Source: Thermogladius calderae 1633 (GTDB taxonomy: Archaea; Thermoproteota; Thermoprotei_A; Sulfolobales; Desulfurococcaceae). From it: 64,000 nucleotides of DNA. Positions 1 through 64,000 of the stretch are shown in pieces. Each line of letters starts with the position of its first letter. Position 1 is the first letter of the stretch. The notes below the pieces were generated by a model. It made no database searches. It worked only from the letters and a program-made list of their open reading frames with translations, and had not been told where the DNA came from. The translations under genes and the position numbers were made by a program. The stretch is from the NCBI RefSeq assembly GCF_000264495.1, contig NC_017954.1, positions 248,001-312,000 of the forward strand, read 5' to 3'.

Positions 1-2
1 AG

Positions 3-65
3 ACCAAGCCGAATGCCACCGTTATAGTAGCGGGTATAGGCAACACCATAGGGGTGCCTATGTGA
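3..65 (+). CDS. C-terminal end of an unrecognised gene (5' end outside the window)
   Basis: An open frame enters from the left edge and ends at TGA 63-65, giving about 20 residues that finish in G-I-G-N-T-I-G-V-P-M. The stop overlaps the start region of the next gene (GTG at 62, ATG at 65), the tight stop/start overlap typical of archaeal operons, which is the main reason for calling it a real 3' end. Too little is present to assign a family. Confidence 0.5.
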   Translation, partial: TKPNATVIVAGIGNTIGVPM

Positions 66-340
66 TGAACACGCTGGATCCATACACTTTGTTCATGATC
101 GTGCTCACAGTACTATTAATAGTCTACATGTACCTGGAGACCAGGAAGAGGCCTACTAGGACAGAGTACGTTACGCGTGAACTACTAGTCTGCGAGGGCT
201 GCGGGTTCCAAGTAGAGAGGGACTTCGAGCCAGGCGACTTCATAGGGCTCGTTAAGGGTAAGTGCCCAAGGTGCGGGAGGGAGCTTAAGATTAAGGGGAT
301 TTACTCGGTCGATAAAAGTAAGGTTTTAAAAGCCAGCTAG
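62..340 (+). CDS. Membrane-anchored zinc-ribbon protein
   Basis: This is a 92-residue protein. One hydrophobic segment (about residues 9-25) is followed by a short basic stretch and a four-cysteine zinc ribbon (C-E-G-C near residues 44-47 and C-P-R-C near 68-71). The N-terminus probably anchors a soluble zinc ribbon facing the cytoplasm. The start is GTG 62 or ATG 65; both overlap the upstream stop, so the gene is probably the last of an operon entering from the left. Its final codons contain the TATA-like element that I assign to the downstream 5S rRNA gene. Function unknown. Confidence 0.75.
   Translation: MMNTLDPYTLFMIVLTVLLIVYMYLETRKRPTRTEYVTRELLVCEGCGFQVERDFEPGDFIGLVKGKCPRCGRELKIKGIYSVDKSKVLKAS
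321..332 (+). promoter_or_regulatory. Probable TATA box of the 5S rRNA gene
   Basis: The A/T-rich element GTTTTAAAAG lies about 27-30 nt upstream of the first base of the 5S rRNA, the usual archaeal TATA-to-start distance. It sits inside the last codons of the preceding gene (the VLKA codons), so the two features share sequence. Inferred from spacing and composition only. Confidence 0.5.
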
Positions 341-356
341 CCATCAGAATTAGACA

Positions 357-481
357 GCCCGACCCGGCCATAGCGGTTGGGCAACACCCGGTCTCATATC
401 GAACCCGGAAGTTAAGCCAACCGCGTCAAGGTGGCCGTGAGGTCCGAGAGGCCTCGCAGCCACCTTGAGCCGGGATCGGGC
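357..481 (+). rRNA. rrf: 5S ribosomal RNA
   Basis: The roughly 125-nt segment has the hallmarks of archaeal 5S rRNA: a terminal helix formed by GCCCGACCC at 357-365 and GGGATCGGGC at its 3' end, the conserved loop text CGAACCCGGAAGTTAAGCC, and a long G+C-rich helix IV/V around 430-470. No 16S or 23S gene lies beside it, in line with the unlinked 5S genes known in many Thermoproteota. The end positions are set by base pairing and may be off by one or two bases. Confidence 0.95.
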
Positions 482-799
482 CTCTCAGCCTTAACGCTTC
501 TTCTAGAGGAGCGTGACACCGCGGCTAGGAGTCTCACCGACGTGGTAGGGGAGGGCCTTAGAGGCCTCTCCAGCTACCTAGTAGAAGTAAAATGTCGCCG
601 CGTCAAACCCCCTCTCTCCGTGCGGGATTGAAGCCGCCCCGGGCCCCACGGGGTCTCGTCCAGCCACCGCAGAGCCTAGCTCGTCAATAAGAGCGTTTCT
701 CCTGCCCTAGACGAACCAAGAACTCAGCAGACCTCGAAGAGCCGAGGGGCCTGGGCAAACCTATTCTAACGTGTTTCGAGGAAGTCTCATATAGCCGGG

Positions 800-973
800 A
801 TGACTGGGAGGAGGGACTTGGCTGGGAGGCTCTACGGCTCGCTTGCCGCACCAGCCATAGCAGTCTTCAACAGCGCCTACACTGTGGGAACTCGCCACCC
901 CTTCCAAACAGTGTACGTTGTAAGGGTCTCGTGGTTTATAGGAAGACCCTGGTACTTCAAGCCATGCGACTAG
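800..973 (+). CDS. Possible small orphan ORF, 57 aa
   Basis: ATG 800 to TAG 971-973 encodes 57 residues with a hydrophobic stretch near the middle (A-A-P-A-I-A-V-F) and an aromatic C-terminus. There is no clear ribosome-binding site, and I do not recognise the sequence. One copy of the 17-bp direct repeat lies inside and the second begins at its stop codon. It may be a gene fragment or chance. Confidence 0.2.
   Translation: MTGRRDLAGRLYGSLAAPAIAVFNSAYTVGTRHPFQTVYVVRVSWFIGRPWYFKPCD
827..843 (+). repeat. 17-bp direct repeat, copy 1
   Basis: AGGCTCTACGGCTCGCT occurs here and again at 972-988, 145 bp apart start to start, with no extension on either side. It has no evident function. It could be the trace of a small local duplication in a decaying region. 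Confidence 0.5.
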
Positions 974-988
974 GCTCTACGGCTCGCT
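972..988 (+). repeat. 17-bp direct repeat, copy 2
   Basis: This is an exact second copy of the 17-mer at 827-843, starting within the stop codon of the 57-codon open frame. Confidence 0.5.
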
Positions 989-1171
989 ATCCCTGGAAGC
1001 GCTTCAACAATTCTCAGCGGCATCGCTACTGGGCCTACTACGAGCATAAGCCCGTCGAAAAGCGTCGACTCCCCCCTTCTTCAGCAAATACCACTATACC
1101 CTACCGTCTCCCCACATCGGGCTTAAGCAGAACGAGGATTGCTTAGAAAAAACGCTCCGCTACGCCCACTA

Positions 1172-1579
1172 CTAGTGTTGGAATCGCCACTCAAACAGCT
1201 TGCCGAATAGTGCTGGACAGGCATTGCACTTGGCCGGGTTCACGTCTCTCGTGGCTACGTAGTGTATTCCACACGCGTACTTCTTGTACAAAACGTAAAA
1301 AGTGAGGTTTAAGAGCTCAGTGTAGGCGTCTAGGCCGCACTTTCGCCCCGAGGCTACCTCCTCGGCGAGCTTGTCCAGTCTCTCGTCGACGTCCTTAATT
1401 CTCGTGAAGTCGTGTAAGCCCCGCTCGCCCTTAATGTACCTCGTTAAGAGGGCTGGCGAAATGCCTAAGCACGTGCTCACCTTGCCCCGGTCGACTCCTC
1501 TGGCCAGGAGCTTGATTGCGAGGCTCCTCTTTAGCGAGGGCTCTACGTGCCTGGCGGCGAACTCTAGTATGCTCTTCAT
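1172..1579 (-). CDS. HTH transcriptional regulator with C-terminal Cys cluster
   Basis: The protein has 135 residues. Its N-terminal half predicts a helix-turn-helix of the Xre/Cro-like type (GVDRGKVSTCLGISPALLTRYIKG, residues about 28-51, with the recognition helix after the I-S-P turn). The C-terminus carries Cys and His residues (C-G-I-H then C-N-A-C, residues about 102-121) that could bind metal. The layout resembles small archaeal regulators of the COG2522 kind, but that link is only by pattern. ATG 1577-1579 has GGTG about 8 nt upstream. It follows the DUF438/PAS remnant immediately, so both were probably one transcript, suggesting a sensor-regulator pair before the upstream gene decayed. 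Confidence 0.7.
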   Translation of the reverse strand: MKSILEFAARHVEPSLKRSLAIKLLARGVDRGKVSTCLGISPALLTRYIKGERGLHDFTRIKDVDERLDKLAEEVASGRKCGLDAYTELLNLTFYVLYKKYACGIHYVATRDVNPAKCNACPALFGKLFEWRFQH

Positions 1580-1580
1580 T

Positions 1581-2057
1581 CTATAGCACCAGGATCTTCT
1601 TCTTGACCTCCTCGGGGTTGTTCACGACGTCCGTCAAGTCTTCAACTATCTCTAGTGTCCCGAGTAGCTTTCCTTCCCAGTTCTTGACGGGCGCGATTAA
1701 GACCCTTATCATCCTGTCTCCCAGCCTCGTCCAGAACTCTCCGTACTTGAACTGCCCCTTCTTCAAGGCCTCGACGTTTGTCATGACGTACTTCTCGAGC
1801 CTCGGTGGGTGGCAGAACGGTATCCTCCTCCCCAGTATGGTCTTCGTCCTCACAAAGCCGCCGGCTATCTCGCTCTCCGAGAAGAACCTGACTCTGTCGT
1901 TTACGTCGCCGTACGTTACTTCGAGTGGTAGCGCCCTGAAAATGCCTTCAATCTCCTCCGGTGCCAAGAAGCCTGTTTCGAGCTCGAGGTCCCCCTCCCT
2001 CTTAACGATGTAAGTGTCTGGGTATTTCGCTATGACGAGTTCATAGTGACCGTTATG
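1581..2057 (-). pseudogene. DUF438-like PAS-domain protein, truncated or degraded at the 5' end
   Basis: The frame reads through a PAS-like domain typical of the C-terminus of DUF438 proteins (E-T-G-F-L-A-P-E-E-I-E-G-I-F, then V-R-F-F-S-E-S-E-I and G-R-R-I-P-F-C-H-P-P). The first usable start in frame is TTG at 1967 (128 aa), but homologous-looking sequence continues upstream (H-Y-E-L-V-I-A-K-Y-P-D) to an in-frame TAG at 2058-2060. No ATG, GTG or TTG lies in that extension. A partial second copy of this upstream part, without the TAG, lies at 3923-3957. I therefore read this as a remnant of a larger sensor protein. The 128-aa form could still be expressed with the downstream regulator. Confidence 0.6.
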
Positions 2058-2202
2058 CTACCCTAGAAAGCAAGCGACGAATCGTCTTTTTGCTTTGTGT
2101 TACAGTACTCAATGCAAGCAAAGGGTTCTCGACCATAAACTCGCCCCAGTTACTGCGGGTTCGTAGAGGAGACGTAGCGGGGAAAAAGTAAATCAGACAA
2201 AG

Positions 2203-3644
2203 CTAAGATCCGAGCCGCCAGCTATAGCTATTGCTCCACAAAAGGACGGCCATCGTGACGTTCGTGCTGTCACCGGTGTTCAGCTCCATGTACATCGAGT
2301 GATATACCACCATTGGCGGGTATCCACCAGGCTTGTTGGGGTCTAAGTATCCAAAGCTGCTCGGCACGACCGTAAATAACACATCGTTCAGCCGGCCCTC
2401 AGGCCACCCCCCTCTTTCAACTATGTGTCTCACTCTGACCTTACCTAAAGGCGGGTCTGTTAAGTCCATCCACGTATAGTATGGCGCGTTTGGCTCTGTA
2501 AAACCTGTCGAGTATTCAATAGTAGCAGAGAAGCCTATAACTGATGAGACGGTGTAGGTTATTACCCTCTGCGAGCCGACGTTCTTGGGACCCCAGTCGT
2601 CCAGTACTTGACCGGATAGGCGTCAGTCTTCCAGTGTATTACGGTTTCAAATACTCTTGGGTAGTGGTTAATTGTAGACCGCCCACAAGTGGTCTGGTAA
2701 CCCTTACCCGAGTGAACAGCATATGCGTAAAACACGTGGTACAGAGTGCCGGTGGCCGACGTAAAGTTCCCGTAGTAATATCGGATGTAAAATGACTGGT
2801 AGCCTGTGAGTTCTCCACACACTCTCCCCCTCGTGTAGCTTGCGATCCAGCCAACGGTGCCCAGCAAGACCATGCCGCTAGGCCCCTCCTTAATCGACGT
2901 TGATGGAACAAGGTCTCTAGGCAAGAGAGGCGCGAGCCTGGTGAACACGCTGTCGGGTAAGTGGGCTTTCAATACGAAGACCACCACGCTGGCTGCGTTG
3001 TTTTCGTCCAGGTTTTCGACTACTACAGTGCCCGGGGGCCTCGTGTAGTAGGCCACGGCATCCGCGCTAACTACTGCTGGGTGTAGTCTGCAACCACCGG
3101 GCTTCTCGCCTTCTCTAGGTTGCCATAGAGTCTCGTCGCTTGGGTCGCACACCATTACCGGTTGGTAGGTCTTGCCGTAGACCTGTGAGAGTACTTTGAA
3201 GACTGATGTGTGAGCGTCTAGCACTAAATGGTCCCGCGCCTTTGGATCCTTGTTGACGAGCACGATTATGTAGTTGGAGGCTTTGTCGAGCAACCTTGTA
3301 AGCACGTAGTAGTAGTTTAGGAGCTTGAGTCCCGCATCCCGCGTATTGATTACTACGACTGAGTTGTCCTCAAGCTTAGTCGCTCTTGCTAAGCCTTCTT
3401 CTAGCGGTATGTAGGTGAGCTGTATGCCCAATGACTCGAAGAGTCGCTGTACACTACTCGGGATGCTTCCAACAACGTAGAACTTAACTAGGCTGTTTAT
3501 CCCCGACAAGTCGTAAGACCGCGACTCTCCAGCAACCACGCTACTAAACGTTTGAAAGTGGTACCCGTAAAGTACTGAGACGATTACGAGAACGGAGAGC
3601 AGCAACGCTACCGCTAGCGCTACGTGCTCGGCCGGCTTTTTCAA
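2203..3644 (-). pseudogene. Membrane-anchored extracellular protein, split by a -1 frameshift
   Basis: TTG 3644 (GAGGTG about 7 nt upstream, TATA-like element at 3665-3676) opens a frame with an N-terminal membrane anchor (residues about 8-27) and a long soluble part facing outward. That frame stops after 360 codons at 2562. Sequence in the next frame continues in similar composition (W-G-P-K-N-V-G-S-Q-R-V-I-T-Y) to a stop at 2203. Restoring one base near 2598-2604 joins K-Y-W to D-D-W-G-P-K-N and gives a single protein of about 480 residues. This is either a genuine inactivating deletion, a sequencing error, or a programmed shift. Family not recognised; several Cys (residues about 165-185 and 270-315) may form disulfides. 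Confidence 0.65.
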
Positions 3645-3664
3645 ACGCGTACACCTCTCTTACA

Positions 3665-3676
3665 CTTTATATACTA
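3665..3676 (-). promoter_or_regulatory. TATA box of the frameshifted membrane-protein gene
   Basis: On the reverse strand TAGTATATAAAG lies about 25 nt upstream of TTG 3644, a good archaeal TATA element implying a transcript that starts at or just before the start codon region. Confidence 0.5.
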
Positions 3677-3922
3677 TCTTTTTTCCTAGAAAAACTTTGT
3701 TCAACCTCTACCACAAATTTCCGCGCACCTATTACTAATTTTAGATTAAGGTGTCTCTAAGCGGCGCGCTGAAGAATAAGTCCTGTGGTGGGTAGTGCAC
3801 TAGGGCGTTTCGTTCCTGCGTACTGGGGATGGGCCACTCAATCCGCAACGCCATTCACGGGCGGTTGAGCAGGAGGTACTCTGTGAGACTTGAGAATTTC
3901 GTGGCATTCCGCCTCATGGGTT

Positions 3923-3957
3923 TTTCGCTATAACGAGTTCATAGTGACTGTTAAGCT
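3923..3957 (-). repeat. Partial second copy of the DUF438-like gene segment
   Basis: This 35-nt stretch matches 2025-2059 at 32 of 35 positions. Weaker similarity continues about 24 nt further in the upstream direction of the reverse-strand frame. On the reverse strand it reads L-N-S-H-Y-E-L-V-I-A-K-N-P and then stops, whereas the copy at 2025-2059 reads H-N-G-H-Y-E-L-V-I-A-K-Y-P and goes on into the PAS domain. It is a diverged duplicate of the same coding segment. Confidence 0.6.
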
Positions 3958-4002
3958 GTCTCAGAATACTAGTGACGGAAACGCTAGGGAGCCCACGCGA
4001 AC

Positions 4003-4173
4003 TTGAAGAAAGAGCTAGAGAGCGTGAAGCCCGAGCTCGTGCCGAAGCTCGGCGAGGAAGAGCTGGCTGAGCCCATTTGGCCCGCTGGCATGCTTAGCCA
4101 GAGGGCGGCGAGGAGACGGGGGCTAGCAAGGGACTTTCACAGAATAGACGTCGCAGCTCTAAAGAGCCCCTGA
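4003..4173 (+). pseudogene. Small coding-like remnant, 56 codons
   Basis: From TTG 4003 to TGA 4171-4173 the frame has strongly coding-like use (K-K-E-L-E-S-V-K-P-E-L-V, mostly G/C-ending Glu, Lys and Leu codons), with an in-frame stop at 3985-3987 just upstream. No ribosome-binding site or promoter is evident. It looks like the C-terminal piece of a lost gene; I cannot name the family. Confidence 0.3.
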
Positions 4174-4325
4174 GTAGCGGTAAGTTCGGAGAAGCCTGGA
4201 GCACGCTCGTGGAGGTGCCCAGCGCGGGGTCTACAACCGCTGATGTAGTGCTCTTGGTGTAATACAGCGCCCCCGCGTCCCCTGGGTACGCAAATAGCCT
4301 GGATAACGAGGATATTGGGCTACGG

Positions 4326-5651
4326 CTACGAGGCTGTGAGGAAGTCCTGGATCCTCTTTCTTAGCTCCTCAATTTTCTTGATCGTGTTGAAGAGGGGCCT
4401 GTGAGCTAGGATACTCACTGATGCGGCTACAGCTGTCGTCAGCGCGAGGAAGCCTATGACGAAGATGTAGCCGGTGCTCACGAGAGTTGAGGCTGCCTTG
4501 CTGGCTTGTGCTATGACAGGGTTTTCAACGGTGTTTGTCTGGGTCACCGTCATCGTCTGCGTGAGCGTTGAGTTGTGCCTGACCGTGATGGTCTGTGTCA
4601 GGGTGCTGTTCTGTAACACCGTTGTGGTCACTGTGCTTGTGAAGGTGTTGTTGACGTAGATGGTCTGCGTCAGGGTAGACGTCACCGTAGATGTCAGTGT
4701 GGTTGTGGCGGTCGTCGTCTTTGTGACCGTGACGTATACTGTAGTCGTAGTGTTAGTGCTAGTGACCGTGGACGTGGTAGTAGTCGGAGGGGGCGTGACG
4801 ATGTTCCCGGTGGGCGGGTTTACTGTGACCCCTTGGTAGCACGTCCTCGGCGGGGGGTCTAGCATGACTTGGCGTATTGTACTGTTGTAACCCGTGTTCG
4901 ACTGGGGGTCGTAGACAACGATCCAGATACTCGAGGTGTTGGTGACGACCGGGAGTGTTAGCGTGGTGTACAGGTCACCGTAGGCTCCAGTCCCTAATAC
5001 TGCGAGGTGAAGGGGGTTGCCCGGTATGTTGGGGTATACGGCGAGTATCTCGTAGATCTTGAAGGGGGCGAGCCCCCTGGCGTACACGTATATCTGGGGT
5101 GGTGATGCCACCTGGTTGGTTATTATGCTCGGCATAACCGATACCGTCACGTTACCCACCGTGTTGTTGCTCCATAAGTCGACAGCCCAATTGTAGCCGC
5201 TTATAAAGACATTTCCCGACGCGAGTGTGCAGGCGTAGACGAGTTTATTGTCGCTCATGAGCGAGACTACTATGGAGTAGGTGTTGGTGGTGTATATAGT
5301 GTACCCGGACAAGTCTGACGACAAGTAAAAGGGTGCCGTGCTATTCGGGTATATGACCTTTGTGTCGCTGTAGACCGCAACGCCGTTGAAAACGAGCGTG
5401 ACGTTTAGCAAGCCGCCGATGTCGTTGTAGTTGAGGACAACGCCTTCTATCGAGACGTAGGGTCTCCACAGGTATATGTCGGAGCCGTTGAAGAACCCTA
5501 CAAGGCTACCCGTGATAGTGTATATACCCTCAAAGCACAGGCTCTGGGAGACCGCGTGCCAGGTGGAGCTGAGCGTGAAGGCTAGCGCTAAAGCTATGAA
5601 AACGATCGCGGGAAACCTCCCCATGCTACCACGTTTCAGCGCGGCAAACAC
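4326..5651 (-). CDS. Secreted, Thr-rich cell-surface protein with C-terminal membrane anchor
   Basis: The protein has up to 441 residues. An N-terminal signal peptide (hydrophobic core about residues 14-30) precedes about 230 residues of beta-rich extracellular sequence with many N-glycosylation sequons. A Thr/Ser-Val low-complexity stalk of about 90 residues follows (residues about 285-380), including two close copies of N-S-T-L-T-Q-T-x-T-V. The chain ends in a single transmembrane helix (about 397-419) and a short charged tail. This is the usual design of archaeal surface-anchored proteins whose stalk spans the S-layer region. The start may be GTG 5651 or ATG 5624. It shares an intergenic promoter region with the divergent pyruvate kinase gene. 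Ligand or activity unknown. Confidence 0.75.
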   Translation of the reverse strand: MFAALKRGSMGRFPAIVFIALALAFTLSSTWHAVSQSLCFEGIYTITGSLVGFFNGSDIYLWRPYVSIEGVVLNYNDIGGLLNVTLVFNGVAVYSDTKVIYPNSTAPFYLSSDLSGYTIYTTNTYSIVVSLMSDNKLVYACTLASGNVFISGYNWAVDLWSNNTVGNVTVSVMPSIITNQVASPPQIYVYARGLAPFKIYEILAVYPNIPGNPLHLAVLGTGAYGDLYTTLTLPVVTNTSSIWIVVYDPQSNTGYNSTIRQVMLDPPPRTCYQGVTVNPPTGNIVTPPPTTTTSTVTSTNTTTTVYVTVTKTTTATTTLTSTVTSTLTQTIYVNNTFTSTVTTTVLQNSTLTQTITVRHNSTLTQTMTVTQTNTVENPVIAQASKAASTLVSTGYIFVIGFLALTTAVAASVSILAHRPLFNTIKKIEELRKRIQDFLTAS

Positions 5652-5674
5652 TAGGTAATTAATGTATAAGGGGG

Positions 5675-5688
5675 TTACTTAAATAAGA
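5675..5688. promoter_or_regulatory. Divergent promoter between surface-protein gene and pyk
   Basis: GTTACTTAAATAAG contains TATA-like text readable on both strands. It is about 15-20 nt from GTG 5698 of pyk and about 30 nt from GTG 5651 on the other strand, so at least pyk may be transcribed with almost no leader. Inferred from spacing only. Confidence 0.4.
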
Positions 5689-5697
5689 TTCCTACGT

Positions 5698-7119
5698 GTG
5701 GCGGGTTTGAAAACGAAGATCATTGTGACTCTTGGCCCGGCTACTAAGTCCTACGACATCATAAAAAGGCTGATTAAAGAGGGCGTGTCCGGGTTCAGAA
5801 TTAACTTCAGCCACGGCGACACGAGCGAGTGGGATTTATTTGTCAAACTAGTCAGGGAGGCGGCGAGCGAGCTCGATCAGCCGACCTCGCTTATAGGGGA
5901 CCTGAGAGGCCCGCAGATCAGGATAGGCGTCTTAGACCAGGGGGTTCTCAAAGTAGAGCGAGACCAGGTTTTGAGGTTTGTCTTCGGGGAGAAAGCCGGG
6001 GAGAAAGAAATCCCGGTAAGGTCTAAGAGCCTCTTCGAGACCGTAGAGGTTGGTGACACGATACTGGTTGGAGACGGCGAGTGCATCCTACGAGTCGTCG
6101 AGGTAGGAGACGACTATTTCCAGGCGAGAGCTCTCTACGACGGAGTTATAGGGTCGGGCAAGAAGATTGTTGCGAGAGGCAAGGAGCCCAACGTGCCTCT
6201 CCTGTCAAGCGAAGACGTCTCGTTGGTCAAGTATGCTGTGGACCGCGAGTTCACGTTCATAGGGGTTAGCTATGTTAGGAGCGGGCACGACATCAATGTC
6301 GTGAGGAACCTTATCGAGGGTATGAAGGGCTCTACGGGGATAATAGCGAAAATAGAGACTCCCACAGCGTATAGGAACCTAGCCGAGATCGTCAGCTCGA
6401 GCGACATGGTACTCATCGCGAGAGGAGACCTCGGCCTACACTTCGACCTAGAGAAGCTCCCCACTATACAGAAGGAGGTGATCATCTCCTCCGTCAGCTA
6501 CGGGAGGCCCGTCATAGTAGCGACCCAGATCCTCGAGTCGATGGTAGAGCAACCTAGGCCGAGTAGGAGCGAGGTAGTAGACGTCTATAGCGCTGTCCAA
6601 GACATGGTCGACGCCCTTATGTTGACGAACGAGACGGCTGTCGGAAAGTACCCTCTCGAGACTGTTAGGTGGTTGAAGAAGATAATCGAGTCGGCCGAGG
6701 CCAACATCAAAGTAGAGCAGGCCAAGAGTATCAGGGATTCGCTGGCCAAGAGGTCTCTCAAGGACAAGTACGTCCACGGCCTGTTGTCTTTAGCTGAGAG
6801 CGTGGAGGGTAAAGTGCTCGTCTTCTCCAAAACCGGCTCTGTACCCCCGCTGATAGCCAGGATGAGGCCCCAAGTCCCCGTGATAGTCGGCACGCCCGAC
6901 AGAAGACTGGCCGAGAGGCTAACGCTATTCTACGGTCTCAAAGTGTACGACATGAGCAAGAATGTTCAGGGCGATGTCAGTTATGAAGAGGGGATTAGGT
7001 TGCTGGAAAGTCTCGCCAGGAGTAGAGGAGAGCTCTCAATCGGGGACGTCGTGGCGGAGTCTTTCGCTAGGCCAGGCGAAGACATGCACGAGATCCTAAT
7101 CAAAAGGATACTGTTTTAA
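5698..7119 (+). CDS. pyk: Pyruvate kinase
   Basis: The 473-residue protein makes pyruvate and ATP from phosphoenolpyruvate and ADP, the last glycolytic step, in the cytoplasm. Family motifs are in order: K-I-I-V-T-L-G-P-A-T at the N-terminus, F-R-I-N-F-S-H-G (residues about 33-40), the PK signature with the catalytic Lys in I-I-A-K-I-E-T-P (about 215-222), and M-V-L-I-A-R-G-D-L-G binding Mg2+. The alpha/beta C-domain follows. Length matches archaeal pyruvate kinases. GTG 5698 gives the expected N-terminus. Triosephosphate isomerase and FBP aldolase/phosphatase lie downstream on the other strand, making a small central-carbon neighbourhood. The stop codon overlaps the 3' end of the convergent tRNA-Thr. 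Confidence 0.95.
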   Translation: MAGLKTKIIVTLGPATKSYDIIKRLIKEGVSGFRINFSHGDTSEWDLFVKLVREAASELDQPTSLIGDLRGPQIRIGVLDQGVLKVERDQVLRFVFGEKAGEKEIPVRSKSLFETVEVGDTILVGDGECILRVVEVGDDYFQARALYDGVIGSGKKIVARGKEPNVPLLSSEDVSLVKYAVDREFTFIGVSYVRSGHDINVVRNLIEGMKGSTGIIAKIETPTAYRNLAEIVSSSDMVLIARGDLGLHFDLEKLPTIQKEVIISSVSYGRPVIVATQILESMVEQPRPSRSEVVDVYSAVQDMVDALMLTNETAVGKYPLETVRWLKKIIESAEANIKVEQAKSIRDSLAKRSLKDKYVHGLLSLAESVEGKVLVFSKTGSVPPLIARMRPQVPVIVGTPDRRLAERLTLFYGLKVYDMSKNVQGDVSYEEGIRLLESLARSRGELSIGDVVAESFARPGEDMHEILIKRILF

Positions 7120-7219
7120 GCCGCCGGCGGGATTTGAACCCGCGTCCACCGGCTCTCCCGACCTCGGCTACACCGTAGCCATACGAGGCCGGCGCTCTAC
7201 CCGGCTGAGCTACGGCGGC
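7119..7219 (-). tRNA. tRNA-Thr (CGU anticodon) with a 27-nt intron
   Basis: A complete cloverleaf folds on the reverse strand: acceptor GCCGCCG/CGGCGGC with discriminator U, D arm, anticodon stem CCGGC/GCCGG, five-base variable loop and T arm GCGGG-TTCAAAT-CCCGC. The anticodon stem encloses 34 nt instead of 7. Removing 27 nt at the canonical 37/38 site leaves loop CUCGUAA with anticodon CGU, and discriminator U fits archaeal tRNA-Thr. CCA is not encoded. The discriminator base (7119) is also the last base of the pyk stop codon. Confidence 0.9.
7155..7181 (-). other. tRNA-Thr intron
   Basis: This 27-nt insertion sits after anticodon-loop position 37 and can form the helix GGCTAC/GTAGCC, as expected of archaeal introns cut at a bulge-helix-bulge by the splicing endonuclease. 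A structural endonuclease subunit (43024-43527) and the RtcB ligase (40118-41566) are encoded elsewhere in the window. Confidence 0.8.
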
Positions 7220-7265
7220 TCCGCACCGGAATTAATAAATTCTCACGCGGATTTTATAGGTTTCA

Positions 7266-7970
7266 CTACTGGCCGGTGACGGCTTTAAGAGCGCTTACAG
7301 CCATGTCCCTTATAACTGAGTAGGGGTCTTTCGCCTTCACGATCGCCGACGCGACTAGAACGCCGCTCGTCCCGTACCTTATAGCCGAGTACACGTCTTG
7401 CCCGTCCGTTATGCCGGCGCCCGTCAAGATCACTACTCTACTATTGACTCTCCTGATGAGTTCAACACTCCTAATAATGACTTCTGGTTTAGCCTTACTC
7501 ACACTAATACCCGTGCCTATAAGCTCAGGTGGCTCGACAGCGACGTAGTTGGGTTCGAGAGCGGCCACGGCAGCGCCCGTCTCGGGCTCGTCGGCGCAGA
7601 CAAGCGTCTCCAGCCCGAGCTTAGCGGCCTTCTTGACCAGTGAGTTGATGTCCGCAAGTTTGAGCCTGTGCTCGCTGTGGTTAAGTATGACTCCGCTCAC
7701 ACCCGCCTCTTTGAGACCCTCGAGCGGCATGAAACCCGTAACAGCTCCAGGCTCCACGGGGTCGGCGTGTTGTGCGAAGACCCTAACACCAGACCCTGTT
7801 ACCTCTTCGACGACCCTCCGTATTTCAGTGTAGGGCGGGGCCAGAACGATCTCGACTCCACCGCCCAGTTCTTTCATTACTCTAACCGCGTCCCGAGCAA
7901 TCCTTAAAGCATGCTCACCGAAGCTCTGGGGGTAGTAGGCCTTGTAGTTTACGACTATAATAGGCTTCAG
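7266..7970 (-). CDS. tpiA: Triosephosphate isomerase, probable CTG start
   Basis: The enzyme interconverts glyceraldehyde-3-phosphate and dihydroxyacetone phosphate. Visible family elements are V-N-Y-K-A-Y with the catalytic Asn/Lys pair near residues 8-10, L-N-H-S-E-H with the electrophilic His, the catalytic Glu in A-V-E-P-P-E-L-I-G-T-G, and the phosphate-binding G-T-S-G-V-L-V-A-S near the C-terminus. The first ATG (7877) would remove the Asn/Lys strand. The frame is open upstream to a TAG only five codons before CTG 7970, with no ATG, GTG or TTG available. CTG 7970 is preceded by GGGGTGG at good spacing and gives M-K-P-I-I-V-V-N-Y-K, the usual archaeal N-terminus, for 234 residues. It follows fbp on the same strand. 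Confidence 0.85.
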   Translation of the reverse strand: MKPIIVVNYKAYYPQSFGEHALRIARDAVRVMKELGGGVEIVLAPPYTEIRRVVEEVTGSGVRVFAQHADPVEPGAVTGFMPLEGLKEAGVSGVILNHSEHRLKLADINSLVKKAAKLGLETLVCADEPETGAAVAALEPNYVAVEPPELIGTGISVSKAKPEVIIRSVELIRRVNSRVVILTGAGITDGQDVYSAIRYGTSGVLVASAIVKAKDPYSVIRDMAVSALKAVTGQ

Positions 7971-8012
7971 ACGCCCCCACCCCTAGGTGGAGTGATCAAC
8001 GCCTAGAGGAGT

Positions 8013-8018
8013 AAAAAA
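8013..8018 (-). terminator. Possible oligo-T terminator after fbp
   Basis: A run of six T on the reverse strand follows directly on the fbp stop codon. Oligo-T runs terminate archaeal transcription, but this one is short, and tpiA follows on the same strand within 50 nt, so read-through is also possible. Confidence 0.3.
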
Positions 8019-9173
8019 TTAGTCGTGTTCCCCGCTTAACATCTCGCTGTGTCTCTTCACGACCTTAACTTCCTCGGTCTTGACGAACCTGTTCTTGAGT
8101 CTCTCAAGCACCTCTGGTAGAGTAGTGTACTCCATCTCCTCCGGTCCGAGCCTGTGCGGCATGAAGGGCCCGTGCCTACGCATGTACTCGGCTATCTGTA
8201 GAGCCAGCCTCCTAGTCTCGTCGAACGCCACGTCGTCGAACAGGTCGGCCGGGCCTATCAACCTGCCTTTGCTGATGTTCCAACCGAGCGCTAGTACCCT
8301 GGGCGGCCCGTCGAACCTCGTCACCCTGGCGTACCTCATGGAAACCGGTACTAGGGGGCCGTGGTGGCTGCCCCTCATCCAGCCAGCGACCAGGTGAGGG
8401 AACGCGAACGCCTCGAGTATCTCGCCCACGGCTGGTAGCCCGGATTGCGCTCTAACGATCGCCACGGGGTCGTCCTTGCCAACGTACTGGCCCGCTACCA
8501 GGTTCAGCCTCTCGACACTTACAACGGCAGCGAGTAGGTTGTCTTCTTTCCTATAGACCCTCCTAACAATGTACCTGCCGGGGGTGCCTATCAGCGCGAG
8601 CAGGTCGTAGGACTCCTCAGGCGTCTTTAGCAGGACGCTCTTGCCCTCGTATACGTCGAACACCTCGAAGACGAAACCGGCATGCATCCTGGGGTCGATG
8701 ACAAGCCCGGCGGTGTTGAAGGGGTCGGCGAAGATCCTGTACATGGGTAGGTTGAAGGCGCCGGGCTCCGTCTTGTCGGCGTGGAAAGTGATGACCGGCT
8801 CGGCTTTCCTCTCCTCCATCTCGAGCTCGGCAACACCCGGCCCAAGCCCTCTAACGTTGCCGCTGAAGGCGTCGCTCAGTAGGTCCTGGCCTGCGGCGTA
8901 GAGTTTGAGCTCCTTGGCCACCTTGGTAGCGGCCTGGAACGCGTCCCAGGCGAGCCCGTGTATGTCCGGGTGGTCTGGTCCCTTGGTGTGGGTCATAATT
9001 AGCTGTATGTCGTCTCCAACGTGGGTGACGTAGAAGTCTATTAGCAGCCCCTTCTGCTTGGCCTCCGACAGGACTTTGGTCGCAGCTGCGAGCTGGTCGG
9101 GGTGCGGCATGTAGTGACCAGATATGCTACCAACGTCCGCCTTTATAACAGATAGTGTAATCTTATCTGCCAT
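8019..9173 (-). CDS. fbp: Bifunctional fructose-1,6-bisphosphate aldolase/phosphatase
   Basis: The 384-residue protein belongs to the archaeal FBP aldolase/phosphatase family, which condenses triose phosphates and dephosphorylates the product to fructose-6-phosphate for gluconeogenesis. The N-terminus matches the family (T-L-S-V-I-K-A-D-V-G-S-I-S-G-H), with metal-binding Asp/His sites (A-D-V-G, H-V-G-D-D, D-L-L-S-D-A-F-S-G-N) and the conserved P-M-Y-R-I-F-A-D-P-F-N-T-A-G-L-V segment. ATG 9171-9173 has AAGGTGGT five bases upstream; the longer frame to 9236 adds 21 residues unlike the family. It lies just before tpiA, so gluconeogenic genes are adjacent. Confidence 0.96.
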   Translation of the reverse strand: MADKITLSVIKADVGSISGHYMPHPDQLAAATKVLSEAKQKGLLIDFYVTHVGDDIQLIMTHTKGPDHPDIHGLAWDAFQAATKVAKELKLYAAGQDLLSDAFSGNVRGLGPGVAELEMEERKAEPVITFHADKTEPGAFNLPMYRIFADPFNTAGLVIDPRMHAGFVFEVFDVYEGKSVLLKTPEESYDLLALIGTPGRYIVRRVYRKEDNLLAAVVSVERLNLVAGQYVGKDDPVAIVRAQSGLPAVGEILEAFAFPHLVAGWMRGSHHGPLVPVSMRYARVTRFDGPPRVLALGWNISKGRLIGPADLFDDVAFDETRRLALQIAEYMRRHGPFMPHRLGPEEMEYTTLPEVLERLKNRFVKTEEVKVVKRHSEMLSGEHD

Positions 9174-9242
9174 GGTACCACCTTGTTTAATTGAGTGCGT
9201 CAGGTGGGTAATAAAAGTAATCTCCCTTTGCCACACCTAATT

Positions 9243-9262
9243 ATTTAAACACTTGTTTAAAT
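9243..9262. repeat. A/T-rich inverted repeat between rli1 and fbp
   Basis: ATTTAAAC and GTTTAAAT form perfect 8-bp arms around a four-base spacer, touching the rli1 stop codon and lying about 70-90 nt upstream of the fbp start. It could be a hairpin at the 3' end of the rli1 transcript, an upstream TATA-type element for fbp, or a regulator site; sequence alone cannot decide. Confidence 0.45.
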
Positions 9263-11070
9263 TAGTCTGGCAGGTAGTACTCGCCTCTGGTTTTCTGCTC
9301 CCTGTCGAGGTAGGAACCCGGCTTGTTTATCCTGGGCCTACCAGTCTCCGGGTCTCTTCTAACAGTTACATCAAGTTGCTTAAGGAGGTTGTTGAAGCCA
9401 GTCCTGATATCAGACGGCCTTAACGCGACGCCTTCAACGCTAGGCTTACCCGTGAATACCATAATCTTGTCGCTCACGTAGTTCTGGAACAGGAGGTCGT
9501 GTTCGACCACTATAGCGGCCTTCCTCTTCTCCTCGACCACCCTCCTTATCAGCCTAGCAACACTGACCCTCTCCTCGACGTCTAAGTACGCGGACGGCTC
9601 GTCTAGCAGGTAGACGTCGGCTTCTCTAGCCAGCGTAACGGCCACGGCCAGTTTTTGTAGTTCTCCCCCACTCAGCTCTGTCACCTTCCTGTCTAGCATC
9701 TTGTTCAAGCCCAATCTCCTTGTCAACTCGTCGTAGAGCCAGCTAGTGGGGTCTACAGCGTCCTTACTAGCGTCTGCCAGGTTCTCCTTAACGGTCTCAA
9801 AGCGGAATATAGAGGGAGAGACTTCCTGGGGCTTATAGCTAATCTTATCAGTACCTATGAGGATCTCCCCTTCGTCCGGTTTAACCACGTCCGCGAGCAT
9901 GTTTATGAAAGTAGACTTACCTATCCCGTTCGGGCCGAGTATCCCTAGTACTTCTCCGGGGTGCATCTCGCCTTCCTCAACGCTGAGTCTGAAGCCGCTA
10001 CTCGGGTAGACCTTGTAGAGGTTACTCCACTTGAGTATAGGATACTCCTCGGGCAGCTTACTTCTGTCAGCTACTGTTACCCTGAACCTGATCTGCTCCT
10101 TCCTGATCCTAACGTTCTCCGCTGGCAGGTAGCCCTCCAGGTAGAAGTTGATACCGTTCCTAACGCCGTACGGCTTGCTCACTATACCGTACACCCCGGG
10201 CTCACCGTACAAGACCGCTACGTAGTCGCTCACGTAGTCGAGTATCATGAGGTCGTGTTCGACCACCATGACGTAGACCTTCGACGGGTTTAGGAACTCC
10301 CTGATAGCAGAGGCCACTCTTACCCTCTCTCTGACGTCCAAGTACGAGAAGGGCTCGTCGAAGAAGTACGCGTCGGCGTTCTTGACCAGGACAGCCGAAA
10401 TAAGGAACTTTTGTAGCTCGCCGCCGCTAAGGTCTCTAACGTTCCTGTCCATAACCCCAGAGAGCCCCATCTTATCGGCGAGCTCCCTGAACAAACCTCT
10501 CTCGTCGGCCTTCTCTAGGAGTTCCCTGACACTTCCCTTCAGTACCCTTCTCGCCGCCTCTATGTACTGTGGTTTAACGGCGGCTCTAAGATTGCCGTTG
10601 GCGAGTTTTTGGAGATAGGCGTTTATCTCAGTACCTCGAAACGTCCTCAGTATCTCGTTCCAGTCGGGGGGGTTGGAGTAGTTCCCCAGGTTAGGCTTCA
10701 CCTGGCCGGACAGTATCTTAACGCTCGTCGTCTTCCCGCTACCGTTCCTCCCGATAACCCCGAGTATCCCGCCGAGTGTTAGTGGTGGTAGCCCGTACAA
10801 CTTGAACATGTTCTCGCCGTACCTGTGTACAGTAAACTTCTCCAGCTCGTCGGGTAGGTTCACAATGGAGAGAGCGTTAAACGGGCACTTCCTCACACAT
10901 ATACCGCACCCTATACACGTTACCTCGTTTATTACAACGTGTTTACCGTCCTGGCTCAGCTCTATAGCCTTTACTTTCTTGCCCCTGTTAACCGGGCAAA
11001 ACCTTATACACTCCAGCGTGCACTTGTCGGGTTTGCAGAAGGCCCTGTCTACTATTGCTACTCTGACCAA
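9262..11070 (-). CDS. rli1: Ribosome-recycling ATPase ABCE1/RLI1
   Basis: This 602-residue iron-sulfur ABC protein splits post-termination ribosomes. Two 4Fe-4S clusters are bound at the N-terminus (C-K-P-D-K-C-T-L-E-C and C-I-G-C-G-I-C-V-R-K-C-P). Two ABC nucleotide-binding domains follow, with Walker A motifs G-R-N-G-S-G-K-T (about residue 106) and G-P-N-G-I-G-K-S (about 379) and two signature motifs L-S-G-G-E-L-Q-K. Length and order match archaeal ABCE1. The start is TTG 11070 with GGGTGAG upstream. Neighbours include ribosomal S17e and zinc-ribbon factors. Confidence 0.97.
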   Translation of the reverse strand: MVRVAIVDRAFCKPDKCTLECIRFCPVNRGKKVKAIELSQDGKHVVINEVTCIGCGICVRKCPFNALSIVNLPDELEKFTVHRYGENMFKLYGLPPLTLGGILGVIGRNGSGKTTSVKILSGQVKPNLGNYSNPPDWNEILRTFRGTEINAYLQKLANGNLRAAVKPQYIEAARRVLKGSVRELLEKADERGLFRELADKMGLSGVMDRNVRDLSGGELQKFLISAVLVKNADAYFFDEPFSYLDVRERVRVASAIREFLNPSKVYVMVVEHDLMILDYVSDYVAVLYGEPGVYGIVSKPYGVRNGINFYLEGYLPAENVRIRKEQIRFRVTVADRSKLPEEYPILKWSNLYKVYPSSGFRLSVEEGEMHPGEVLGILGPNGIGKSTFINMLADVVKPDEGEILIGTDKISYKPQEVSPSIFRFETVKENLADASKDAVDPTSWLYDELTRRLGLNKMLDRKVTELSGGELQKLAVAVTLAREADVYLLDEPSAYLDVEERVSVARLIRRVVEEKRKAAIVVEHDLLFQNYVSDKIMVFTGKPSVEGVALRPSDIRTGFNNLLKQLDVTVRRDPETGRPRINKPGSYLDREQKTRGEYYLPD

Positions 11071-11182
11071 CGGCTCTCACCCTAATCGCTTATTAGCGAG
11101 TTAAGCATGATCCAAGTCTGATAGTAAGGAACACGGGTTTAATATGATGAGTGGTGACGGCTCGGATAAGTGAAGAGTCGCG

Positions 11183-11488
11183 CTAGTCTGACTCCTCTTC
11201 CTCGACTTCCTCCTCCCTCATGCTCTCGAGTAAAACCTCGTAGTACTCCTGTAACATCTCCCTCTCATCGGGCGTCAGAGCCGTGGCCTTAGCCTCGGTA
11301 GCCTTAGCTGTAATCGTCCTCTTACTGGAATCCACGACGTACTTGATACCGTACTTCTCGAGGTCTTTCTGCGAAGCCCTCTCTTCGTAGCCGCACCTAG
11401 GGCACTTCAATACGTAGTACTCCTCTTTTCCCTCTCTCTTCTTAATAGGCATCATTGTTGCGCCGCATCTAGGACAGAACTTGACCAA
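11183..11488 (-). CDS. RPB9/TFS-like zinc-ribbon protein lacking the C-terminal ribbon
   Basis: The protein has 101 residues. Its N-terminal zinc ribbon (C-P-R-C-G near residues 5-9 and C-P-R-C-G near 29-33) is the type found in RNA polymerase subunit M / transcription factor S. The C-terminal TFIIS-type ribbon that supplies transcript cleavage is absent; instead there is a helical region ending in an acidic tail (E-E-E-V-E-E-E-E-S-D). It may be a diverged TFS paralogue that binds polymerase without cleavage activity, or an unrelated single-ribbon protein. TTG 11488 start. It shares its strand with rli1 but is separated by about 110 nt. Confidence 0.65.
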   Translation of the reverse strand: MVKFCPRCGATMMPIKKREGKEEYYVLKCPRCGYEERASQKDLEKYGIKYVVDSSKRTITAKATEAKATALTPDEREMLQEYYEVLLESMREEEVEEEESD

Positions 11489-11629
11489 GCCTTACACCTA
11501 ACGTTAGTTAATCTTCTATCACTTACTTAAGGAACCTTATTAAATGCTATCACCGGCAGTTGCGTTGGACTCCATCGAGCTGTTGCACGTACAGCACGCC
11601 CTCATTTTTACGACTTTCTCGCCGAACCG

Positions 11630-11643
11630 TTTTACTTAAATAT
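11630..11643 (+). promoter_or_regulatory. TATA box of the Trp/Glu micro-gene
   Basis: GTTTTACTTAAATA lies about 45-50 nt upstream of ATG 11684, predicting a transcript start near 11662 and a leader of about 20 nt that contains the AGGTGGA ribosome-binding site. Confidence 0.5.
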
Positions 11644-11683
11644 CCTTACTCCACAAATACTTCTAAGACGTAAGGTGGAAGAC

Positions 11684-11767
11684 ATGTTGTGGCTCGAGGA
11701 AGAGTGGGAAGAGTGGGAGGAAGAAGAAGAGGAGTGGGAAGAGGAGGAGTGGGAAGAGGAGTGGTGA
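11684..11767 (+). CDS. 27-residue Trp/Glu micro-protein
   Basis: ATG 11684 to TGA 11765-11767 encodes a 27-residue peptide made, after the first four positions, only of Glu and Trp (units of W-E-E or W-E-E-E). A TATA element (11630-11643) and an AGGTGGA ribosome-binding site four nt upstream argue that it is expressed. The nucleotide run is almost entirely purine (GAG/GAA/TGG), so the RNA itself could be the functional element, but start, stop, promoter and ribosome-binding site all fit a gene. The stop is two bases from the end of convergent cgi121. No family known to me. Confidence 0.6.
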   Translation: MLWLEEEWEEWEEEEEEWEEEEWEEEW

Positions 11768-11769
11768 GC

Positions 11770-12249
11770 CTACAAGAGATCTAGCACAACAGCAACGTTT
11801 TTTACAATGTTCGTGATGTCCTTTGCGAAATCGGTCTCATGGATCTCGTAGTCCGAGCAGTTTGGGGGCCTAGGGAAACCACCTGTAGCCGCAACTATGA
11901 AATAACGCTCTGACTGCGAGTAGGAGACTCTAAGGTTCTCTAGTAGGTCCTTCAACTGCTTAAAGCCTGTAACCAGTGTAGCGAGTAGTAGACCCTTGTG
12001 CCTTATACGTGTGAGCAGGTTTTTGTTCATGTAGTAGTGCGCTACCCCTTGAATCAACTGTACGTCGCTCTCGATTAGTTTAGAAGGGATTAGAGCCACA
12101 GGTAGGTCTGGTGCTAGACCTAAGTCTTGGAGCTCTGCGTCTACGTCCTTGTTTTTCTTCCAGCATTGGTAGATCCGCGCTTCAAACTCCTTACCGAAAT
12201 ACCTAACTAGCAGGATACCGGGCTTTGGGGAGTAGACCTCGAATACCAT
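11770..12249 (-). CDS. cgi121: KEOPS complex subunit Cgi121
   Basis: Cgi121 is the small KEOPS subunit that binds tRNA and the kinase Bud32 in the synthesis of N6-threonylcarbamoyladenosine. The 159-residue protein has the typical central motif (R-I-R-H-K-G-L-L-L-A-T-L-V-T-G, near residues 80-94) and ends with a hydrophobic segment. ATG 12249 with AGGT upstream is preferred over GTG 12255, two codons earlier. Identification rests on the central motif and length. Confidence 0.75.
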   Translation of the reverse strand: MVFEVYSPKPGILLVRYFGKEFEARIYQCWKKNKDVDAELQDLGLAPDLPVALIPSKLIESDVQLIQGVAHYYMNKNLLTRIRHKGLLLATLVTGFKQLKDLLENLRVSYSQSERYFIVAATGGFPRPPNCSDYEIHETDFAKDITNIVKNVAVVLDLL

Positions 12250-12296
12250 TAACACAACCTAGGCTGAGCAAATAATACCGAAGTCTCTAGCCTGCT

Positions 12297-12524
12297 TTAC
12301 GAGACAGGCTCTTCGACGGTTTCTACCCTCTTTTCTCTACTCCTTACAGCCACGAGGTGAGTTATGTAGCCTGCGATCTGGTTTCTCAGCTTTTTGGACC
12401 TTGTAGAGATGAGCTTCGACACAACTTGCTTATTGGACTCGAAGTCCCGTGTGAACAACTGAGGGTAGCTGTCCAGAAGCTGCCTAGCCACCCTCTTCAC
12501 CAGCCTTATCCTGACTTTCCCCAC
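12297..12524 (-). CDS. rps17e: 30S ribosomal protein S17e
   Basis: This 75-residue basic protein has the family pattern G-K-V-R-I-R-L-V-K-R-V-A-R-Q-L-L at the N-terminus followed by F-T-R-D-F-E-S-N-K. It is a small-subunit protein shared by archaea and eukaryotes. GTG 12524 is preferred: GAGGTG ends six bases upstream, whereas the earlier GTG 12533 overlaps that ribosome-binding site. Confidence 0.93.
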   Translation of the reverse strand: MGKVRIRLVKRVARQLLDSYPQLFTRDFESNKQVVSKLISTRSKKLRNQIAGYITHLVAVRSREKRVETVEEPVS

Positions 12525-12665
12525 GCTGAGCACCTCTCCTCAGGTACTGTCTAACAGGGAATACGTTAGGGTGTTTTAAATTTTAAAGCAAGAGCCGATG
12601 ACCCTTTGAAACCCCGGCCAACCAGGGTGTTATACGCGATTCATTAATATTCACCGGGTTGCATA

Positions 12666-13946
12666 ATGAAGTCCCGGTGTTCCGGTTTGAAAGGCAGAGT
12701 CAAGGACTTGAGTCTAGCCGAGCAGGGCAGGCTAAAGCTCGAGTGGGCAATGAAGCACATGCCTGTCCTGATGAGACTCAGAGAGGAGGGTAGGGATAAG
12801 AGACCCCTAGCAGGTCTGAGGATAGGAGCGGTTCTCCACGTTACCAAGGAGACCGGGGTTTTAATGATGGCCTTGAAAGACTCCGGTGCCGAGGAGGTGG
12901 TCTTGGCCGCCAGCAACCCGTTGTCCACACAAGACGACGTGGCGGCCGCTCTCGTAGAGTACGGCATAAGAGTGTACGCCTGGAGAGGCCAGTCTAGTGA
13001 AGAGTACTACTGGTGTATAAGGCAGGTGGCCGAGAGCAGACCGGACATTGTTCTAGACGACGGCGGAGACCTCCACGCTATGCTCCACAGCGAGTACAAG
13101 AAGCTGGCGGGCGAGATAACGGGAGGCACCGAGGAGACGACTACCGGTGTTATAAGATTAAAGTCGCTCGAGAGAGAAGGGCTCTTACTATACCCCGTCG
13201 TGGCCGTGAACAACGCGTACACCAAGTTCTTGTTCGACAACCGCTATGGCACTGGTCAGAGCACTTTTGACGGGATAATGAGGGCGACCAACATCCTAGT
13301 GGCGGGGAAGAACGTCGTTGTCGCAGGCTATGGTTGGGTCGGTAAAGGGATCGCGCTGAGGGCGAGAGGGTTGGGGGCTAGGAGAGTCATAGTAACGGAG
13401 GTCGACCCTATTAGAGCGCTCGAGGCGGTGTTCGACGGCTTCGAGGTTATGCCCATGTCCGAGGCGGCTGGTATAGGGGACATATTCGTGACAGCCACAG
13501 GCAACAAGGCTGTTATAAGGAGAGAGCACTTCGAGAAGATGAAGGACGGAGCCATCTTGGCAAACGCCGGTCACTTCAACGTCGAAGTATGGATACCAGA
13601 CCTGGAGAGCTTGTCGGTCAGGAAGAGAGTGATCAGGGAGAACGTGACAGAGTACACTCTACGAGACGGGCGTAAGCTGTACTTGTTGGCCGAGGGAAGG
13701 CTTGTCAATCTAGTAGCGGCAGAGGGGCACCCGAGCGAGGTGATGGACATGAGCTTCGCGAACCAATACCTCGCTGTGAAGTACCTACACGAGAACAAGG
13801 GGAGACTCGAGAAGAAGGTCTACAACCCGCCGAGAGAGCTAGACGAGATGGTGGCCAGGCTAAAACTAGAGACCATGGGTATCAAGATAGACGAGCTAAC
13901 CCCCGAGCAAGCGGAGTACTTGAAGTCCTGGTCGTATGGAACCTAG
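12666..13946 (+). CDS. ahcY: S-adenosylhomocysteine hydrolase
   Basis: The 426-residue NAD-dependent enzyme splits S-adenosylhomocysteine into adenosine and homocysteine, clearing the by-product of methylation. Family marks include the N-terminal W-A-M-K-H-M-P-V-L, the Cys/Asn substrate region ([10 protein letters not shown]), D-D-G-G-D-L-H, the NAD loop [10 protein letters not shown] (about residues 221-230) and the C-terminal [11 protein letters not shown]. Archaeal length. Several methyltransferases are encoded nearby (Trm56, C5-MTase), though such enzymes are common everywhere. Confidence 0.96.
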
Positions 13947-13961
13947 AGAACGTGAAAGAGG

Positions 13962-14035
13962 TGGGCCCGGGGGGATTCGAACCCCCGACCACCCGGTTAT
14001 GAGCCGGGCGCTCTACCGGGCTGAGCTACGGGCCC
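13962..14035 (-). tRNA. tRNA with CAU anticodon (elongator Met, or Ile2)
   Basis: A full 74-nt cloverleaf without intron lies on the reverse strand: acceptor GGGCCCG/CGGGCCC, discriminator A, anticodon stem CCCGG/CCGGG and loop CUCAUAA. It is not the initiator type, which starts with A-G-C and has three G-C pairs in a different context. CAU with a GGGCCCG acceptor could be elongator tRNA-Met or the agmatidine-modified tRNA-Ile2; sequence alone does not settle it. CCA is not encoded. Confidence 0.92.
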
Positions 14036-14098
14036 ACGGTTCTAATCAATCAAAGTATTTATTCGGGGTTTAATAGCTTTAAATCCGTTGCCCTCTAC

Positions 14099-15082
14099 TC
14101 ACGTTTTCTTCACTGACAAGATGTACTTGAACGCAGCGTCAGCCGCTATAGCCCCGTCGGCGGCAGCGGTTATTATCTGCTCGAACCTGTACTTGTAGGG
14201 CCCACCAGCCGCGTCGCCGGCCACGAACACGCCTTCCAAGTTTGTCGACCTGTCAACTTTGACGACAGCATGCCCTGTTTCGTCTACCTCTAGCCCGATC
14301 TTCTCGAAGAACTCGCGTGGGGGCTTTAACCCTATCTCGACGAAGACCCCGTCTACCTCGATCACTTTCTCCTCTCCGGTAGCCCTGTTCTCTATTCTCA
14401 CCGCGCGTACACGAGTGTCACCAATTATCTCTTTAACTACGCTGTTCTTCAAGATCTCTATCTTAGGGTTGTTCATGGCCTTCTCCACATAAACCTTGAA
14501 AGCCCTGAACTCGTCTCTCCTGTGGATTATGTATACCTTTGAGGCCAGCGAGGCGAGGTATATCGCTGACGTCAGCGCCGAGTTACCCCCACCAACCACT
14601 GCCACGACCTTGTCCTTGAACAAAGGGCCGTCGCACGTGGCGCAGTAGGACACTCCTCTACCACTGAACTCCTCCTCTCCCTTCACGTTAAGCTTCCTCT
14701 TCTCGCTACCCACCGCTATAATCACGGCGTACCCGCACAGCTCTTTCTCACTGACCGTCTTTACACACCATAGCTTGTCCTTCCTGTACATGTCTACGAC
14801 TTCGTCTTGAATGATCGGGACGTTGTACTTCTTCACGTGGTTAACAAACTTGTTTACTAGCTCTTCTCCCGGTATGTCGGGTAGTCCGGGGTAGTCGTCG
14901 ACGATAGTCGCCTCGGTAACGTATCCGCCCACTAGTTTTGTTACAACCACGGTCTTTAGTTCGTACCTAGCCGAGTAGAGAGCAGCCGTTAAACCGGCGG
15001 GGCCCCCGCCTACGACCACAACGTCGTACACCTCTTCTCTAGTGGGTGCTTTAATGGGCACGATCTTGAGCTTGAAGCTCAT
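14099..15082 (-). CDS. trxB: Thioredoxin reductase
   Basis: This 327-residue flavoprotein passes electrons from NAD(P)H to thioredoxin or a protein disulfide oxidoreductase. It has the FAD site G-G-G-P-A-G-L-T-A-A (about residues 23-32), the redox-active C-A-T-C (about 151-154), the nucleotide site V-V-G-G-G-N-S-A-L and the second FAD motif V-F-V-A-G-D-A-A-G-G. Start ATG 15082 is chosen because GAGGTG lies six bases upstream; GTG 15091 overlaps that site. Confidence 0.94.
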   Translation of the reverse strand: MSFKLKIVPIKAPTREEVYDVVVVGGGPAGLTAALYSARYELKTVVVTKLVGGYVTEATIVDDYPGLPDIPGEELVNKFVNHVKKYNVPIIQDEVVDMYRKDKLWCVKTVSEKELCGYAVIIAVGSEKRKLNVKGEEEFSGRGVSYCATCDGPLFKDKVVAVVGGGNSALTSAIYLASLASKVYIIHRRDEFRAFKVYVEKAMNNPKIEILKNSVVKEIIGDTRVRAVRIENRATGEEKVIEVDGVFVEIGLKPPREFFEKIGLEVDETGHAVVKVDRSTNLEGVFVAGDAAGGPYKYRFEQIITAAADGAIAADAAFKYILSVKKT

Positions 15083-15149
15083 GTTAAGCACCTCTTTGTC
15101 TTAACATGAGAGAAGAGTGGTTTAAAGCTTGATTTAGGATTAATACGAC

Positions 15150-16115
15150 ATGGTGCTAGTCCTCATGGAGTACGTGGAACTCGGCTGGAGCGACCTTAAA
15201 ATATCCAGGGTAGGCCTCGGCACGTGGCAGTTCAGCGAGACCTGGGGGCTCGTCGACTACGAGAAAGCAAAAGCGGTAGTAGCTAAGGCTATAGAGCTTG
15301 GCATAAACTTCTTCGACACGGCCATGGTATACGGGAGAGGCATGAGCGAGACGTTCCTAGGCAAGGCCCTTAAAGAACTTGGCGCTAAGAGGGACGACGT
15401 GGTGATAGCGACAAAAATTCCTGGAGAGTTTTTACAACCTGAAGACGTGTTTAAGGCTGTGGACAGGTCGCTTAAGAGACTAGAAGTCTCATACATCGAC
15501 TTACTCCAGATACACCACCCGCCTACCCACCACAACTTCCCGACCTCAAAGTACGCTAAGGCCCTCGAGAGGCTCGTGGTACAGGGGGTTGTAAGGTACC
15601 TCGGTGTCAGCAACTACCCGTTAGCACTGATAGAGGACCTCAGGTCTAGCTTGTCGGTAACGGACATCGTGAGCATGCAGTATAGGTTCAACCTCGTCGA
15701 GAGGTGGTCCGAGGAGGAGCTGATACCCTACGCCGAGGCAAACGACCTGACATTCATCCCCTGGAGCCCGCTCGCTAAAGGCGCGCTCTCGGGCAAGTAC
15801 AACTCGGAGAACATCAAGCAGTTCACAGACTTGAGGAAGAACGAGCCGGTCTTCTACGAGGAGAACTTCGTGAAGGTAATGCCTCTTGTCAACCTCTTAA
15901 TCGAAATAGGTAAGAAGTACGGTAAAACACCATCCCAGGTAGCCCTGAACTGGTTGATCAACTACAGTCCGGTTATCGTGCCAATACCAGGCGCTAAGAC
16001 CCCTGAACAGGTCGCAGAGAACGCGGGGGCTGTTGGCTGGAAGCTCAGTTACGAGGACTGGAGGACCATCGACGAGTTGAGTAGGAGTATAAAGATCACC
16101 TACGTGACCTGGTAG
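15150..16115 (+). CDS. Aldo/keto reductase
   Basis: The 321-residue NADPH-dependent oxidoreductase has a (beta/alpha)8 barrel. Family signatures are G-L-G-T-W-Q-F at the N-terminus, the catalytic Asp/Tyr in F-F-D-T-A-M-V-Y-G-R-G (about residues 54-64), the downstream Lys in A-T-K-I-P, Q-I-H-H-P, Y-L-G-V-S-N-Y and the cofactor loop I-P-I-P-G-A-K-T. The substrate cannot be told. ATG 15150 (possibly near-leaderless) or ATG 15165 may be the start. Its 3' end overlaps the convergent gene by 16 nt. Confidence 0.9.
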   Translation: MVLVLMEYVELGWSDLKISRVGLGTWQFSETWGLVDYEKAKAVVAKAIELGINFFDTAMVYGRGMSETFLGKALKELGAKRDDVVIATKIPGEFLQPEDVFKAVDRSLKRLEVSYIDLLQIHHPPTHHNFPTSKYAKALERLVVQGVVRYLGVSNYPLALIEDLRSSLSVTDIVSMQYRFNLVERWSEEELIPYAEANDLTFIPWSPLAKGALSGKYNSENIKQFTDLRKNEPVFYEENFVKVMPLVNLLIEIGKKYGKTPSQVALNWLINYSPVIVPIPGAKTPEQVAENAGAVGWKLSYEDWRTIDELSRSIKITYVTW

Positions 16116-16555
16116 AATACTTTATACATGAATATAGACAGCAAGGCTAATGCTGGTAGTTGAGAAGGGACGTCCTTTAACCTGACGAGCTTCAGCCCGG
16201 TCAGCTCTTTTTTGCTCGGCTCGCTTTCACCCGACGGGAATACTATCAGCAGGTTTCCGTTCTGGACTTGGCGTATCTGGGGCGCGTCTAGTTCGGCTCC
16301 TTCATCGCTATAAAAGTACGCTTCGCTTGGTCTTAGGAGCTCTAGCGCGTCGCCGAGCTCGGGGAAGACCATGAAAGGCTTGTTAAGCTTAACCGATACC
16401 TTGAACGCCTCGGGAATCCCTATTTGGGCGGCTGCCCCAATAGGCTTGACTATAACGGGCGCTATCTGTGCTTTTTGCGAAAACGCGTAGACCGTCTTCA
16501 CGAAGTCGACCACTCTCTGAACACTCGTGGGACTGTACAGTCCTACGTAGACCAT
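16100..16555 (-). CDS. SpoU/SPOUT-like conserved archaeal protein
   Basis: About 151 residues. The pattern V-Y-V-G-L-Y-S-P-T-S-V-Q-R-V-V-D-F and V-K-P-I-G-A-A-A-Q-I-G-I-P-E-A-F-K recalls the archaeal SpoU-like group (COG4080) annotated as RNA methylase-like, but the catalytic assignment is uncertain. The C-terminus is hydrophobic (A-L-A-L-L-S-I-F-M), perhaps a membrane-associated helix. ATG 16555 gives the family-like N-terminus; TTG 16561 and an ATG at 16603 are alternatives. Overlaps the aldo/keto reductase tail to tail. Confidence 0.5.
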   Translation of the reverse strand: MVYVGLYSPTSVQRVVDFVKTVYAFSQKAQIAPVIVKPIGAAAQIGIPEAFKVSVKLNKPFMVFPELGDALELLRPSEAYFYSDEGAELDAPQIRQVQNGNLLIVFPSGESEPSKKELTGLKLVRLKDVPSQLPALALLSIFMYKVFYQVT

Positions 16556-16636
16556 CGCCAACCCCGAGCTACCTCCGCATCTCTTGTTTACCTGGAAAAT
16601 CATGTGTTAGTTGTTTTTAATAATCTGCCGTGCTTC

Positions 16637-17605
16637 TTATAGCTCCCGGAGTATGTCATAGACGAACAGGGCGATCGCCCTGGATAACGGGATTGGTACG
16701 GCCTCGCCTACCTGGTTGTACTGCTCGTCTCTACCCCCGTAGAAGACGAAGTGGTCTGGAAACCCCATAAGCCTCGCCTGCTCTCTTACGGTCAACAGCC
16801 TGTTCTCGAAGGGGTGTATGAAGCGAGAAGAGCCGAGAACCGTCGGGGCGATCTCGTAGGGGTCGAGCCTGATTAAGTTGGGAATCTCTCCCACAGCGCC
16901 CTGAAAGTAGATGAGGGCCTTACCGTGCTTCAGTTTCGCCACTTTTTTAAGTTTCCTCCAGCTCAGCTCAGGGGGCGGGTCGTGGTTTGGGAGAGAACTT
17001 CCGGGCGGCGGCATCCCTCTCAGCGCGTCTATAACTCTCACCTTTTCGTTCGACTTCGGGGGTTTTATCTCGACGTTCGATATGAAGACCCTCCGCCTCC
17101 TACTCGGGTTAGAGTAGTCCTCGGCGTTCAGTACATTGAAATATAACTTGTGATAACCAATACGCTTAAACTCGCGAGTTAAGGCCTCTCTCAGACCGCC
17201 CTCCATTATCGCAGGCACGTTCTCCATTATGAAGACTCTCGGCTTCAACAACCCGACAATCCTTATGAAATGTAGAGTTAGTTGTCCCTGGGGGTCGACG
17301 TACAGTCGGTTAATCGGGTCTCTCTCCCTCCTCGGGTTGGCACCAGTGAATGGCTCACATGGCGGGCTACCAATGACGAGGGGGACTTCCAGATCCCCGA
17401 GCACGTTTTTCAGCGTTGGGTAGTCTACGTCTTTGATGTCCTCTACTAGGACCACAGGGTCCGGTATGTTAGCCTTGTAAGTTAGGGCTGCGGGCTTGAA
17501 GTTGTCTACTGCTAGAACTGGTTTGTAGAGCCCCGTCTCGTAGAAGCCCCAGGCGAACCCTCCCGCCCCAGAGAATAGGTCGACGAATTCTACTTTATGT
17601 CTCAA
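16637..17605 (-). CDS. C5-cytosine-specific DNA methyltransferase, no adjacent nuclease
   Basis: The 322-residue protein has the ordered motifs of C5-cytosine methyltransferases: I, D-L-F-S-G-A-G-G-F (SAM binding, about residues 9-17); IV, G-S-P-P-C-E-P-F with the catalytic Cys 83; VI, M-E-N-V; VIII, S-R-R-R-R-V; IX/X, T-V-R-E-Q-A-R-L-M-G-F-P and Q-V-G-E-A-V-P. The target recognition region (about 190-270) is short. The TTG start overlaps the tfe stop by 3 nt, making it the last gene of the MBF1-HflX-Trm56-TFE operon. No restriction endonuclease is visible, so it is either an orphan DNA methyltransferase or one that modifies RNA. Confidence 0.9.
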   Translation of the reverse strand: MRHKVEFVDLFSGAGGFAWGFYETGLYKPVLAVDNFKPAALTYKANIPDPVVLVEDIKDVDYPTLKNVLGDLEVPLVIGSPPCEPFTGANPRRERDPINRLYVDPQGQLTLHFIRIVGLLKPRVFIMENVPAIMEGGLREALTREFKRIGYHKLYFNVLNAEDYSNPSRRRRVFISNVEIKPPKSNEKVRVIDALRGMPPPGSSLPNHDPPPELSWRKLKKVAKLKHGKALIYFQGAVGEIPNLIRLDPYEIAPTVLGSSRFIHPFENRLLTVREQARLMGFPDHFVFYGGRDEQYNQVGEAVPIPLSRAIALFVYDILREL

Positions 17606-18156
17606 AATCCATCACTGTGTATGTAGTCCAGGAGTTTGTCGAGAGACTTTAGCTTCTCTCTCAGAAGGGCGAGCTCGCCTTCCTTGTCTACTTCCATTAA
17701 CAGGGAGTTGTCGTTGGGACAGTGAAAGTCGTTTATGAGGGCCTCCTCGTATCTGAACCTCCTGTGGCATGTCGGGCAAATGAAAAAGGTGTTCTCCTCG
17801 AGCTCTCTTATTCTGGTCGTCAGCTTCTCCTTAGACTTTCTCAGCCTTGAGATTATGAAATTGGCTAGCGCCTCTCTGTTTAATACCCACCCGTGCAAAA
17901 CCTTGTCTTTGTCTTTTACCTTGACCGGTACAACTACAGCCTCGTCTGACAGCTTCTGGAGTATCTTCCTCACTATGTTCGACTTTGTGTTCAGGTCTTT
18001 ACCAGCCGTCTCCTCGATTATCAAGCCGTTGTTCGCCAGCATGAACTCCAGTATTTTCCTGCCCTCCTCGCCCATCATCTTCTCGACTATCAAAATCGTT
18101 ATTTCAACGAGCTTGTCCTCCCTGGGCGCCCCGCTCACGGCTCTCTCTGTCGCCAA
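17602..18156 (-). CDS. tfe: Transcription factor E (TFE-alpha)
   Basis: TFE is the archaeal homologue of TFIIE-alpha and helps RNA polymerase open promoters. The 184-residue protein has an N-terminal winged helix (residues about 15-95, with K-I-L-E-F-M-L and [10 protein letters not shown]), a coiled linker (about 105-125) and a zinc ribbon (C-P-T-C-H near 128-132 and a C in F-H-C-P-N-D near 150). The start TTG 18156 has AAGGTG upstream and overlaps trm56 by 53 nt; GTG 18138 is an alternative that shortens the overlap. Confidence 0.93.
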
Positions 18157-18679
18157 TTCTTAACACCTTTTTGCCTCTAGGGGTCGGTACTACTGTTAGT
18201 TTTGCTCCACTAAATTTCCTATGTAGTTCTTCTCCCTTATAATACCTATCTAGGAACACGGCGAGTGCGGCGACCTCGGAGTGCGGCTGGTGACCTATAG
18301 CCACGTTGTAGTCGGCAAGCTCGTAGAATATTCTTGGGACTTTCTCGGCGCCTACCACGACCAACAGGTCTTTACCCGACCCCCTGATCTCGTCTATAAC
18401 GTTGTCGACGTGTAAACCGTACATTGTCAAATGAACTACAATCCCCCGTGACTTCCACTTCTTAACGTACTCAACAGAGTTCACGCCCATGATGACTTCA
18501 AAAGGGCCGCCCCACAGATCCACTACTTTTCTAAGAGACCTCGCAACACTTTCGTCTACAACGTCACCAATAACTATCCCGTTAGCCCCGAAAGACCTCG
18601 CGACAAGACCCACGTGCGTAGTGACTCTTTTGTCTCTCCCGGGCCTGTGGCCTAGTCTCAGCACGTAGATCTCGACCAT
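18104..18679 (-). CDS. trm56: tRNA (cytidine-56 2'-O)-methyltransferase Trm56
   Basis: aTrm56 methylates the ribose of C56 in the T loop of archaeal tRNAs using SAM. The 191-residue SPOUT-fold protein has the family N-terminus (Y-V-L-R-L-G-H-R-P-x-R-D-K-R-V-T-T-H) and the knot region V-V-V-G-A-E-K-V-P and [20 protein letters not shown] 18677-18679 lies three bases after the hflX stop. Its 3' end overlaps tfe. Confidence 0.93.
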
Positions 18680-18682
18680 TTC

Positions 18683-19747
18683 TCACGTACCTTTAAAGAC
18701 ACCCACTATCTCGCGCTTAAGAGCGTCCAAGTTGATTCTTTTCTCGGCCGAGATAGGAACAATCCTGGTCGCATTCACCGCCGATTTAGACAGCTCTCTA
18801 ACTAGCTCTTCAACCCCGTTTACGTTGATTAGGTCTATCTTGTTCAAAGCAATAATGATAGGCTTACCGTGGACGCCTATATCGTTGAATATTTTCAATG
18901 AGGAGTCAACTTCGCTAATAACTCTCTTTAAAGGCTTTGATGAGTCCACGACAAGGACGATCAAGTCGGCGGCTGTTACCTCTTCGAGTGTTGCGTAGAA
19001 CGCCTCGGTGATCTCGGGCGGCAGATCCCTTATGAAACCGACGGTATCCGTCACAACCATGTGAACCCCGTCAATATCCAGTTTCGCGGTCTTCGGGCTC
19101 AGAGTGGTGAAAGGTTCGGGTCCTACGGGCATGTTCTTCCCGGTTAAGGCGTTGAATAGAGTGGTCTTACCAGCACACGTATAGCCTGCAATCGCTACGT
19201 GGGGGACTCCCTCTCTTACCCTCCTCTCTCTCCTGACCTCTCTCACCCTCCTGATCTCCTCGATCTCTCTTCTTATACGGCCCTCCCTTCTTCTGAGAAA
19301 AGTGTAATACTTCTCGTAGCCGTACCTGCCAGGTCCAAGATACCCGGCTAGCTCGCCCAGCTTGGACTTCCTGATGAAGTCTCTCACGAGTGGGAGCATG
19401 TGTTTGATCCTCGCGAGCTCTATCTGTAGGAGAGCCTCTCTACTGCCGGCGTGTTGAGCGAATACCTCGAGTATTAGTAGAACTCTGTCGACAACCTCCG
19501 TCTTCACCTCTCTAAGTATGTTCGTCACCTGGCTTGGCCTCAGTATGTCCATGACCACGAGCTTGTCGGGCGGGTTCTCTGCTAGTTCCTTGAGCTTGTC
19601 TTGTTGAATGTAAGTCCTAGGGTTGGGCCTCTTGACGAAGTGGACCTGGTCTACGACTCCATAGACAGTCTTGACGAGGCTCAGCTCTTCATCAACGAAG
19701 TCGCGGTATTTACTGGGTATAAAGACGGCTACTTTCCCCGTCTTCAC
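18683..19747 (-). CDS. hflX: Ribosome-associated GTPase HflX
   Basis: The 354-residue GTPase of the HflX family binds large ribosomal subunits and is thought to rescue or split stalled ribosomes. An N-terminal HflX domain (with L-R-P-S-Q-V-T-N-I, and a glycine-rich G-E-L-A-G-Y-L-G-P-G-R-Y-G-Y-E segment) and an Arg-rich coiled region (about 150-185) precede the G domain: G1 A-G-Y-T-C-A-G-K-T-T-L-F, G3 D-T-V-G-F-I-R-D-L-P, G4 N-K-I-D. The G1 motif has C and T where N and S are usual. GTG 19747 overlaps the mbf1 stop by 4 nt. Confidence 0.94.
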   Translation of the reverse strand: MKTGKVAVFIPSKYRDFVDEELSLVKTVYGVVDQVHFVKRPNPRTYIQQDKLKELAENPPDKLVVMDILRPSQVTNILREVKTEVVDRVLLILEVFAQHAGSREALLQIELARIKHMLPLVRDFIRKSKLGELAGYLGPGRYGYEKYYTFLRRREGRIRREIEEIRRVREVRRERRVREGVPHVAIAGYTCAGKTTLFNALTGKNMPVGPEPFTTLSPKTAKLDIDGVHMVVTDTVGFIRDLPPEITEAFYATLEEVTAADLIVLVVDSSKPLKRVISEVDSSLKIFNDIGVHGKPIIIALNKIDLINVNGVEELVRELSKSAVNATRIVPISAEKRINLDALKREIVGVFKGT

Positions 19748-20247
19748 TTCTTGCTCACTCTAATGAGGTCACCTACGGTAAAGTAGTCTTCATCCCCCTT
19801 TCCTGTTTGCAACGGCTCCTCGGCAGTTCTCTCGATCAATTTGATACCCAGCACCTTCTCCAGTCTCCTGGCTAGTTCTAAGCTGGGTTTAAGCCTGCCC
19901 GACTCTATTCTCTTAATAGTGTTCTCGCTCTCTTTTATCTTAGAGGCTAGCACAGCCTGCGTCCAGCCGAGTCTCTCGCGAGCCTCCCTGATCCTCTTGG
20001 CATAGTCCTCTACGATCTCGAACTCCTCTCCAAACCCTCTACTAGCCCCTGTCACAACTCTCTTACTCTGGGAAGTAACGACCAGCGGCTTCTTACTCTC
20101 TTCAACATAGGGTTTTGCCTTACCACTACTGACAAGCTTGCGGTAGCAGTCGGGGCAGACATGTAAGATAGAGCCCTCGATAACGACCTTTCTGCAGTCT
20201 CTCTCATTTAGTACTTCTCTCCCGCATATCTCGCAGTAACAAGGCAT
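19744..20247 (-). CDS. mbf1: Multiprotein bridging factor 1 (aMBF1)
   Basis: The 167-residue protein has an N-terminal zinc ribbon (C-E-I-C-G near residues 5-9 and C-P-D-C near 31-34) and a C-terminal Cro-type helix-turn-helix (about 80-145, with R-E-R-L-G-W-T-Q and I-E-S-G-R-L-K-P). This is the archaeal MBF1 design, which links to the translation apparatus in archaea. First gene of the operon mbf1-hflX-trm56-tfe-methyltransferase. A reverse-strand TATA-like element (AGTATTTAAGAG, about 20283-20294) lies upstream, divergent from pan. Confidence 0.94.
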   Translation of the reverse strand: MPCYCEICGREVLNERDCRKVVIEGSILHVCPDCYRKLVSSGKAKPYVEESKKPLVVTSQSKRVVTGASRGFGEEFEIVEDYAKRIREARERLGWTQAVLASKIKESENTIKRIESGRLKPSLELARRLEKVLGIKLIERTAEEPLQTGKGDEDYFTVGDLIRVSKK

Positions 20248-20282
20248 TTAGATAACCTTAAGACTTCTCTCCCTGAAGGCTC

Positions 20283-20294
20283 TTAAATACTATT
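20283..20294 (-). promoter_or_regulatory. TATA box of the mbf1 operon
   Basis: On the reverse strand AGTATTTAAGAG lies about 40 nt upstream of ATG 20247, in the divergent region shared with pan. Assigned by composition and spacing. Confidence 0.45.
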
Positions 20295-20347
20295 GAGTCC
20301 GGGTTTTAAAGACCTTCTTAAAACCGATAAAAGGAAAGGGAATTTTC

Positions 20348-21544
20348 ATGCTTAGTGAAGACGTTCGAGAAGACGCTACAGAAGCCAGGCTACCCGATGA
20401 AGACTATATTCGCTACCTAGAGAGCAGGTTAAAGCAACTGGAGAGCGAAGTCAAGAAGCTCAGTATGAAGGTCAATTACTACAAAGCTGAGATCGAGAGG
20501 CTATTGGCTCCCCCCCTGATAGAAGGCGTTCTCTTGTATTTGATCGATGGAAACAAAGCCGTCGTAAGGAGCACTACTGGCCCCAACCTTATCGTCCACA
20601 TCTCGGAGAACGTGCCCCGTGAGAGGCTTGTTCCCGGCGCACGTGTTGCCTTAAACCAGAGAGGCTCGACGATAGTGGATGTCCTCCCCGAGTACGAGGA
20701 CCCATACGTGCAGTCCTTCGAGGTAATCGAGAGACCAGAGGTGACCTACAACGACATAGGCGGTCTAAAAGAGCAGATCAGAGAGTTGAGAGAAGTCGTT
20801 GAGCTACCGTTGAAAAACCCTGACTTGTTTAGAGAAGTAGGAATAGAGCCCCCGAAAGGAGTCCTACTCTACGGTCCACCCGGGTGCGGTAAGACCCTCC
20901 TAGCTAAGGCCGTAGCTAGAGAGGCGGAGGCGGCATTCATCAGTATTGTAGGTAGCGAGCTCGTACAGAAGTTCATAGGGGAGGGAGCCAGGATCGTCAA
21001 AGAAGTATTCAGTATGGCTAGGAAAAAGGCTCCCGCTATAGTCTTCATAGACGAGATAGACGCGATTGCGGCTAAGAGAATAGACATCGGTACTAGCGGG
21101 GAGAGGGAGGTTCAGAGAACCCTGATGCAGTTGCTGGCAGAGATAGACGGCTTTAGGCCCCTAGACAGGGTCAAGGTGATAGCGGCAACGAACAGAATCG
21201 ACGTACTAGACCCCGCTATACTCAGACCAGGCCGGCTAGACAGGCTTATAGAAATCCCGTTGCCCGACAAGCAGGGGAGATACGAGATTTTCAAAGTTCA
21301 CACGAGAAGGATGAAACTAGCAGACGACGTCGACTTACACGAGCTGGCGAGCAAGACCGAGGGCTTGTCTGGAGCCGAGATCAAGGCGATCGTAACGGAG
21401 GCCGGCTACAACGCTATCAGGTCGGGTAGGAAGTTTGTAACGAGGGAAGACTTCGAACTCGCAGTGAAGAAGATCGCGGCGAAGAAGAACGTTAGGAGGG
21501 GTATTGTAGAGGAGAGGAACAACAGCATCCACGTTATCTTCTGA
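20348..21544 (+). CDS. pan: Proteasome-activating nucleotidase PAN
   Basis: The 398-residue AAA+ ATPase unfolds substrates for the 20S proteasome. An N-terminal coiled coil (about residues 18-58), the OB domain (about 60-125) and the AAA+ domain follow in order: Walker A G-P-P-G-C-G-K-T (about 175), Walker B F-I-D-E-I-D, second region of homology A-T-N-R-I-D...R-P-G-R-L-D-R. The chain ends I-H-V-I-F, so the expected C-terminal HbYX tripeptide (hydrophobic-Tyr-any), which opens the 20S gate, is not present. A PUA protein and a PAC2-family protein follow on the same strand. Confidence 0.96.
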
Positions 21545-21618
21545 GAACCGTACAACTGAAGTTTTTAACAGGAACTAAAACGATCCTTAAATCATCATAG
21601 TACCTAACGTGACGGCTC

Positions 21619-22095
21619 ATGATCAGAAGGAGGCTTAGCGACCAGGAACTAGAGGAGTTGAGGTACATAGCCGCCTTACAGTTCGGAGTGAGCGGCGAGT
21701 TCATTCCTGAGGAAGCCAAGGGCGAGTTTAGTAAAAACACCTTGAAGCTTAGGAGGGTGATCGTCGACGATAAACCTTACCTGTCCGTCAGAGCCTCGGA
21801 CTACAGGTTTAACCTCCACATTCCTTCAGGACTGGTTTTAAACCGGCTACTCCCACACCCCCGCTTACGGGTTTACGTAATGGAGAGGTACTCGGAGTTT
21901 GTGGCCAGAGGTGGTAATGTGTTCTGTAAACACGTGATGATGGCCGATCCCGATATAAGGCCTGAGGATGAGGTCTTGGTCGTCGACGAGAAAGGCAATC
22001 TACTGGCAGTTGGTCGCGCGGTTAAGCCTGGCTGGGAGATGGTTTTTTATAAGTGGGGTGAAGCAGTTAGAATAAGGCAGGGTGTTCGGGAGTGA
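21619..22095 (+). CDS. PUA-domain protein, probable detached C-terminal part of archaeosine transglycosylase/synthase
   Basis: The 158-residue protein has an N-terminal C2-like region (R-Y-I-A-A-L-Q-F-G-V-S-G-E-F, then R-A-S-D-Y-R-F-N-L-H-I-P-S-G) and a C-terminal PUA domain (F-C-K-H-V-M-M-A-D-P-D-I-R-P-E-D-E-V-L and A-V-G-R-A-V-K). The same arrangement forms the C-terminus of archaeosine tRNA-guanine transglycosylase and its ArcS relatives. The transglycosylase in this window (22833-24398) has no PUA domain, so this protein probably supplies the missing RNA-binding module in trans. ATG 21619. Its stop overlaps the GTG of the PAC2 gene by 4 nt. Confidence 0.8.
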   Translation: MIRRRLSDQELEELRYIAALQFGVSGEFIPEEAKGEFSKNTLKLRRVIVDDKPYLSVRASDYRFNLHIPSGLVLNRLLPHPRLRVYVMERYSEFVARGGNVFCKHVMMADPDIRPEDEVLVVDEKGNLLAVGRAVKPGWEMVFYKWGEAVRIRQGVRE

Positions 22096-22829
22096 ATATC
22101 GTACTGTTTGATAACATAGCCGACGAAGACCTGCAGGACTCGATATTCATAACGGGTTTCCAAGGGTTCGGCATGGTGGGTTATTTGACAAGCAGACACC
22201 TTGTTTTAGAGTTGAAGTTGAAGAGGATAGGCTTCGTTAAGACGAAGTACTACCCGGAGACCACCATATACACGAGGGAGATAGGTGTAATCTACCCGTT
22301 CGAGCTGTACTACGGCGTTGTGAATGGTAAAAAGCTCCTTGTGCTCTTGAACAACGGGACACCGATTATACGTGATAGGACTAACTACGCTGACCTGGTC
22401 GCCAGGTGGGTTAAGGAAAAGAAGGTATCGTCCGCAATACTCGTAGGAGGCTTGGACCCTAGCCTCAGAGAAAGCGAGGAAGAGAAGTACAGGTGGATCC
22501 CTGTAGGCGGCTACGAGGGTAAGCTAAACGCGCAACTACTCGAAAACAGGCATATTATCGGGCCTCTAGCCCTCTTGATAATGTTCATGGACGCTTACAA
22601 GGTACCTGGTGTAGCAATCTTCGCCTTTACAGAGCTCTACAGACCAGACCCGAGGGCTAGCGCGGCCGCTGTTGAGGTCATAGGCGAGATGCTAGGTTTC
22701 AAGATTGACACTACGAGGCTACTCGAAGAGGCTAAGATCATAGAGTCGATCGAGGCGGAGCGAGAGAGGATGTTAAAGACGATCGAGATGGAGGAGTCGG
22801 AGAGGAAGGGCCACCCAATATACCTGTAA
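22092..22829 (+). CDS. PAC2-family proteasome assembly chaperone homologue
   Basis: The 245-residue protein of the PAC2 (DUF75) family is related to the proteasome assembly chaperones PbaA/PbaB. Family features are F-I-T-G-F-Q-G-F-G-M-V-G at the N-terminus, G-G-L-D-P-S and a C-terminal helix rich in Glu. The chain ends P-I-Y-L, which satisfies the HbYX pattern used by PbaB-type proteins and proteasomal ATPases to dock on the 20S alpha ring. It lies two genes downstream of pan. GTG 22092 overlaps the upstream stop. Confidence 0.88.
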   Translation: MNIVLFDNIADEDLQDSIFITGFQGFGMVGYLTSRHLVLELKLKRIGFVKTKYYPETTIYTREIGVIYPFELYYGVVNGKKLLVLLNNGTPIIRDRTNYADLVARWVKEKKVSSAILVGGLDPSLRESEEEKYRWIPVGGYEGKLNAQLLENRHIIGPLALLIMFMDAYKVPGVAIFAFTELYRPDPRASAAAVEVIGEMLGFKIDTTRLLEEAKIIESIEAERERMLKTIEMEESERKGHPIYL

Positions 22830-22832
22830 ACT

Positions 22833-24398
22833 CTAGTGTGCCGCCCCGGCTTCTCCTAACGCTAGTACGTTGATCTGTACTTCTACGCCAGAGCCTTTTA
22901 ACAAGCCCTCTATTAACCTGGCGAGCCTGAGCTCTACGTTGCTCGAGTTCTCTAAAACACCTATTTCAACCCTGGCTATCTTCTTGCCTTTGACTAGTTC
23001 GAGGACTTTGGCTGAGACCTCCTCTAGTACCTTGTTACCTAAACCGTCCAACACTCCTTCCTCGTGTTGGAAGTAGGGGTACGTGTTGGCAAGTTGAATT
23101 GGGAATAGACCTAGGACAGGATGTACTATGAACACTTTATCGCGGCCCCACCTCTTCAACGAGTATTCTCTTAGACTTCCGAAATCTTTGCCAGCAGCCA
23201 CCAATAGGACTATACTGTCGCTCACGAGTACCTTCTCAACTAGCTGCAAGCTCTTCGACTCGACAACTCTAATTCTCGGGTTGTAGTAGGAGTCCTCGTC
23301 TAGGATCAGAAGGGCTGGGGCGTCTGGTTTGGAGACAGGGTTGAACTTGAGTAGTACGTCGGCGTGTCTCTTGACTACTTCAAACGCTCTACGTAGGCTA
23401 GGGTGCGTCTTACTCCTCTCTTCCAGTAACTCCCAGAGCCTCCCCTCTCTAATGCTCTCCTTTACAGTGTTAAGCTCCTTCTTCAAAGTGTACAGGTTGT
23501 GGAGCGCGATAAGTCTCGTACGCTCTTCGCTAGGTAGCTCTAGAAGATCCTTGGGGGTGTACCTCGAGCAGACCGGGCAGTTGCAGGGCAGGTATGTCAG
23601 TTCCTCGACCCTCTTAGTCCCACCGGGTAGCATGTACCTTCCTTCCCGCGCGTAGAGGATGTAGCTTGCGGAGTCGAAGAGGTCTGCCCCCAGCGCGACG
23701 AGGAATGGTATGATCATCGGGTGTCCTACACCAAACACGTGTATTGGTTTACCTGGGGGTAGGACTCTCTTGGCTAGACCGACATACTCTAGGAGAGGGC
23801 TGTAATCGTACTTCTCTAGTAGTACTGTAGGCGAGCCGAAAGCGAATATATGGTAGGGTGTCCTCCAAGCTCTCACAGCGGACTTCTTGAGTAGGTCGGG
23901 GTAAGGCGAGCCTTGTATAGGTAGAGCCCATAACTGGTCACTGTCCATTATAAGGGGGAGTGCCTGGAGAGCTCTTCTCCAGGTCTCTTCCACAGCACTG
24001 TACGCTTCACTCCACGTCATTTTAGTCCCTGTCGGCACGTCGAGTATGACCGCTATGTCGCTACCAATACCCTTCTGATAGCTCACGATAGTCGGATTGT
24101 CTATCTCCACGTCGCCGTATACGAGTACTTGATAACCCCCGGAGTCGGTCATTATCGTGTTGCTCCACTTCAGCTCTTCGTGTATGTCCTTGACGACGCC
24201 TTTGTTCCTCTTGTAGAACAGGTAGGCGTTGGTTATGATCGCGTTGAAACCGATCCCCAGGATTGTGTCTAGGTCGACGTCCTGTCTCACCGGGTCTACA
24301 ACAGGAAAAATATATGGTGTCTCGATAGTCCCGCGCCTTGTTCTCAGTCTACCGATTCTCCCCGCTAAGTCGTACTCTCTCACGTCGAAGTACTCCAA
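22833..24398 (-). CDS. tgtA: Archaeosine tRNA-guanine transglycosylase without PUA domain
   Basis: The 521-residue enzyme replaces guanine-15 in the tRNA D loop by preQ0 on the way to archaeosine. The catalytic (beta/alpha)8 domain has M-T-D-S-G-G-Y-Q-V, the second catalytic Asp region I-L-D-V-P-T-G, V-F-G-V-G-H-P, and the zinc site C-N-C-P-V-C with a downstream His. After about residue 330 a C1-like region follows, and the protein ends in A-G-A-A-H with no recognisable PUA domain (archaeal full-length enzymes have about 580 residues). The PUA module is encoded separately at 21619-22095. It starts two bases after the SmAP3 stop, so both are one operon. Confidence 0.93.
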   Translation of the reverse strand: MEYFDVREYDLAGRIGRLRTRRGTIETPYIFPVVDPVRQDVDLDTILGIGFNAIITNAYLFYKRNKGVVKDIHEELKWSNTIMTDSGGYQVLVYGDVEIDNPTIVSYQKGIGSDIAVILDVPTGTKMTWSEAYSAVEETWRRALQALPLIMDSDQLWALPIQGSPYPDLLKKSAVRAWRTPYHIFAFGSPTVLLEKYDYSPLLEYVGLAKRVLPPGKPIHVFGVGHPMIIPFLVALGADLFDSASYILYAREGRYMLPGGTKRVEELTYLPCNCPVCSRYTPKDLLELPSEERTRLIALHNLYTLKKELNTVKESIREGRLWELLEERSKTHPSLRRAFEVVKRHADVLLKFNPVSKPDAPALLILDEDSYYNPRIRVVESKSLQLVEKVLVSDSIVLLVAAGKDFGSLREYSLKRWGRDKVFIVHPVLGLFPIQLANTYPYFQHEEGVLDGLGNKVLEEVSAKVLELVKGKKIARVEIGVLENSSNVELRLARLIEGLLKGSGVEVQINVLALGEAGAAH

Positions 24399-24400
24399 TA

Positions 24401-24853
24401 CTATTCTCCCTTTATCATCTTACGCCTCGTCTCGAGGTACTGCTCTAGCAGCCTGTACAAGGTCTCTGCTATGGGTCCAGTGCCCTCGACACCCCTCTCG
24501 CTCACCCTATAGCGTCCCTGGACTTCTACGACTCTGGCCTCGGGTATGATCTTCACGAGGTGTTCAGGCAGCTTCATCTCCTTGATGATGATGTTCTTAA
24601 ACTCCTCTGGGTCGAACAAGGGTATCTCGAGCACTATTATCTCGCTCAACCTCTCGCCTCTCACGATCACCTTGGGGTACCTGTTCCCTTTGTCGTCCAC
24701 CGCGTTCTGTAGAAGGATGTTCAGGGAAGGCGTGTCGAACCCCACGAGCCTACCCTCGTAGGACCTCCCGTCGGCCAGGACTATTTTAACTCTCTTGTCG
24801 ATCAAGCTCGTCAGCTCGCTTGTAAGCCTCCTCGACGCGTCCAGCACGCTCAT
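24401..24853 (-). CDS. Sm-like archaeal protein with C-terminal extension (SmAP3 type)
   Basis: The 150-residue protein has an Sm fold in residues about 15-85 (Sm1: V-K-I-V-L-A-D-G-R-S-Y-E-G-R-L-V-G-F-D; Sm2: V-I-V-R-G-E-R-L-S-E-I). An additional C-terminal alpha/beta region of about 65 residues follows, as in SmAP3 of Pyrobaculum. Sm proteins form rings that bind RNA. ATG 24853 with GGTGG upstream is preferred over the longer frame starting at 24871. It is transcribed ahead of tgtA. Confidence 0.85.
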   Translation of the reverse strand: MSVLDASRRLTSELTSLIDKRVKIVLADGRSYEGRLVGFDTPSLNILLQNAVDDKGNRYPKVIVRGERLSEIIVLEIPLFDPEEFKNIIIKEMKLPEHLVKIIPEARVVEVQGRYRVSERGVEGTGPIAETLYRLLEQYLETRRKMIKGE

Positions 24854-25028
24854 AAGACCACCTTCAGGCACTTTAACCTATGTCAAAGTGGTTATTTTGA
24901 ATATTTCTCACCCTGACACCCTAATAAGCGTCCTTTCAGCGTTGACGCTGGGTTAATACTTAAAAATATCTCAACGACTTAAATAGAGCATGGTCTTAGT
25001 CCATTAGACCAAACCGTGGCCTGGTACT

Positions 25029-25379
25029 ATGCTTCAGAGATATACTTGCTCAGTAGAGGACATCGAGAGGCTGAGGTATCCCGGCGTATACAGGGTCAAG
25101 TTCAGATGTGGGGATGTGTCGATAGAGCTAGAGTTCCACGAGAAAGTTATGCCACCTCTAAAGAAGGGGGGTAACGCCACAATAGTTCTGACAGACAGCA
25201 GAGAGGAGTGCCTACAGCACTACTTCTGCGGTAAAGGTAGCGTCGTGTCCTACAGAAGCATAGGTGAGACGTACAGAGCCGTCGTCTCGATAGGGGGCTT
25301 CCTACTCGTGTTGAAGTCGAGTCAACAACTAGACCTCAAACCCCTCGACGAGGTCTACACAGGGGTCTCTGTCAGTTAG
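25029..25379 (+). CDS. rpo8: RNA polymerase subunit Rpo8 (RpoG)
   Basis: The 116-residue protein matches the pattern of the small Rpb8-like subunit found only in Thermoproteota and Korarchaeota: an N-terminal G-V-Y-R-V-K-F, C-G-K-G-S-V-V-S-Y-R in the middle, and a C-terminal V-S-I-G-G-F-L-L-V-L-K followed by L-D-E-V-Y-T-G-V-S. It is expected to be a compact OB-type subunit on the polymerase surface. A TATA-like region (ATTTAAATAG type, about 24970-24990) lies upstream. Confidence 0.72.
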   Translation: MLQRYTCSVEDIERLRYPGVYRVKFRCGDVSIELEFHEKVMPPLKKGGNATIVLTDSREECLQHYFCGKGSVVSYRSIGETYRAVVSIGGFLLVLKSSQQLDLKPLDEVYTGVSVS

Positions 25380-25447
25380 CGGTTGTTCTTGAAACTTTCG
25401 GTTGTCACCCTCAGCCAATACATGCTCCTACTTCAAGGGGATGGTTT

Positions 25448-25768
25448 TTGAAGTACTACGTCTTGAGGCTATACAAGTATATGGGCTCCAAGGAAGAGCT
25501 TGTCGAAGACGAGCTGAGGAAGCTAGGCGAGCTCATAAGGAGTAGAGTTAGGAGGAATAGGTCAGCAAAGTATATAACAATGAGTGTACTCGGGAGGAAC
25601 AGAGCTGACGGGATGTTGATCATAGGGGTGAACGAAGGCGAAGAAACGGAGATACAGTTCATAAGCGACTACATAAAGTCCAACTTCAAGCACATAACCG
25701 TAGGGGAGGTAAAGGAGTTCGGGCGGGGAGACTCACGTAGTGTACTTGAGATGCTCGTAAATTTTTGA
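25448..25768 (+). CDS. Unrecognised 106-aa protein upstream of the HerA-like ATPase
   Basis: TTG 25448 begins a mixed alpha/beta protein with a Lys/Arg-rich stretch (R-S-R-V-R-R-N-R-S) at residues 32-40 and no membrane segment. Its stop overlaps the start of the HerA-like ATPase by 4 nt, so they are translated together, and it may be that enzyme's accessory or targeting partner. I do not recognise the family. Confidence 0.6.
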   Translation: MKYYVLRLYKYMGSKEELVEDELRKLGELIRSRVRRNRSAKYITMSVLGRNRADGMLIIGVNEGEETEIQFISDYIKSNFKHITVGEVKEFGRGDSRSVLEMLVNF

Positions 25769-26862
25769 AGAGGAGGGAGAGCGTAGGGGTAATATACCCC
25801 ACGTCGCTAGGGGTGATCCCGAAATACCCGGTCCAGGAGCCCGTGAAGACTAGAGAAGTATCAAGTGAAGAGTGTATCGTCTTAGGAGAGGTAGTGAACT
25901 CTATCCCCCCAGTTGACGCGTGCGTCCCCGTAGAAGACTTGAACAAGCATATACTGGTAACCGGTGCGACGGGCTCGGGTAAGACGTTCACGGTCGCTAC
26001 ACTGGTCAACCGGCTAACTACTAGAGAATACCCGTTTAACTACAGGCCGCTCGTACTCGACTGGCATGGGGAGTACGGCCGCTTGCTGAAAAACCCCAAG
26101 GTCGTAGACCCGTTTCAGCTACCAGTCCCCCTCTTCGGAGACGAAGACCCTAACGCCTCCGTAGACTTCGCTAGTCAGGTGCTCGCCTTAACACCTGCTC
26201 AGGAGTACGTCTTGCTCAAGGCCTTCGAGAACCTTAGGGGTTGGGACCACCTAGACTTAACAGGCGTTATCGAGACGCTCGAGAAGATGGTAGACGAGTC
26301 TGGGTGGTTCAGGGAAAGCCGTCTCTCGCTCATGAGAAAGTTGAGGAGGCTCGTTGTAGGTAAGTACAGAGGCCTGTTTAAGGAGACGAGGATTGGGTTC
26401 CTCGATAACGCGAGGAGCCCCCTAGTAATAGACCTGTCCAGAGTGGGAGATCTGACCATCAGGAGGGTCTACGTGGCCGCTCTCCTCAAGAAGATCTTCG
26501 ATTTGGCTGTCCGTGGCGAGTTCGGGGTCAGCAAGCTACTCGTAGTCGTGGAGGAGGCTAGGAACCTCCTAGGGAAGGAGAACCATGTGGACGTGTTGGT
26601 AAAAATGCTAGACGAAGTGCGAAAGTTCGGGGTTGGTCTTGTAGTGGTCTCTCAGTCACCCTCGTCACTTGTGGAGGACGTGATGGTGAACACCTCTACT
26701 AAGATCGTGCACTCGGTGAAGTCCGCAGTGGACTTGGAGGTGTTGGATAAAGCGACTAATATGCCGGTCGAACTGAGAGAGGTGATACCTTACCTGGACA
26801 AAGGAGAAGCGGTTTTATTCTCGGGTCTGTACAAAAAACCTCTATTGGTAAAAGTGGTTTAG
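25765..26862 (+). CDS. HerA/FtsK-superfamily ATPase without HAS barrel
   Basis: This 365-residue P-loop ATPase of the HerA group is a hexameric DNA pump family. Walker A G-A-T-G-S-G-K-T (about residues 67-74) is followed by D-W-H-G-E-Y (HerA-type), Walker B V-V-V-E-E-A-R-N, and S-Q-S-P-S near the sensor region. The N-terminal HAS beta-barrel of canonical HerA is missing or reduced to about 50 residues. No nurA nuclease is adjacent; the partner is the unrecognised 106-aa protein. Its 3' end overlaps the convergent thermosome gene by 4 nt. Confidence 0.85.
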
Positions 26863-28508
26863 TCTTCCTCTTTCTTCTCTTCCTCGCCGGGCTTCTTGCC
26901 GGTCTCGGCGCCCTTCTCTTTCGCCTTACTGGCAGCTATCACGTCGTCGATTCTCAGTATTATCGTAGCAGCCTCTGTACCCGCCTTTATCGCGTTGGCT
27001 ATGACACTCAACGGCTCTATTACGCCTCTCTCCATCATGTTGACGAGGTCACCGCTGTTAAGGTCCACGCCAGTCCAGGTTCCCTCCTCCCTCTCGTGAG
27101 AGGCCCTCAGTTTCATAATTATGTCTACTGGGTCTAGACCCGCGTTCTCGACGAGCGTGACAACCAGCCCTTCTAGAGCCTTCGCGAAAGCCTCCACGGC
27201 AAGTTGCTCCTTACCGCCAACCTTTGTGGCGAACCTCCTAATGTGTTTCGCTAGTTCAGCCTCTACCGCTCCGCCTCCCGCAACGATCTTGCCGTCCCTT
27301 ATAACGTCCGCAACCGCGGACAGGGCGTCCCTCATACTCCTCTCGGCTTCGTCTACGAGCCTCTCTAGACCTCCCCTTATCACGATGCTGACAGACCTCG
27401 GGTTCTTGCAGCCCTCTACGAACACCATCTTGTCCTCTCCGATCTTCCTCTCTTCTACGAGCGCGGCGTAGCCTAGGTCTTCGGGCTTCAGGTCGTCGAT
27501 GTTACTAACTATCCTCCCACCAGTAGCTCTCTCGAGCTTCTCGAGGTCGCTCCTCTTCACCCTCCTGACTGCTAGTATACCCTTCTTAGCAAGGAAGTGC
27601 TGGGCAACCTCGTCAATACCCTTCTGAGTAATAACAACGTTAGCACCGGTAGTGGCGATCTTATCCACCATCTTCTGGAGGATGTTCTCCTCCTGCTCTA
27701 GGAAAGCCCTTAGCTGGTTGGGGTCGCTAATTCTTATCTCGGCGTCTATCTCGGGCTTCTCTATCTCGAGTGGGGCGTCTAGTAGCGCGATCTTCGCGTT
27801 CTCCACTCTCCTAGGCATACCAGGGTGTACGACCTCCTTGTCGAGGACAATACCGTAGACGAGCGTCGAGTCTAGTAGAGCCCCGCCGTACTTCTTGATT
27901 ATCTGGACGTTGTCTAGGTCGATGTAGTACTTGTCACCCCTCTTCTCGACGATCTGCCTTACCGCTTTCACCGCCATCTCGGCGAAGTAGTCTCTGGCGT
28001 CGTGTACGGCTTTACTTGTTAGAGACGTCTTTGCCACTTTCTTCAGGAGCTCCTCGTTGTTTATGTCTATCGGGACTGCTATCTGGTCTAGTAGCTTCAA
28101 AGTCTCTTCCATGGCCTTCCTATAACCGCTCACGATCACCGTCGGGTGTATGTTCTTAGCCAACAACTCCTCAGCCTGTTTTAGTAGCTCGCCAGCGAAG
28201 ACCACAGCCCTCTTAGTCCCGTCTCCGACCTCGTTGTCCTGGCTCTTAGCTACCTGGACGAGCATCTTGGCAGCGGGGTGCTGTATCTCGGCCTTGTCTA
28301 GGATCGTAGCGCCGTCGTTTGTGATCGTGACGTCTCCGAGAGCGTCGACGAGCATCTTGTCCATACCCTTGGGTCCATAGGTCGTCTTGACCATCTCGGC
28401 AACTGCCCTAGCAGCCATTATGTTTGTACGGAGCGCGTCTCTACCGGCTGTCCTCTGAGTTCCCTCCTTCAATATTAACACGGGTATACCGGTTGGCTCA
28501 ATTGTCAT
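26859..28508 (-). CDS. Thermosome subunit (group II chaperonin)
   Basis: The 549-residue subunit belongs to the double-ring chaperonin that folds proteins. Signatures are [28 protein letters not shown] near residue 95, the central apical domain, G-G-G-A-V-E-A-E-L and the C-terminal acidic/Lys tail (G-E-E-E-K-K-E-E-D) that projects into the cavity. ATG 28506-28508 has GGTGGA upstream and a strong TATA box about 50 nt away. Whether it is alpha, beta or gamma cannot be told. Confidence 0.97.
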
Positions 28509-28556
28509 CTACTCCACCTGCGAGGAACACGATCCTAGAGGAGATGATGATAAGAC

Positions 28557-28567
28557 TTCTATATAAA
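28557..28567 (-). promoter_or_regulatory. TATA box of the thermosome gene
   Basis: On the reverse strand GTTTATATAG lies about 50 nt upstream of ATG 28508, predicting a start near 28535 and a leader of about 25 nt carrying the GGTGGA ribosome-binding site. Confidence 0.55.
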
Positions 28568-28578
28568 CTTAACTTCGG

Positions 28579-28842
28579 TCAGCGAGGAGTTAACGAGTAC
28601 TGCCCAGCTAACGCCTCACTCTTGTACTCCTCCACGCTCCACGTCTGGACCCTGTAATACTCGTTTATCACCGGGTCTTCAACCACTACTTTAGGGTCTA
28701 CATCGTCGTCTAGTAAGACGATAATATTCATCCCTACCACACGCGCTCCCTTGACCCCCCTAATCTTGAACAAGTGTATTAATGCCGTCGCTATACAGCC
28801 GGGGCATCCAACGCTTTTGATCCTCATTACAAGCCTCTTCAT
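28579..28842 (-). CDS. Heavy-metal-associated (HMA) domain-like protein
   Basis: The 87-residue protein has the beta-alpha-beta-beta-alpha-beta layout of HMA/ferredoxin-like metallochaperones and a G-C-P-G-C pair near residues 13-17 in place of the usual M-x-C-x-x-C. A role in metal or thiol handling is possible but unproven. M-K-R-L-V at 28842 is preferred as start over ATG 28851. It lies just upstream of the thermosome gene on the same strand but has its own region. Confidence 0.55.
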   Translation of the reverse strand: MKRLVMRIKSVGCPGCIATALIHLFKIRGVKGARVVGMNIIVLLDDDVDPKVVVEDPVINEYYRVQTWSVEEYKSEALAGQYSLTPR

Positions 28843-28925
28843 ATCGTTCACCAGGGTGTATTCATGTCTTAAGACATTTGAAGCAACTGATTAAACTTAC
28901 CCTATTTGCCTACAGTGAACTTGTC

Positions 28926-30329
28926 CTACCGCTCTCCAAACTCTCTCCTGTACTTGTCTGCCAGGGTCTGGCTCCAGTTACCCACGTCTCTTAGTCTGCC
29001 AAGGAAGAACCTGAGGACGGGCGGCTCGTAAACCCACTCGAGCCCCTTGACTACGTCTCTGTTCTCGTAGAGCCATACAAGCCTGTCCACGAGGTACTCT
29101 ACGTGGCTTCTCAAGTAAGTCTTCCTCGGGAATGCTAGTCTCATTAGCTCGAGGGCTGGGTACTCCTCTCTCCCGTCAGGTAGCCTGTCGTTGGATATAG
29201 CACCTCGCTCCATCCCCCTGATGCCGGACGCTATGTAGAAGGCGGCCGTTAAAGCCCCCGCGGGGTACCTATTGCGGGGGACGTTCTCTAGGAACTTCAA
29301 CGCGTCAACGTGGATGCCGAGACCGCCTGGTGGTTTAACAACGGGTACACCCGCCTTATCTAGCTCCCTTACACCGTATCTTATGAGCTCTATCTCGGAC
29401 CCTATCAACTCTTCTTCGGTTAGCTGCCTTAGACCCATTGCGAGAGCTGCGATCTCCTTGACAGACATACCGCCGTAGGATAGGAAGCCCTCGAAAACCG
29501 GGAGTAGTACGGCTATTTTCTCGTAGAGCTCTCTATTGTTTGTAGCAAGTAGACCCCCTCTAACCGAGCCCGCTTTACGTGCACTCATGTAGAATACGTC
29601 GGCGTGACTGGCGAACTCTTTAATTATCTTGCCGAGAGGCCAAGACCCTAGTTCGCGTTCCTTTACGAAGTAGGAGTTCCAGTCTATCATACTACCGTCT
29701 ATAACTAGTGGTACACCATACCTCTCGCAGATCTCTTTGACCAGCTTAATGTTCTCCATCGAAACAGGCTGACCGCCTAGGAGGTTCGCGAGCGCCTCGA
29801 CTCTGACGAACGCCGTCCTCTCGTGGTTACGTGCCAGGAACTCCTCTAGCCTCACGGTATCCATGTTGCCCTTGAACGGGTGTTCGCTGGACGCGTCGAG
29901 CGCCTCCGGGATGGGCAGCTCCACTAGAACCCCTCCCGCGAGCTCGACGTGGGCTCTGGTCGTAGTGAAGTGGAAGTTGGTGACCACGAAACTACCCTGT
30001 CTTACGAGCGTCCTCGCTATCAAGTGCTCGGCGGCCCGGCCCTGGTGGACCGGTAGTGTGTACTTGAAGCCGAGCACTTCCTCCACCGCCCTCGCAAGCT
30101 CCTCGTAGGTGTTGCTACCGGCGTACGCGTCTTGGGCACTTACCATGCCGGCCAGCTGCTCAACGGTCATAGCGTTAACTCCGCTGTCTGTCAACATGTC
30201 TAGGAACACGTCGTCGGCTTTCAGTAAGAAGGTGTTAAACCCTGCTTCTCTAATAGCGAGCAGTCTTTCTTCCAAGGATGGGAACCTAATCTTCTCTACG
30301 ACGCGTACTCTGAACCCTTCTACCCGAAT
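28926..30329 (-). CDS. Tryptophanase / tyrosine phenol-lyase family PLP enzyme, probable ATT start
   Basis: This PLP-dependent beta-eliminating lyase would split tryptophan (or tyrosine) to indole (or phenol), pyruvate and ammonia. Family motifs are L-T-D-S-G-V-N-A-M, D-A-Y-A-G-S, the H-Q-G-R-A-A-E site, D-G-S-M-I-D and the PLP Lys in M-S-A-R-K-A-G-S. The first standard start (TTG 30275) cuts into homologous sequence: F-R-V-R-V-V-E-K-I precedes it, as at the N-terminus of this family. No ATG, GTG or TTG lies between the upstream stop and 30275. ATT 30329 has GGGGG about 5-9 nt upstream and lies close to the transcript start predicted from a TATA element near 30350, giving 467 residues. Confidence 0.88.
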   Translation of the reverse strand: MRVEGFRVRVVEKIRFPSLEERLLAIREAGFNTFLLKADDVFLDMLTDSGVNAMTVEQLAGMVSAQDAYAGSNTYEELARAVEEVLGFKYTLPVHQGRAAEHLIARTLVRQGSFVVTNFHFTTTRAHVELAGGVLVELPIPEALDASSEHPFKGNMDTVRLEEFLARNHERTAFVRVEALANLLGGQPVSMENIKLVKEICERYGVPLVIDGSMIDWNSYFVKERELGSWPLGKIIKEFASHADVFYMSARKAGSVRGGLLATNNRELYEKIAVLLPVFEGFLSYGGMSVKEIAALAMGLRQLTEEELIGSEIELIRYGVRELDKAGVPVVKPPGGLGIHVDALKFLENVPRNRYPAGALTAAFYIASGIRGMERGAISNDRLPDGREEYPALELMRLAFPRKTYLRSHVEYLVDRLVWLYENRDVVKGLEWVYEPPVLRFFLGRLRDVGNWSQTLADKYRREFGER

Positions 30330-30345
30330 GTAACCCCCGTTCCTC

Positions 30346-30358
30346 GATCTTACCTGTA
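30346..30358 (-). promoter_or_regulatory. TATA box of the tryptophanase-like gene
   Basis: On the reverse strand GCGTATTTATACAG lies about 22-25 nt upstream of ATT 30329. Its position supports a transcript that begins close to the proposed ATT start. Confidence 0.45.
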
Positions 30359-30437
30359 TAAATACGCATCACCGAAATATGGTACACTATTATGTTTGAG
30401 TATATAACTGTTACGCTACATATGGGGGAGGCAAGCC

Positions 30438-32372
30438 CTACGCGCTAAAGACGTCTTCCGGCGTTGGTAGCTCCTTCCTCACTTTCTCGAGTAACCTCAA
30501 GTAGTACCCAAGGTCTATGTCCTCGGCGCCGGCCTCCTCGTCGTAGACGGCGAGACCACTCTTCAGCGCGATTAACTGGTGTGCCGCGCCGTCTCCTTCC
30601 AGGACGTACCTGGGCGGCCTCTTGTAGGAGCCTCTCGCACGCCTAGACCTAGTCATGAGGAGGAGCCTAACGTCGACGTTCTCTAACAGCCTCCTCTCAT
30701 AGTCCTTCACGACGTCGTAGGCGGCGCTAAGAGCCTCGGCCATGCTCGAGGGGTCTCTCGCCTCGGTCAACTTACTGAACGCTTCAAGCTCTGCCTGTCT
30801 CACGATCTCGGGGGTATCCCTCCTGACGGCTAGTACACCCTTTATCTTCAAGCCCCCCTCGTGGAGTAACCCGTAGTACCTGTTGGCTACGCCCCTGCTA
30901 CCGTTTAGTTCTCTGGGGAGGTACAGCCACACGTAGTAGGCCTCTACCTTAGTCTTGTAACCAGTAGCCCTCTCTATGGCCGTGGCCAGCTCCGCGCAGT
31001 ACTCCGCGTCGGCTACACCACCTATGAACAGGCTGTCTACAATGGCGTGCACTACTTTGTAGCCCCTCTTGGCGACTTCCTCCGAGGCTCTCTTCATTAT
31101 CTCTCTACTCGTAGCCGTGACAGCTTCGTGCGCCATTATAGAGCCGAACAAGCTGTTCCTGTAGCCTAGATAGCCGAAGCTGGCCACAAGAAGCCACTTA
31201 ACAGCACTCCTCCTTTCATAGTACAGTTCGTCGCCTGTAGCCTCGTAGAGCTGCTCGTAGAGCTCTTTCAGCTCTAGCAGTCTCTCCAGGCTCATAGGAA
31301 CGACCCCTCTCCTGTCCACGCATACCTCTTTGGCGGCGTAGTCTAGGCTTATTCTGCTACCGCAACCAGGGTCGTTCACAGTCTCGCCCGAGATGTTCAG
31401 TTTGGCAATAATAGACGGGTAGAGACTCTTGAAATCGACCTGGCACACCCCCCAGTAAAGGCCCGGCCTAGGCTTAAACACCACGCCTCCGCGGTCGAGT
31501 AACATCAGGTCTGTTATCCGCCTAAAATACTCCGGCCTAGAGTGGTCTTTCCTGACAATGTACCTCAAGTCTCTAGACACGAGCACCTCGATGGTAGTGA
31601 GCAGTCTACCTATCGTAACGTTGTTCATGAGGCTTAGTGGTGTGAAAGACAGCCTAGACCACTCGAAGTACTCGTGGGGGCTGAAAGCGCCTCCTAGAAC
31701 CCACTTCCCAACAGACTTATTCACCTCCGGGTACGTCGATACAAGCCTGAGATAAACACTGGGCTCCGTGAACACTAGTAGTGGCTGGTACTCGGCTATG
31801 TAGACAGCCAGGTCCCTCACAGTATGGAACTTAACGGGGGTCTTACCGCCGATTAGGTAGGCCCCGTTCCTGACGTCCACGACCAAACTCCTGAGACCAG
31901 GGTCTCTCTCGCTAGGCCTCCAAGCTGTGGTAAAACCCTTGCTGGTCTCGCAGACCCTGGTTAGAGGTCTAACACCCCTCTTGTACAGGGACTCGACCAA
32001 CGGGTGAGGGTACTTGTTGACCGGTCTCAAGCCCCTCTTCTCGGCGGTACTCGTGATCCTTCTCAGCTCGTGTAAGCTCTTGACAGAGAAGACCACTATC
32101 TCCTCTCTATCCCTGTAGTAGGGTGGTGTAAACCACTCCTCGACCCACGCGTTCTCTACGATACCCTCGTAGACAAGCTCCCTGGATACAGCGTACGGGT
32201 CGGGTGCCTCTATGTAACCGTAGAAGCGCAGGCCGACTGGCAGCTCTCTGACCACGCCAGAGCTTTCGTCGAATAGCTCTAGGACGACGCCTCCACTAGG
32301 CGATGGTCTCGCGTCTAGGATCCATAGCCCTCTCTCTTTGTTGTTACACTCACTTACACTGTTTACCTTCAT
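30438..32372 (-). CDS. dpo2: Inactivated family B DNA polymerase, Dpo2/PolB2 type
   Basis: The 644-residue protein keeps the family B layout, but key residues are changed. Motif A is intact (D-F-K-S-L-Y-P-S-I-I, Asp 313). Motif B keeps its Lys (392), but the usual N-S-x-Y-G reads V-A-S-F-G. Motif C, normally Y-G-D-T-D-S, reads H-A-I-V-D-S, so the first catalytic Asp is Ile 444 while Asp 446 remains. The exonuclease D-I-E motif is absent (V-V-D-V-R near 165). Crenarchaeal Dpo2 enzymes carry such disrupted motifs and are linked to damage tolerance in Sulfolobus. It overlaps the small gene upstream by 23 nt and forms a three-gene cassette. Confidence 0.85.
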   Translation of the reverse strand: MKVNSVSECNNKERGLWILDARPSPSGGVVLELFDESSGVVRELPVGLRFYGYIEAPDPYAVSRELVYEGIVENAWVEEWFTPPYYRDREEIVVFSVKSLHELRRITSTAEKRGLRPVNKYPHPLVESLYKRGVRPLTRVCETSKGFTTAWRPSERDPGLRSLVVDVRNGAYLIGGKTPVKFHTVRDLAVYIAEYQPLLVFTEPSVYLRLVSTYPEVNKSVGKWVLGGAFSPHEYFEWSRLSFTPLSLMNNVTIGRLLTTIEVLVSRDLRYIVRKDHSRPEYFRRITDLMLLDRGGVVFKPRPGLYWGVCQVDFKSLYPSIIAKLNISGETVNDPGCGSRISLDYAAKEVCVDRRGVVPMSLERLLELKELYEQLYEATGDELYYERRSAVKWLLVASFGYLGYRNSLFGSIMAHEAVTATSREIMKRASEEVAKRGYKVVHAIVDSLFIGGVADAEYCAELATAIERATGYKTKVEAYYVWLYLPRELNGSRGVANRYYGLLHEGGLKIKGVLAVRRDTPEIVRQAELEAFSKLTEARDPSSMAEALSAAYDVVKDYERRLLENVDVRLLLMTRSRRARGSYKRPPRYVLEGDGAAHQLIALKSGLAVYDEEAGAEDIDLGYYLRLLEKVRKELPTPEDVFSA

Positions 32373-32595
32373 ACTCCGCCTTTAGCTCCGCTATTACGAG
32401 TAAAAGATGGAAAACGAGAGGCTCTAGGGGGTCCACGACGCCCTTGTACGACAATAGGGAGGCCGAATAATCAGCCCTCTCGAGAACCTCCTTGACCGCG
32501 GCCCTAGTACAGGGGTCTAGTAGTGGTAGTAGGCTAGACCACCTCTCCAGGTACTTGTTGACGAGCTCCTTGAGAGAAGGGGTTGTCCTACCCAA
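32350..32595 (-). CDS. Small helical protein of the dpo2 cassette
   Basis: The 81-residue, mostly alpha-helical protein is Leu-rich, with one Cys pair far apart (C-T-R near residue 28, C-K at the end). Its start abuts the stop of the RadA-like gene without spacing and its end overlaps dpo2 by 23 nt, so the three are translated together. In Sulfolobus a small protein accompanies Dpo2 and a RadA-like protein; I assign this one to that role by context only. Confidence 0.65.
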   Translation of the reverse strand: MGRTTPSLKELVNKYLERWSSLLPLLDPCTRAAVKEVLERADYSASLLSYKGVVDPLEPLVFHLLLVIAELKAEYEGKQCK

Positions 32596-33267
32596 TCAGC
32601 CCACTCTCACCCAGTTCAGTAAGCTAACAGTGTCGACGGGGGCGGTCTTCTCCTTGAGTAGCTCGACTCTGAAAAGCCTCCTCAGGCCAGTGGGCTTCGC
32701 GGGGTGTTTTACGAGCTCTGCTACCACGCTCCTTCCCAGCCTCTCGACTCTGAGTATAACCTCGACTACATGGTGGTGCATACTACCGCCCTCCGGCATC
32801 CTCGATCCAAACCTCGTTGTAGTGTTAAAGATGAGAACGGTGTTCTCTGCCGATACCCTGTTTATAAGCCCCGATATCTCGGTAGCCTCGTAGTAGGTCG
32901 AGGGGTCGTCTCCTAGGAAGTTGTAGGGGTATAGAAGGATGACCGTAGAGTCTCTTACACCTGTCAGGCTCTCTAGTATGCGTACGACGTCTCTTGATTT
33001 GAAAGCCCTGCTAATACTTACAGCTGTCAGCCTACAGTCGAAGACCCTACAAAACGCCTCTACGAGGTCTGTCCTGATACCTCCGAACTCTAGAGAGACG
33101 ACTACATAGACCTGGCCTCGCCTACTCTGTATTGCTATAGACCTGTGAAACAGGTAATCTAGAACGTAAGAGTCCCCGTAGAACTCTATACTCCAGTACC
33201 TGCCAACCGGGTTCAAGAGGTCGTCTACCGGCCTCAAGCCTGTTATAATCACTTTCGATGACCTCAC
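32596..33267 (-). CDS. RadA/RecA-like protein without a Walker A motif
   Basis: The 223-residue protein follows the RadA core outline: V-D-D-L-L at the start, I-E-F-Y-G-D at the position of the P-loop, and L2/C-terminal sequence resembling RadA (R-F-G-S-R-M-P-E-G-G, then V-K-H-P-A-K-P-T-G, then F-R-V-E). The P-loop G-x-x-x-x-G-K-T has been lost (G-D-S-Y-V-L-D-Y), so ATP binding is unlikely. Its arrangement before an inactivated polymerase is analogous to the RecA-like ImuA of bacterial mutasomes. GTG 33267, nearly leaderless behind a TATA element (TTTATTAAAG, about 33279-33288). Confidence 0.75.
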   Translation of the reverse strand: MRSSKVIITGLRPVDDLLNPVGRYWSIEFYGDSYVLDYLFHRSIAIQSRRGQVYVVVSLEFGGIRTDLVEAFCRVFDCRLTAVSISRAFKSRDVVRILESLTGVRDSTVILLYPYNFLGDDPSTYYEATEISGLINRVSAENTVLIFNTTTRFGSRMPEGGSMHHHVVEVILRVERLGRSVVAELVKHPAKPTGLRRLFRVELLKEKTAPVDTVSLLNWVRVG

Positions 33268-33278
33268 TATACTCGGCT

Positions 33279-33288
33279 TTAATAAAGA
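33279..33288 (-). promoter_or_regulatory. TATA box of the dpo2 cassette
   Basis: TTTATTAAAG on the reverse strand, about 12-21 nt upstream of GTG 33267. The short distance suggests a leaderless transcript, or that the true start codon lies slightly downstream. No damage-response hexamer is obvious by eye beside it. Confidence 0.4.
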
Positions 33289-33361
33289 GGGGTAGAGACG
33301 GCCGAAACTTTCACTCTGTCCGAAGCTAAACGTTATTTCTTAGCGTCTACAATACTGATAG

Positions 33362-33844
33362 TTGGTGGTCTTGTTGGAGGACCTCGTGAGGCTTTTCCAG
33401 GAGTACTCCGAGGTAGAGAAGAGGTACGCCGAGGAGCTCAAGTCCATAACGAGCAAGTTCAGGCACCCGCTTCTTAAGGCCTTGATAGAGAGCGTCGCGC
33501 AAGACTCCCTGAAACACTCGCTGATGTACCAGGCTCTAGCGGAGATAGCAAGGGGTGGGCTACCACTCTTAACGGAAGAGGAGCTGGAGTACATTAGGGA
33601 GGGCATCGTCAAGCACATACAAGCCGAGGCAGAGATGATCGCGAAGACTAAGAAGCTCCTGGAGGAGAGTAAGGAGCCCTACTCTAAGCTGATACTGGCG
33701 GCAATACTCGACGACGAGAAGAGGCACCATACACTCCTACTCGATATACACGACAAGGTGGCGGTGAAGGAGAAGTTCGGCGAAGAGGAGTTGTGGGACG
33801 CGGTATGGAAGGACAGCCCGTGGCACGGGACGCCGGGTGGGTGA
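33362..33844 (+). CDS. Ferritin-like diiron-domain protein
   Basis: About 160 residues of almost continuous helix. Metal-ligand-like residues are placed as in the ferritin/rubrerythrin superfamily: E-V-E-K-R-Y near the N-terminus, D-S-L-K-H-S-L-M-Y in helix 2, E-A-E-M-I in helix 3 and D-D-E-K-R-H-H in helix 4. It may handle peroxide or iron, but no rubredoxin domain is present. TTG 33362 or the following GTG 33365 is the start. It is divergent from the dpo2 cassette. Confidence 0.7.
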   Translation: MVVLLEDLVRLFQEYSEVEKRYAEELKSITSKFRHPLLKALIESVAQDSLKHSLMYQALAEIARGGLPLLTEEELEYIREGIVKHIQAEAEMIAKTKKLLEESKEPYSKLILAAILDDEKRHHTLLLDIHDKVAVKEKFGEEELWDAVWKDSPWHGTPGG

Positions 33845-33878
33845 AGTCTTAACTTAGAGGAGAAGTTACACCCGTGTT

Positions 33879-35171
33879 TTAGTCTATCCAGTCGCCACCC
33901 TCTATCTTACTCGGTATGTACGTATCCGCGAGGAATTTCAGACCCTTACTGGCCATCGCCTCTATCTCGAGCTTGTTAAGGGTCTTGAAGAATATACAGA
34001 GTTCTCTGACCCAGTCCGGAGTTCTAAACCACGGGTAGCCCGTAAGACCCTCCTTCTTTTTGAGCTTAGACCTGAGCTCGGAGCTTTCTACGCACTTGTC
34101 AGCTACATCGTACCCCACGAGCTCCACCGCGCGCTCGACGTCGCGTTGTTTCGCCTTTATAACGTAGTTCCTCCTCTCGCTCTCCGACAAGTAGGGCTTC
34201 TTCTTGAGCTTGCCCAGAGTAGTTCTAGTGAACCCGCCTACCTCCTTGACTTCGTCTAGAACCTTGCGGAAGACCTCGTCACCGAAGACGTCCGTCATAG
34301 AGACGCCTATAAACCTAGCATTAGGAGTAGCGAGCCTCTCGCTCTCGTAGGAGAGGGTTATAGAACCTATCTTGAAGACGCTGTAGATGTAGAAACCGTA
34401 GGGGTCGCTGTCCGTCAACACGTAGACAGGCAATTTTAGCTCCTCGTTGAGCCTCCTAACAAACCTCCTCGTGGCCCTGTCGGGTTGCCCGGCGCTCGTG
34501 ACTAGTATGGCTCTGTACTTCCGCCAGAACCCGTACCTGTGGAGTTGCTGGAATACAGCGTCCTTCTCGACTACCAGCACGTACTCTGCGTCCACGTCTT
34601 TGAATTCCACCAGGTCGGGGGTGGGCTCGATCGAGTAGGCCCCGTGCCCCATTTTGCTCAAGTCTATCGTGTCATCGCCGCTCCTGATCACGAGGTTCCC
34701 TACTACCTTCCCTTTTTCCTTGCTTAGGATGAGCATCTCCTCTCTCAGGACGTTCATGAAGACCTCCAGGTCTCTTATGACGCTGTCGGACTCCTTCTGC
34801 TCGTCCCAGGTGTTCTCGTGCACCATCTTCCCGTCTACGTCTCTGTACCCTATACTGTGCTTACCCCTGTAGTACAAGTCACGTATAGTGGGGTACTCGT
34901 TGTTGACTAGTGCCTCGTATATTATGGAGGCCATTAAGAGGGTCTGCATGAACTTCCTAGCCTCGTTTACGTCGATGAGCGACCTCCTAAGCACGTCGGG
35001 GCCCAGGAGGAGCATTTTGTTCTTCTCGTCGTAGATCGTGTTGGACAGGACCCTCTTGGGCATGACTAGAATCGGCTTCTCGCCTCTCTGTATCTGGTCT
35101 AGTATGATCTTGAACTTCTCCTTCAACACACCTATAGCGTTCATCCTCGCCTTAACGTCTACACTCGACAT
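33879..35171 (-). CDS. top6A: DNA topoisomerase VI subunit A
   Basis: The 430-residue subunit cuts both DNA strands and is related to Spo11. The catalytic Tyr lies in T-I-R-D-L-Y-Y-R-G-K-H (about residues 96-106), and the Toprim acidic residues are seen in V-V-E-K-D-A-V-F and L-T-D-S-D-P-Y-G. It follows top6B by about 11 nt; together they make the A2B2 enzyme that relaxes supercoils and decatenates replicated DNA. Confidence 0.97.
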   Translation of the reverse strand: MSSVDVKARMNAIGVLKEKFKIILDQIQRGEKPILVMPKRVLSNTIYDEKNKMLLLGPDVLRRSLIDVNEARKFMQTLLMASIIYEALVNNEYPTIRDLYYRGKHSIGYRDVDGKMVHENTWDEQKESDSVIRDLEVFMNVLREEMLILSKEKGKVVGNLVIRSGDDTIDLSKMGHGAYSIEPTPDLVEFKDVDAEYVLVVEKDAVFQQLHRYGFWRKYRAILVTSAGQPDRATRRFVRRLNEELKLPVYVLTDSDPYGFYIYSVFKIGSITLSYESERLATPNARFIGVSMTDVFGDEVFRKVLDEVKEVGGFTRTTLGKLKKKPYLSESERRNYVIKAKQRDVERAVELVGYDVADKCVESSELRSKLKKKEGLTGYPWFRTPDWVRELCIFFKTLNKLEIEAMASKGLKFLADTYIPSKIEGGDWID

Positions 35172-35182
35172 AGATGCCCCTC

Positions 35183-36772
35183 CTAAGCACCTATCTCGAC
35201 GCCCCTGATTACCTCGTTGATCTTGTTCTCTGGTATACCTGTTTTAGCCGATATAATCCCTACGAGCTTCTTTACGAGGGTGCCCTTGTCAAACCCGTCC
35301 CCGGAGAATATTACCTCGAGAGACCTAGCGATCTCCGGTATGTACTTGGCTAAGTGCACTACCTTCCTCTGCGTCTCCAGCTCTTTCTGCTTAGCCGTTA
35401 AGTACCCTCTGAGCCTCCTGGCGACCTCCGAGATGGCGAGCTTGATCTCCCTACGGACTTCGGGTACGTCTGCTATGCTCTCCTTGCCGACGCCCTTAAA
35501 CGGCACTTTCGTGCTACAAACGTGTACCAGTAGCACTAGCTGGGCTGGGAAAGCCACCATGTAGTTGTCCCATGCGATGTCCTCCTTAACAACGCTAGTT
35601 ATCACGTCGCTACCCTCGTCGTAGAGTAGCGGTATTTTGTTCGCGTACCTCAGTAGAATCGGTTTGTCGGCCTCGCTGAGCGGGACTTTACCGCCGTAGG
35701 CTATCCCCGCCTCTACTATGAACGGGTGTCCTTCGTAGGTCGACGGCTTCCTTGTTACAGCGTCCACGAACTCCGGCTCGAACATCCTTGTAAGCCCGGC
35801 TTTTATGACCTCAACACCCAGGGGTGATATAGCCGAGCTTGACGGGGGTTTAAACTGGTTGTACGACTTCATCGTGTTGATCAGCCTGAGGAGGTCGTCT
35901 TCCTTCAAGTTCCTCGGGTTCGAGGAAGGGTCTATGCCCGCCTTCGACAAGAGGTCTTTAGCAGTTACTTCACCAACGCTCTGAAAGTTCTCGACTAGCA
36001 CTTCGAGTATCGTCGGCTCCTTGCCGGACTCTATGATCATCTTCAGCATCTCCAAGTCCACACCGTAGGGGTGCGGCTTGACCTCCTTCGGGGGTCTGGG
36101 CATGGTCTCTATGACCCTCTTATACAGGGTTACCTCGTTGTCGGGAGTGTACATGACTATGTTAGCGTAGGGCGTCACAGTAGCAGTCCTGTTGATGTAC
36201 TCCTTTATCCTAGCCTTGGCCTTTCCCCAGTCCCCCTCGATCGTGAGGGACACTATCGTGCCGTGCCAGTCCCTCTGCTTCCTCCAACTACCTCTCTCCA
36301 GTACCACGGGCTCGTTCTTGTTGATGTCTATCCTTATCTTAAAGAAGTAGATCCTCCTGTACTCCCTCTTGCTCGTGATCACCTCGATCGGTCTGCCGGT
36401 AGTCATCTGCCCGTATAGGACGGCCATCTTGACGCCCAGTCCGTACATGCCTCTCGTTTGTCTCAGGACGTACTTCGAGCTGAACAGAACCCTGCCGAAA
36501 GCGTTTGGCACTATATCGGGCGGTATACCTATACCGTTGTCCTCGACGGTTACTCTGTAGAACTCCTGAACCGGGTCTGCCCTCTGGATCACGACCTTTA
36601 TATCGGGCAGTATCCCGTGGGAGTCGGTGGCGTCGAGAGCGTTCTCGACCAGCTCCCTGACTGTCTGGTAGAGTGCTCTAGCAGGGTTGGCGAAGCCGGC
36701 TATCTCCTTGTACTTGTAGAAGAACTCCGCTGGGCTGATTGCCTTGTACTTCTCGACGGTCTCGCCCGACAA
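35183..36772 (-). CDS. top6B: DNA topoisomerase VI subunit B
   Basis: The 529-residue ATPase subunit has the GHKL (gyrase/Hsp90/histidine kinase/MutL) Bergerat fold: E-L-V-E-N-A-L-D-A-T-D (about residues 42-52), E-D-N-G-I-G-I-P, and G-M-Y-G-L-G-V-K-M. A helix-two-turns-helix and transducer region with the conserved switch Lys follow. First gene of the top6B-top6A operon. Confidence 0.97.
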   Translation of the reverse strand: MSGETVEKYKAISPAEFFYKYKEIAGFANPARALYQTVRELVENALDATDSHGILPDIKVVIQRADPVQEFYRVTVEDNGIGIPPDIVPNAFGRVLFSSKYVLRQTRGMYGLGVKMAVLYGQMTTGRPIEVITSKREYRRIYFFKIRIDINKNEPVVLERGSWRKQRDWHGTIVSLTIEGDWGKAKARIKEYINRTATVTPYANIVMYTPDNEVTLYKRVIETMPRPPKEVKPHPYGVDLEMLKMIIESGKEPTILEVLVENFQSVGEVTAKDLLSKAGIDPSSNPRNLKEDDLLRLINTMKSYNQFKPPSSSAISPLGVEVIKAGLTRMFEPEFVDAVTRKPSTYEGHPFIVEAGIAYGGKVPLSEADKPILLRYANKIPLLYDEGSDVITSVVKEDIAWDNYMVAFPAQLVLLVHVCSTKVPFKGVGKESIADVPEVRREIKLAISEVARRLRGYLTAKQKELETQRKVVHLAKYIPEIARSLEVIFSGDGFDKGTLVKKLVGIISAKTGIPENKINEVIRGVEIGA

Positions 36773-36933
36773 AACATCTCACCTTACTTCCTTTCCGTAA
36801 ATCCACCAATAGACGTCTTTAAACTAGGGGACTAAGGGGGTTAGTTTCGCTGTACCCCGCGACCACCCGGTTATTTAAAACTATTCTTAACAACCTGTTT
36901 AAAGTCACCCCTTTTCGACTAGGGTGTACAGGC

Positions 36934-37359
36934 TTGAAGGGCGTAGAAGGTCTCGTAGCGGCGGCCCTACTACTAGTGATAACGGTGGCTGGGGGGCTAC
37001 TAATATACAACTACGTAATGAACTACCTGTCGCTTCCTCAGCAATACGTTAGCTTGAAGGTGGTGTCCGCAAAGATAGTAGTGCTAGACTCGACATCTAT
37101 GCTGACACTACAGGTTAGCAATCTAGGCAATATACCCGCGAACATAACAGGCGTTACTGTGTACACGAGTGGTGGCACCTACTCGGTCTCCCTATCGAAC
37201 CAGGTGCCGGCTGGAAGCACGATCGCCATCAACGTCGGCTTAAACAGCACCGTTACAAGCGCTGTTGCGGCCTCCAGCCAGGTCTACATTTCCGTGAACT
37301 ATACTTCTAATGGGAATAGTGGGGTAACAGACCTAGTTAAGGTGCCCGTGTACTACTAG
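36934..37359 (+). CDS. Type IV pilin-like protein with class III signal peptide
   Basis: The 141-residue protein starts M-K-G-V-E-G followed by a 20-residue hydrophobic helix (residues about 7-27), the class III signal peptide cut by the archaeal prepilin peptidase. The rest is a Ser/Thr-rich beta domain (about 40-141) with several N-glycosylation sequons. TTG 36934 has AGGGTG upstream. It directly precedes a secretion ATPase and a membrane platform gene, so it is probably the pilus subunit they assemble. Confidence 0.85.
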   Translation: MKGVEGLVAAALLLVITVAGGLLIYNYVMNYLSLPQQYVSLKVVSAKIVVLDSTSMLTLQVSNLGNIPANITGVTVYTSGGTYSVSLSNQVPAGSTIAINVGLNSTVTSAVAASSQVYISVNYTSNGNSGVTDLVKVPVYY

Positions 37360-37370
37360 GTGTTTTTTCC

Positions 37371-38861
37371 ATGTTCAAAAACCTCCTCGCACTTGGTATG
37401 TTCTCGCAAGCGACCTACAAGCAGAAGAACTTCTTTTCTAAGCTTGTACAAGACTATCTTTCTAGTACCATATACGACAAAGTAGAAGTAAACAAGGTTT
37501 TCGAGGAGTACACTGTCGGCGGCGTGGTCAAGGTTCTGGTCGCGGAGGGGGGAGACGGGTTCCTCTACTACCTCGTGGAAGAGCCGCCTCTGGACGAGAC
37601 TGAGGTTGAAGTACTCGGCCACGTGCTCTCCAAAGGCGTCGAGTGCGTAGACGTGGAGTGTTTGACGACAGAGGTCAACGGTAAACTAAAGGGGCTCTCG
37701 AAGGAGTCTGTGAGTAGAGTCTACTACCATTATGCGAAAATAGTAACGGGTTACGGACCCTTGTACCCTATACTCCTCGACCCCTTGGTTGAAGAGGTTG
37801 CTCTCAACTCTCTCGACAGGAGAGTCTGGGTGATTCACAGGACAATCAGCCACTACGGCTGGGTTAAGACGAACCTGCTTGTCAGAGAAGGCTTTGTCGA
37901 CAAAGTCGCGTTAAGCCTGTCCAGGAAGGTCAAGAAGCACGTGAGCTTAGCGTCTCCGATCGCCGAGGGGCTGACCAAGGAAGGCTACAGGGTTAGCGTC
38001 ATCTTCGGCGGGGACGTCTCTAGGAAGGGTAGTAGCGTCGTCATCAGGAAGAGGCCCGAGAAACCCTGGACATTGACACAGCTCATCAACCAAGGCGTGC
38101 TCAACAGCCTTATAGCGGCGTACCTCTGGCTTGTGATAGAGTTGAAGGGCTGGGTCATCGTAGCCGGAGGCGTGGGAGCAGGTAAAACCACCCTACTACA
38201 GGGCTTGCTCAACCTCATACCATACAACAGGAGAGTCGTCACTATCGAGGACACGCCTGAGCTATTCCTATCGAGCGAGCAGTGGGACCCGCTCGTAGAG
38301 AGAGTGTCGGTGATAGACCCTGGCACGAACATCGACATGTATGGTTTGCTAAAGGCGAGTCTGAGGAGGAGGCCTGACTACATAGTGGTGGGTGAGGTGA
38401 GGGGAGTGGAGGCCAGGGTCCTAGTCCAGGCGTCGAGGCTCGGGCACGGAGTCCTTAACACCATTCACGGCGACAGCCCAGACTCCGTCTTGAAGAGGCT
38501 CACAGCGTACCCTATATCGATACCGAAGAACCTCCTCGGCAACATATGGTCGATAGTCATAGTCGAACAGACAGGCTACGGGAGGAGAGTCACGAGGGTG
38601 TCCGAGATAACCGAGAAAGTCGACGTGGTCGACGTAGCGTGGTTTGAGAGGGGGGTGTTTAAGCCCCTCGATGTAGGGGAGATGGCATCCAGGTCCCTGA
38701 GACTCGAGGATAGGATGGGAGCAAGGGGTCTCGTGAAGGAGCTGACCGAGAGAAGTCTCTTTCTAGAGAGGCTCGTGTCGAACGGCGTCTTCGAGGAAAC
38801 CAAGCTCGCGCGGATGATCAACGAGTTTTACCGTAGTAGGGGCCTACTCGGCGGGAACTAG
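37371..38861 (+). CDS. Type IV pilus assembly ATPase (GspE/VirB11 family)
   Basis: The 496-residue ATPase drives pilus assembly at the inner face of the membrane. Walker A G-G-V-G-A-G-K-T-T (about residues 264-272), the Asp box E-D-T-P-E, Walker B R-R-P-D-Y-I-V-V-G-E-V-R-G and the His box H-G-V-L-N-T-I-H-G-D are in order. ATG 37371 lies 11 nt after the pilin stop. Together with the pilin and platform it forms a three-gene cassette like the UV-inducible (Ups) or adhesive (Aap) pili of Sulfolobus; which type is not decidable here. Confidence 0.93.
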   Translation: MFKNLLALGMFSQATYKQKNFFSKLVQDYLSSTIYDKVEVNKVFEEYTVGGVVKVLVAEGGDGFLYYLVEEPPLDETEVEVLGHVLSKGVECVDVECLTTEVNGKLKGLSKESVSRVYYHYAKIVTGYGPLYPILLDPLVEEVALNSLDRRVWVIHRTISHYGWVKTNLLVREGFVDKVALSLSRKVKKHVSLASPIAEGLTKEGYRVSVIFGGDVSRKGSSVVIRKRPEKPWTLTQLINQGVLNSLIAAYLWLVIELKGWVIVAGGVGAGKTTLLQGLLNLIPYNRRVVTIEDTPELFLSSEQWDPLVERVSVIDPGTNIDMYGLLKASLRRRPDYIVVGEVRGVEARVLVQASRLGHGVLNTIHGDSPDSVLKRLTAYPISIPKNLLGNIWSIVIVEQTGYGRRVTRVSEITEKVDVVDVAWFERGVFKPLDVGEMASRSLRLEDRMGARGLVKELTERSLFLERLVSNGVFEETKLARMINEFYRSRGLLGGN

Positions 38862-38865
38862 CGTT

Positions 38866-40128
38866 ATGAAAATCAGGAAAGCCAGGGCTCTCTTAACGAC
38901 CACATCTAAAGTGTCCGAGCTAGAGTTCATGGAGTTCTTGACTCTCCTCCTCGCGTTTGAGACCAGCGGTCTTAGACTACCCAGGTTGCTAGTAGAGATT
39001 GCCGAGGGGAGAGTTGAGGCCAGTGGTTACATCAAGGAACTAGCGAACAAGTTCAAGGTCCTCGAAAAGACAATGATGGAGGACTACAGCGCTCTAAGGA
39101 AACTGGCAGAGCTAGCAGGCTCTCAAATGGTCGCGGACTTCCTGAGGGGCTACAGCGAGGTGGCTACAACGAGTGGCGAGACGTCGAGGTTCGTCGAGTC
39201 GTACCTGGAGAGAGTTTCGTCGTATCTAAAGTCTAGGCTTGAGGGCATGCTCAAGTTCATGGAGGGCGTATACGAGGGTTTAATGCTAGCGGTCTTCGGC
39301 TTGATAGCTCTATCGGTAGTACCGATATCGGGGATTGACCCGAAGCTGTTGACTTCCGCTATCATACTGGCTGCCCTGGCCTCGTACTTGATAGTATTGA
39401 AGGTCTCGGAGAACGTTCTAACACTCTCGAGAACAGAGCACATGGCCACGATAACTCTAATGGGCCTTACGCTCGTCACGGAACTAGGGGCCGTGTGGAC
39501 TCTGGTTCACATGTTGTTGCTCGCCTCGGCGTTAGTCCTGGTGATCCCAGTTGCCAGGAGGGCGGTGGAGGTCGAGAAGAACGTCGTGGACTTCCTGGAA
39601 GAGGCGTTCTCAATGACGAGGCACGGGATACCCCTCGAGCATGTCTTCCACCATGTCGAGTTCAGGAGCGACCCTCTGAAGCTCCTCAAGAGAGTACTGT
39701 TACTTGGGTACGACTACGCTCAACTACTGGGAGCACTACCCGACTTGGCGCGGAGGGCGATGTACCAGTTACTGGCACCGTTGCAATACACCTCGAGACA
39801 CGAGAGAATCTCGTCTTACGTGCTCAGGTTTGTAGAGCTAGTATCCGACGCTAGAGCACGGCTCGAGAGAAGGGGGTTGACCTACATGGTCTACTCTTAC
39901 ATTTTCCCCGCAGTAGTATACGTCTCCTACATACTCGTGCACTCGATGTCCAAGACTATCGGGGGAGTGTTGGACTTCGGCCAAGCGAAAGTCATCGCCT
40001 ACTCCACTTTCTTCAACACTTTTACACTAGCAGTAAGCATATCGGGTATAGGCTTGTTCAGGAGCAGAAAAATCGGGTTGTTGCTCTTTGGAAGCCTTCT
40101 AGCGATCGTGTTGCTACCTAGCCCTTAA
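38866..40128 (+). CDS. Type IV pilus membrane platform protein (TadC/GspF family)
   Basis: The 420-residue polytopic protein has a soluble helical N-terminus (about 1-135), a pair of membrane helices near 138-180, two more near 190-225, a second cytoplasmic helical domain with T2SF-type features (S-M-T-R-H-G-I-P-L near 245), and three membrane helices at the C-terminus (about 340-420). It anchors the assembly ATPase. It begins four bases after the ATPase stop. Its 3' end overlaps convergent rtcB by 11 nt. Confidence 0.85.
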   Translation: MKIRKARALLTTTSKVSELEFMEFLTLLLAFETSGLRLPRLLVEIAEGRVEASGYIKELANKFKVLEKTMMEDYSALRKLAELAGSQMVADFLRGYSEVATTSGETSRFVESYLERVSSYLKSRLEGMLKFMEGVYEGLMLAVFGLIALSVVPISGIDPKLLTSAIILAALASYLIVLKVSENVLTLSRTEHMATITLMGLTLVTELGAVWTLVHMLLLASALVLVIPVARRAVEVEKNVVDFLEEAFSMTRHGIPLEHVFHHVEFRSDPLKLLKRVLLLGYDYAQLLGALPDLARRAMYQLLAPLQYTSRHERISSYVLRFVELVSDARARLERRGLTYMVYSYIFPAVVYVSYILVHSMSKTIGGVLDFGQAKVIAYSTFFNTFTLAVSISGIGLFRSRKIGLLLFGSLLAIVLLPSP

Positions 40129-41566
40129 CTACGCCGATAGGCCTCAGCCTGACAACAGGGCTAGCTATCCCTACCTTCTGGGCCACCAAGACCACGCGGT
40201 CGACGTCCTTGTAAGCCTCAGGCGCCTCCTCGCTGACAACGCGCTTGGTAGCAGCTCTGACAGCTATCCCCTTCTTCGCCAACTCGTTTATTACTCGGTC
40301 AGGGCTGTAAGACCTGATGGCCTCCCCTCTGCTCAGCCACCTCCCAGCCCCATGTGGGGCACTGTACCACGTCCTGTACCCCTCCGGCACGCCAACGAGT
40401 ATATAGCTCGCCGTCCCCATGCTTCCAGGTATCAGGACTGGTTGTCCGATGTTCCTGTACTTGGCCGGTAGGTCAGGGTGTCCTGGAGGGAAAGCCCTCG
40501 TGGCCCCTTTCCTGTGAACGACCACCTTGTACCTCTTGTTGTTTATCACGTGCTCCTCTATTTTCGCGATGTTGTGTGCCACGTCGTAGACTATGTGCAG
40601 CCCGAGCTCTTCAGGGTCTTTCTTGAACACCTCCTTGAAACTCTCGCGTGTCCAGTGGGTTATCAACTGCCTGTTAGTCCAGGCGAAGTTCGCAGCAGCT
40701 GCCATTGCCTTGAAGTAGTCCTGCCCCTCGTTACTCTTGAACGGCACAGCTGCCAGTTCTCTGTCGGGGACAGAGATGCCGTACCGTCTCATGGCCCTCT
40801 CCATGATGATGAGGTAGTCGCTGGCCACCTGATGTCCAAGCCCTCTACTACCTGTGTGTATCATTACAGCAACTTGACCAACGTGGTCGAAACCGAGTAC
40901 TTTGGCTATGTCGGGGTTGTAGATGTGGTCTACCACCTGTATCTCTAAGAAGTGGTTGCCAGCTCCAAGAGTGCCGAGTTGCTCGTGCCCTCTCTGTTTT
41001 GCTACATTGCTCACTTTACTTGAGTCTGCCATCCTCCAGCTCCCGTGCTCTTCAATGTACTCCATGTCCTCCTTCCAGCCGAATCCTTTCTCTACAGCCC
41101 ACTCGACCCCGCGGTTCAGGACTTCGTCCAGCTCTCTCGTGCTAAGCCTTATTTTACCTGTGGAGCCAACACCGCTCGGTACGTTCCTGAATAGTGCGTC
41201 TACCAGCTCCTTGAGTCTACCCCTCACGTCCTCCTCGTCAAGGTCGGTTCTGAGTACCCTGACACCACAGTTAATGTCGTACCCGATACCACCAGGGCTA
41301 ATCACGCCCTCTTCTAGGTCAAAGCCGGCCACGCCACCAATTGGGAAGCCGTAGCCTTGGTGGCCGTCGGGCATGACGTAGGCGTACTCCTGTATACCAG
41401 GAAGGCAAGCTACGTTAGCCGCCTGTTCCAGTGTTAAGTCCTCGTTCATCTTCTCTAGCAGAAACTCGTCAGCGAACACTATAGAGTCTGTTCTCATACA
41501 GGGCTTGTAAGACCTCGGTATCCTCCACTCGTAGTTGCTTATCTTCTCCACGTAAACTTTGGGCAT
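40118..41566 (-). CDS. rtcB: RNA 3'-phosphate ligase RtcB
   Basis: The 482-residue Mn2+/GTP-dependent ligase joins tRNA halves after intron removal. Family landmarks: G-G-V-A-G-F-D and D-I-N-C-G-V-R-V-L-R with the metal-binding Cys (about residue 95), G-A-G-N-H-F-L-E-I-Q, H-T-G-S-R-G-L-G-H-Q, S-A-P-H-G-A-G-R and the catalytic His near the C-terminus. The window also contains an intron-bearing tRNA-Thr and a splicing-endonuclease subunit, fitting its role. Confidence 0.97.
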   Translation of the reverse strand: MPKVYVEKISNYEWRIPRSYKPCMRTDSIVFADEFLLEKMNEDLTLEQAANVACLPGIQEYAYVMPDGHQGYGFPIGGVAGFDLEEGVISPGGIGYDINCGVRVLRTDLDEEDVRGRLKELVDALFRNVPSGVGSTGKIRLSTRELDEVLNRGVEWAVEKGFGWKEDMEYIEEHGSWRMADSSKVSNVAKQRGHEQLGTLGAGNHFLEIQVVDHIYNPDIAKVLGFDHVGQVAVMIHTGSRGLGHQVASDYLIIMERAMRRYGISVPDRELAAVPFKSNEGQDYFKAMAAAANFAWTNRQLITHWTRESFKEVFKKDPEELGLHIVYDVAHNIAKIEEHVINNKRYKVVVHRKGATRAFPPGHPDLPAKYRNIGQPVLIPGSMGTASYILVGVPEGYRTWYSAPHGAGRWLSRGEAIRSYSPDRVINELAKKGIAVRAATKRVVSEEAPEAYKDVDRVVLVAQKVGIASPVVRLRPIGVVKG

Positions 41567-41622
41567 GTAGAAACACCGTTACGAGACCTGCTTGATAGGA
41601 TTCTAATTCGAACCTAATAAAG

Positions 41623-42936
41623 CTAGGTTGAACCAGGCTTGGTAGCGTAGGTGTCTATGTAGTCTTCGATCGACTTCAACGGTACTTCTTCCTGTCTCTT
41701 CTTGTTTAGATCTCTAACCGTCACCTTGCCATCCTTAAACTCCCTCTCGCCAATTATCAGAGCTAGGTCGACCCCCGTTCTACTAGACACTCTAAGCGCC
41801 TTGTCGAGGTTCTTTGTCGCCAGAACAGTGAGCGAGGCGAATTTGCTACCAAGCCTCTTGGCTAACCCGTACCCTACACTCAAAGGTATGTTCTCGGACA
41901 AGACCACTATAACACCTGATAGCCCTCTTTTCACGAGAAGTCTGTCTTTCAAGTCCATCAAGATTAGCGCGATCCTGTCCAGCCCTAGTGCCAGACCCGT
42001 GGAATACTCGTAGACATTGCTGTAAACACTCGTGAGCCCGTCGTATCTACCACCGCCCCCTATGCTCTGCTCTAAGCCTCTCGTCGCCTTGTACTCCCAT
42101 ATAAGACCAGTGTAGTACGCCAGCCCTCTCACGAGTCTGGGGCTGAACTCCACCTTGTAGCCTAGGTCTGACAGGGTCTTAGAGAAATCTTCAAGCCTCC
42201 TCGTTTCTTTCATCACCTTATTGTACTCGTCTCCCAGCTCCTTCTTGAACTCCTCCACGAGGCTTATTACGCTGTCGAGGGTACCCCTCATCAACTTGAT
42301 CACGACCTCTCTCACCGTGCTACCATACCTATCTAGCAACTCCTTCTCCAACTGGTCGTCCATCTCTTTGTCTACCAAGTGGAGTATGTGGTCTTGTTCT
42401 TCACTGGGGATCTTGAACATGTTCATGAAGGCCCTGTATATCGCCACGTTCCCAACCAGGTATTTGTGGTCTAGACTCAACTTGTCGAGAAACCTTGAGG
42501 CGGTATAGGCCGCGGACACGTCTGCGTTGACGGTCTCGTCTCCTATGATCTCGAGGCCTCCCTGCCAGAACTCTCTGTACCTAGCTTTCTGCGGCTCCTC
42601 ATACCTGAAGCATTGAGAGATATAGTACAGCTTGATGGGTTTAGGTCTAGCCCTCATCTCCTTGAGGTACACTCTTATCACGCTGGCGGTCACTTCTGGT
42701 CTTAGAGCTAGTAGTCTACCGGCTTTGTCTTCGAAGACGTACATGCTCTTCCTAATTTCTTCGCCGCTCTTGGCCTCAAACAACCTGTAGTACTCTACAG
42801 TCGGGGTTATTATGGGCTCGAAACCGTTCTCCGAGGCGGTCTCCGAGAAAAGGCTGAACAGGGTGTAGTACAGCTTGGCCTCGTCGCCGGTAATGTCCCT
42901 CATGCCTCTTGGGGGGTTTAGGGTCTCTGCCTCCAT
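41623..42936 (-). CDS. hisS: Histidyl-tRNA synthetase
   Basis: The 437-residue class II synthetase has motif 1 (P-x-V-E-Y), motif 2 (Y-I-S-Q-C-F-R-Y-E-E-P-Q) with the catalytic Arg, the HisA signature G-L-A-Y-Y-T-G-L and motif 3 (G-L-A-L-G-L-D-R). A C-terminal anticodon-binding domain (about 330-425) follows. The start M-E-A-E-T-L-N-P-P-R-G-M-R-D fits the family. Confidence 0.96.
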   Translation of the reverse strand: MEAETLNPPRGMRDITGDEAKLYYTLFSLFSETASENGFEPIITPTVEYYRLFEAKSGEEIRKSMYVFEDKAGRLLALRPEVTASVIRVYLKEMRARPKPIKLYYISQCFRYEEPQKARYREFWQGGLEIIGDETVNADVSAAYTASRFLDKLSLDHKYLVGNVAIYRAFMNMFKIPSEEQDHILHLVDKEMDDQLEKELLDRYGSTVREVVIKLMRGTLDSVISLVEEFKKELGDEYNKVMKETRRLEDFSKTLSDLGYKVEFSPRLVRGLAYYTGLIWEYKATRGLEQSIGGGGRYDGLTSVYSNVYEYSTGLALGLDRIALILMDLKDRLLVKRGLSGVIVVLSENIPLSVGYGLAKRLGSKFASLTVLATKNLDKALRVSSRTGVDLALIIGEREFKDGKVTVRDLNKKRQEEVPLKSIEDYIDTYATKPGST

Positions 42937-43023
42937 GTAGATCCCTGGTCTTCACATGTTAATTGGGATACTCACTGATAAAACTACGTCAAACAGCTTG
43001 ACTCTGGTACAGCCCCCTCCTCT

Positions 43024-43527
43024 CTATACGGGCTCGATCTTATGGACCTCGTAGTACGTTACCTCCCCTTGGAGGCTCACCACGGCGACGATAGGGGACA
43101 CGTTGTTCCTAGTGGACTTCTCTGCGAATTCGAGTATGTCCTTGACTCCTAGCCTGCTCTTCTCCTCTAGGACTAAGACTAGTCTAATGTCACCGTGCTT
43201 GTCTTTCATCATGAAAGTATTCTTGTCAACTATCCTGACTCTTCTACCTCTGTCTCTTAGGTCTTTGTAAACGACCAGGTTAGACCAAGAGTAGTCCTTA
43301 AAGCACTCCGCAGACGTCTTCATGAGGTCTTCGAGGCTCCTCACGACCTTACCTTCGACATCGGCGACGGCTCTCCCGGTGAGCAGCAGGTAGGATAGTT
43401 CAATAACGTTCAGGACTAGGACGTCACCGCTTTTCTCTCCAAACCACTTCTCCTCGAGCTCTTGAACGTTACTGTCCTCTACAATACCTGTACAAGAGCT
43501 CTTGTCTACCCTTACAACTACGCTCAT
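43024..43527 (-). CDS. endA: tRNA-splicing endonuclease, probable structural (non-catalytic) subunit
   Basis: The 167-residue EndA-family protein has the conserved core V-V-Y-K-D-L-R-D-R-G-R-R-V-R and the C-terminal strand G-E-V-T-Y-Y-E-V. The catalytic Tyr, His and Lys expected after the core are not found at their positions (M/K, no His, S-P-I instead of R-K). Crenarchaeal enzymes are heterotetramers of one catalytic and one structural subunit, so this is probably the structural chain. The catalytic partner is not in this window. Confidence 0.75.
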   Translation of the reverse strand: MSVVVRVDKSSCTGIVEDSNVQELEEKWFGEKSGDVLVLNVIELSYLLLTGRAVADVEGKVVRSLEDLMKTSAECFKDYSWSNLVVYKDLRDRGRRVRIVDKNTFMMKDKHGDIRLVLVLEEKSRLGVKDILEFAEKSTRNNVSPIVAVVSLQGEVTYYEVHKIEPV

Positions 43528-43583
43528 TGAGCATACCTTAAAATAGTCTTCTTGAAATCACTTACACTTAACAAGGTGTTATA

Positions 43584-44648
43584 ATGTATACGTACAAGTA
43601 CCCTCTAACAGTCAAGGCTGTGTGGTGGGACGAGACCAAGCGTGAGGTTTGCTGGATAAACACTCTGAAACTCCCGTTCGAGGAAGAGGTTATATGTAGT
43701 AACGACCCCGTAAGAGTGGCCAAGGCTATCGTCGAGATGGAAGTAAGGGGTGCTCCAGCAATAGGCGTCATAGCCGCTCTCGCTGTAGCGGCGTACGCCA
43801 ATAAGCTGGCCTCGGAAAACAGTCCTAATGTCGTGGAAAAGCTGAACGAGGCCATCGACCTGCTGTGGAGAACTAGGCCGACAGCTTACAACTTGTTCTG
43901 GGCTCTCGAGAGGATGAGGAAGAGGCTTGTGGCCTCGGCTGGGTTGAGCCCACGTAGTCTGGCGGGCGACCTCACGGAGGAGGCCTTGAGCATTCTAAAC
44001 GAGGATATCGAGGCAAACATAAAAATCGGCGAGTACGGGGCGGATCTAGTGCCGGAAGGAGCAACTATACTCACACACTGTAACGCCGGCGCCCTAGCCA
44101 CGTCGGCTTTCGGGACGGCAGAGGCGATAATGCGCGTTGCGTGGTATAGGGGGAAGAAGATAAAGGTGATAGCGACCGAGACAAGACCTCTACTCCAGGG
44201 AGCACGGCTGACCGTCTGGGAACTGGTGAAGGAGGGTATACCCGTTACGCTGATAACAGACAACATGGCCGGCTACGTTATACGAAAAGGGCTGGTAGAC
44301 CTAGTGATAGTCGGGGCAGACAGGATAACTCGCGAGGGCTACGTGGTGAACAAAATAGGCACCTACATGATTGCTCTCGCCGCGAAGAGGAACAACGTGC
44401 CCTTCTACGTCGCCGCCCCGACTAGCACGATAGACTTGAAGTCGGGTATCAGAGATGTAGTGATCGAGGAGAGGAACCCCATGGAAGTGAAAACAGTTAT
44501 GGGGAGACTCATAACACTCGAGAACGTCAAAGCGTTGAACTACGCCTTCGACGTAACGGACCCCGACCTCGTAACAGCTATTATAACCGAGAAGGGTGTT
44601 GTGTACCCGCCTTTCGAAGAGAACCTGAGGAAAACAGTAGAGAGGTAA
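43584..44648 (+). CDS. mtnA: S-methyl-5-thioribose-1-phosphate isomerase
   Basis: The 354-residue protein belongs to the MtnA/eIF2B-like family and interconverts methylthioribose-1-phosphate and methylthioribulose-1-phosphate in methionine salvage. Diagnostic motifs are V-R-G-A-P-A-I-G, T-H-C-N-A-G-A-L-A-T with the catalytic Cys, E-T-R-P-L-L-Q-G-A-R-L-T and V-G-A-D-R-I with the catalytic Asp. Related archaeal ribose-1,5-bisphosphate isomerases are shorter and lack part of this signature. ATG 43584. The next gene follows after 11 nt. Confidence 0.93.
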   Translation: MYTYKYPLTVKAVWWDETKREVCWINTLKLPFEEEVICSNDPVRVAKAIVEMEVRGAPAIGVIAALAVAAYANKLASENSPNVVEKLNEAIDLLWRTRPTAYNLFWALERMRKRLVASAGLSPRSLAGDLTEEALSILNEDIEANIKIGEYGADLVPEGATILTHCNAGALATSAFGTAEAIMRVAWYRGKKIKVIATETRPLLQGARLTVWELVKEGIPVTLITDNMAGYVIRKGLVDLVIVGADRITREGYVVNKIGTYMIALAAKRNNVPFYVAAPTSTIDLKSGIRDVVIEERNPMEVKTVMGRLITLENVKALNYAFDVTDPDLVTAIITEKGVVYPPFEENLRKTVER

Positions 44649-44659
44649 CTCCTAGAGGC

Positions 44660-46537
44660 ATGTTCATAGCTAGACCCCCTAGGGCTTTACTACTACTGGC
44701 CACCGAGCTCTCCCTAGTGGCTTTCTACGTATACTACTTTTATAAAACAGGGTTATCGGGAGGGCACCTGGCTCTCCTCCAGGTCGTTACACTGGCCCCC
44801 GTTGTAGCCGTAGTTGTTGCTGTTGTATACGGCTTGATCGCCTCGATACTCTACACATCAGTAGTACTCGGCGCCCTCAATAGCGTTTGGCTCTACTTCC
44901 TAGTAGTGTACTCTACGAGCAGTGCCGAACACGCGTCATTAGATAACTTGGTGTACCTAGCGACCGGGGCGGGTATCTCCCTGTACTTCGTCTACTATAA
45001 GCTGCTACACGTTGACGTCTTGAAGTACCTTCCGGGCTCTCTAAGTGCTATCAGCTACGTTGGAAAGCGTGGTTGGGCTGTCTTCGTAGAACCTCTTCCT
45101 ATGTACTTCTACTCGTTAGCCGTCTTCAACATAGTGAGCTTCTACGCTTCTGTTATCACAGGCCTCCCCCTGAATGTTCTGCCCATACTACCAGCTAATA
45201 TCGTCCTAGGAGTTATCACGGCCTGCATCTATAACGCCGTCCACGCGGAAGGTTACGGGGGTGTTCAGCTGGCTAAATCGATGGAGCTAGCCGCTGTGTC
45301 GTCCTCGGGGCTATTGGCACCCCCAATTCTGTTAACCGACTTCCTCTACAGCCTCTCGGTTAACGTGGGCTACAGATTTAGGGGTGTGAGCGGACTGGTG
45401 AGCGAGAACGGCCTTAACCTAGGGACCGGGCTAGGCGTGGCACGTAGAGGCAGGAGGATATGCCCCGTGGAGCTAAAGGGGTTCGAAGAACCTGCAGAAG
45501 ACTGGTACTGGGCCTGTTTAGGAGCCCCTCTCAAGCTGGATCCTGGAAAACTCGTTAACTCTCACATGATAGTGGTCGGGTCCTCGGGTATGGGTAAGAC
45601 CACGTTTGTCAAAGGGTTCATAAAAGATATCGCTAGTCGAGGACACGTAGACGTGCTAATATTCGACCCTCACAACGAGTACGTAGACCTGCTCGAGACC
45701 CTGGGAGCTAGAAGTATTAATCCTAGGCAGATGGGGATAAACATCCTCTACCTGGGCCTTAGCCCCCCTAGAGAGAGGGCGCGTAGACTGGCGGACGTAG
45801 TTTCCAGCTTCTTTAATTTGGGCCCACTCCAGCGCAGAGCGCTCGAGGAATTGATAGTAAAGGCGTACGAGAGGAAGGGTATAGTTGACGAGGACGAGAG
45901 AACTTGGACAAGGGAGCCACCCTCGTTAAGAGACCTAGTCGAGATTTGCGAGTCCGAGTCCTTTGAAAAACCCTCCTGCTCATCTATACTCCCATACGTG
46001 AAGACCCTAGAGGAGGCCTTCTCCCGACCACACACAGCACGCGGGGGTTCGTGGACGCTTGAAGGGAGCGCGGTCATAAACTTATCAGATATACCAGACG
46101 ATTACACTAGGTTCATCTACGTGGACACCATCCTCCAGCTTGTATTGAGCGAGATGTACTCTAGGTCTGTAAAACGAAGGCTAGCCATAGTTCTCGACGA
46201 GGCGGCTCTGTTAATGAGGAGCAGGGCCGTCGAAGACGTAATGTCGAGACTGTACATGGAGAGCAGGAAGTTTGGCTTCAGCGTGATATTGGTTGTTCAA
46301 AACCCATACTTGCTACCGGAGTCCATAATAGTCAACTCGGGTATAAGAGTGGTGTTTGGTCTCGGCGAGCCGAGGAGTGTTAGTTACGCTGCTAGAATCC
46401 TGTCACCTGGTGGGCCGCCAGGTAGGAGTAGGCTAGTCGAGAAGACTCTAGTCAATCTTAAGCCCGGATACTACCTGGTAGGGCTACTAGGGAGTGAAAA
46501 TATATTCCTTGTATCTAGATATAAACCAACTTGCTGA
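44660..46537 (+). CDS. Polytopic-membrane HerA/VirD4-like ATPase
   Basis: The 625-residue fusion has about seven or eight membrane helices in residues 8-245 and a C-terminal P-loop ATPase of the HerA/FtsK/TraG group: Walker A G-S-S-G-M-G-K-T-T (about 307-315), F-D-P-H-N-E-Y (HerA-type), Walker B A-I-V-L-D-E-A-A-L and the Q-N-P-Y sensor. Membrane helices plus a cytoplasmic pump resemble conjugative coupling proteins and FtsK. It could move DNA across the membrane. A charged small protein follows. No relaxase or other conjugation gene is beside it; a Ced-type importer lies 12 kb downstream. Confidence 0.8.
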   Translation: MFIARPPRALLLLATELSLVAFYVYYFYKTGLSGGHLALLQVVTLAPVVAVVVAVVYGLIASILYTSVVLGALNSVWLYFLVVYSTSSAEHASLDNLVYLATGAGISLYFVYYKLLHVDVLKYLPGSLSAISYVGKRGWAVFVEPLPMYFYSLAVFNIVSFYASVITGLPLNVLPILPANIVLGVITACIYNAVHAEGYGGVQLAKSMELAAVSSSGLLAPPILLTDFLYSLSVNVGYRFRGVSGLVSENGLNLGTGLGVARRGRRICPVELKGFEEPAEDWYWACLGAPLKLDPGKLVNSHMIVVGSSGMGKTTFVKGFIKDIASRGHVDVLIFDPHNEYVDLLETLGARSINPRQMGINILYLGLSPPRERARRLADVVSSFFNLGPLQRRALEELIVKAYERKGIVDEDERTWTREPPSLRDLVEICESESFEKPSCSSILPYVKTLEEAFSRPHTARGGSWTLEGSAVINLSDIPDDYTRFIYVDTILQLVLSEMYSRSVKRRLAIVLDEAALLMRSRAVEDVMSRLYMESRKFGFSVILVVQNPYLLPESIIVNSGIRVVFGLGEPRSVSYAARILSPGGPPGRSRLVEKTLVNLKPGYYLVGLLGSENIFLVSRYKPTC

Positions 46538-46547
46538 GGTGTGGCTC

Positions 46548-46892
46548 ATGATCTACGAGGAGGAGAGCGAAGAGCTTACCGAAGCAACGGAGCCGGCTAC
46601 CGAAGAGTTAGCGGAAGAGGAGGCCGAGGAAGTCGAAGTAACGCCTAGTAAGATAGCAATGCTAGAGCAGTTAGTCGATATCACGCGTAAGTGGGAGCGA
46701 GTAATAGCCGGGGAGGAGAGCTTAGAGTCGTTGAAGTCAGTTGCTAGCCTACCGGTGGTTACGAAGACCGTGAGAAAGAAAAAAGCCAAGAAGAAGAAAG
46801 CAGCCACGCCCAAGAAAAGCAGAAAAGTGGAGAGCAAGAAGAAAAAGACGAGGACTAAGCGTAAGGGTAAGAAAGGAGAGTCTAGTTCTTAG
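46548..46892 (+). CDS. Small protein with acidic N-terminus and Lys-rich C-terminus
   Basis: The 114-residue chain has sharply divided charge: residues 3-40 are largely Glu, a short helix follows (I-A-M-L-E-Q-L-V-D-I-T-R-K-W), and from about residue 72 to the end it is nearly all Lys, Arg, Ser and Thr. The tail resembles DNA- or RNA-binding tails of chromatin proteins. ATG 46548 with GAGGTG about 7-11 nt upstream is preferred over ATG 46494, which lies inside the preceding ATPase gene. No family recognised. Possibly co-transcribed with the membrane ATPase. Confidence 0.6.
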   Translation: MIYEEESEELTEATEPATEELAEEEAEEVEVTPSKIAMLEQLVDITRKWERVIAGEESLESLKSVASLPVVTKTVRKKKAKKKKAATPKKSRKVESKKKKTRTKRKGKKGESSS

Positions 46893-47266
46893 ATGCTCTG
46901 TCTTTCTATAGTTACGTCAACGTAGCCTATCTTCCCTAGTGCCTCTTTTATAAGTTCTATCCTGGTCCTCCGATCGAATACTATCTCGACGTATTCGCCC
47001 CCGTTCTTAGTCAGCCTCAGCTTCTGAACTACGGTGTACCCTCTCAGAGACTCCGCGGGGTCTTTAGGGGGGAATACGAACTCCTCGAACCTCTTCCTGC
47101 TTAACCTGTAGTACTCCTCGAAGTTGCTCACAATTCTAATAGACTCTGATAGGTTCCTCGAAGGGCCCATAGCCTCGGCTAGTGTGCTCAGCAATCGTAT
47201 AGCGCTCTCCTTGTCTAGAACCACGTGTGGTGACCCCGCGAAGTCGACTACGACTTTGATCTGCAT
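46889..47266 (-). CDS. Unrecognised 125-aa protein
   Basis: A soluble alpha/beta protein beginning M-Q-I-K-V-V-V-D-F-A-G and ending V-D-V-T-I-E-R. Codon use is like its neighbours. It is divergent from pcn and its 3' end overlaps the charged-protein gene by 4 nt. No motif tells a function. Confidence 0.6.
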   Translation of the reverse strand: MQIKVVVDFAGSPHVVLDKESAIRLLSTLAEAMGPSRNLSESIRIVSNFEEYYRLSRKRFEEFVFPPKDPAESLRGYTVVQKLRLTKNGGEYVEIVFDRRTRIELIKEALGKIGYVDVTIERQSI

Positions 47267-47342
47267 TGTTTACTACCCTTACTAGGCTTGCGGATGCCTG
47301 CTTTTAATGCAAGCTTATAACAATACTGGAGTTTATAATTTA

Positions 47343-48113
47343 GTGAAGGTGCGCTACTTGTTTAGGGCGACATACCCGTCTGGTAGCAAATTCAAGTCTA
47401 TAGCCTCGGCGATAGTCAAGATCACGGATGAAGCGCCTTTCTACATTAAACCTGAGGCTCTCGAGGTAAAGGTGTTCAGTCCTGACAAAACAGCAATGAT
47501 CATAGTTAAGATACCGAGCGTGGCTTTCGAGGAGTACAATTTCGAAGTAGAAGACTACTTCGTCGTGTCCTCAACGGATCTTAACAGAGTTCTCAGGAGA
47601 GGGAGTAGAACAGATATCTTAGTACTGGAACTCGATAAATCGGTTGGTGTACTGAAGACGATCTTCAGGAACAAAAAGACTGGCGTGGAGAGGACGTTTT
47701 TCGTAGAGCTTAAGCAGAGTATACCAGAGGAGGTGCCAGACCTCGACATCGAGTTAGGAGTCACAGTGACAATGTTGGCCAGCGACTTCAAGCTACTCAT
47801 ACGAGACTTGAAAACCGTGGGCGATTACGCCACTTTCCACTTTAGAGAAAACAAGCTCCACGTGTATTCGGGCGAGCAACAAAAGGAGTACAGGGCAATA
47901 CTCGAGGAAGGCTCCCCCCTCATCTCTGTGGCTTCGACCGTGGAGGAAGCGAAAGCCAGCTACAGCATCGACCTACTGAGGCTAGCTACCAGGGCGGCCT
48001 CGGCGTCTAAGAATATCACGTTCTCATTCGACAACGACAAGCCCATGAAGATAGTCTTCGAGCTTGAAGGAGGAGGGTCCATCACATACTGGTTGACCCC
48101 CAGAGTCGAGTAG
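47343..48113 (+). CDS. pcn: DNA polymerase sliding clamp (PCNA)
   Basis: The 256-residue clamp subunit of the PCNA family encircles DNA and tethers polymerases and repair enzymes. Features are A-L-E-V-K-V-F-S-P-D in domain 1, the central interdomain loop, S-D-F-K-L-L-I-R-D-L-K in domain 2 and the C-terminal V-F-E-L-E-G-G-G-S-I-T-Y-W-L-T-P. GTG 47343 gives M-K-V-R-Y-L-F-R-A, the family N-terminus; the longer frame from 47307 would include A/T-rich promoter sequence (CTTATAAC, TTTATAATTT). Crenarchaea often have several PCNA types; this is one of them. Confidence 0.92.
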   Translation: MKVRYLFRATYPSGSKFKSIASAIVKITDEAPFYIKPEALEVKVFSPDKTAMIIVKIPSVAFEEYNFEVEDYFVVSSTDLNRVLRRGSRTDILVLELDKSVGVLKTIFRNKKTGVERTFFVELKQSIPEEVPDLDIELGVTVTMLASDFKLLIRDLKTVGDYATFHFRENKLHVYSGEQQKEYRAILEEGSPLISVASTVEEAKASYSIDLLRLATRAASASKNITFSFDNDKPMKIVFELEGGGSITYWLTPRVE

Positions 48114-48115
48114 AG

Positions 48116-48358
48116 CTACTTTCCTTCTTCAAGCTTGGAGAGTAGGTCTAGTAGAGCCTCCTTACCCGCGGTCTTGCGCGAGGGTCTCGTTGCGGGCCTC
48201 AGCTCGAAGGCGAACTTCCACACGGGGTTGGGGCAAACAGACCTATTCATGCAGGCAAGGCAACAATGCGGGCAGACATAGTTGCCGGGAAACATTGTGC
48301 ACTCTCTAGTGGCGTTGTGCTGCCCGCAGAAGTCACACCTTTCCCAGTAAATGGTCAA
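48116..48358 (-). CDS. Cysteine-rich zinc-binding protein, unrecognised
   Basis: The 80-residue protein has nine Cys and two His in its first 45 residues, spaced C-D-F-C, C-T, C-P-H-C-C, C-M, C-P, as in a double zinc-binding treble-clef or cross-brace fold. The C-terminal half is basic, then helical. Its stop lies two bases from the pcn stop, convergent. Function unknown. Confidence 0.6.
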   Translation of the reverse strand: MTIYWERCDFCGQHNATRECTMFPGNYVCPHCCLACMNRSVCPNPVWKFAFELRPATRPSRKTAGKEALLDLLSKLEEGK

Positions 48359-48465
48359 CTAGACCACCACTCGTTCACCTTTACAACTATAGGAACTCAG
48401 TGTAATAAAGAGTGGTACCCTTGTAGATAAGCACAAATGCATACGTTTGAAACATAGAACATTAT

Positions 48466-48481
48466 ACGCGTATATAAGATT
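48466..48481 (+). promoter_or_regulatory. TATA box of the 2-oxoacid:ferredoxin oxidoreductase operon
   Basis: CGCGTATATAAGATTTTT lies about 45-50 nt upstream of ATG 48521, whose ribosome-binding site GGTGGA is 3-4 nt upstream. This gives a leader of about 20-25 nt. Confidence 0.5.
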
Positions 48482-48520
48482 TTTAATGCTGGCGAGACAT
48501 GGTTCTTCATTGGTGGACTA

Positions 48521-49093
48521 ATGCTTGAAATAGTGTTTATAGGACGAGGGGGGCAAGGAGCTGTAACAGCTGCCAACATTCTCGTCGAGGCCGCTATGAT
48601 AGAAGGCCTACACGCTCAGGGCTTTCCCTTTTTCGGGGCCGAGAGAAGAGGGGCCCCGGTGGCAGCTTATGCGAGGGTAGATAAGAAGCCGATTTTGAGG
48701 CACGGCATGTTCAACACGGCGGACGTCGTGGTGGTACTGGATGGCAAGCTTGTCCAGCAGGACTACGCATCACAGTTCACCCTTAGGGATAAGGGAGTTC
48801 TCGTGTTGAACTCCCCGCACACCCAAATACCCAGAGACCTCAAGCTACGCTTCGAAGGAGACTACTCCATATACGTTGTAAACGCTACAGAGATCGCGGT
48901 TAAAAACAAGTTAGTTATAGCTGGCTGGCCCGTAGTCAATACGGGTATGTTGGGGGCGCTCTCTAGGGCTATAGGAGTAGTGTCTAAGAACGCGGTGGTG
49001 GAGGCTGTGAAGAGGTACTTCGGGGGGAGGGTAGGCGAGGTCAACGCGAAGGCCTCGGAGGATGCTTATGAACAGACTGTTAGGGTGGTCTGA
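48521..49093 (+). CDS. porG: 2-oxoacid:ferredoxin oxidoreductase, gamma subunit
   Basis: The 190-residue gamma subunit has V-F-I-G-R-G-G-Q-G-A-V-T-A-A-N-I-L near the N-terminus and E-R-R-G-A-P-V-A-A-Y-A-R. It is part of the thiamine-diphosphate enzyme that oxidises pyruvate (or a related 2-oxoacid) to acyl-CoA and reduced ferredoxin. First gene of the four-gene operon; its stop overlaps the delta start. Confidence 0.94.
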   Translation: MLEIVFIGRGGQGAVTAANILVEAAMIEGLHAQGFPFFGAERRGAPVAAYARVDKKPILRHGMFNTADVVVVLDGKLVQQDYASQFTLRDKGVLVLNSPHTQIPRDLKLRFEGDYSIYVVNATEIAVKNKLVIAGWPVVNTGMLGALSRAIGVVSKNAVVEAVKRYFGGRVGEVNAKASEDAYEQTVRVV

Positions 49094-49368
49094 TGAAGGT
49101 CATAGTTGAGCCTTCGAAGTACAGGTTGCCCATCGCGAGACCTCTTGTCGGGGTAGCGGGGAAGACGGGTACTTGGAGGCTCGAGAGACCAGTAGTAGAC
49201 AATAACAAGTGCACGAGGTGCTACCTGTGCGAAATACATTGCCCTGTCAACGTTATTAGGGTCGAACCCGACGCTGGAGTCTCGATCGACTACGACTACT
49301 GTAAGGGGTGTGGTCTGTGCGCGGATGTCTGTCCTGTTCTCGCGATTAAAATGGTCCCGGAGGAGTGA
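49093..49368 (+). CDS. porD: 2-oxoacid:ferredoxin oxidoreductase, delta subunit (2x 4Fe-4S ferredoxin)
   Basis: The 91-residue polyferredoxin has two clusters: C-T-R-C-Y-L-C-E-I-H-C-P and C-K-G-C-G-L-C-A-D-V-C-P. It carries electrons from the catalytic site to external ferredoxin. It overlaps both neighbours by 1-4 nt. Confidence 0.95.
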   Translation: MKVIVEPSKYRLPIARPLVGVAGKTGTWRLERPVVDNNKCTRCYLCEIHCPVNVIRVEPDAGVSIDYDYCKGCGLCADVCPVLAIKMVPEE

Positions 49369-50561
49369 GGACCGTGGGGTTGAAACTAGTCTTAACAGGC
49401 AACTACGCCTTGGCGTACGCGGCCAAAGTTGCTAGAGTAAACGTCGTGGCAGCCTACCCTATCACGCCTCAGACGAGCGTGGTAGAGAAGTTGGCAGAGT
49501 TCATAGAGGAGGGCGAGCTAGACGCCGTAATGATAAGGGTCGAGTCGGAGCACTCAGCACTAGCCGCCTGTTTCGGGGCGGCCCTTGCCGGGGCGAGGGT
49601 ATTTACAGCCACGAGTAGTCAGGGACTCTTGTACATGCACGAGGTGGTCCACTGGGCTTCGAGGGCCCGCGCCCCCATTGTCATGGGTATTGTTACGAGG
49701 ACACTAGGCCCCCCGTGGAACATTTGGCCCGACCACACGGACTACATGGATCAGAGGGACACAGGCTGGATTATGAGCTTCGCGATGGATAATCAGGAAG
49801 CCTTCGACTTAACGTTGCAGGCTTTCAAGGTCAGTGAAGATCCTAGAGTCTACTTGCCGGTCATGGTCGGGATTGAGGGGTTTATACTGGGCCACACCTC
49901 CATGCCGGTCGAGATACCGGAGCAAAACTTGGTTGACGAGTGGCTCGGGCCCAGGAGGCAACCGTACGTTGTGGACGGCAGTGAGTACATGGCAATAGGC
50001 AACCTCGCCCTGCCGGAGGACACCGAGGAGTTCTTTATGGACATACAGAACGCCATGGAGGAGGCTAGGAAAGTCGTAGTGGAGGTAGAAGAGGAGTATT
50101 CTAAGATCACCGGGAGGCCCTTCAAAGGGCCTGTGGAGTGCTTTAAGTGCGAGGACGCCAAGTACGTCGCTATCAGTATGGGAGCCTGGTCAGGGGACTT
50201 GATGGAGTCCGTATCACAGTTGCGCGACGAGGGGTACAGCGTCGGTCTGCTGAGGATCAGGTACTACAGGCCCTTCCCTGGCGACTATATATTCGAGAAG
50301 GCTAACTCGACGAAAGGCGTCTTGGTGTTCGATAGGGCCATTAGCTTCGGGTCTTACGGCCCGATCTTCCTAGACACTGCTGCCTCATTCTTAAAACACA
50401 CGAGAAAAACCCCCTACATTAAGAATGTGGTCGCTGGGATCGGCGGTGTCAATATAACGTCGGACGATTTCTCAAGGATATTGAAGAGGTTTGTCCACGA
50501 AGTGGAGTCTGACGGCGTAAATGTATTCGAGTGGTACCACAAGGGTAAGGTGGTCAGATGA
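49365..50561 (+). CDS. porA: 2-oxoacid:ferredoxin oxidoreductase, alpha subunit
   Basis: The 398-residue subunit starts T-G-N-Y-A-L-A-Y-A-A-K and has A-A-Y-P-I-T-P-Q-T, V-E-S-E-H-S-A-L-A-A and T-A-T-S-S-Q-G-L, the typical alpha-chain substrate-binding region. GTG/ATG start inside a 4-nt overlap with porD. Alpha chains of pyruvate and branched-chain (Vor) enzymes are close; pyruvate is the likelier substrate but is not proven. Confidence 0.93.
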   Translation: MRTVGLKLVLTGNYALAYAAKVARVNVVAAYPITPQTSVVEKLAEFIEEGELDAVMIRVESEHSALAACFGAALAGARVFTATSSQGLLYMHEVVHWASRARAPIVMGIVTRTLGPPWNIWPDHTDYMDQRDTGWIMSFAMDNQEAFDLTLQAFKVSEDPRVYLPVMVGIEGFILGHTSMPVEIPEQNLVDEWLGPRRQPYVVDGSEYMAIGNLALPEDTEEFFMDIQNAMEEARKVVVEVEEEYSKITGRPFKGPVECFKCEDAKYVAISMGAWSGDLMESVSQLRDEGYSVGLLRIRYYRPFPGDYIFEKANSTKGVLVFDRAISFGSYGPIFLDTAASFLKHTRKTPYIKNVVAGIGGVNITSDDFSRILKRFVHEVESDGVNVFEWYHKGKVVR

Positions 50562-51451
50562 GCAGGCCACCCTTGCCCTACAAGACCAGAGACGTAGTGT
50601 TGCCGGGCGACGCGGCCTGTCCGGGGTGCCCTATACCGATAGCGTGGAAGGTTCTCTCCGCGGTGTTCGGAGATAAGATGATACTCGTTATACCAGCGAG
50701 CTGCTCGTCGGTCGTCGTAGGGATGTACCCCGGTAACTCCTTGAGGGCCAGCGTGATACACGTACCATTCGCTTCTGCAGCGGCAGTAGCCTCGGGCGTT
50801 TCGGAGGCCCTCAAAAAGCGGGGTGTTACGGACGTCCAGGTCATAGCCTGGGCCGGCGACGGCGGTACAGCTGACATAGGGATGGCATCCTTGAGCGGTG
50901 CGGCCGAGCGTAACCACGACTTTATATACATAATGTACGACAACGAGGCTTACATGAACACGGGTATCCAGAGGAGTTCCTCGACGCCTAGAGGGGCGTG
51001 GACAACAACTACACCAATAATAGGGAAGAGCGAGGAGAAGAAGGACGTGGCCAAGATCATGATAGCGCACGGCGTGCCATACGTGGCTACAGCTAGCGTA
51101 GGCTACGTCCACGACTTCTACAACAAGCTTGTTAGGGCCAGTAAAATCAGGGGCTTCAGGTTCATAAGTCTGCACGCTCCATGCCCGATAGGGTGGAGGT
51201 TCGACCCGAGGTATACTGTCAAGATCGCGAGGCTGGCTGTAGAGTCAGGGCTCTGGGTACTCTACGAGTACTACGATGGAAAGATCCACCTTTCGGGCCC
51301 GAGCAGACCTTACGTGGACCCGTCGAAGAGGAAGCCTGTCGAGGAGTACTTAAAGTTGCAGGGCAGGTTTAGGAGGATCGACGACGAATTACTAAAGAGT
51401 ATACAGGAGTACGTGGAGAAGAACTGGGAGTGGGTCAAGAAGCACATGTGA
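50558..51451 (+). CDS. porB: 2-oxoacid:ferredoxin oxidoreductase, beta subunit
   Basis: The 297-residue thiamine-diphosphate-binding subunit has a proximal 4Fe-4S site (C-P-G-C-P near residues 21-25, then C-S-S), the ThDP motif A-G-D-G-G-T-A-D-I-G through Y-D-N-E-A-Y-M-N-T-G-I-Q, and the late Cys in H-A-P-C-P-I-G-W. ATG 50558 overlaps the porA stop by 4 nt; last gene of the operon. Confidence 0.95.
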   Translation: MSRPPLPYKTRDVVLPGDAACPGCPIPIAWKVLSAVFGDKMILVIPASCSSVVVGMYPGNSLRASVIHVPFASAAAVASGVSEALKKRGVTDVQVIAWAGDGGTADIGMASLSGAAERNHDFIYIMYDNEAYMNTGIQRSSSTPRGAWTTTTPIIGKSEEKKDVAKIMIAHGVPYVATASVGYVHDFYNKLVRASKIRGFRFISLHAPCPIGWRFDPRYTVKIARLAVESGLWVLYEYYDGKIHLSGPSRPYVDPSKRKPVEEYLKLQGRFRRIDDELLKSIQEYVEKNWEWVKKHM

Positions 51452-51464
51452 GCCTAGCGCTACG

Positions 51465-51653
51465 TCAGTACAAGGGGTATACTTTCTGTAACACGATCAC
51501 CGCTATACTTACGGCTAGAGCTAGTATTATAAGTAGGTGAGGTTTTACCTTGATACCCACATCGGACTCCTCGTAGAACCTGACGAGCCCGGCTGCTGTC
51601 AGGGGAGCCGCTACCTCCCTTCTTCTCTTTCTAGCTCTACTCACTCCCTCCAC
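51465..51653 (-). CDS. secG: Preprotein translocase subunit SecG (Sec61-beta)
   Basis: The 62-residue tail-anchored protein has a short basic N-terminus (R-A-R-K-R-R-R), the conserved A-A-P-L-T-A-A-G-L-V-R-F-Y-E segment, and one membrane helix (about residues 39-58). It is the small subunit of the SecYEG translocon. It lies between porB and mazG on the opposite strand. Confidence 0.93.
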   Translation of the reverse strand: MEGVSRARKRRREVAAPLTAAGLVRFYEESDVGIKVKPHLLIILALAVSIAVIVLQKVYPLY

Positions 51654-51707
51654 CGCAAGTCTTTATTTGAGCGTGTCTTTATAAGCCTGAAGCTGGGTGC
51701 GCTGGTA

Positions 51708-51965
51708 TTGGAGCTGAGAGAAGCGCAAGAGCTGATAAGGAGAGTCTACTACGAGAGAGACCACGCCAGAGGACTCTACGCAACCTTCACGTGGCTCGTC
51801 GAAGAGGTTGGGGAGCTTGCGAGGGCGCTTCTCGAGATGAACCCTGAGAACCTGCGCGAGGAGATAGCAGACGTGTTTGCTTGGCTCCTCAGCGTAGCGA
51901 ACTTGCTAAACATAGACCTGGAAGAGGCGTTCAAGGAGAAATACGTCGAAGCTAGCGGCTCTTGA
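51708..51965 (+). CDS. mazG: MazG-type nucleotide pyrophosphohydrolase
   Basis: The 85-residue helical protein has the MazG pattern E-E-V-G-E-L-A-R-A and E-E-I-A-D-V-F-A-W-L, where Glu and Asp bind Mg2+. Such enzymes cleave nucleoside triphosphates to monophosphate and pyrophosphate. TTG 51708 gives a normal short MazG; the longer frame from 51537 would overlap secG and adds unrelated residues. It ends 14 nt inside the convergent GGGP synthase gene. Confidence 0.85.
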   Translation: MELREAQELIRRVYYERDHARGLYATFTWLVEEVGELARALLEMNPENLREEIADVFAWLLSVANLLNIDLEEAFKEKYVEASGS

Positions 51966-52725
51966 TCCCTCTAATGATTGAGACCGCTTTCTCGTAGTCT
52001 TCTTCTACAATATTACCAGTCACTATAATGTCGGCCCCTGCTTTAGCGAGGCTCCTGGCTACCTCAGGTGAGCGCACGCCCCCTCCCACGATCACTGTTA
52101 GACTAGTGCTCCTCTTTATCAGGCTTGGGAAGGCTTCCGGGACGTGTCTGCTAGCCCCACTACCAGCCTCGAGATATATGTACTTGAAGCCCATCATCTC
52201 GGCTGCGAGTGCGTAGGCCAGCCCGATCTCAGGCTTCTCCGGGGGTATGGGTTGTATTCTACCTACGTGAGCGACAGCGGTCTCGCCGTATAGGACGAGG
52301 TAGCCTGTCGGGAGGGCCTCTAGACCGTACTTTCTTACTAAAGGAGCTGCCTGGACCTGCGCTTGCACCAAGTAGTACGGCTCTAGGCTGTTCATTAAGA
52401 CCATGAACAACACGGCATCGGCCTTAGGCGTGAGACAATTGATATTCCCCGGGAAGATTATCACGGGTAGACCAGTCGCCTTTTTCAAAATACTCGATAC
52501 GTCCCCCGCCTCCTCTGGCGTAACACCAAGACTACCACCAACCAGGAAGGCGTCAGTACCAGCCTCATGCAGCCTAAGCGCAACCTTCTCGAGCTCGCTG
52601 TAGTCTACTTTCTTAGCAGGGTCGATCAAGGTGAAGTGAAGCTTCTCTCCTTTCTCAAGTTTCTCCTTCAGGTAGTTGCTGACCTTCCCCAAGCCCGCTC
52701 CCTTCGCCAGGCTTCCTCGTCTCAA
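51952..52725 (-). CDS. Geranylgeranylglyceryl phosphate synthase
   Basis: About 246-257 residues. It makes the first ether bond of archaeal membrane lipids from sn-glycerol-1-phosphate and geranylgeranyl diphosphate. Markers are H-F-T-L-I-D-P-A-K, V-G-G-S-L-G-V-T, F-P-G-N-I-N-C-L-T-P-K-A-D-A, Y-L-E-A-G-S-G-A and V-G-G-G-V-R-S-P-E. The start in the listed frame overlaps the elf1-like gene by 71 nt; TTG 52692 removes part of the overlap but leaves some. I keep the long form as an upper bound. Confidence 0.93.
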   Translation of the reverse strand: MRRGSLAKGAGLGKVSNYLKEKLEKGEKLHFTLIDPAKKVDYSELEKVALRLHEAGTDAFLVGGSLGVTPEEAGDVSSILKKATGLPVIIFPGNINCLTPKADAVLFMVLMNSLEPYYLVQAQVQAAPLVRKYGLEALPTGYLVLYGETAVAHVGRIQPIPPEKPEIGLAYALAAEMMGFKYIYLEAGSGASRHVPEAFPSLIKRSTSLTVIVGGGVRSPEVARSLAKAGADIIVTGNIVEEDYEKAVSIIRGIKSR

Positions 52726-52987
52726 CTTTGATGCTGCCTTCTAAATATAAGTCCAGGAACTTGGCGTAGACGTCGACGGCCTGGAGTATCTCGGGGACTG
52801 GTTGCGGGTACTCTGCGTACAGCCCGCAGGAGCCGCAGGATATTATAGCTCTCTTGAATCCAGGCGTATCGAGTTTCTCGAACTTTATACTGAGGGTCTT
52901 GGCTCCGCACCTAGGGCACTGGAATACTGTTGGTATTTTAGGGATCCTTTTAACGACCCTCTTATACTTCTTCCTTCTTTTACCCAT
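52655..52987 (-). CDS. elf1: Elf1-like zinc-ribbon transcription elongation factor
   Basis: The 110-residue protein starts with a basic stretch (M-G-K-R-R-K-K-Y-K-R) followed by an Elf1-type zinc ribbon (C-P-R-C-G near residues 24-28 and C-G-S-C-G-L near 51-56) and V-D-V-Y-A-K-F-L-D. The Gly/Glu-rich tail (about 95-110) is encoded in DNA that also forms the start of the GGGP synthase gene. In eukaryotes Elf1 travels with RNA polymerase II. Confidence 0.85.
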   Translation of the reverse strand: MGKRRKKYKRVVKRIPKIPTVFQCPRCGAKTLSIKFEKLDTPGFKRAIISCGSCGLYAEYPQPVPEILQAVDVYAKFLDLYLEGSIKVETRKPGEGSGLGEGQQLPEGET

Positions 52988-52992
52988 TTTCT

Positions 52993-53388
52993 CTACCTCG
53001 TGTACAATTTCTTTCTCAAGGTAGATGTTAAATTCTGTGTAAAAACCTCGTTTAATATCTTAACGTACTCGTCGAACGAGCCGAGGTCCACCACCCTGTA
53101 GAGCCCCCTCTTCTCCGACAGCACTTGTTCAACGAGGTGCTTACAGTAACACTTCTCTCTCCTCCCCACTACCCTGATAGTGAAGTCACTACAGCTACAG
53201 AAGACTCCTGGGACTATGACGTAGTCACCGCTGGGGCCCATGTAAACCCACGTGTTTAAGTCCGCGCCTTGAACGTTGACTTTGACAAACCTCCTTAGAG
53301 CCTGCTCATCGACCACCCCGACTGTTTTAGAGACCTCGAGGACTTTCCTGATAGAATCCCTTGCGGAGCAGTAGCCAGCCGTAGACAA
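52993..53388 (-). CDS. SWIM-type zinc-finger protein
   Basis: The 131-residue protein has the SWIM pattern C-S-C ... C-Y-C-K-H (residues about 63-83) that coordinates one zinc, flanked by alpha/beta sequence. Small archaeal SWIM proteins are linked to recombination (Shu-complex-like) factors in other lineages, but no such partner is visible here. TTG 53388 starts 18 nt downstream of tRNA-Pro on the same strand, so the tRNA may be processed from a common transcript. Confidence 0.8.
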   Translation of the reverse strand: MSTAGYCSARDSIRKVLEVSKTVGVVDEQALRRFVKVNVQGADLNTWVYMGPSGDYVIVPGVFCSCSDFTIRVVGRREKCYCKHLVEQVLSEKRGLYRVVDLGSFDEYVKILNEVFTQNLTSTLRKKLYTR

Positions 53389-53406
53389 GACATAGCACCA
53401 TGTAAG

Positions 53407-53481
53407 TGGGCCCGCGGGGATTTGAACCCCGGGTCACGGGGACCCGAACCCCGCATCCTAACCAGGCTAGACCACGGGCCC
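53407..53481 (-). tRNA. tRNA-Pro (CGG anticodon)
   Basis: A 75-nt cloverleaf on the reverse strand: acceptor GGGCCCG/CGGGCCC with discriminator A, anticodon stem CGGGG/CCCCG, loop UUCGGGU giving anticodon CGG, variable loop of five bases and T arm CGGGG-TTCAAAT-CCCCG. No intron; CCA is not encoded. It lies between the SWIM-protein gene and the divergent lhr gene. Confidence 0.94.
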
Positions 53482-53561
53482 TATCTGATAGTCTTAAGTT
53501 AAAAGGGTTTAAAGGATTTCCAGATAACTGGTGCCTTTGTACGCTTGTTCCGGGAAACAGC

Positions 53562-56351
53562 ATGAGTTTACCTGAATGTTTAAGACAGTTAGGCTATAGG
53601 GAGTTTACGAGTTTACAAAAAGAGTCTTTTAAAAAGATAGTTAGAGAGCGGAGCAACGTAATCGTGGTCGCGCCCACGGGCTCGGGAAAGACGGAGGCTG
53701 CGGTAATACCGGTTTTCTACGTCTTGTCGAGGTTGAACGCGAAGCCTATTTCCTGCGTTTACATTACACCCCTCCGAGCGCTGAACAGGGATATAGTGAA
53801 CAGGATTAGTAGGCTGGCTGGGTGTTTTAATGTCACCGTAGCTCTCAGACACGGCGACACGCCGTACAGCGCGAGAAAGGCTATACAAAAGAGCCCTCCA
53901 CAAGTGCTCGTTACGACCCCGGAGACGTTCACTTATGTTCTATTGAACGCGGAGTTGTTGAGACAGCTTTCTAACCTAAGGTTCGTGATACTGGACGAGC
54001 TACACGAGCTCGTCGAGAGCAAGAGAGGTCTCTTGCTACTGACAACCCTATACTTGGTGGTCAACCACCTGAGGATAAGGCCTGTCGTGATAGGGTTGTC
54101 GGCTACGGTAAGCAACGAAAATGCCGTTAGCGAATTGATCTCATCTATTAACAGGCTCCCCACAGAGGTCGTTAAGGACACAGGTGGTAAAGAACTAGAG
54201 ATCAGCGTCGAGGCCCCGTCTTGCGACGACGAGTGTAGAGAAGCCGTCGGCGGTACCGTGGACGAGCGTGTTGCCGGGAGAGCATACTACATTATCAGGA
54301 AGATAAACGAGAGCAGGAGCGTCCTGGTCTTCACGAATACGAGGACGATGGCAGAGTACATGAGTAGCCTGCTGAAAAACCTCAGCGAAAGGCTCGGGCT
54401 CGACCTCCAGATAAGCGTACACCACGGGAGCTTGTCGAAGGAACACCGCGAGGAAGTAGAGAGGAGGTTTAGAAGCGGGGAGATCAAGGCTGTAGTAGCG
54501 ACCTCCAGCCTCGAACTAGGTATCGACATAGGTAGCGTCGACTACGTTATACAGTACTTGTCCCCCAGGCAAGTAACGAGGCTCGTGCAGAGAATTGGGA
54601 GGAGCGGGCACAGGCTAGGAGGCGTTTCTAAGGGAAGTATCGTGTCGACCAGCAACCTGCTTCATTACCTAGAGTCAGTCGTGATAGCCAGGAGGGCTTT
54701 AGCGGGGGAGCTGGAGAAGGAGACTATACATGACTCTCCTCTAGATGTGTTGTCCTACTCTATCGCCGTGTACACGTTAATCAACCCCCACGGTGTAGAC
54801 GTCAACAGGCTGTACGCTAGTATAGTTCAAAACGCGCTATACAAAAACCTCTCCTTCCAGGACTTCATGGACGTCGTGTCTTACCTTGATTACAGTAGGA
54901 TAGTGAAACTGGAGTCAGGCCTTCTGAAGCCTACTCGGAAGACGAGGCTACACGTCTACAAGACTTCTATGATACCCTCGACTAGGGAGATAACAGTTGT
55001 AGACGTAGCCAGTAGTAACAGGGTCGGGAGTCTAGACGAAGACTACGTGATTTTAAACGTTCAACAAGGGGACTACCTAGTTCTAGCGGGAAGTGTCTGG
55101 AGAGTAGTTTCGTATGCCGAGAGCGAGGGTAGGCTGTACGTTGAGAGAGCAGAAGCTCCGTCCGAAGAGGCCGTCATACCGTCTTGGGAAGGAGAGAACA
55201 TACCCGTAGAGTACAAGGTGGCCAGGGAAGTAGGTAGCGTGATAAGGAGGCTCAAAGAGGGCCGAATAGAAGGCGCGAGAAGAGAGTACGGGCTTAAGAT
55301 CGACGTCACTACGAGAGGACTAGATCTCTTCGGGGACGACAAGACCATCGTTGTAGACTACGTCAAACCCCTGAGGGCCATCATCATAAACGTCTTCGGA
55401 GGCTCAAAAGTGAACTCGATGCTCAAAGACCTGCTTCACTACTACGTCAAAAGGATCTACCCGTTGGGAAACATCAAGACGTACTCTACACCTTACGCCG
55501 TAGTGCTGAGGGCTTCTAACGTGGACCCCGAGCTACTACGCGAAAACGTGGTCAAGTTCTTCAACTCGCTCGACAAATTTGTTGAAGAGAGCTTTCTACA
55601 AAACGCTGCACAAGAGAGTAAGACTCTCCTCTGGCGGATATACCAGGTAGCTCAAAGGTTTGGTGCCATATCCCCTGAGGCGGAGAGAGTTAGTAACGCC
55701 ATGTTACAGGCCTTCGTGGATACTGTAATAGGCAGAGAGGCGTTCAAAGAGGTGCTGACCAGAGACTACGACATTACTTCGGCTAGAGAGCTCGCGAGGC
55801 TTGTCGTAACAGGTGTTGTCAAGGTAGTGGATAGAGTTTCAGAAAACCTCAGCGACTTCCACAAGGAGGTACTAGAGTACATAGAGGTTCCACTGGTCAG
55901 AGGACTGGTCTTCGACCAGGAGGCGTACCTCGCGAAACTCCTCTCGCGTAAGGTGACATTACTGTGCCTCAGTTGCGGGTACCACGAGTCCGGTAGCGTA
56001 GCGGACTTCTTGAAGTGGAGCGGGTTCGGATGCCCGAAGTGTGGGAGAGCCACTCTTACACTCGTCAAGGGGCACAACATATCTAACGAGCTCGAGATTG
56101 TTAAGAAACTCAAGAATAAACTGAAACTGACAGACGAAGAAAACAAGATTCTCGACGAGCTGAGCAGGAGAGCTGTCCTGCTCTATAGGTTCAAGAGGGA
56201 CGCGTTGCTGGCGCTGTCCGCGAGAGGTGTGGGGTCGGCAGAGGCTGTGAAGATACTAAACAACGTTATGAGAGGCAGAGACCTCGTCCAGGAGATCTAC
56301 GAGAGCGAGAAGAAGTTCCTCATGGTGAAAGAGCTCATAAGGCGGGACTGA
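53562..56351 (+). CDS. lhr: Lhr-type superfamily 2 helicase
   Basis: The 929-residue helicase has motif I A-P-T-G-S-G-K-T-E (about residues 34-42), motif II D-E-L-H, motif III S-A-T, motif VI Q-R-I-G-R-S-G-H-R and an Lhr-specific C-terminal part (about 560-800). A zinc ribbon follows near 850 (C-L-S-C-G and C-P-K-C-G). Lhr proteins are DNA repair or RNA-processing helicases. ATG 53562 gives M-S-L-P-E-C-L-R-Q; the longer frame from 53406 would cover the convergent tRNA-Pro. Its 3' end overlaps the PAPS-reductase-family gene by 17 nt. Confidence 0.93.
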   Translation: MSLPECLRQLGYREFTSLQKESFKKIVRERSNVIVVAPTGSGKTEAAVIPVFYVLSRLNAKPISCVYITPLRALNRDIVNRISRLAGCFNVTVALRHGDTPYSARKAIQKSPPQVLVTTPETFTYVLLNAELLRQLSNLRFVILDELHELVESKRGLLLLTTLYLVVNHLRIRPVVIGLSATVSNENAVSELISSINRLPTEVVKDTGGKELEISVEAPSCDDECREAVGGTVDERVAGRAYYIIRKINESRSVLVFTNTRTMAEYMSSLLKNLSERLGLDLQISVHHGSLSKEHREEVERRFRSGEIKAVVATSSLELGIDIGSVDYVIQYLSPRQVTRLVQRIGRSGHRLGGVSKGSIVSTSNLLHYLESVVIARRALAGELEKETIHDSPLDVLSYSIAVYTLINPHGVDVNRLYASIVQNALYKNLSFQDFMDVVSYLDYSRIVKLESGLLKPTRKTRLHVYKTSMIPSTREITVVDVASSNRVGSLDEDYVILNVQQGDYLVLAGSVWRVVSYAESEGRLYVERAEAPSEEAVIPSWEGENIPVEYKVAREVGSVIRRLKEGRIEGARREYGLKIDVTTRGLDLFGDDKTIVVDYVKPLRAIIINVFGGSKVNSMLKDLLHYYVKRIYPLGNIKTYSTPYAVVLRASNVDPELLRENVVKFFNSLDKFVEESFLQNAAQESKTLLWRIYQVAQRFGAISPEAERVSNAMLQAFVDTVIGREAFKEVLTRDYDITSARELARLVVTGVVKVVDRVSENLSDFHKEVLEYIEVPLVRGLVFDQEAYLAKLLSRKVTLLCLSCGYHESGSVADFLKWSGFGCPKCGRATLTLVKGHNISNELEIVKKLKNKLKLTDEENKILDELSRRAVLLYRFKRDALLALSARGVGSAEAVKILNNVMRGRDLVQEIYESEKKFLMVKELIRRD

Positions 56352-58323
56352 CCCTGTCGCCCCGTAGCCTGTACATCTTTGTGAACACCTGGATTATATC
56401 TGTCCCATGCCTCCTCGAGCTACGCTTAAACGCCTTCGGATTACCTAGAATAAGCGGGATAACCACTTTCTCGACTAGTTGGTCAGCCAGCGGGCACGTG
56501 TCAATACACAGCTTGCAGGAGGGACACGGAACAAGCGGTAACGGGCCTTTAGGGGTCATTTTAACCCTGTTAAGTGGGCACCAGAGTACACAACTGGCAC
56601 ATTTAGCACAAGACCTCGTTCGGTAAACCACTTTCAAGACGTCTGCCAGGTCTTCCACGTTCTCGTCTTTGTCGAAGGGCTCTACTCTAAGAGTATTGCG
56701 GGCGATCTTAATGCGTGTATTCTTGGCCTCCACGAGTATAGAGTCGCCCTCCCTCCAGACCTTGAACGAGAGCATTCTAATGTTCTCGGCGAATGTTTGT
56801 TGCGCCTCGTCTTCCACCACGTCGTCGTTAAACGTTACTTCGAGCGAGTTAGCATCCTTCTTCACGTGTAGGGGTGCGAGTCGAGCCTCGCTATTGAGAA
56901 GTCTCAGAGTGTACTCTTTTCTCCAGTCTAGGACGTAGCCAGGTATTTTCCTAGCAACCCTCTTCTTAGCTGCTGCTGGCGTGAGCCACCTCCACAAACC
57001 GTACTTGACCCACTCCGGGGGCTGGTTCAGTTTCTCTCTCCAACGCTCTAAGACGTTGAGCCACCTCTCCCACAAGCAGGGGTAGTGAGTCGACACGTCC
57101 TTGAACTCGGCTAGGTAACTAGAGGGGCAGAGGTAGCAGCCTAGCCTGTCGAACCCGGTATCGTACAGTCTGTTGTATGGTAGCTTGTTGGCGTAGATGT
57201 ATAGCCAGACCGAGAGCTGGCTCCAGTCCTGTATGGGCGTGGTAGAGACCACGTGGGGGATCCATTTGTTCCTCCACACCACGGGGCTTTTCGCTCTGTC
57301 CAGGGACTCGTACGCCCTCTGCCCCACTATATTGAGCGCTCCACTAGGCCACTTTGCTCTACTAGTCTTTGCTATAGGCACCAGCTTGATTATCTTGCAG
57401 CACCACCGGTAGTCTTTCCCAGGCGGTCCAAAGGCCTCAACAGCTGTCCAGAAGAAGTTGCCAGCGGATGCCGTGACCAAGTCGAGGCTGTAAGCTTTAG
57501 AAACCTCCTCGACGTTCTTGAGAGTCTCCGGTAGCTCGATACCTGTATCGTTGAACAGCATGTCAACACCTCCAAAGGCCTTGACAGCGAGATGGAGGCT
57601 GACGAGGCTGTCTTTACCGCCAGAATAAGAGACTACAGGCTTGTAGTTGTATTTCTCGTGAACCTTTATGAGGTGCCTGATAGCCCTCCCTTCCAGCGTT
57701 AGAAGGCCCTCCTTGTTCTTCTTTATCACGTCCTGGAGAGTGCTCGGTCTTCTACTCGTCTCCACAGGTGGCCTATAGTCGTGGAATGTCTTAGTTATAA
57801 CAAACTTGTCGCCGACGTTCTCGGCTATAGCCCTGATTCTACCCTTGTAGTCAAGTACGACGAGACTTTGCTGGCTTGAAGAGGACGGGCTGATTGCCAT
57901 ACCATTATAGAAGTACTTGGAGTCAACCTTGACGTGGTCGACCAACCCCTTGTCCAGTGCCTCGTAAGCCCCGTGGTAGCTCAGCCTGAACTTCCAAGTG
58001 TCAGCAAAAGGGTCGAAGTAGAGCTGGCCCCACACGTTGCCCGAGGACGCCACCTCATACATGAGGTCCCAGTGAGGCACCTTGTTGAACAATACCACTC
58101 TATTCTCAAAGAGTTCTCTGAATAGTTTATCGCTACCGAACCCCCTTACGATGCTGTCTCTCAACCTCTGGTAATCCCCCGGTCTAGCTGGTCTCGCGTC
58201 GCCTGGCTCGGTGAGCCTCAAAACGTAGTACAAGTCGATCTCGTCCTGTCTAGGCTGTATTACGGGTACGTCGTCATAGGGGTCCCAGTACACCTTTGCG
58301 ACCTTCGGCCAGGTTCTCGGCAT
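56335..58323 (-). CDS. PAPS reductase-family protein with N-terminal extension and C-terminal 4Fe-4S domain
   Basis: The 662-residue chain has an adenine-nucleotide alpha-hydrolase (PP-loop) domain in its middle: S-Y-S-G-G-K-D-S-L (about residues 233-241), then W-C-C-K and a possible zinc or cluster site (L-G-C-Y-L-C-P). About 230 residues precede it, and a ferredoxin-like domain with two 4Fe-4S motifs follows (C-A-K-C-A-S-C-V-L-W-C-P and C-P-S-C-K-L-C-I-D-T-C-P). Archaeal relatives are called phosphoadenosine phosphosulfate reductases, but the reaction may be thiolation or sulfur transfer. ATG 58323. Confidence 0.85.
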   Translation of the reverse strand: MPRTWPKVAKVYWDPYDDVPVIQPRQDEIDLYYVLRLTEPGDARPARPGDYQRLRDSIVRGFGSDKLFRELFENRVVLFNKVPHWDLMYEVASSGNVWGQLYFDPFADTWKFRLSYHGAYEALDKGLVDHVKVDSKYFYNGMAISPSSSSQQSLVVLDYKGRIRAIAENVGDKFVITKTFHDYRPPVETSRRPSTLQDVIKKNKEGLLTLEGRAIRHLIKVHEKYNYKPVVSYSGGKDSLVSLHLAVKAFGGVDMLFNDTGIELPETLKNVEEVSKAYSLDLVTASAGNFFWTAVEAFGPPGKDYRWCCKIIKLVPIAKTSRAKWPSGALNIVGQRAYESLDRAKSPVVWRNKWIPHVVSTTPIQDWSQLSVWLYIYANKLPYNRLYDTGFDRLGCYLCPSSYLAEFKDVSTHYPCLWERWLNVLERWREKLNQPPEWVKYGLWRWLTPAAAKKRVARKIPGYVLDWRKEYTLRLLNSEARLAPLHVKKDANSLEVTFNDDVVEDEAQQTFAENIRMLSFKVWREGDSILVEAKNTRIKIARNTLRVEPFDKDENVEDLADVLKVVYRTRSCAKCASCVLWCPLNRVKMTPKGPLPLVPCPSCKLCIDTCPLADQLVEKVVIPLILGNPKAFKRSSRRHGTDIIQVFTKMYRLRGDRVSPAL

Positions 58324-58465
58324 ACAGCTCAGTCTCGTAACTGGTGATTAGAGATTTCATAATCATAGACAGTGTTCAGGCATATCCCCTCTAATATAGC
58401 CTCGCTGGACAACACTTTCGCCTCAGTCTCATGGTTGTTAGGGCAAGCTTTAGACGGGTTTGGTC

Positions 58466-58729
58466 ATGGGGTTAGTAGAGTTCGTCAGAGACGTTACAGC
58501 CCAGGTCGTCGTAGTAGCCTGGGCTCTCTTCTTCTTGTCTTGGGTTGTAGGTTGGGCTCTCAAAGGTCTCCCCATACCGCTCACGAGGGTCAAGAAGATA
58601 GGCGAGAGGATACTGGAGGACGGTGTTTGGGCAGCCTTTTGGCTAGCTGTGGGTAGTAGCGTGTTCGCGCTCGTGTCGTACATAGCGTCCTCGGTGTACC
58701 AGCCCCTGCCTCCACCGCCCAGCCCGTAG
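58466..58729 (+). CDS. cedA1: CedA1-like small membrane (pilin-like) protein
   Basis: The protein has 87 residues from ATG 58466 (89 from TTG 58460). Two membrane helices (about residues 10-32 and 55-78) are joined by the loop K-G-L-P-I-P-L-T-R-V-K-K-I-G. In Ced systems CedA1 is the VirB2-like pilin of the DNA-import apparatus. The loop and the start of helix 2 are matched at the N-terminus of the next gene product (CedA). The Pro-rich C-terminus ends 8 nt before ATG 58738. First gene of the operon. Assigned from size, topology and operon context. Confidence 0.7.
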   Translation: MGLVEFVRDVTAQVVVVAWALFFLSWVVGWALKGLPIPLTRVKKIGERILEDGVWAAFWLAVGSSVFALVSYIASSVYQPLPPPPSP

Positions 58730-58737
58730 GTGTCTAA

Positions 58738-60099
58738 ATGGACCTACTGTACCTAGCATACTACCTCTCGGTCTTGACGTACTTCATAGGTGCCGCGTTG
58801 AAGGGTCTCCCCATACCACTGTCCTCCGTCAAGAAGGTCGGGCAAAGACTCATGGTTGACGGAGTGTTCTCGGCTTTCATGGTCTTTAGCTACAAGGCGC
58901 TAGTCTTCAGCATCTCCTACCTCAGCACGGTCATCGGGGCAGACTGGAGGCTGTTGAACGAGTGGTATGTTGCGGAGTCAGCCTCGTTAATGTCCCTCTT
59001 CGTGTTACTGAAGACCATAGGCTTCCTGTACAGCAAAGTAGGGCTCGGGTTCTTAGCCTCGGGCCTAATATCCCCCATGGTTAGCCTACTCGTAGACGTC
59101 CTCGTCACGATCACCGTCTTCTACCTGGCTGTAAAGGCGATATATCTCACGGCTAAGACGATGATCGCCGTCGGCATTCTGCTATACTCTATACCTTTTA
59201 GGCTGACGAGACCGGCAGGAGCCGTACTCATATCCCTCCCGATAGTGTTTACAGTTGGTGCCCCCCTCCTCCCAAACTTCGTTGCGATGTTCTCGACCTT
59301 CAACCCGCCAGACAACTTTGTCCAGGCTCAGCCAGCGTACATAAGACTGTTCGACTACCTAAACCAGCCTATCGCTTACTACGTCGTAAACGCGAGCGAC
59401 GCTAACGGCGACCAGCTCTACATGTACTTGAGCGATTCGAGCGGTCTCGTCAACGCTACTTCCATGGAGAGGTGGATCCCTCCGGGATACCAGAGGCTCG
59501 ACTTCTTGTTGCCGGGCTCGAAGTATTCTGAAGAGGCCAACGTCACGAGTAGCGGGGGTATAGTGAACCTGACCTTCCGGGTCCCAAACATTATAAAAAT
59601 AGACATGAACACTCTAGTCTACTATAATAATGATGAAGCGGTCGTCGAGTCTGTTGATAGGGCGGGCAACACCTTCACCGTGTTATTCAACGTGTTGTAC
59701 AATACGAAGATCTACCTTGTTTACGAGTCGTCTAGTACGCTACATGTGTGGTTCGATAACGCTACTGGCCAGGGCTACACTGTTTCATTTTATTGGTTCA
59801 ACGTCGGTTTCAAGGCACTAGTGATAAGTCTCAACCCAGGACTACATAATCTCACCATTCAAGTGGTTAACGTAGTGGCGTCGAAGCCTAATGTAAGTGA
59901 GGTGTACTACTTCGAGAAAGTCGCTGAGAGCGGTTCAACCCTCTCCTTGGCCATCGGCGCTGTCTCTGTAAAGTTCTTCACTCTCCTAGTCCTACCCGTT
60001 GTGTACATATTTGTACTCGTGACAGCCACCCTCGGTTTAGCCAGGATACTCGGTGGGGTTGAGGCCAGGATATCCAGGCTATTGGTGCTAGGGCCTTGA
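58738..60099 (+). CDS. cedA: CedA-like polytopic membrane channel protein
   Basis: The 453-residue protein has about six membrane helices in residues 1-185, a long extracellular beta-rich part with N-glycosylation sequons (about 190-400), and a final membrane helix pair near 405-445. In Sulfolobus CedA is the channel (VirB6-like) of the crenarchaeal DNA-import system. The N-terminal segment A-L-K-G-L-P-I-P-L-S-S-V-K-K-V-G repeats the loop of CedA1. AGGTG upstream of ATG 58738; the stop overlaps cedA2. Confidence 0.75.
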   Translation: MDLLYLAYYLSVLTYFIGAALKGLPIPLSSVKKVGQRLMVDGVFSAFMVFSYKALVFSISYLSTVIGADWRLLNEWYVAESASLMSLFVLLKTIGFLYSKVGLGFLASGLISPMVSLLVDVLVTITVFYLAVKAIYLTAKTMIAVGILLYSIPFRLTRPAGAVLISLPIVFTVGAPLLPNFVAMFSTFNPPDNFVQAQPAYIRLFDYLNQPIAYYVVNASDANGDQLYMYLSDSSGLVNATSMERWIPPGYQRLDFLLPGSKYSEEANVTSSGGIVNLTFRVPNIIKIDMNTLVYYNNDEAVVESVDRAGNTFTVLFNVLYNTKIYLVYESSSTLHVWFDNATGQGYTVSFYWFNVGFKALVISLNPGLHNLTIQVVNVVASKPNVSEVYYFEKVAESGSTLSLAIGAVSVKFFTLLVLPVVYIFVLVTATLGLARILGGVEARISRLLVLGP

Positions 60100-60254
60100 G
60101 GAGGCTAGAAGGCGCCCTAGTGATAATGACCCTCCTAGTCCTTCTCATGAGCCTAGTAGAGGAGCCTGTCCTCCCCAGTTTACTGGTCTATCTAGGCGTG
60201 GTAATACTCGTAGCCTTGTTGGTGTTTATCTTTGGTAGGTCTGAGAGGAATTAG
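60096..60254 (+). CDS. cedA2: CedA2-like small two-helix membrane protein
   Basis: TTG 60096 overlaps the cedA stop by 4 nt, and the 52-residue frame ends at TAG 60252-60254, inside the start of cedB. It has two hydrophobic helices (about residues 8-20 and 28-46) separated by E-E-P-V-L-P, and a basic tail. Size, topology and place match the small CedA2-type component. It is too short to appear in ordinary ORF lists. Confidence 0.6.
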   Translation: MRRLEGALVIMTLLVLLMSLVEEPVLPSLLVYLGVVILVALLVFIFGRSERN

Positions 60255-61872
60255 AGGCCTGTTCAGCAGGCAGTCTAATAACCGGGAGGTACGTGTCGAC
60301 CCACCAGACGTGTACTTCGTTAGCAGGGACAAGGTCGTCGGGTTCAGGTACCTAGTAGCGGACGAGATGGACTTCGACGTAAGGGGCTTGAGCCCCTCAA
60401 GGCTTTACGACAATGTCGAGAGGCTAGCCTCAGTCATCGATAAGCTACCCCACGGTAGCGAAGTAAAGCTGGTAAAGACGCAGCTCGACTTGTCCTCGTA
60501 TGCTAGAAAAATTGAGAACGAGATGGCTAACTTGAGAGCGTCGTTGGAGTTGACGAGCGAGCCGCACATAAAGGCGAGGCTTGAGACCAGGTTGGAGACT
60601 CTCAGCGAGCTCTACAGGCTGATCGTGGAGGGTAGACCTCTTCTAAGGCTGTCTCTCGTAGTGAAGATACGCGTGGAGGTGAAGTCCATCGAGGAGGCTA
60701 GGCAAATACTATCCTACCACTCCTCCATGGTATCGAACATTCTCCGCTCTAGCCTGGGCCTGAAAGTCAGGGAGGCTAAGAGAGAGATCGAGAAGATACT
60801 AGCTTACGAGACCGGGTCGACGAGTGAGCTGAGTATACGAACGTTTGTTGGGCCTATGAGCGCAGTGGCCCCTATACTCCCTATACCGGCTGTCAAGAGG
60901 CCCAAGTTAGACTACGACAACGCCGTGGTTCTTGGAGTAGAAATCGAGGAGAACACCCCGGTGCTCGTGCCTACCGACTTGCTTACTAAACACATGCTAG
61001 TTATCGGTCCCACGGGCCGAGGTAAGACGACACTCTTGGCCAACCTGCTCCAGGTATTCGCCTCCCTGGGAACCGGTATCTTCCTTGGAGTGGACTTCAA
61101 GGGAGATCTGGCCTCGTACTTAGAGGGGGGAATCGCTAAGGTAGTCGAGCCCAGGGAGTACCCCCTCTCTATTAGGAGCCTAGCTAGTGGGGGTCTAGAG
61201 GTCAAGAGCCTTATAACCGATATCTTGTCCTCGTCGCTACAAGTACCGAGGGACAGTCTCGTCGAGTCGGTGGAGTACGTCTACTCTCTCTTGACAGACG
61301 ACCGTTTAGAGGGCGGTATCAGGGCGGACGTACTGCCGCTAATCGAGTTACTTAGGGGCGAGGCGTCCAGCAGTAATCTACGCGAGTTGATCCTGGGAGA
61401 CAATGTCCTCGTAAATCTGGGTGGTTATGGCTACGCGTACCAGACAGCTTACGGTCTCTCACTCTTGTACCTGGCCAAGGACGCGCTCTTTAAGAGAACC
61501 ACAAGCGAGCTGAGACTGCTCGTCGTCGACGAGGCGTGGAGGGTAAGCAGGTCCAGACTCGTAGTAGAGCTGTTCAAAGAGGGGAGGAGTAGAAGTGTTG
61601 GCGTAGTTCTATCCACTCAGAACCCCGGGGACATCCCCAGGGAGGTCTTCGAGAACGCTCACCTAATAGTAGTCTTTGGGTCACCTAACGAGAAGTACGC
61701 TCGAACCGTCGCGGAACTCCTCGGGCTAGAGTACGACGCCCTGTCTAAGAAGCTTGGTCGGCTCGGTGTCGGCGAAGCGGTGCTTCTAAATACCTTAGAC
61801 CCTCACCCGGTAGTATTTAAGGTCAGAAACCCGGTGCAGAAAAACAGTAGTGATGAGCGGCGAGCATCCTGA
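60232..61872 (+). CDS. cedB: CedB-like HerA/VirB4-family ATPase
   Basis: The 546-residue ATPase has Walker A G-P-T-G-R-G-K-T-T (about residues 258-266), D-F-K-G-D (HerA/VirB4-type), Walker B L-L-V-V-D-E-A-W-R and the Q-N-P-G-D-I-P sensor. About 240 N-terminal residues contain coiled-coil helices (about 75-145) in place of a HAS barrel. In Ced systems CedB powers DNA uptake. TTG 60232 overlaps cedA2 by 23 nt. Last gene of the operon. Confidence 0.85.
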   Translation: MVGLRGIRGLFSRQSNNREVRVDPPDVYFVSRDKVVGFRYLVADEMDFDVRGLSPSRLYDNVERLASVIDKLPHGSEVKLVKTQLDLSSYARKIENEMANLRASLELTSEPHIKARLETRLETLSELYRLIVEGRPLLRLSLVVKIRVEVKSIEEARQILSYHSSMVSNILRSSLGLKVREAKREIEKILAYETGSTSELSIRTFVGPMSAVAPILPIPAVKRPKLDYDNAVVLGVEIEENTPVLVPTDLLTKHMLVIGPTGRGKTTLLANLLQVFASLGTGIFLGVDFKGDLASYLEGGIAKVVEPREYPLSIRSLASGGLEVKSLITDILSSSLQVPRDSLVESVEYVYSLLTDDRLEGGIRADVLPLIELLRGEASSSNLRELILGDNVLVNLGGYGYAYQTAYGLSLLYLAKDALFKRTTSELRLLVVDEAWRVSRSRLVVELFKEGRSRSVGVVLSTQNPGDIPREVFENAHLIVVFGSPNEKYARTVAELLGLEYDALSKKLGRLGVGEAVLLNTLDPHPVVFKVRNPVQKNSSDERRAS

Positions 61873-61953
61873 GTAGTGATGTGTGCGGTCGTATCTGACG
61901 GTAAAAGGGTTTAATAGGCGACTCTGCGTGTCTCTCTAGCTTGGGTGATACAG

Positions 61954-62067
61954 GTGGGAGGTAAGCAGAGGACTACCATATTTATGACTAAAGAGAGGAA
62001 GTCGTCGAGCGAGAAGAAGCCCAAGCCCGAGGAGAAACCTGAGAAGGGTAAAGAGAAGGGTAAGTAG
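61954..62067 (+). CDS. 37-residue Lys-rich small protein
   Basis: GTG 61954 to TAG 62065-62067 encodes V-G-G-K-Q-R-T-T-I-F-M-T-K-E-R-K and then a Lys/Glu/Pro/Ser-rich tail. The first residues resemble the M-G-G-K-K start of ribosomal protein S25e, but the winged-helix body of S25e (over 100 aa) is absent. The stop is two bases before TTG 62070 of the SPOUT methyltransferase gene, implying one transcript. It may be a short ribosome-associated protein or a truncated gene. Confidence 0.45.
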   Translation: MGGKQRTTIFMTKERKSSSEKKPKPEEKPEKGKEKGK

Positions 62068-62069
62068 GT

Positions 62070-62894
62070 TTGGGGAATGCTGTTCACGTCGTTCTTCCCT
62101 CGAGTGTTTTAACAGTAGAACCCCCTGGGCTGTCTAGGCTTCTCAAAGCCTACCAGATACTGAGGTACACCTCGATATTCGGTGTGGAGAAGGCGGTTTT
62201 CTTCAAAGACTTCTCGACCAGCGAAAGAGACCACGGGACTGCGAGGGCCTTTATAGAGAAGGTCTGGAACTACTATAAGACACCCCCTTATCTGAGAAGG
62301 AAACTGATCCCGATCGACAGGGATCTGAGAGGCGTGGGGATATTACCGCCTCTTAGGTTGGAGTCCTTTCACGTGTCCAAGAGACCGTATACAGGGCAGG
62401 TGAGACCCGCGCTAGTCAAGCGTTCAGCGGATGGCTGTTTTGCCGACATAGGAGTCGGAGAGGACTTCGCCGTCGAAGGAGAGTGTAGAGAGGGAGTTCG
62501 GCAGGTGAGAGTAGTAGACCCAGTTAAAAAGGTAGTGGAGTTGACGGAGACAAAACTCTACACGGGTCCAGAGACCGCTTTTAAAAACTCACTGAGGGAA
62601 GTATTAGAGGAGTACGCTGGAAAGAGCTTTCTACTCGCTACCGACAGGAGAGGACGGGTACCGTCCCTAGTAACCGATGCTAAGAGAATGTCGGGTAAAA
62701 AAGTCGTAGTCCTACTCGGGTCTCCGAGCCACGACCTCTTCGAAATGTCTGTGGCCGAAGGCTTCAACCTGAGGATGTTCGTCGACGACGTGTGGAACAC
62801 GATACCTGGCCAGAAAGTTGTTACCGTGAGAACAGAGGAGGCTCTAATCATAACCCTTGGAATAGTCAATATGCTATTGGCCTCGACCACGTGA
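62070..62894 (+). CDS. SPOUT-family RNA methyltransferase (COG2106/DUF171)
   Basis: The 274-residue protein has a SPOUT knot at the C-terminus (V-V-V-L-L-G-S-P-S-H-D-L-F-E and T-V-R-T-E-E-A-L-I-I-T-L-G) and an inserted OB-like domain (about 95-165). The N-terminus (L-P-S-S-V-L-T-V-E ... L-K-A-Y-Q-I-L-R-Y) fits this family, which lies before the ribosomal protein L3 gene in many archaea. Substrate RNA is not known from sequence. Confidence 0.85.
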   Translation: MGNAVHVVLPSSVLTVEPPGLSRLLKAYQILRYTSIFGVEKAVFFKDFSTSERDHGTARAFIEKVWNYYKTPPYLRRKLIPIDRDLRGVGILPPLRLESFHVSKRPYTGQVRPALVKRSADGCFADIGVGEDFAVEGECREGVRQVRVVDPVKKVVELTETKLYTGPETAFKNSLREVLEEYAGKSFLLATDRRGRVPSLVTDAKRMSGKKVVVLLGSPSHDLFEMSVAEGFNLRMFVDDVWNTIPGQKVVTVRTEEALIITLGIVNMLLASTT

Positions 62895-62985
62895 CGCCCA
62901 GATGGTGGTCCTGACCTAGCTCGCTAGGAGGTCATCTTTAAAACCTTGTCTAAGTGTTTACATTGAGTAGCCTGGGGTATGCTTA

Positions 62986-64000
62986 ATGGGTCATAGAAAA
63001 CTAGAAGCGCCGAGACACGGGAGCCTAGGTGTAAGGCCGAGGAAGAGGGCTAGCGAGCTATCAGTACGTGTAAGGACTTGGCCCGCCAAGACGTGGATCG
63101 AGCTACTCGAGGAAAGATACGGGAGCGAAGTCGAGAAACTCAATGTCGTTAAAAGACCCACGCTACTAGCGTTCCCTGTATACAAGGCCGGTATGACCCA
63201 TGCTATGGTCGTAGAGGACAGGCCCCACACGCCTTTAACAGGTAAACCCGTCTTTACACCTGTCACAGCATTAGACGCCCCGCCTATAGTGGTTTTAGGT
63301 CTGAGGACATACGTCTCCGAGAACGGCTCTTTGAAGACCTACGGAGAGGCGTGGAGAAGCCCTGTTAACGCTGTTGCCGAAGTCTTCGAGAAGTTTTACA
63401 AGGACAACCCGTTCTTCAAGGACGCGGCAACCAAGGACATTGTGAGAAAGTACCTCTCTGGTTTAAGGAAGGTCAACCACGGCCTAGTCAAACCGGACCC
63501 GAGCGGTGAGTACGGGTTTAAGTTTATTGAGACGGACTACGAGAGCAGGTTGAAGCAGATCTTGACGGGTGACGTGAAGGCCGTCAGCCTGATCGTCTCG
63601 ACTATACCGGTTCTCTCGGGAATCGGCAAGAAGAAGCCCGAGATCTTCGAGATCAGAGTAGGGGGTGGGAAGATCGACGAGATAACCTCGTACGCCGAAA
63701 AGGTAACCGGAGGGTACGTGAGCGTCACAGACGTCTTCATCGAGGGCCAGCTCGTCGACGTTATAGGCGTAACTAAGGGGAAGGGCTTCCAGGGCGTTAT
63801 AAAGAGGTTTGGTGTAAAGGAGCTACCCAGGTGGCACAAACACAGGAAGGGTAGTAGAAAGATCGGTGCCAGGAGCCCGGGCTTCGGCACGATGAGCGAG
63901 CCGCCTCAAGCAGGCCAAACGGGGTTCCACAGGAGGACGGAGTTGAATAAGCGGATACTCAAGATCGGCGCGAGCGGTCTCGAGGTAGTGCCGAAGGGCG
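62986..64000 (+). CDS. rpl3: 50S ribosomal protein L3 (3' end outside the window)
   Basis: The 338 codons shown run off the right edge. Markers are the N-terminal [18 protein letters not shown], the conserved loop [13 protein letters not shown] and R-S-P-G-F-G-T-M. L3 lines the peptidyl-transferase centre with its long loop. Archaeal L3 is about 340-360 residues, so only a few codons are missing. It begins the usual L3-L4-L23-L2 ribosomal operon. Confidence 0.96.

Follow-up and report, generated by a model that had tools for sequence, protein, structure and literature searches.

A probable PolB2 translesion-synthesis operon with a damage-response-like promoter element in Thermogladius calderae

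Gene content and synteny of the locus

Three consecutive minus-strand genes in the 64,000-nucleotide window analyzed here (positions 248,001 to 312,000 of the Thermogladius calderae 1633 genome, a single contig of 1,356,318 bases) encode a RadA-like protein, an 81-amino acid protein with the N-terminus MGRT, and a 644-amino acid B-family polymerase. Unless stated otherwise, coordinates refer to this window. The first gene, iRadA (32596–33252, minus strand), encodes a RadA/Rad51 fold without a Walker A motif; its TGA stop codon abuts the TTG start codon of ppb2 (32350–32595, minus strand), an arCOG07300-type gene for a helical PolB2 partner. The latter overlaps by 23 nt with the ATG-initiated polymerase gene, polB2 or dpo2 (30438–32372, minus strand), so that the ORF coordinates bear out the abutting and overlapping arrangement described in the original prediction. 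Although the longest ORF call for iRadA spans 32596–33267 (minus strand), translation probably begins at the GTG at 33252 and not at the GTG at 33267, because the related locus L067 carries an in-frame stop immediately ahead of the corresponding codon, and because a putative TATA box, TTTATTAAA (33278–33286, minus strand), whose center precedes GTG 33252 by about 30 nt, fits a leaderless transcript starting there. Farther upstream lies a composite promoter element, AGTTTC-GGCCGT-CTCT (33294–33309, minus strand), whose hexamer is of the ANTTTC type known as the Sulfolobus DNA damage response element.

The neighborhood contains genes for Topoisomerase VI subunits A and B just upstream (33879–36772, minus strand) and a beta-eliminating lyase of the tryptophanase/tyrosine phenol-lyase family just downstream (28926–30275, minus strand; NCBIfam, 505 bits). 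A small divergent gene with weak Rubrerythrin/ferritin-like similarity (33362–33844, plus strand) has its promoter region in common with the trio, and the relatives L066 and L067 have a similar stretch upstream, on the reverse strand.

With polB2, iRadA and ppb2 adjacent and in one orientation, the trio is a standard PolB2 mutasome operon (iRadA–PPB2–PolB2), a family that has already been described (PMC4104785, PMC11791011); the T. calderae 1633 PolB2 itself is named in PMC7390963. Across the class, a PolB2-grade match was present in 81 of 197 genomes. iRadA occurred in 69 of these 81 and in none of the 116 genomes without PolB2, and 65 of the 69 pairs lay within about 1.5 kb of each other; in some PolB2-only genomes, the polymerase gene sits at a contig end. 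PPB2, with the N-terminus GR[TSN], was found at 56 of 72 named genome loci. The position of iRadA varies, being upstream of polB2 in Desulfurococcaceae, and mostly downstream in the Sulfolobales sampled; in Thermosphaera types, it lies on the opposite strand. Because synteny is kept across dozens of genomes, the arrangement is not due to chance. The original prediction had proposed such a neighborhood survey and had made its case dependent on both partner genes accompanying dpo2 in other genomes, which they do.

A damage-response-like element upstream of the operon

The hexamer AGTTTC (33304–33309, minus strand) fits ANTTTC and is located upstream of the putative TATA box of the trio. In S. 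acidocaldarius, ANTTTC is required for UV induction (PMC5817253), and in S. islandicus it is bound by Orc1-2 (PMC9738581); its Sulfolobus position is −44 to −39 from the transcription start site, directly before the BRE and TATA box (PMC5817253). The composite element is kept in all Thermogladius within an otherwise diverged spacer. Of 64 trio regions, 23 had ANTTTC between −75 and −40, compared with 3.8 ± 1.9 in dinucleotide shuffles, a comparison that ignores relatedness. The extended pattern ANTTTC-N6-CNC[TC] was found in 23 of 106 trio upstream regions, corresponding to 23 of 57 testable loci (again counted irrespective of relatedness), and in 0 of 254 control regions upstream of other genes at the same loci. 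A spacing of 6 nt between the hexamer and the second half is preferred. The composite is missing from 34 of the 57 loci, among them most of the distant ones. The same architecture, with a CTCTC extension, occurs in Sulfolobales orc1-2 promoters; orc1-2 is damage-induced in S. islandicus, where the dpo2 region is up 21–26-fold with NQO (PMC10470591).

Containing the Orc1-2-bound damage element of Sulfolobus, the promoter predicts damage induction outside Sulfolobales, and the T. calderae operon would accordingly be expected to respond to damage. A conserved damage-response-like element before a PolB2 operon outside Sulfolobales appears to be a new point: in the papers found, the Orc1-2/ANTTTC response is confined to Sulfolobales (PMC5817253, PMC9738581), and among open-licence papers we found no report of an ANTTTC-type element elsewhere. 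It is an even bet, in our judgment, that this response is older than Sulfolobales and controls the PolB2 mutasome in Desulfurococcaceae, Caldisphaera-type archaea and Calditenuaceae via ANTTTC-N6-C[TC]CTC, the trio operon being its most conspicuous target in the Y-polymerase-less Thermogladius.

The element is probably recognized by an Orc1-2-type protein. The second Orc1/Cdc6 gene of T. calderae (about 76186–77439 of the genome, minus strand; L138/L141) falls into the Orc1-2 clade, grouping with the Sulfolobales set that belongs to neither the Cdc6-1 nor the Cdc6-3 type; clade membership and the exclusion of these two types make it a likely Orc1-2. Unlike the Sulfolobales orc1-2 genes, it has no composite element upstream. 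AAAGTTTC, just before its start, was considered as an autoregulatory site and rejected because its counterpart in the alignment with Thermosphaera orc1-2 is coding sequence. The relative L066 (genome G037) has the trio and the element, but a single Orc was found there, of the Orc1-1 type; unless the assembly lacks an orc1-2 gene, this would speak against control by Orc1-2.

A tentative but quite possible alternative for the promoter is that AGTTTC...CTCT is part of the core promoter, or the site of an unrelated regulator, conserved by descent. Five fixed bases are frequent by chance, and about 17 nt separate the end of the hexamer from the TATA box, a longer distance than in Sulfolobus (PMC5817253). 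In addition, no regulon is seen in T. calderae: genome-wide, the composite has 14 matches compared with 23 for a reversed control pattern and is thus not enriched. The trio operon provides the one clear promoter match, and because nearly all others lie inside coding frames, we do not claim a T. calderae regulon. A second composite-like match at 33251–33265 (plus strand) was set aside, as L066 and L067 do not preserve it. Against a site of unrelated function stand the complete absence of the composite from the control upstream regions, its recurrence before the damage-inducible Sulfolobales orc1-2 genes and the preferred 6-nt spacing. The conserved element yields a directly testable prediction at the sequence level, namely that the archaeal damage response extends beyond Sulfolobales.

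The polymerase and its partner proteins

As stated in the original prediction, the polymerase is of the Dpo2 type and retains one Asp in motif C, which reads H442-A-I444-V-D446 with Ile444 in place of the first Asp. Asp313 of motif A, Lys392 of motif B and the second motif C Asp, Asp446, are all intact. The other two PolBs of the genome have YGDTDS in motif C and the exonuclease DxE, whereas no DxE was seen in the PolB2 sequence. The D(K/R) motif preceding motif A corresponds to D293-R294, in which the Asp is invariant; the region around K274-D275 was rejected for this role as it is not conserved. Asp313, Lys392, Asp446 and Asp293 are invariant in 102 of 102 relatives, His442 is kept in 97 of them, and position 444 is always I, L or M. 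In PolB2-like genes of Methanospirillum and Asgard archaea (L131, L132, L135), the motif C His is replaced by Y, A or G, and neither iRadA nor PPB2 was detected at these three loci.

The description of the polymerase as inactivated is unlikely to hold, because Asp313, Lys392 and Asp446 are kept and because Sulfolobus Dpo2, which has the same motif C substitution, equals the replicase in activity and can extend both mismatches and lesions (PMC8764526). How an enzyme with Ile444 acts had been left open, and this is in part answered, since in B-family structures the metal is held by the second motif C Asp (PMC8764526). The replacement for the first Asp is still at the candidate stage, with either the invariant His or the D(K/R) Asp proposed as a stand-in (PMC8764526). 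Because AlphaFold models place the D(K/R) Asp at the PPB2 arm (PMC11791011), His442 would be a better candidate for the active site than Asp293.

Purifying selection acts on all three genes: dN/dS was 0.15 for PolB2, 0.08 for PPB2 and 0.06 for iRadA in comparison with the 92%-identical relative L065, and 0.14 for PolB2 and 0.08 for iRadA in comparison with L066. This result also speaks against an inactivated polymerase, and it bears on the listing of T. calderae PolB2 in PMC7390963 as a variant ("mPolB2") with a 12-amino acid insertion in a high-G+C genome, from which one could suppose a decaying enzyme whose function has been lost or changed. We consider such decay very unlikely in view of three intact, selectively constrained genes and the retained catalytic residues; moreover, the anchor spacing between residues 200 and 560 is identical to that of Thermosphaera-type relatives, and the excess of 12–13 residues over Sulfolobales, located between motifs A and B, is common to the family members compared. 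The PolB2 mutasome is therefore intact here, despite the earlier classification of its polymerase as a variant. A search for Y-family polymerase genes that was positive in S. acidocaldarius found none in the T. calderae genome, and PolB2 may thus be the only bypass polymerase of this organism.

Single-sequence searches of Pfam, NCBIfam and the PDB with iRadA and PPB2 returned nothing useful, including no Pfam match for iRadA, while a profile search with iRadA ranked RadA chains first, albeit weakly (E 0.014). The RecA fold without a P-loop proposed for this protein was confirmed by hhalign against the genome's own RadA (184 columns, probability 60%, P 8e-5), with the Walker A lysine missing, and by an AlphaFold model (pLDDT 88.5) that matched RAD51, RadA and RecA structures, the RAD51/RadA chains with E about 1e-11. 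EFYGD-SYVL occupies the place of the RadA Walker A stretch EFFGEYGTGKT, and the nearly invariant motif PEGG[SN]xHHH aligns with the RadA GG....H stretch. iRadA thus comprises the RadA/Rad51 core fold and lacks the N-terminal domain and the ATPase residues. Its C-terminus, SLLNWV (32596–32640, minus strand), belongs to a pattern, [ST]LLxW[VI], that recurs at this position in Thermogladius and Thermosphaera types and may represent a degenerate PIP-like, PCNA-binding tail; among PolB2 mutasomes, clamp-binding motifs in iRadA or PolB2 are confined to some members. PPB2 was modeled as four helices (pLDDT 87.7), in agreement with the predicted small helical protein, and carries the MGRT N-terminus; Foldseek gave no significant match for it and did not reproduce the published resemblance to sigma factors.

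Based on these findings, we favor the interpretation that the trio is the PolB2 translesion-synthesis operon of T. calderae, encoding bypass machinery that acts as one complex and is expected to be damage-induced (probability about 0.88). The opposing proposal that the PolB2–iRadA–PPB2 complex regulates replication initiation or fork restart (suggested in PMC4104785), for which one could cite the inactive RadA partner and the fact that PolB2 neighborhoods of other archaea are linked to orc1/cdc6 genes (PMC4104785, PMC11791011), is very unlikely, as both T. calderae orc1 genes lie elsewhere and neither adjoins the trio, targeted mutagenesis in S. islandicus is carried out by Dpo2 (PMC7390963), and the active-site residues of PolB2 are kept.

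In the bypass model, iRadA, a PPB2 trimer and PolB2 would assemble into one heteropentameric complex. PolB2 would use a working two-Asp active site without proofreading to extend primer ends that are mismatched or carry lesions. iRadA is not expected to bind ATP and would serve as a structural subunit docked at the site of a RadA neighbor in the filament. One PPB2 subunit would insert its MGRT arm as a wedge between PolB2, iRadA and the DNA. Transcription would start at the iRadA initiation codon from a TATA promoter. A damage-response element upstream of it, of which an Orc1-2-type protein is the probable reader, would make the operon inducible by DNA damage. The model combines direct observations on T. 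calderae (gene content, synteny, conservation, fold, purifying selection and the promoter element) with polymerase activity, complex architecture and damage induction that we infer for Thermogladius from Sulfolobus and other published work.

Comparison with known systems

The closest counterpart is the PolB2 mutasome of Timinskas et al. 2025 (PMC11791011), which shares the three genes in the order iRadA–PPB2–PolB2, the MGRT arm, the D(K/R) motif, Ile for the first Asp and the P-loop-less RadA fold. T. calderae differs from it in nothing essential: its peculiarities are the TTG start of ppb2, the 23-nt overlap with polB2 and a PIP-like iRadA tail, SLLNWV, that departs from QxxLxxFF. With S. islandicus Dpo2 (PMC7390963, PMC8764526), the T. 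calderae enzyme has in common the family, the motif C change, the lack of an exonuclease and the operon partners, whereas its length is 644 amino acids compared with 540–582, iRadA lies upstream of polB2 and not downstream as in most Sulfolobales sampled, and S. islandicus also has Dpo4.

The mutasome likeness noted in the original prediction is real, although it is not new, since the cassette corresponds to the named PolB2 mutasome, which has been likened to E. coli Pol V (UmuD'2-UmuC-RecA) in PMC11791011. Both comprise a bypass polymerase that is joined by a RecA-family protein and by a small oligomeric protein, the N-terminal arm of which reaches the active site in published models; Pol V, however, has a Y-family polymerase, an active RecA and an unrelated small subunit. 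The likeness to bacterial ImuA-ImuB-DnaE2 consists in a RecA-like accessory protein beside a specialized polymerase. ImuA-ImuB-DnaE2 is damage-inducible, and in it an active C-family DnaE2 is accompanied by ImuB, an inactive Y-family protein. The analogy is loose because this system has two polymerase-like proteins, one of them inactive, whereas the T. calderae trio has a single one, of the B family and expected to be active, in a genome with no Y-family gene found; the trio may work somewhat like ImuA-ImuB-DnaE2 by analogy only and is not a member of it.

Finally, the promoter element shares with the Sulfolobales ANTTTC element (PMC5817253, PMC9738581) a hexamer upstream of the TATA box, and is distinguished from it by its Desulfurococcaceae or other non-Sulfolobales hosts, a preference for 6 nt between the hexamer and C[TC]CTC, and a longer distance to the TATA box.
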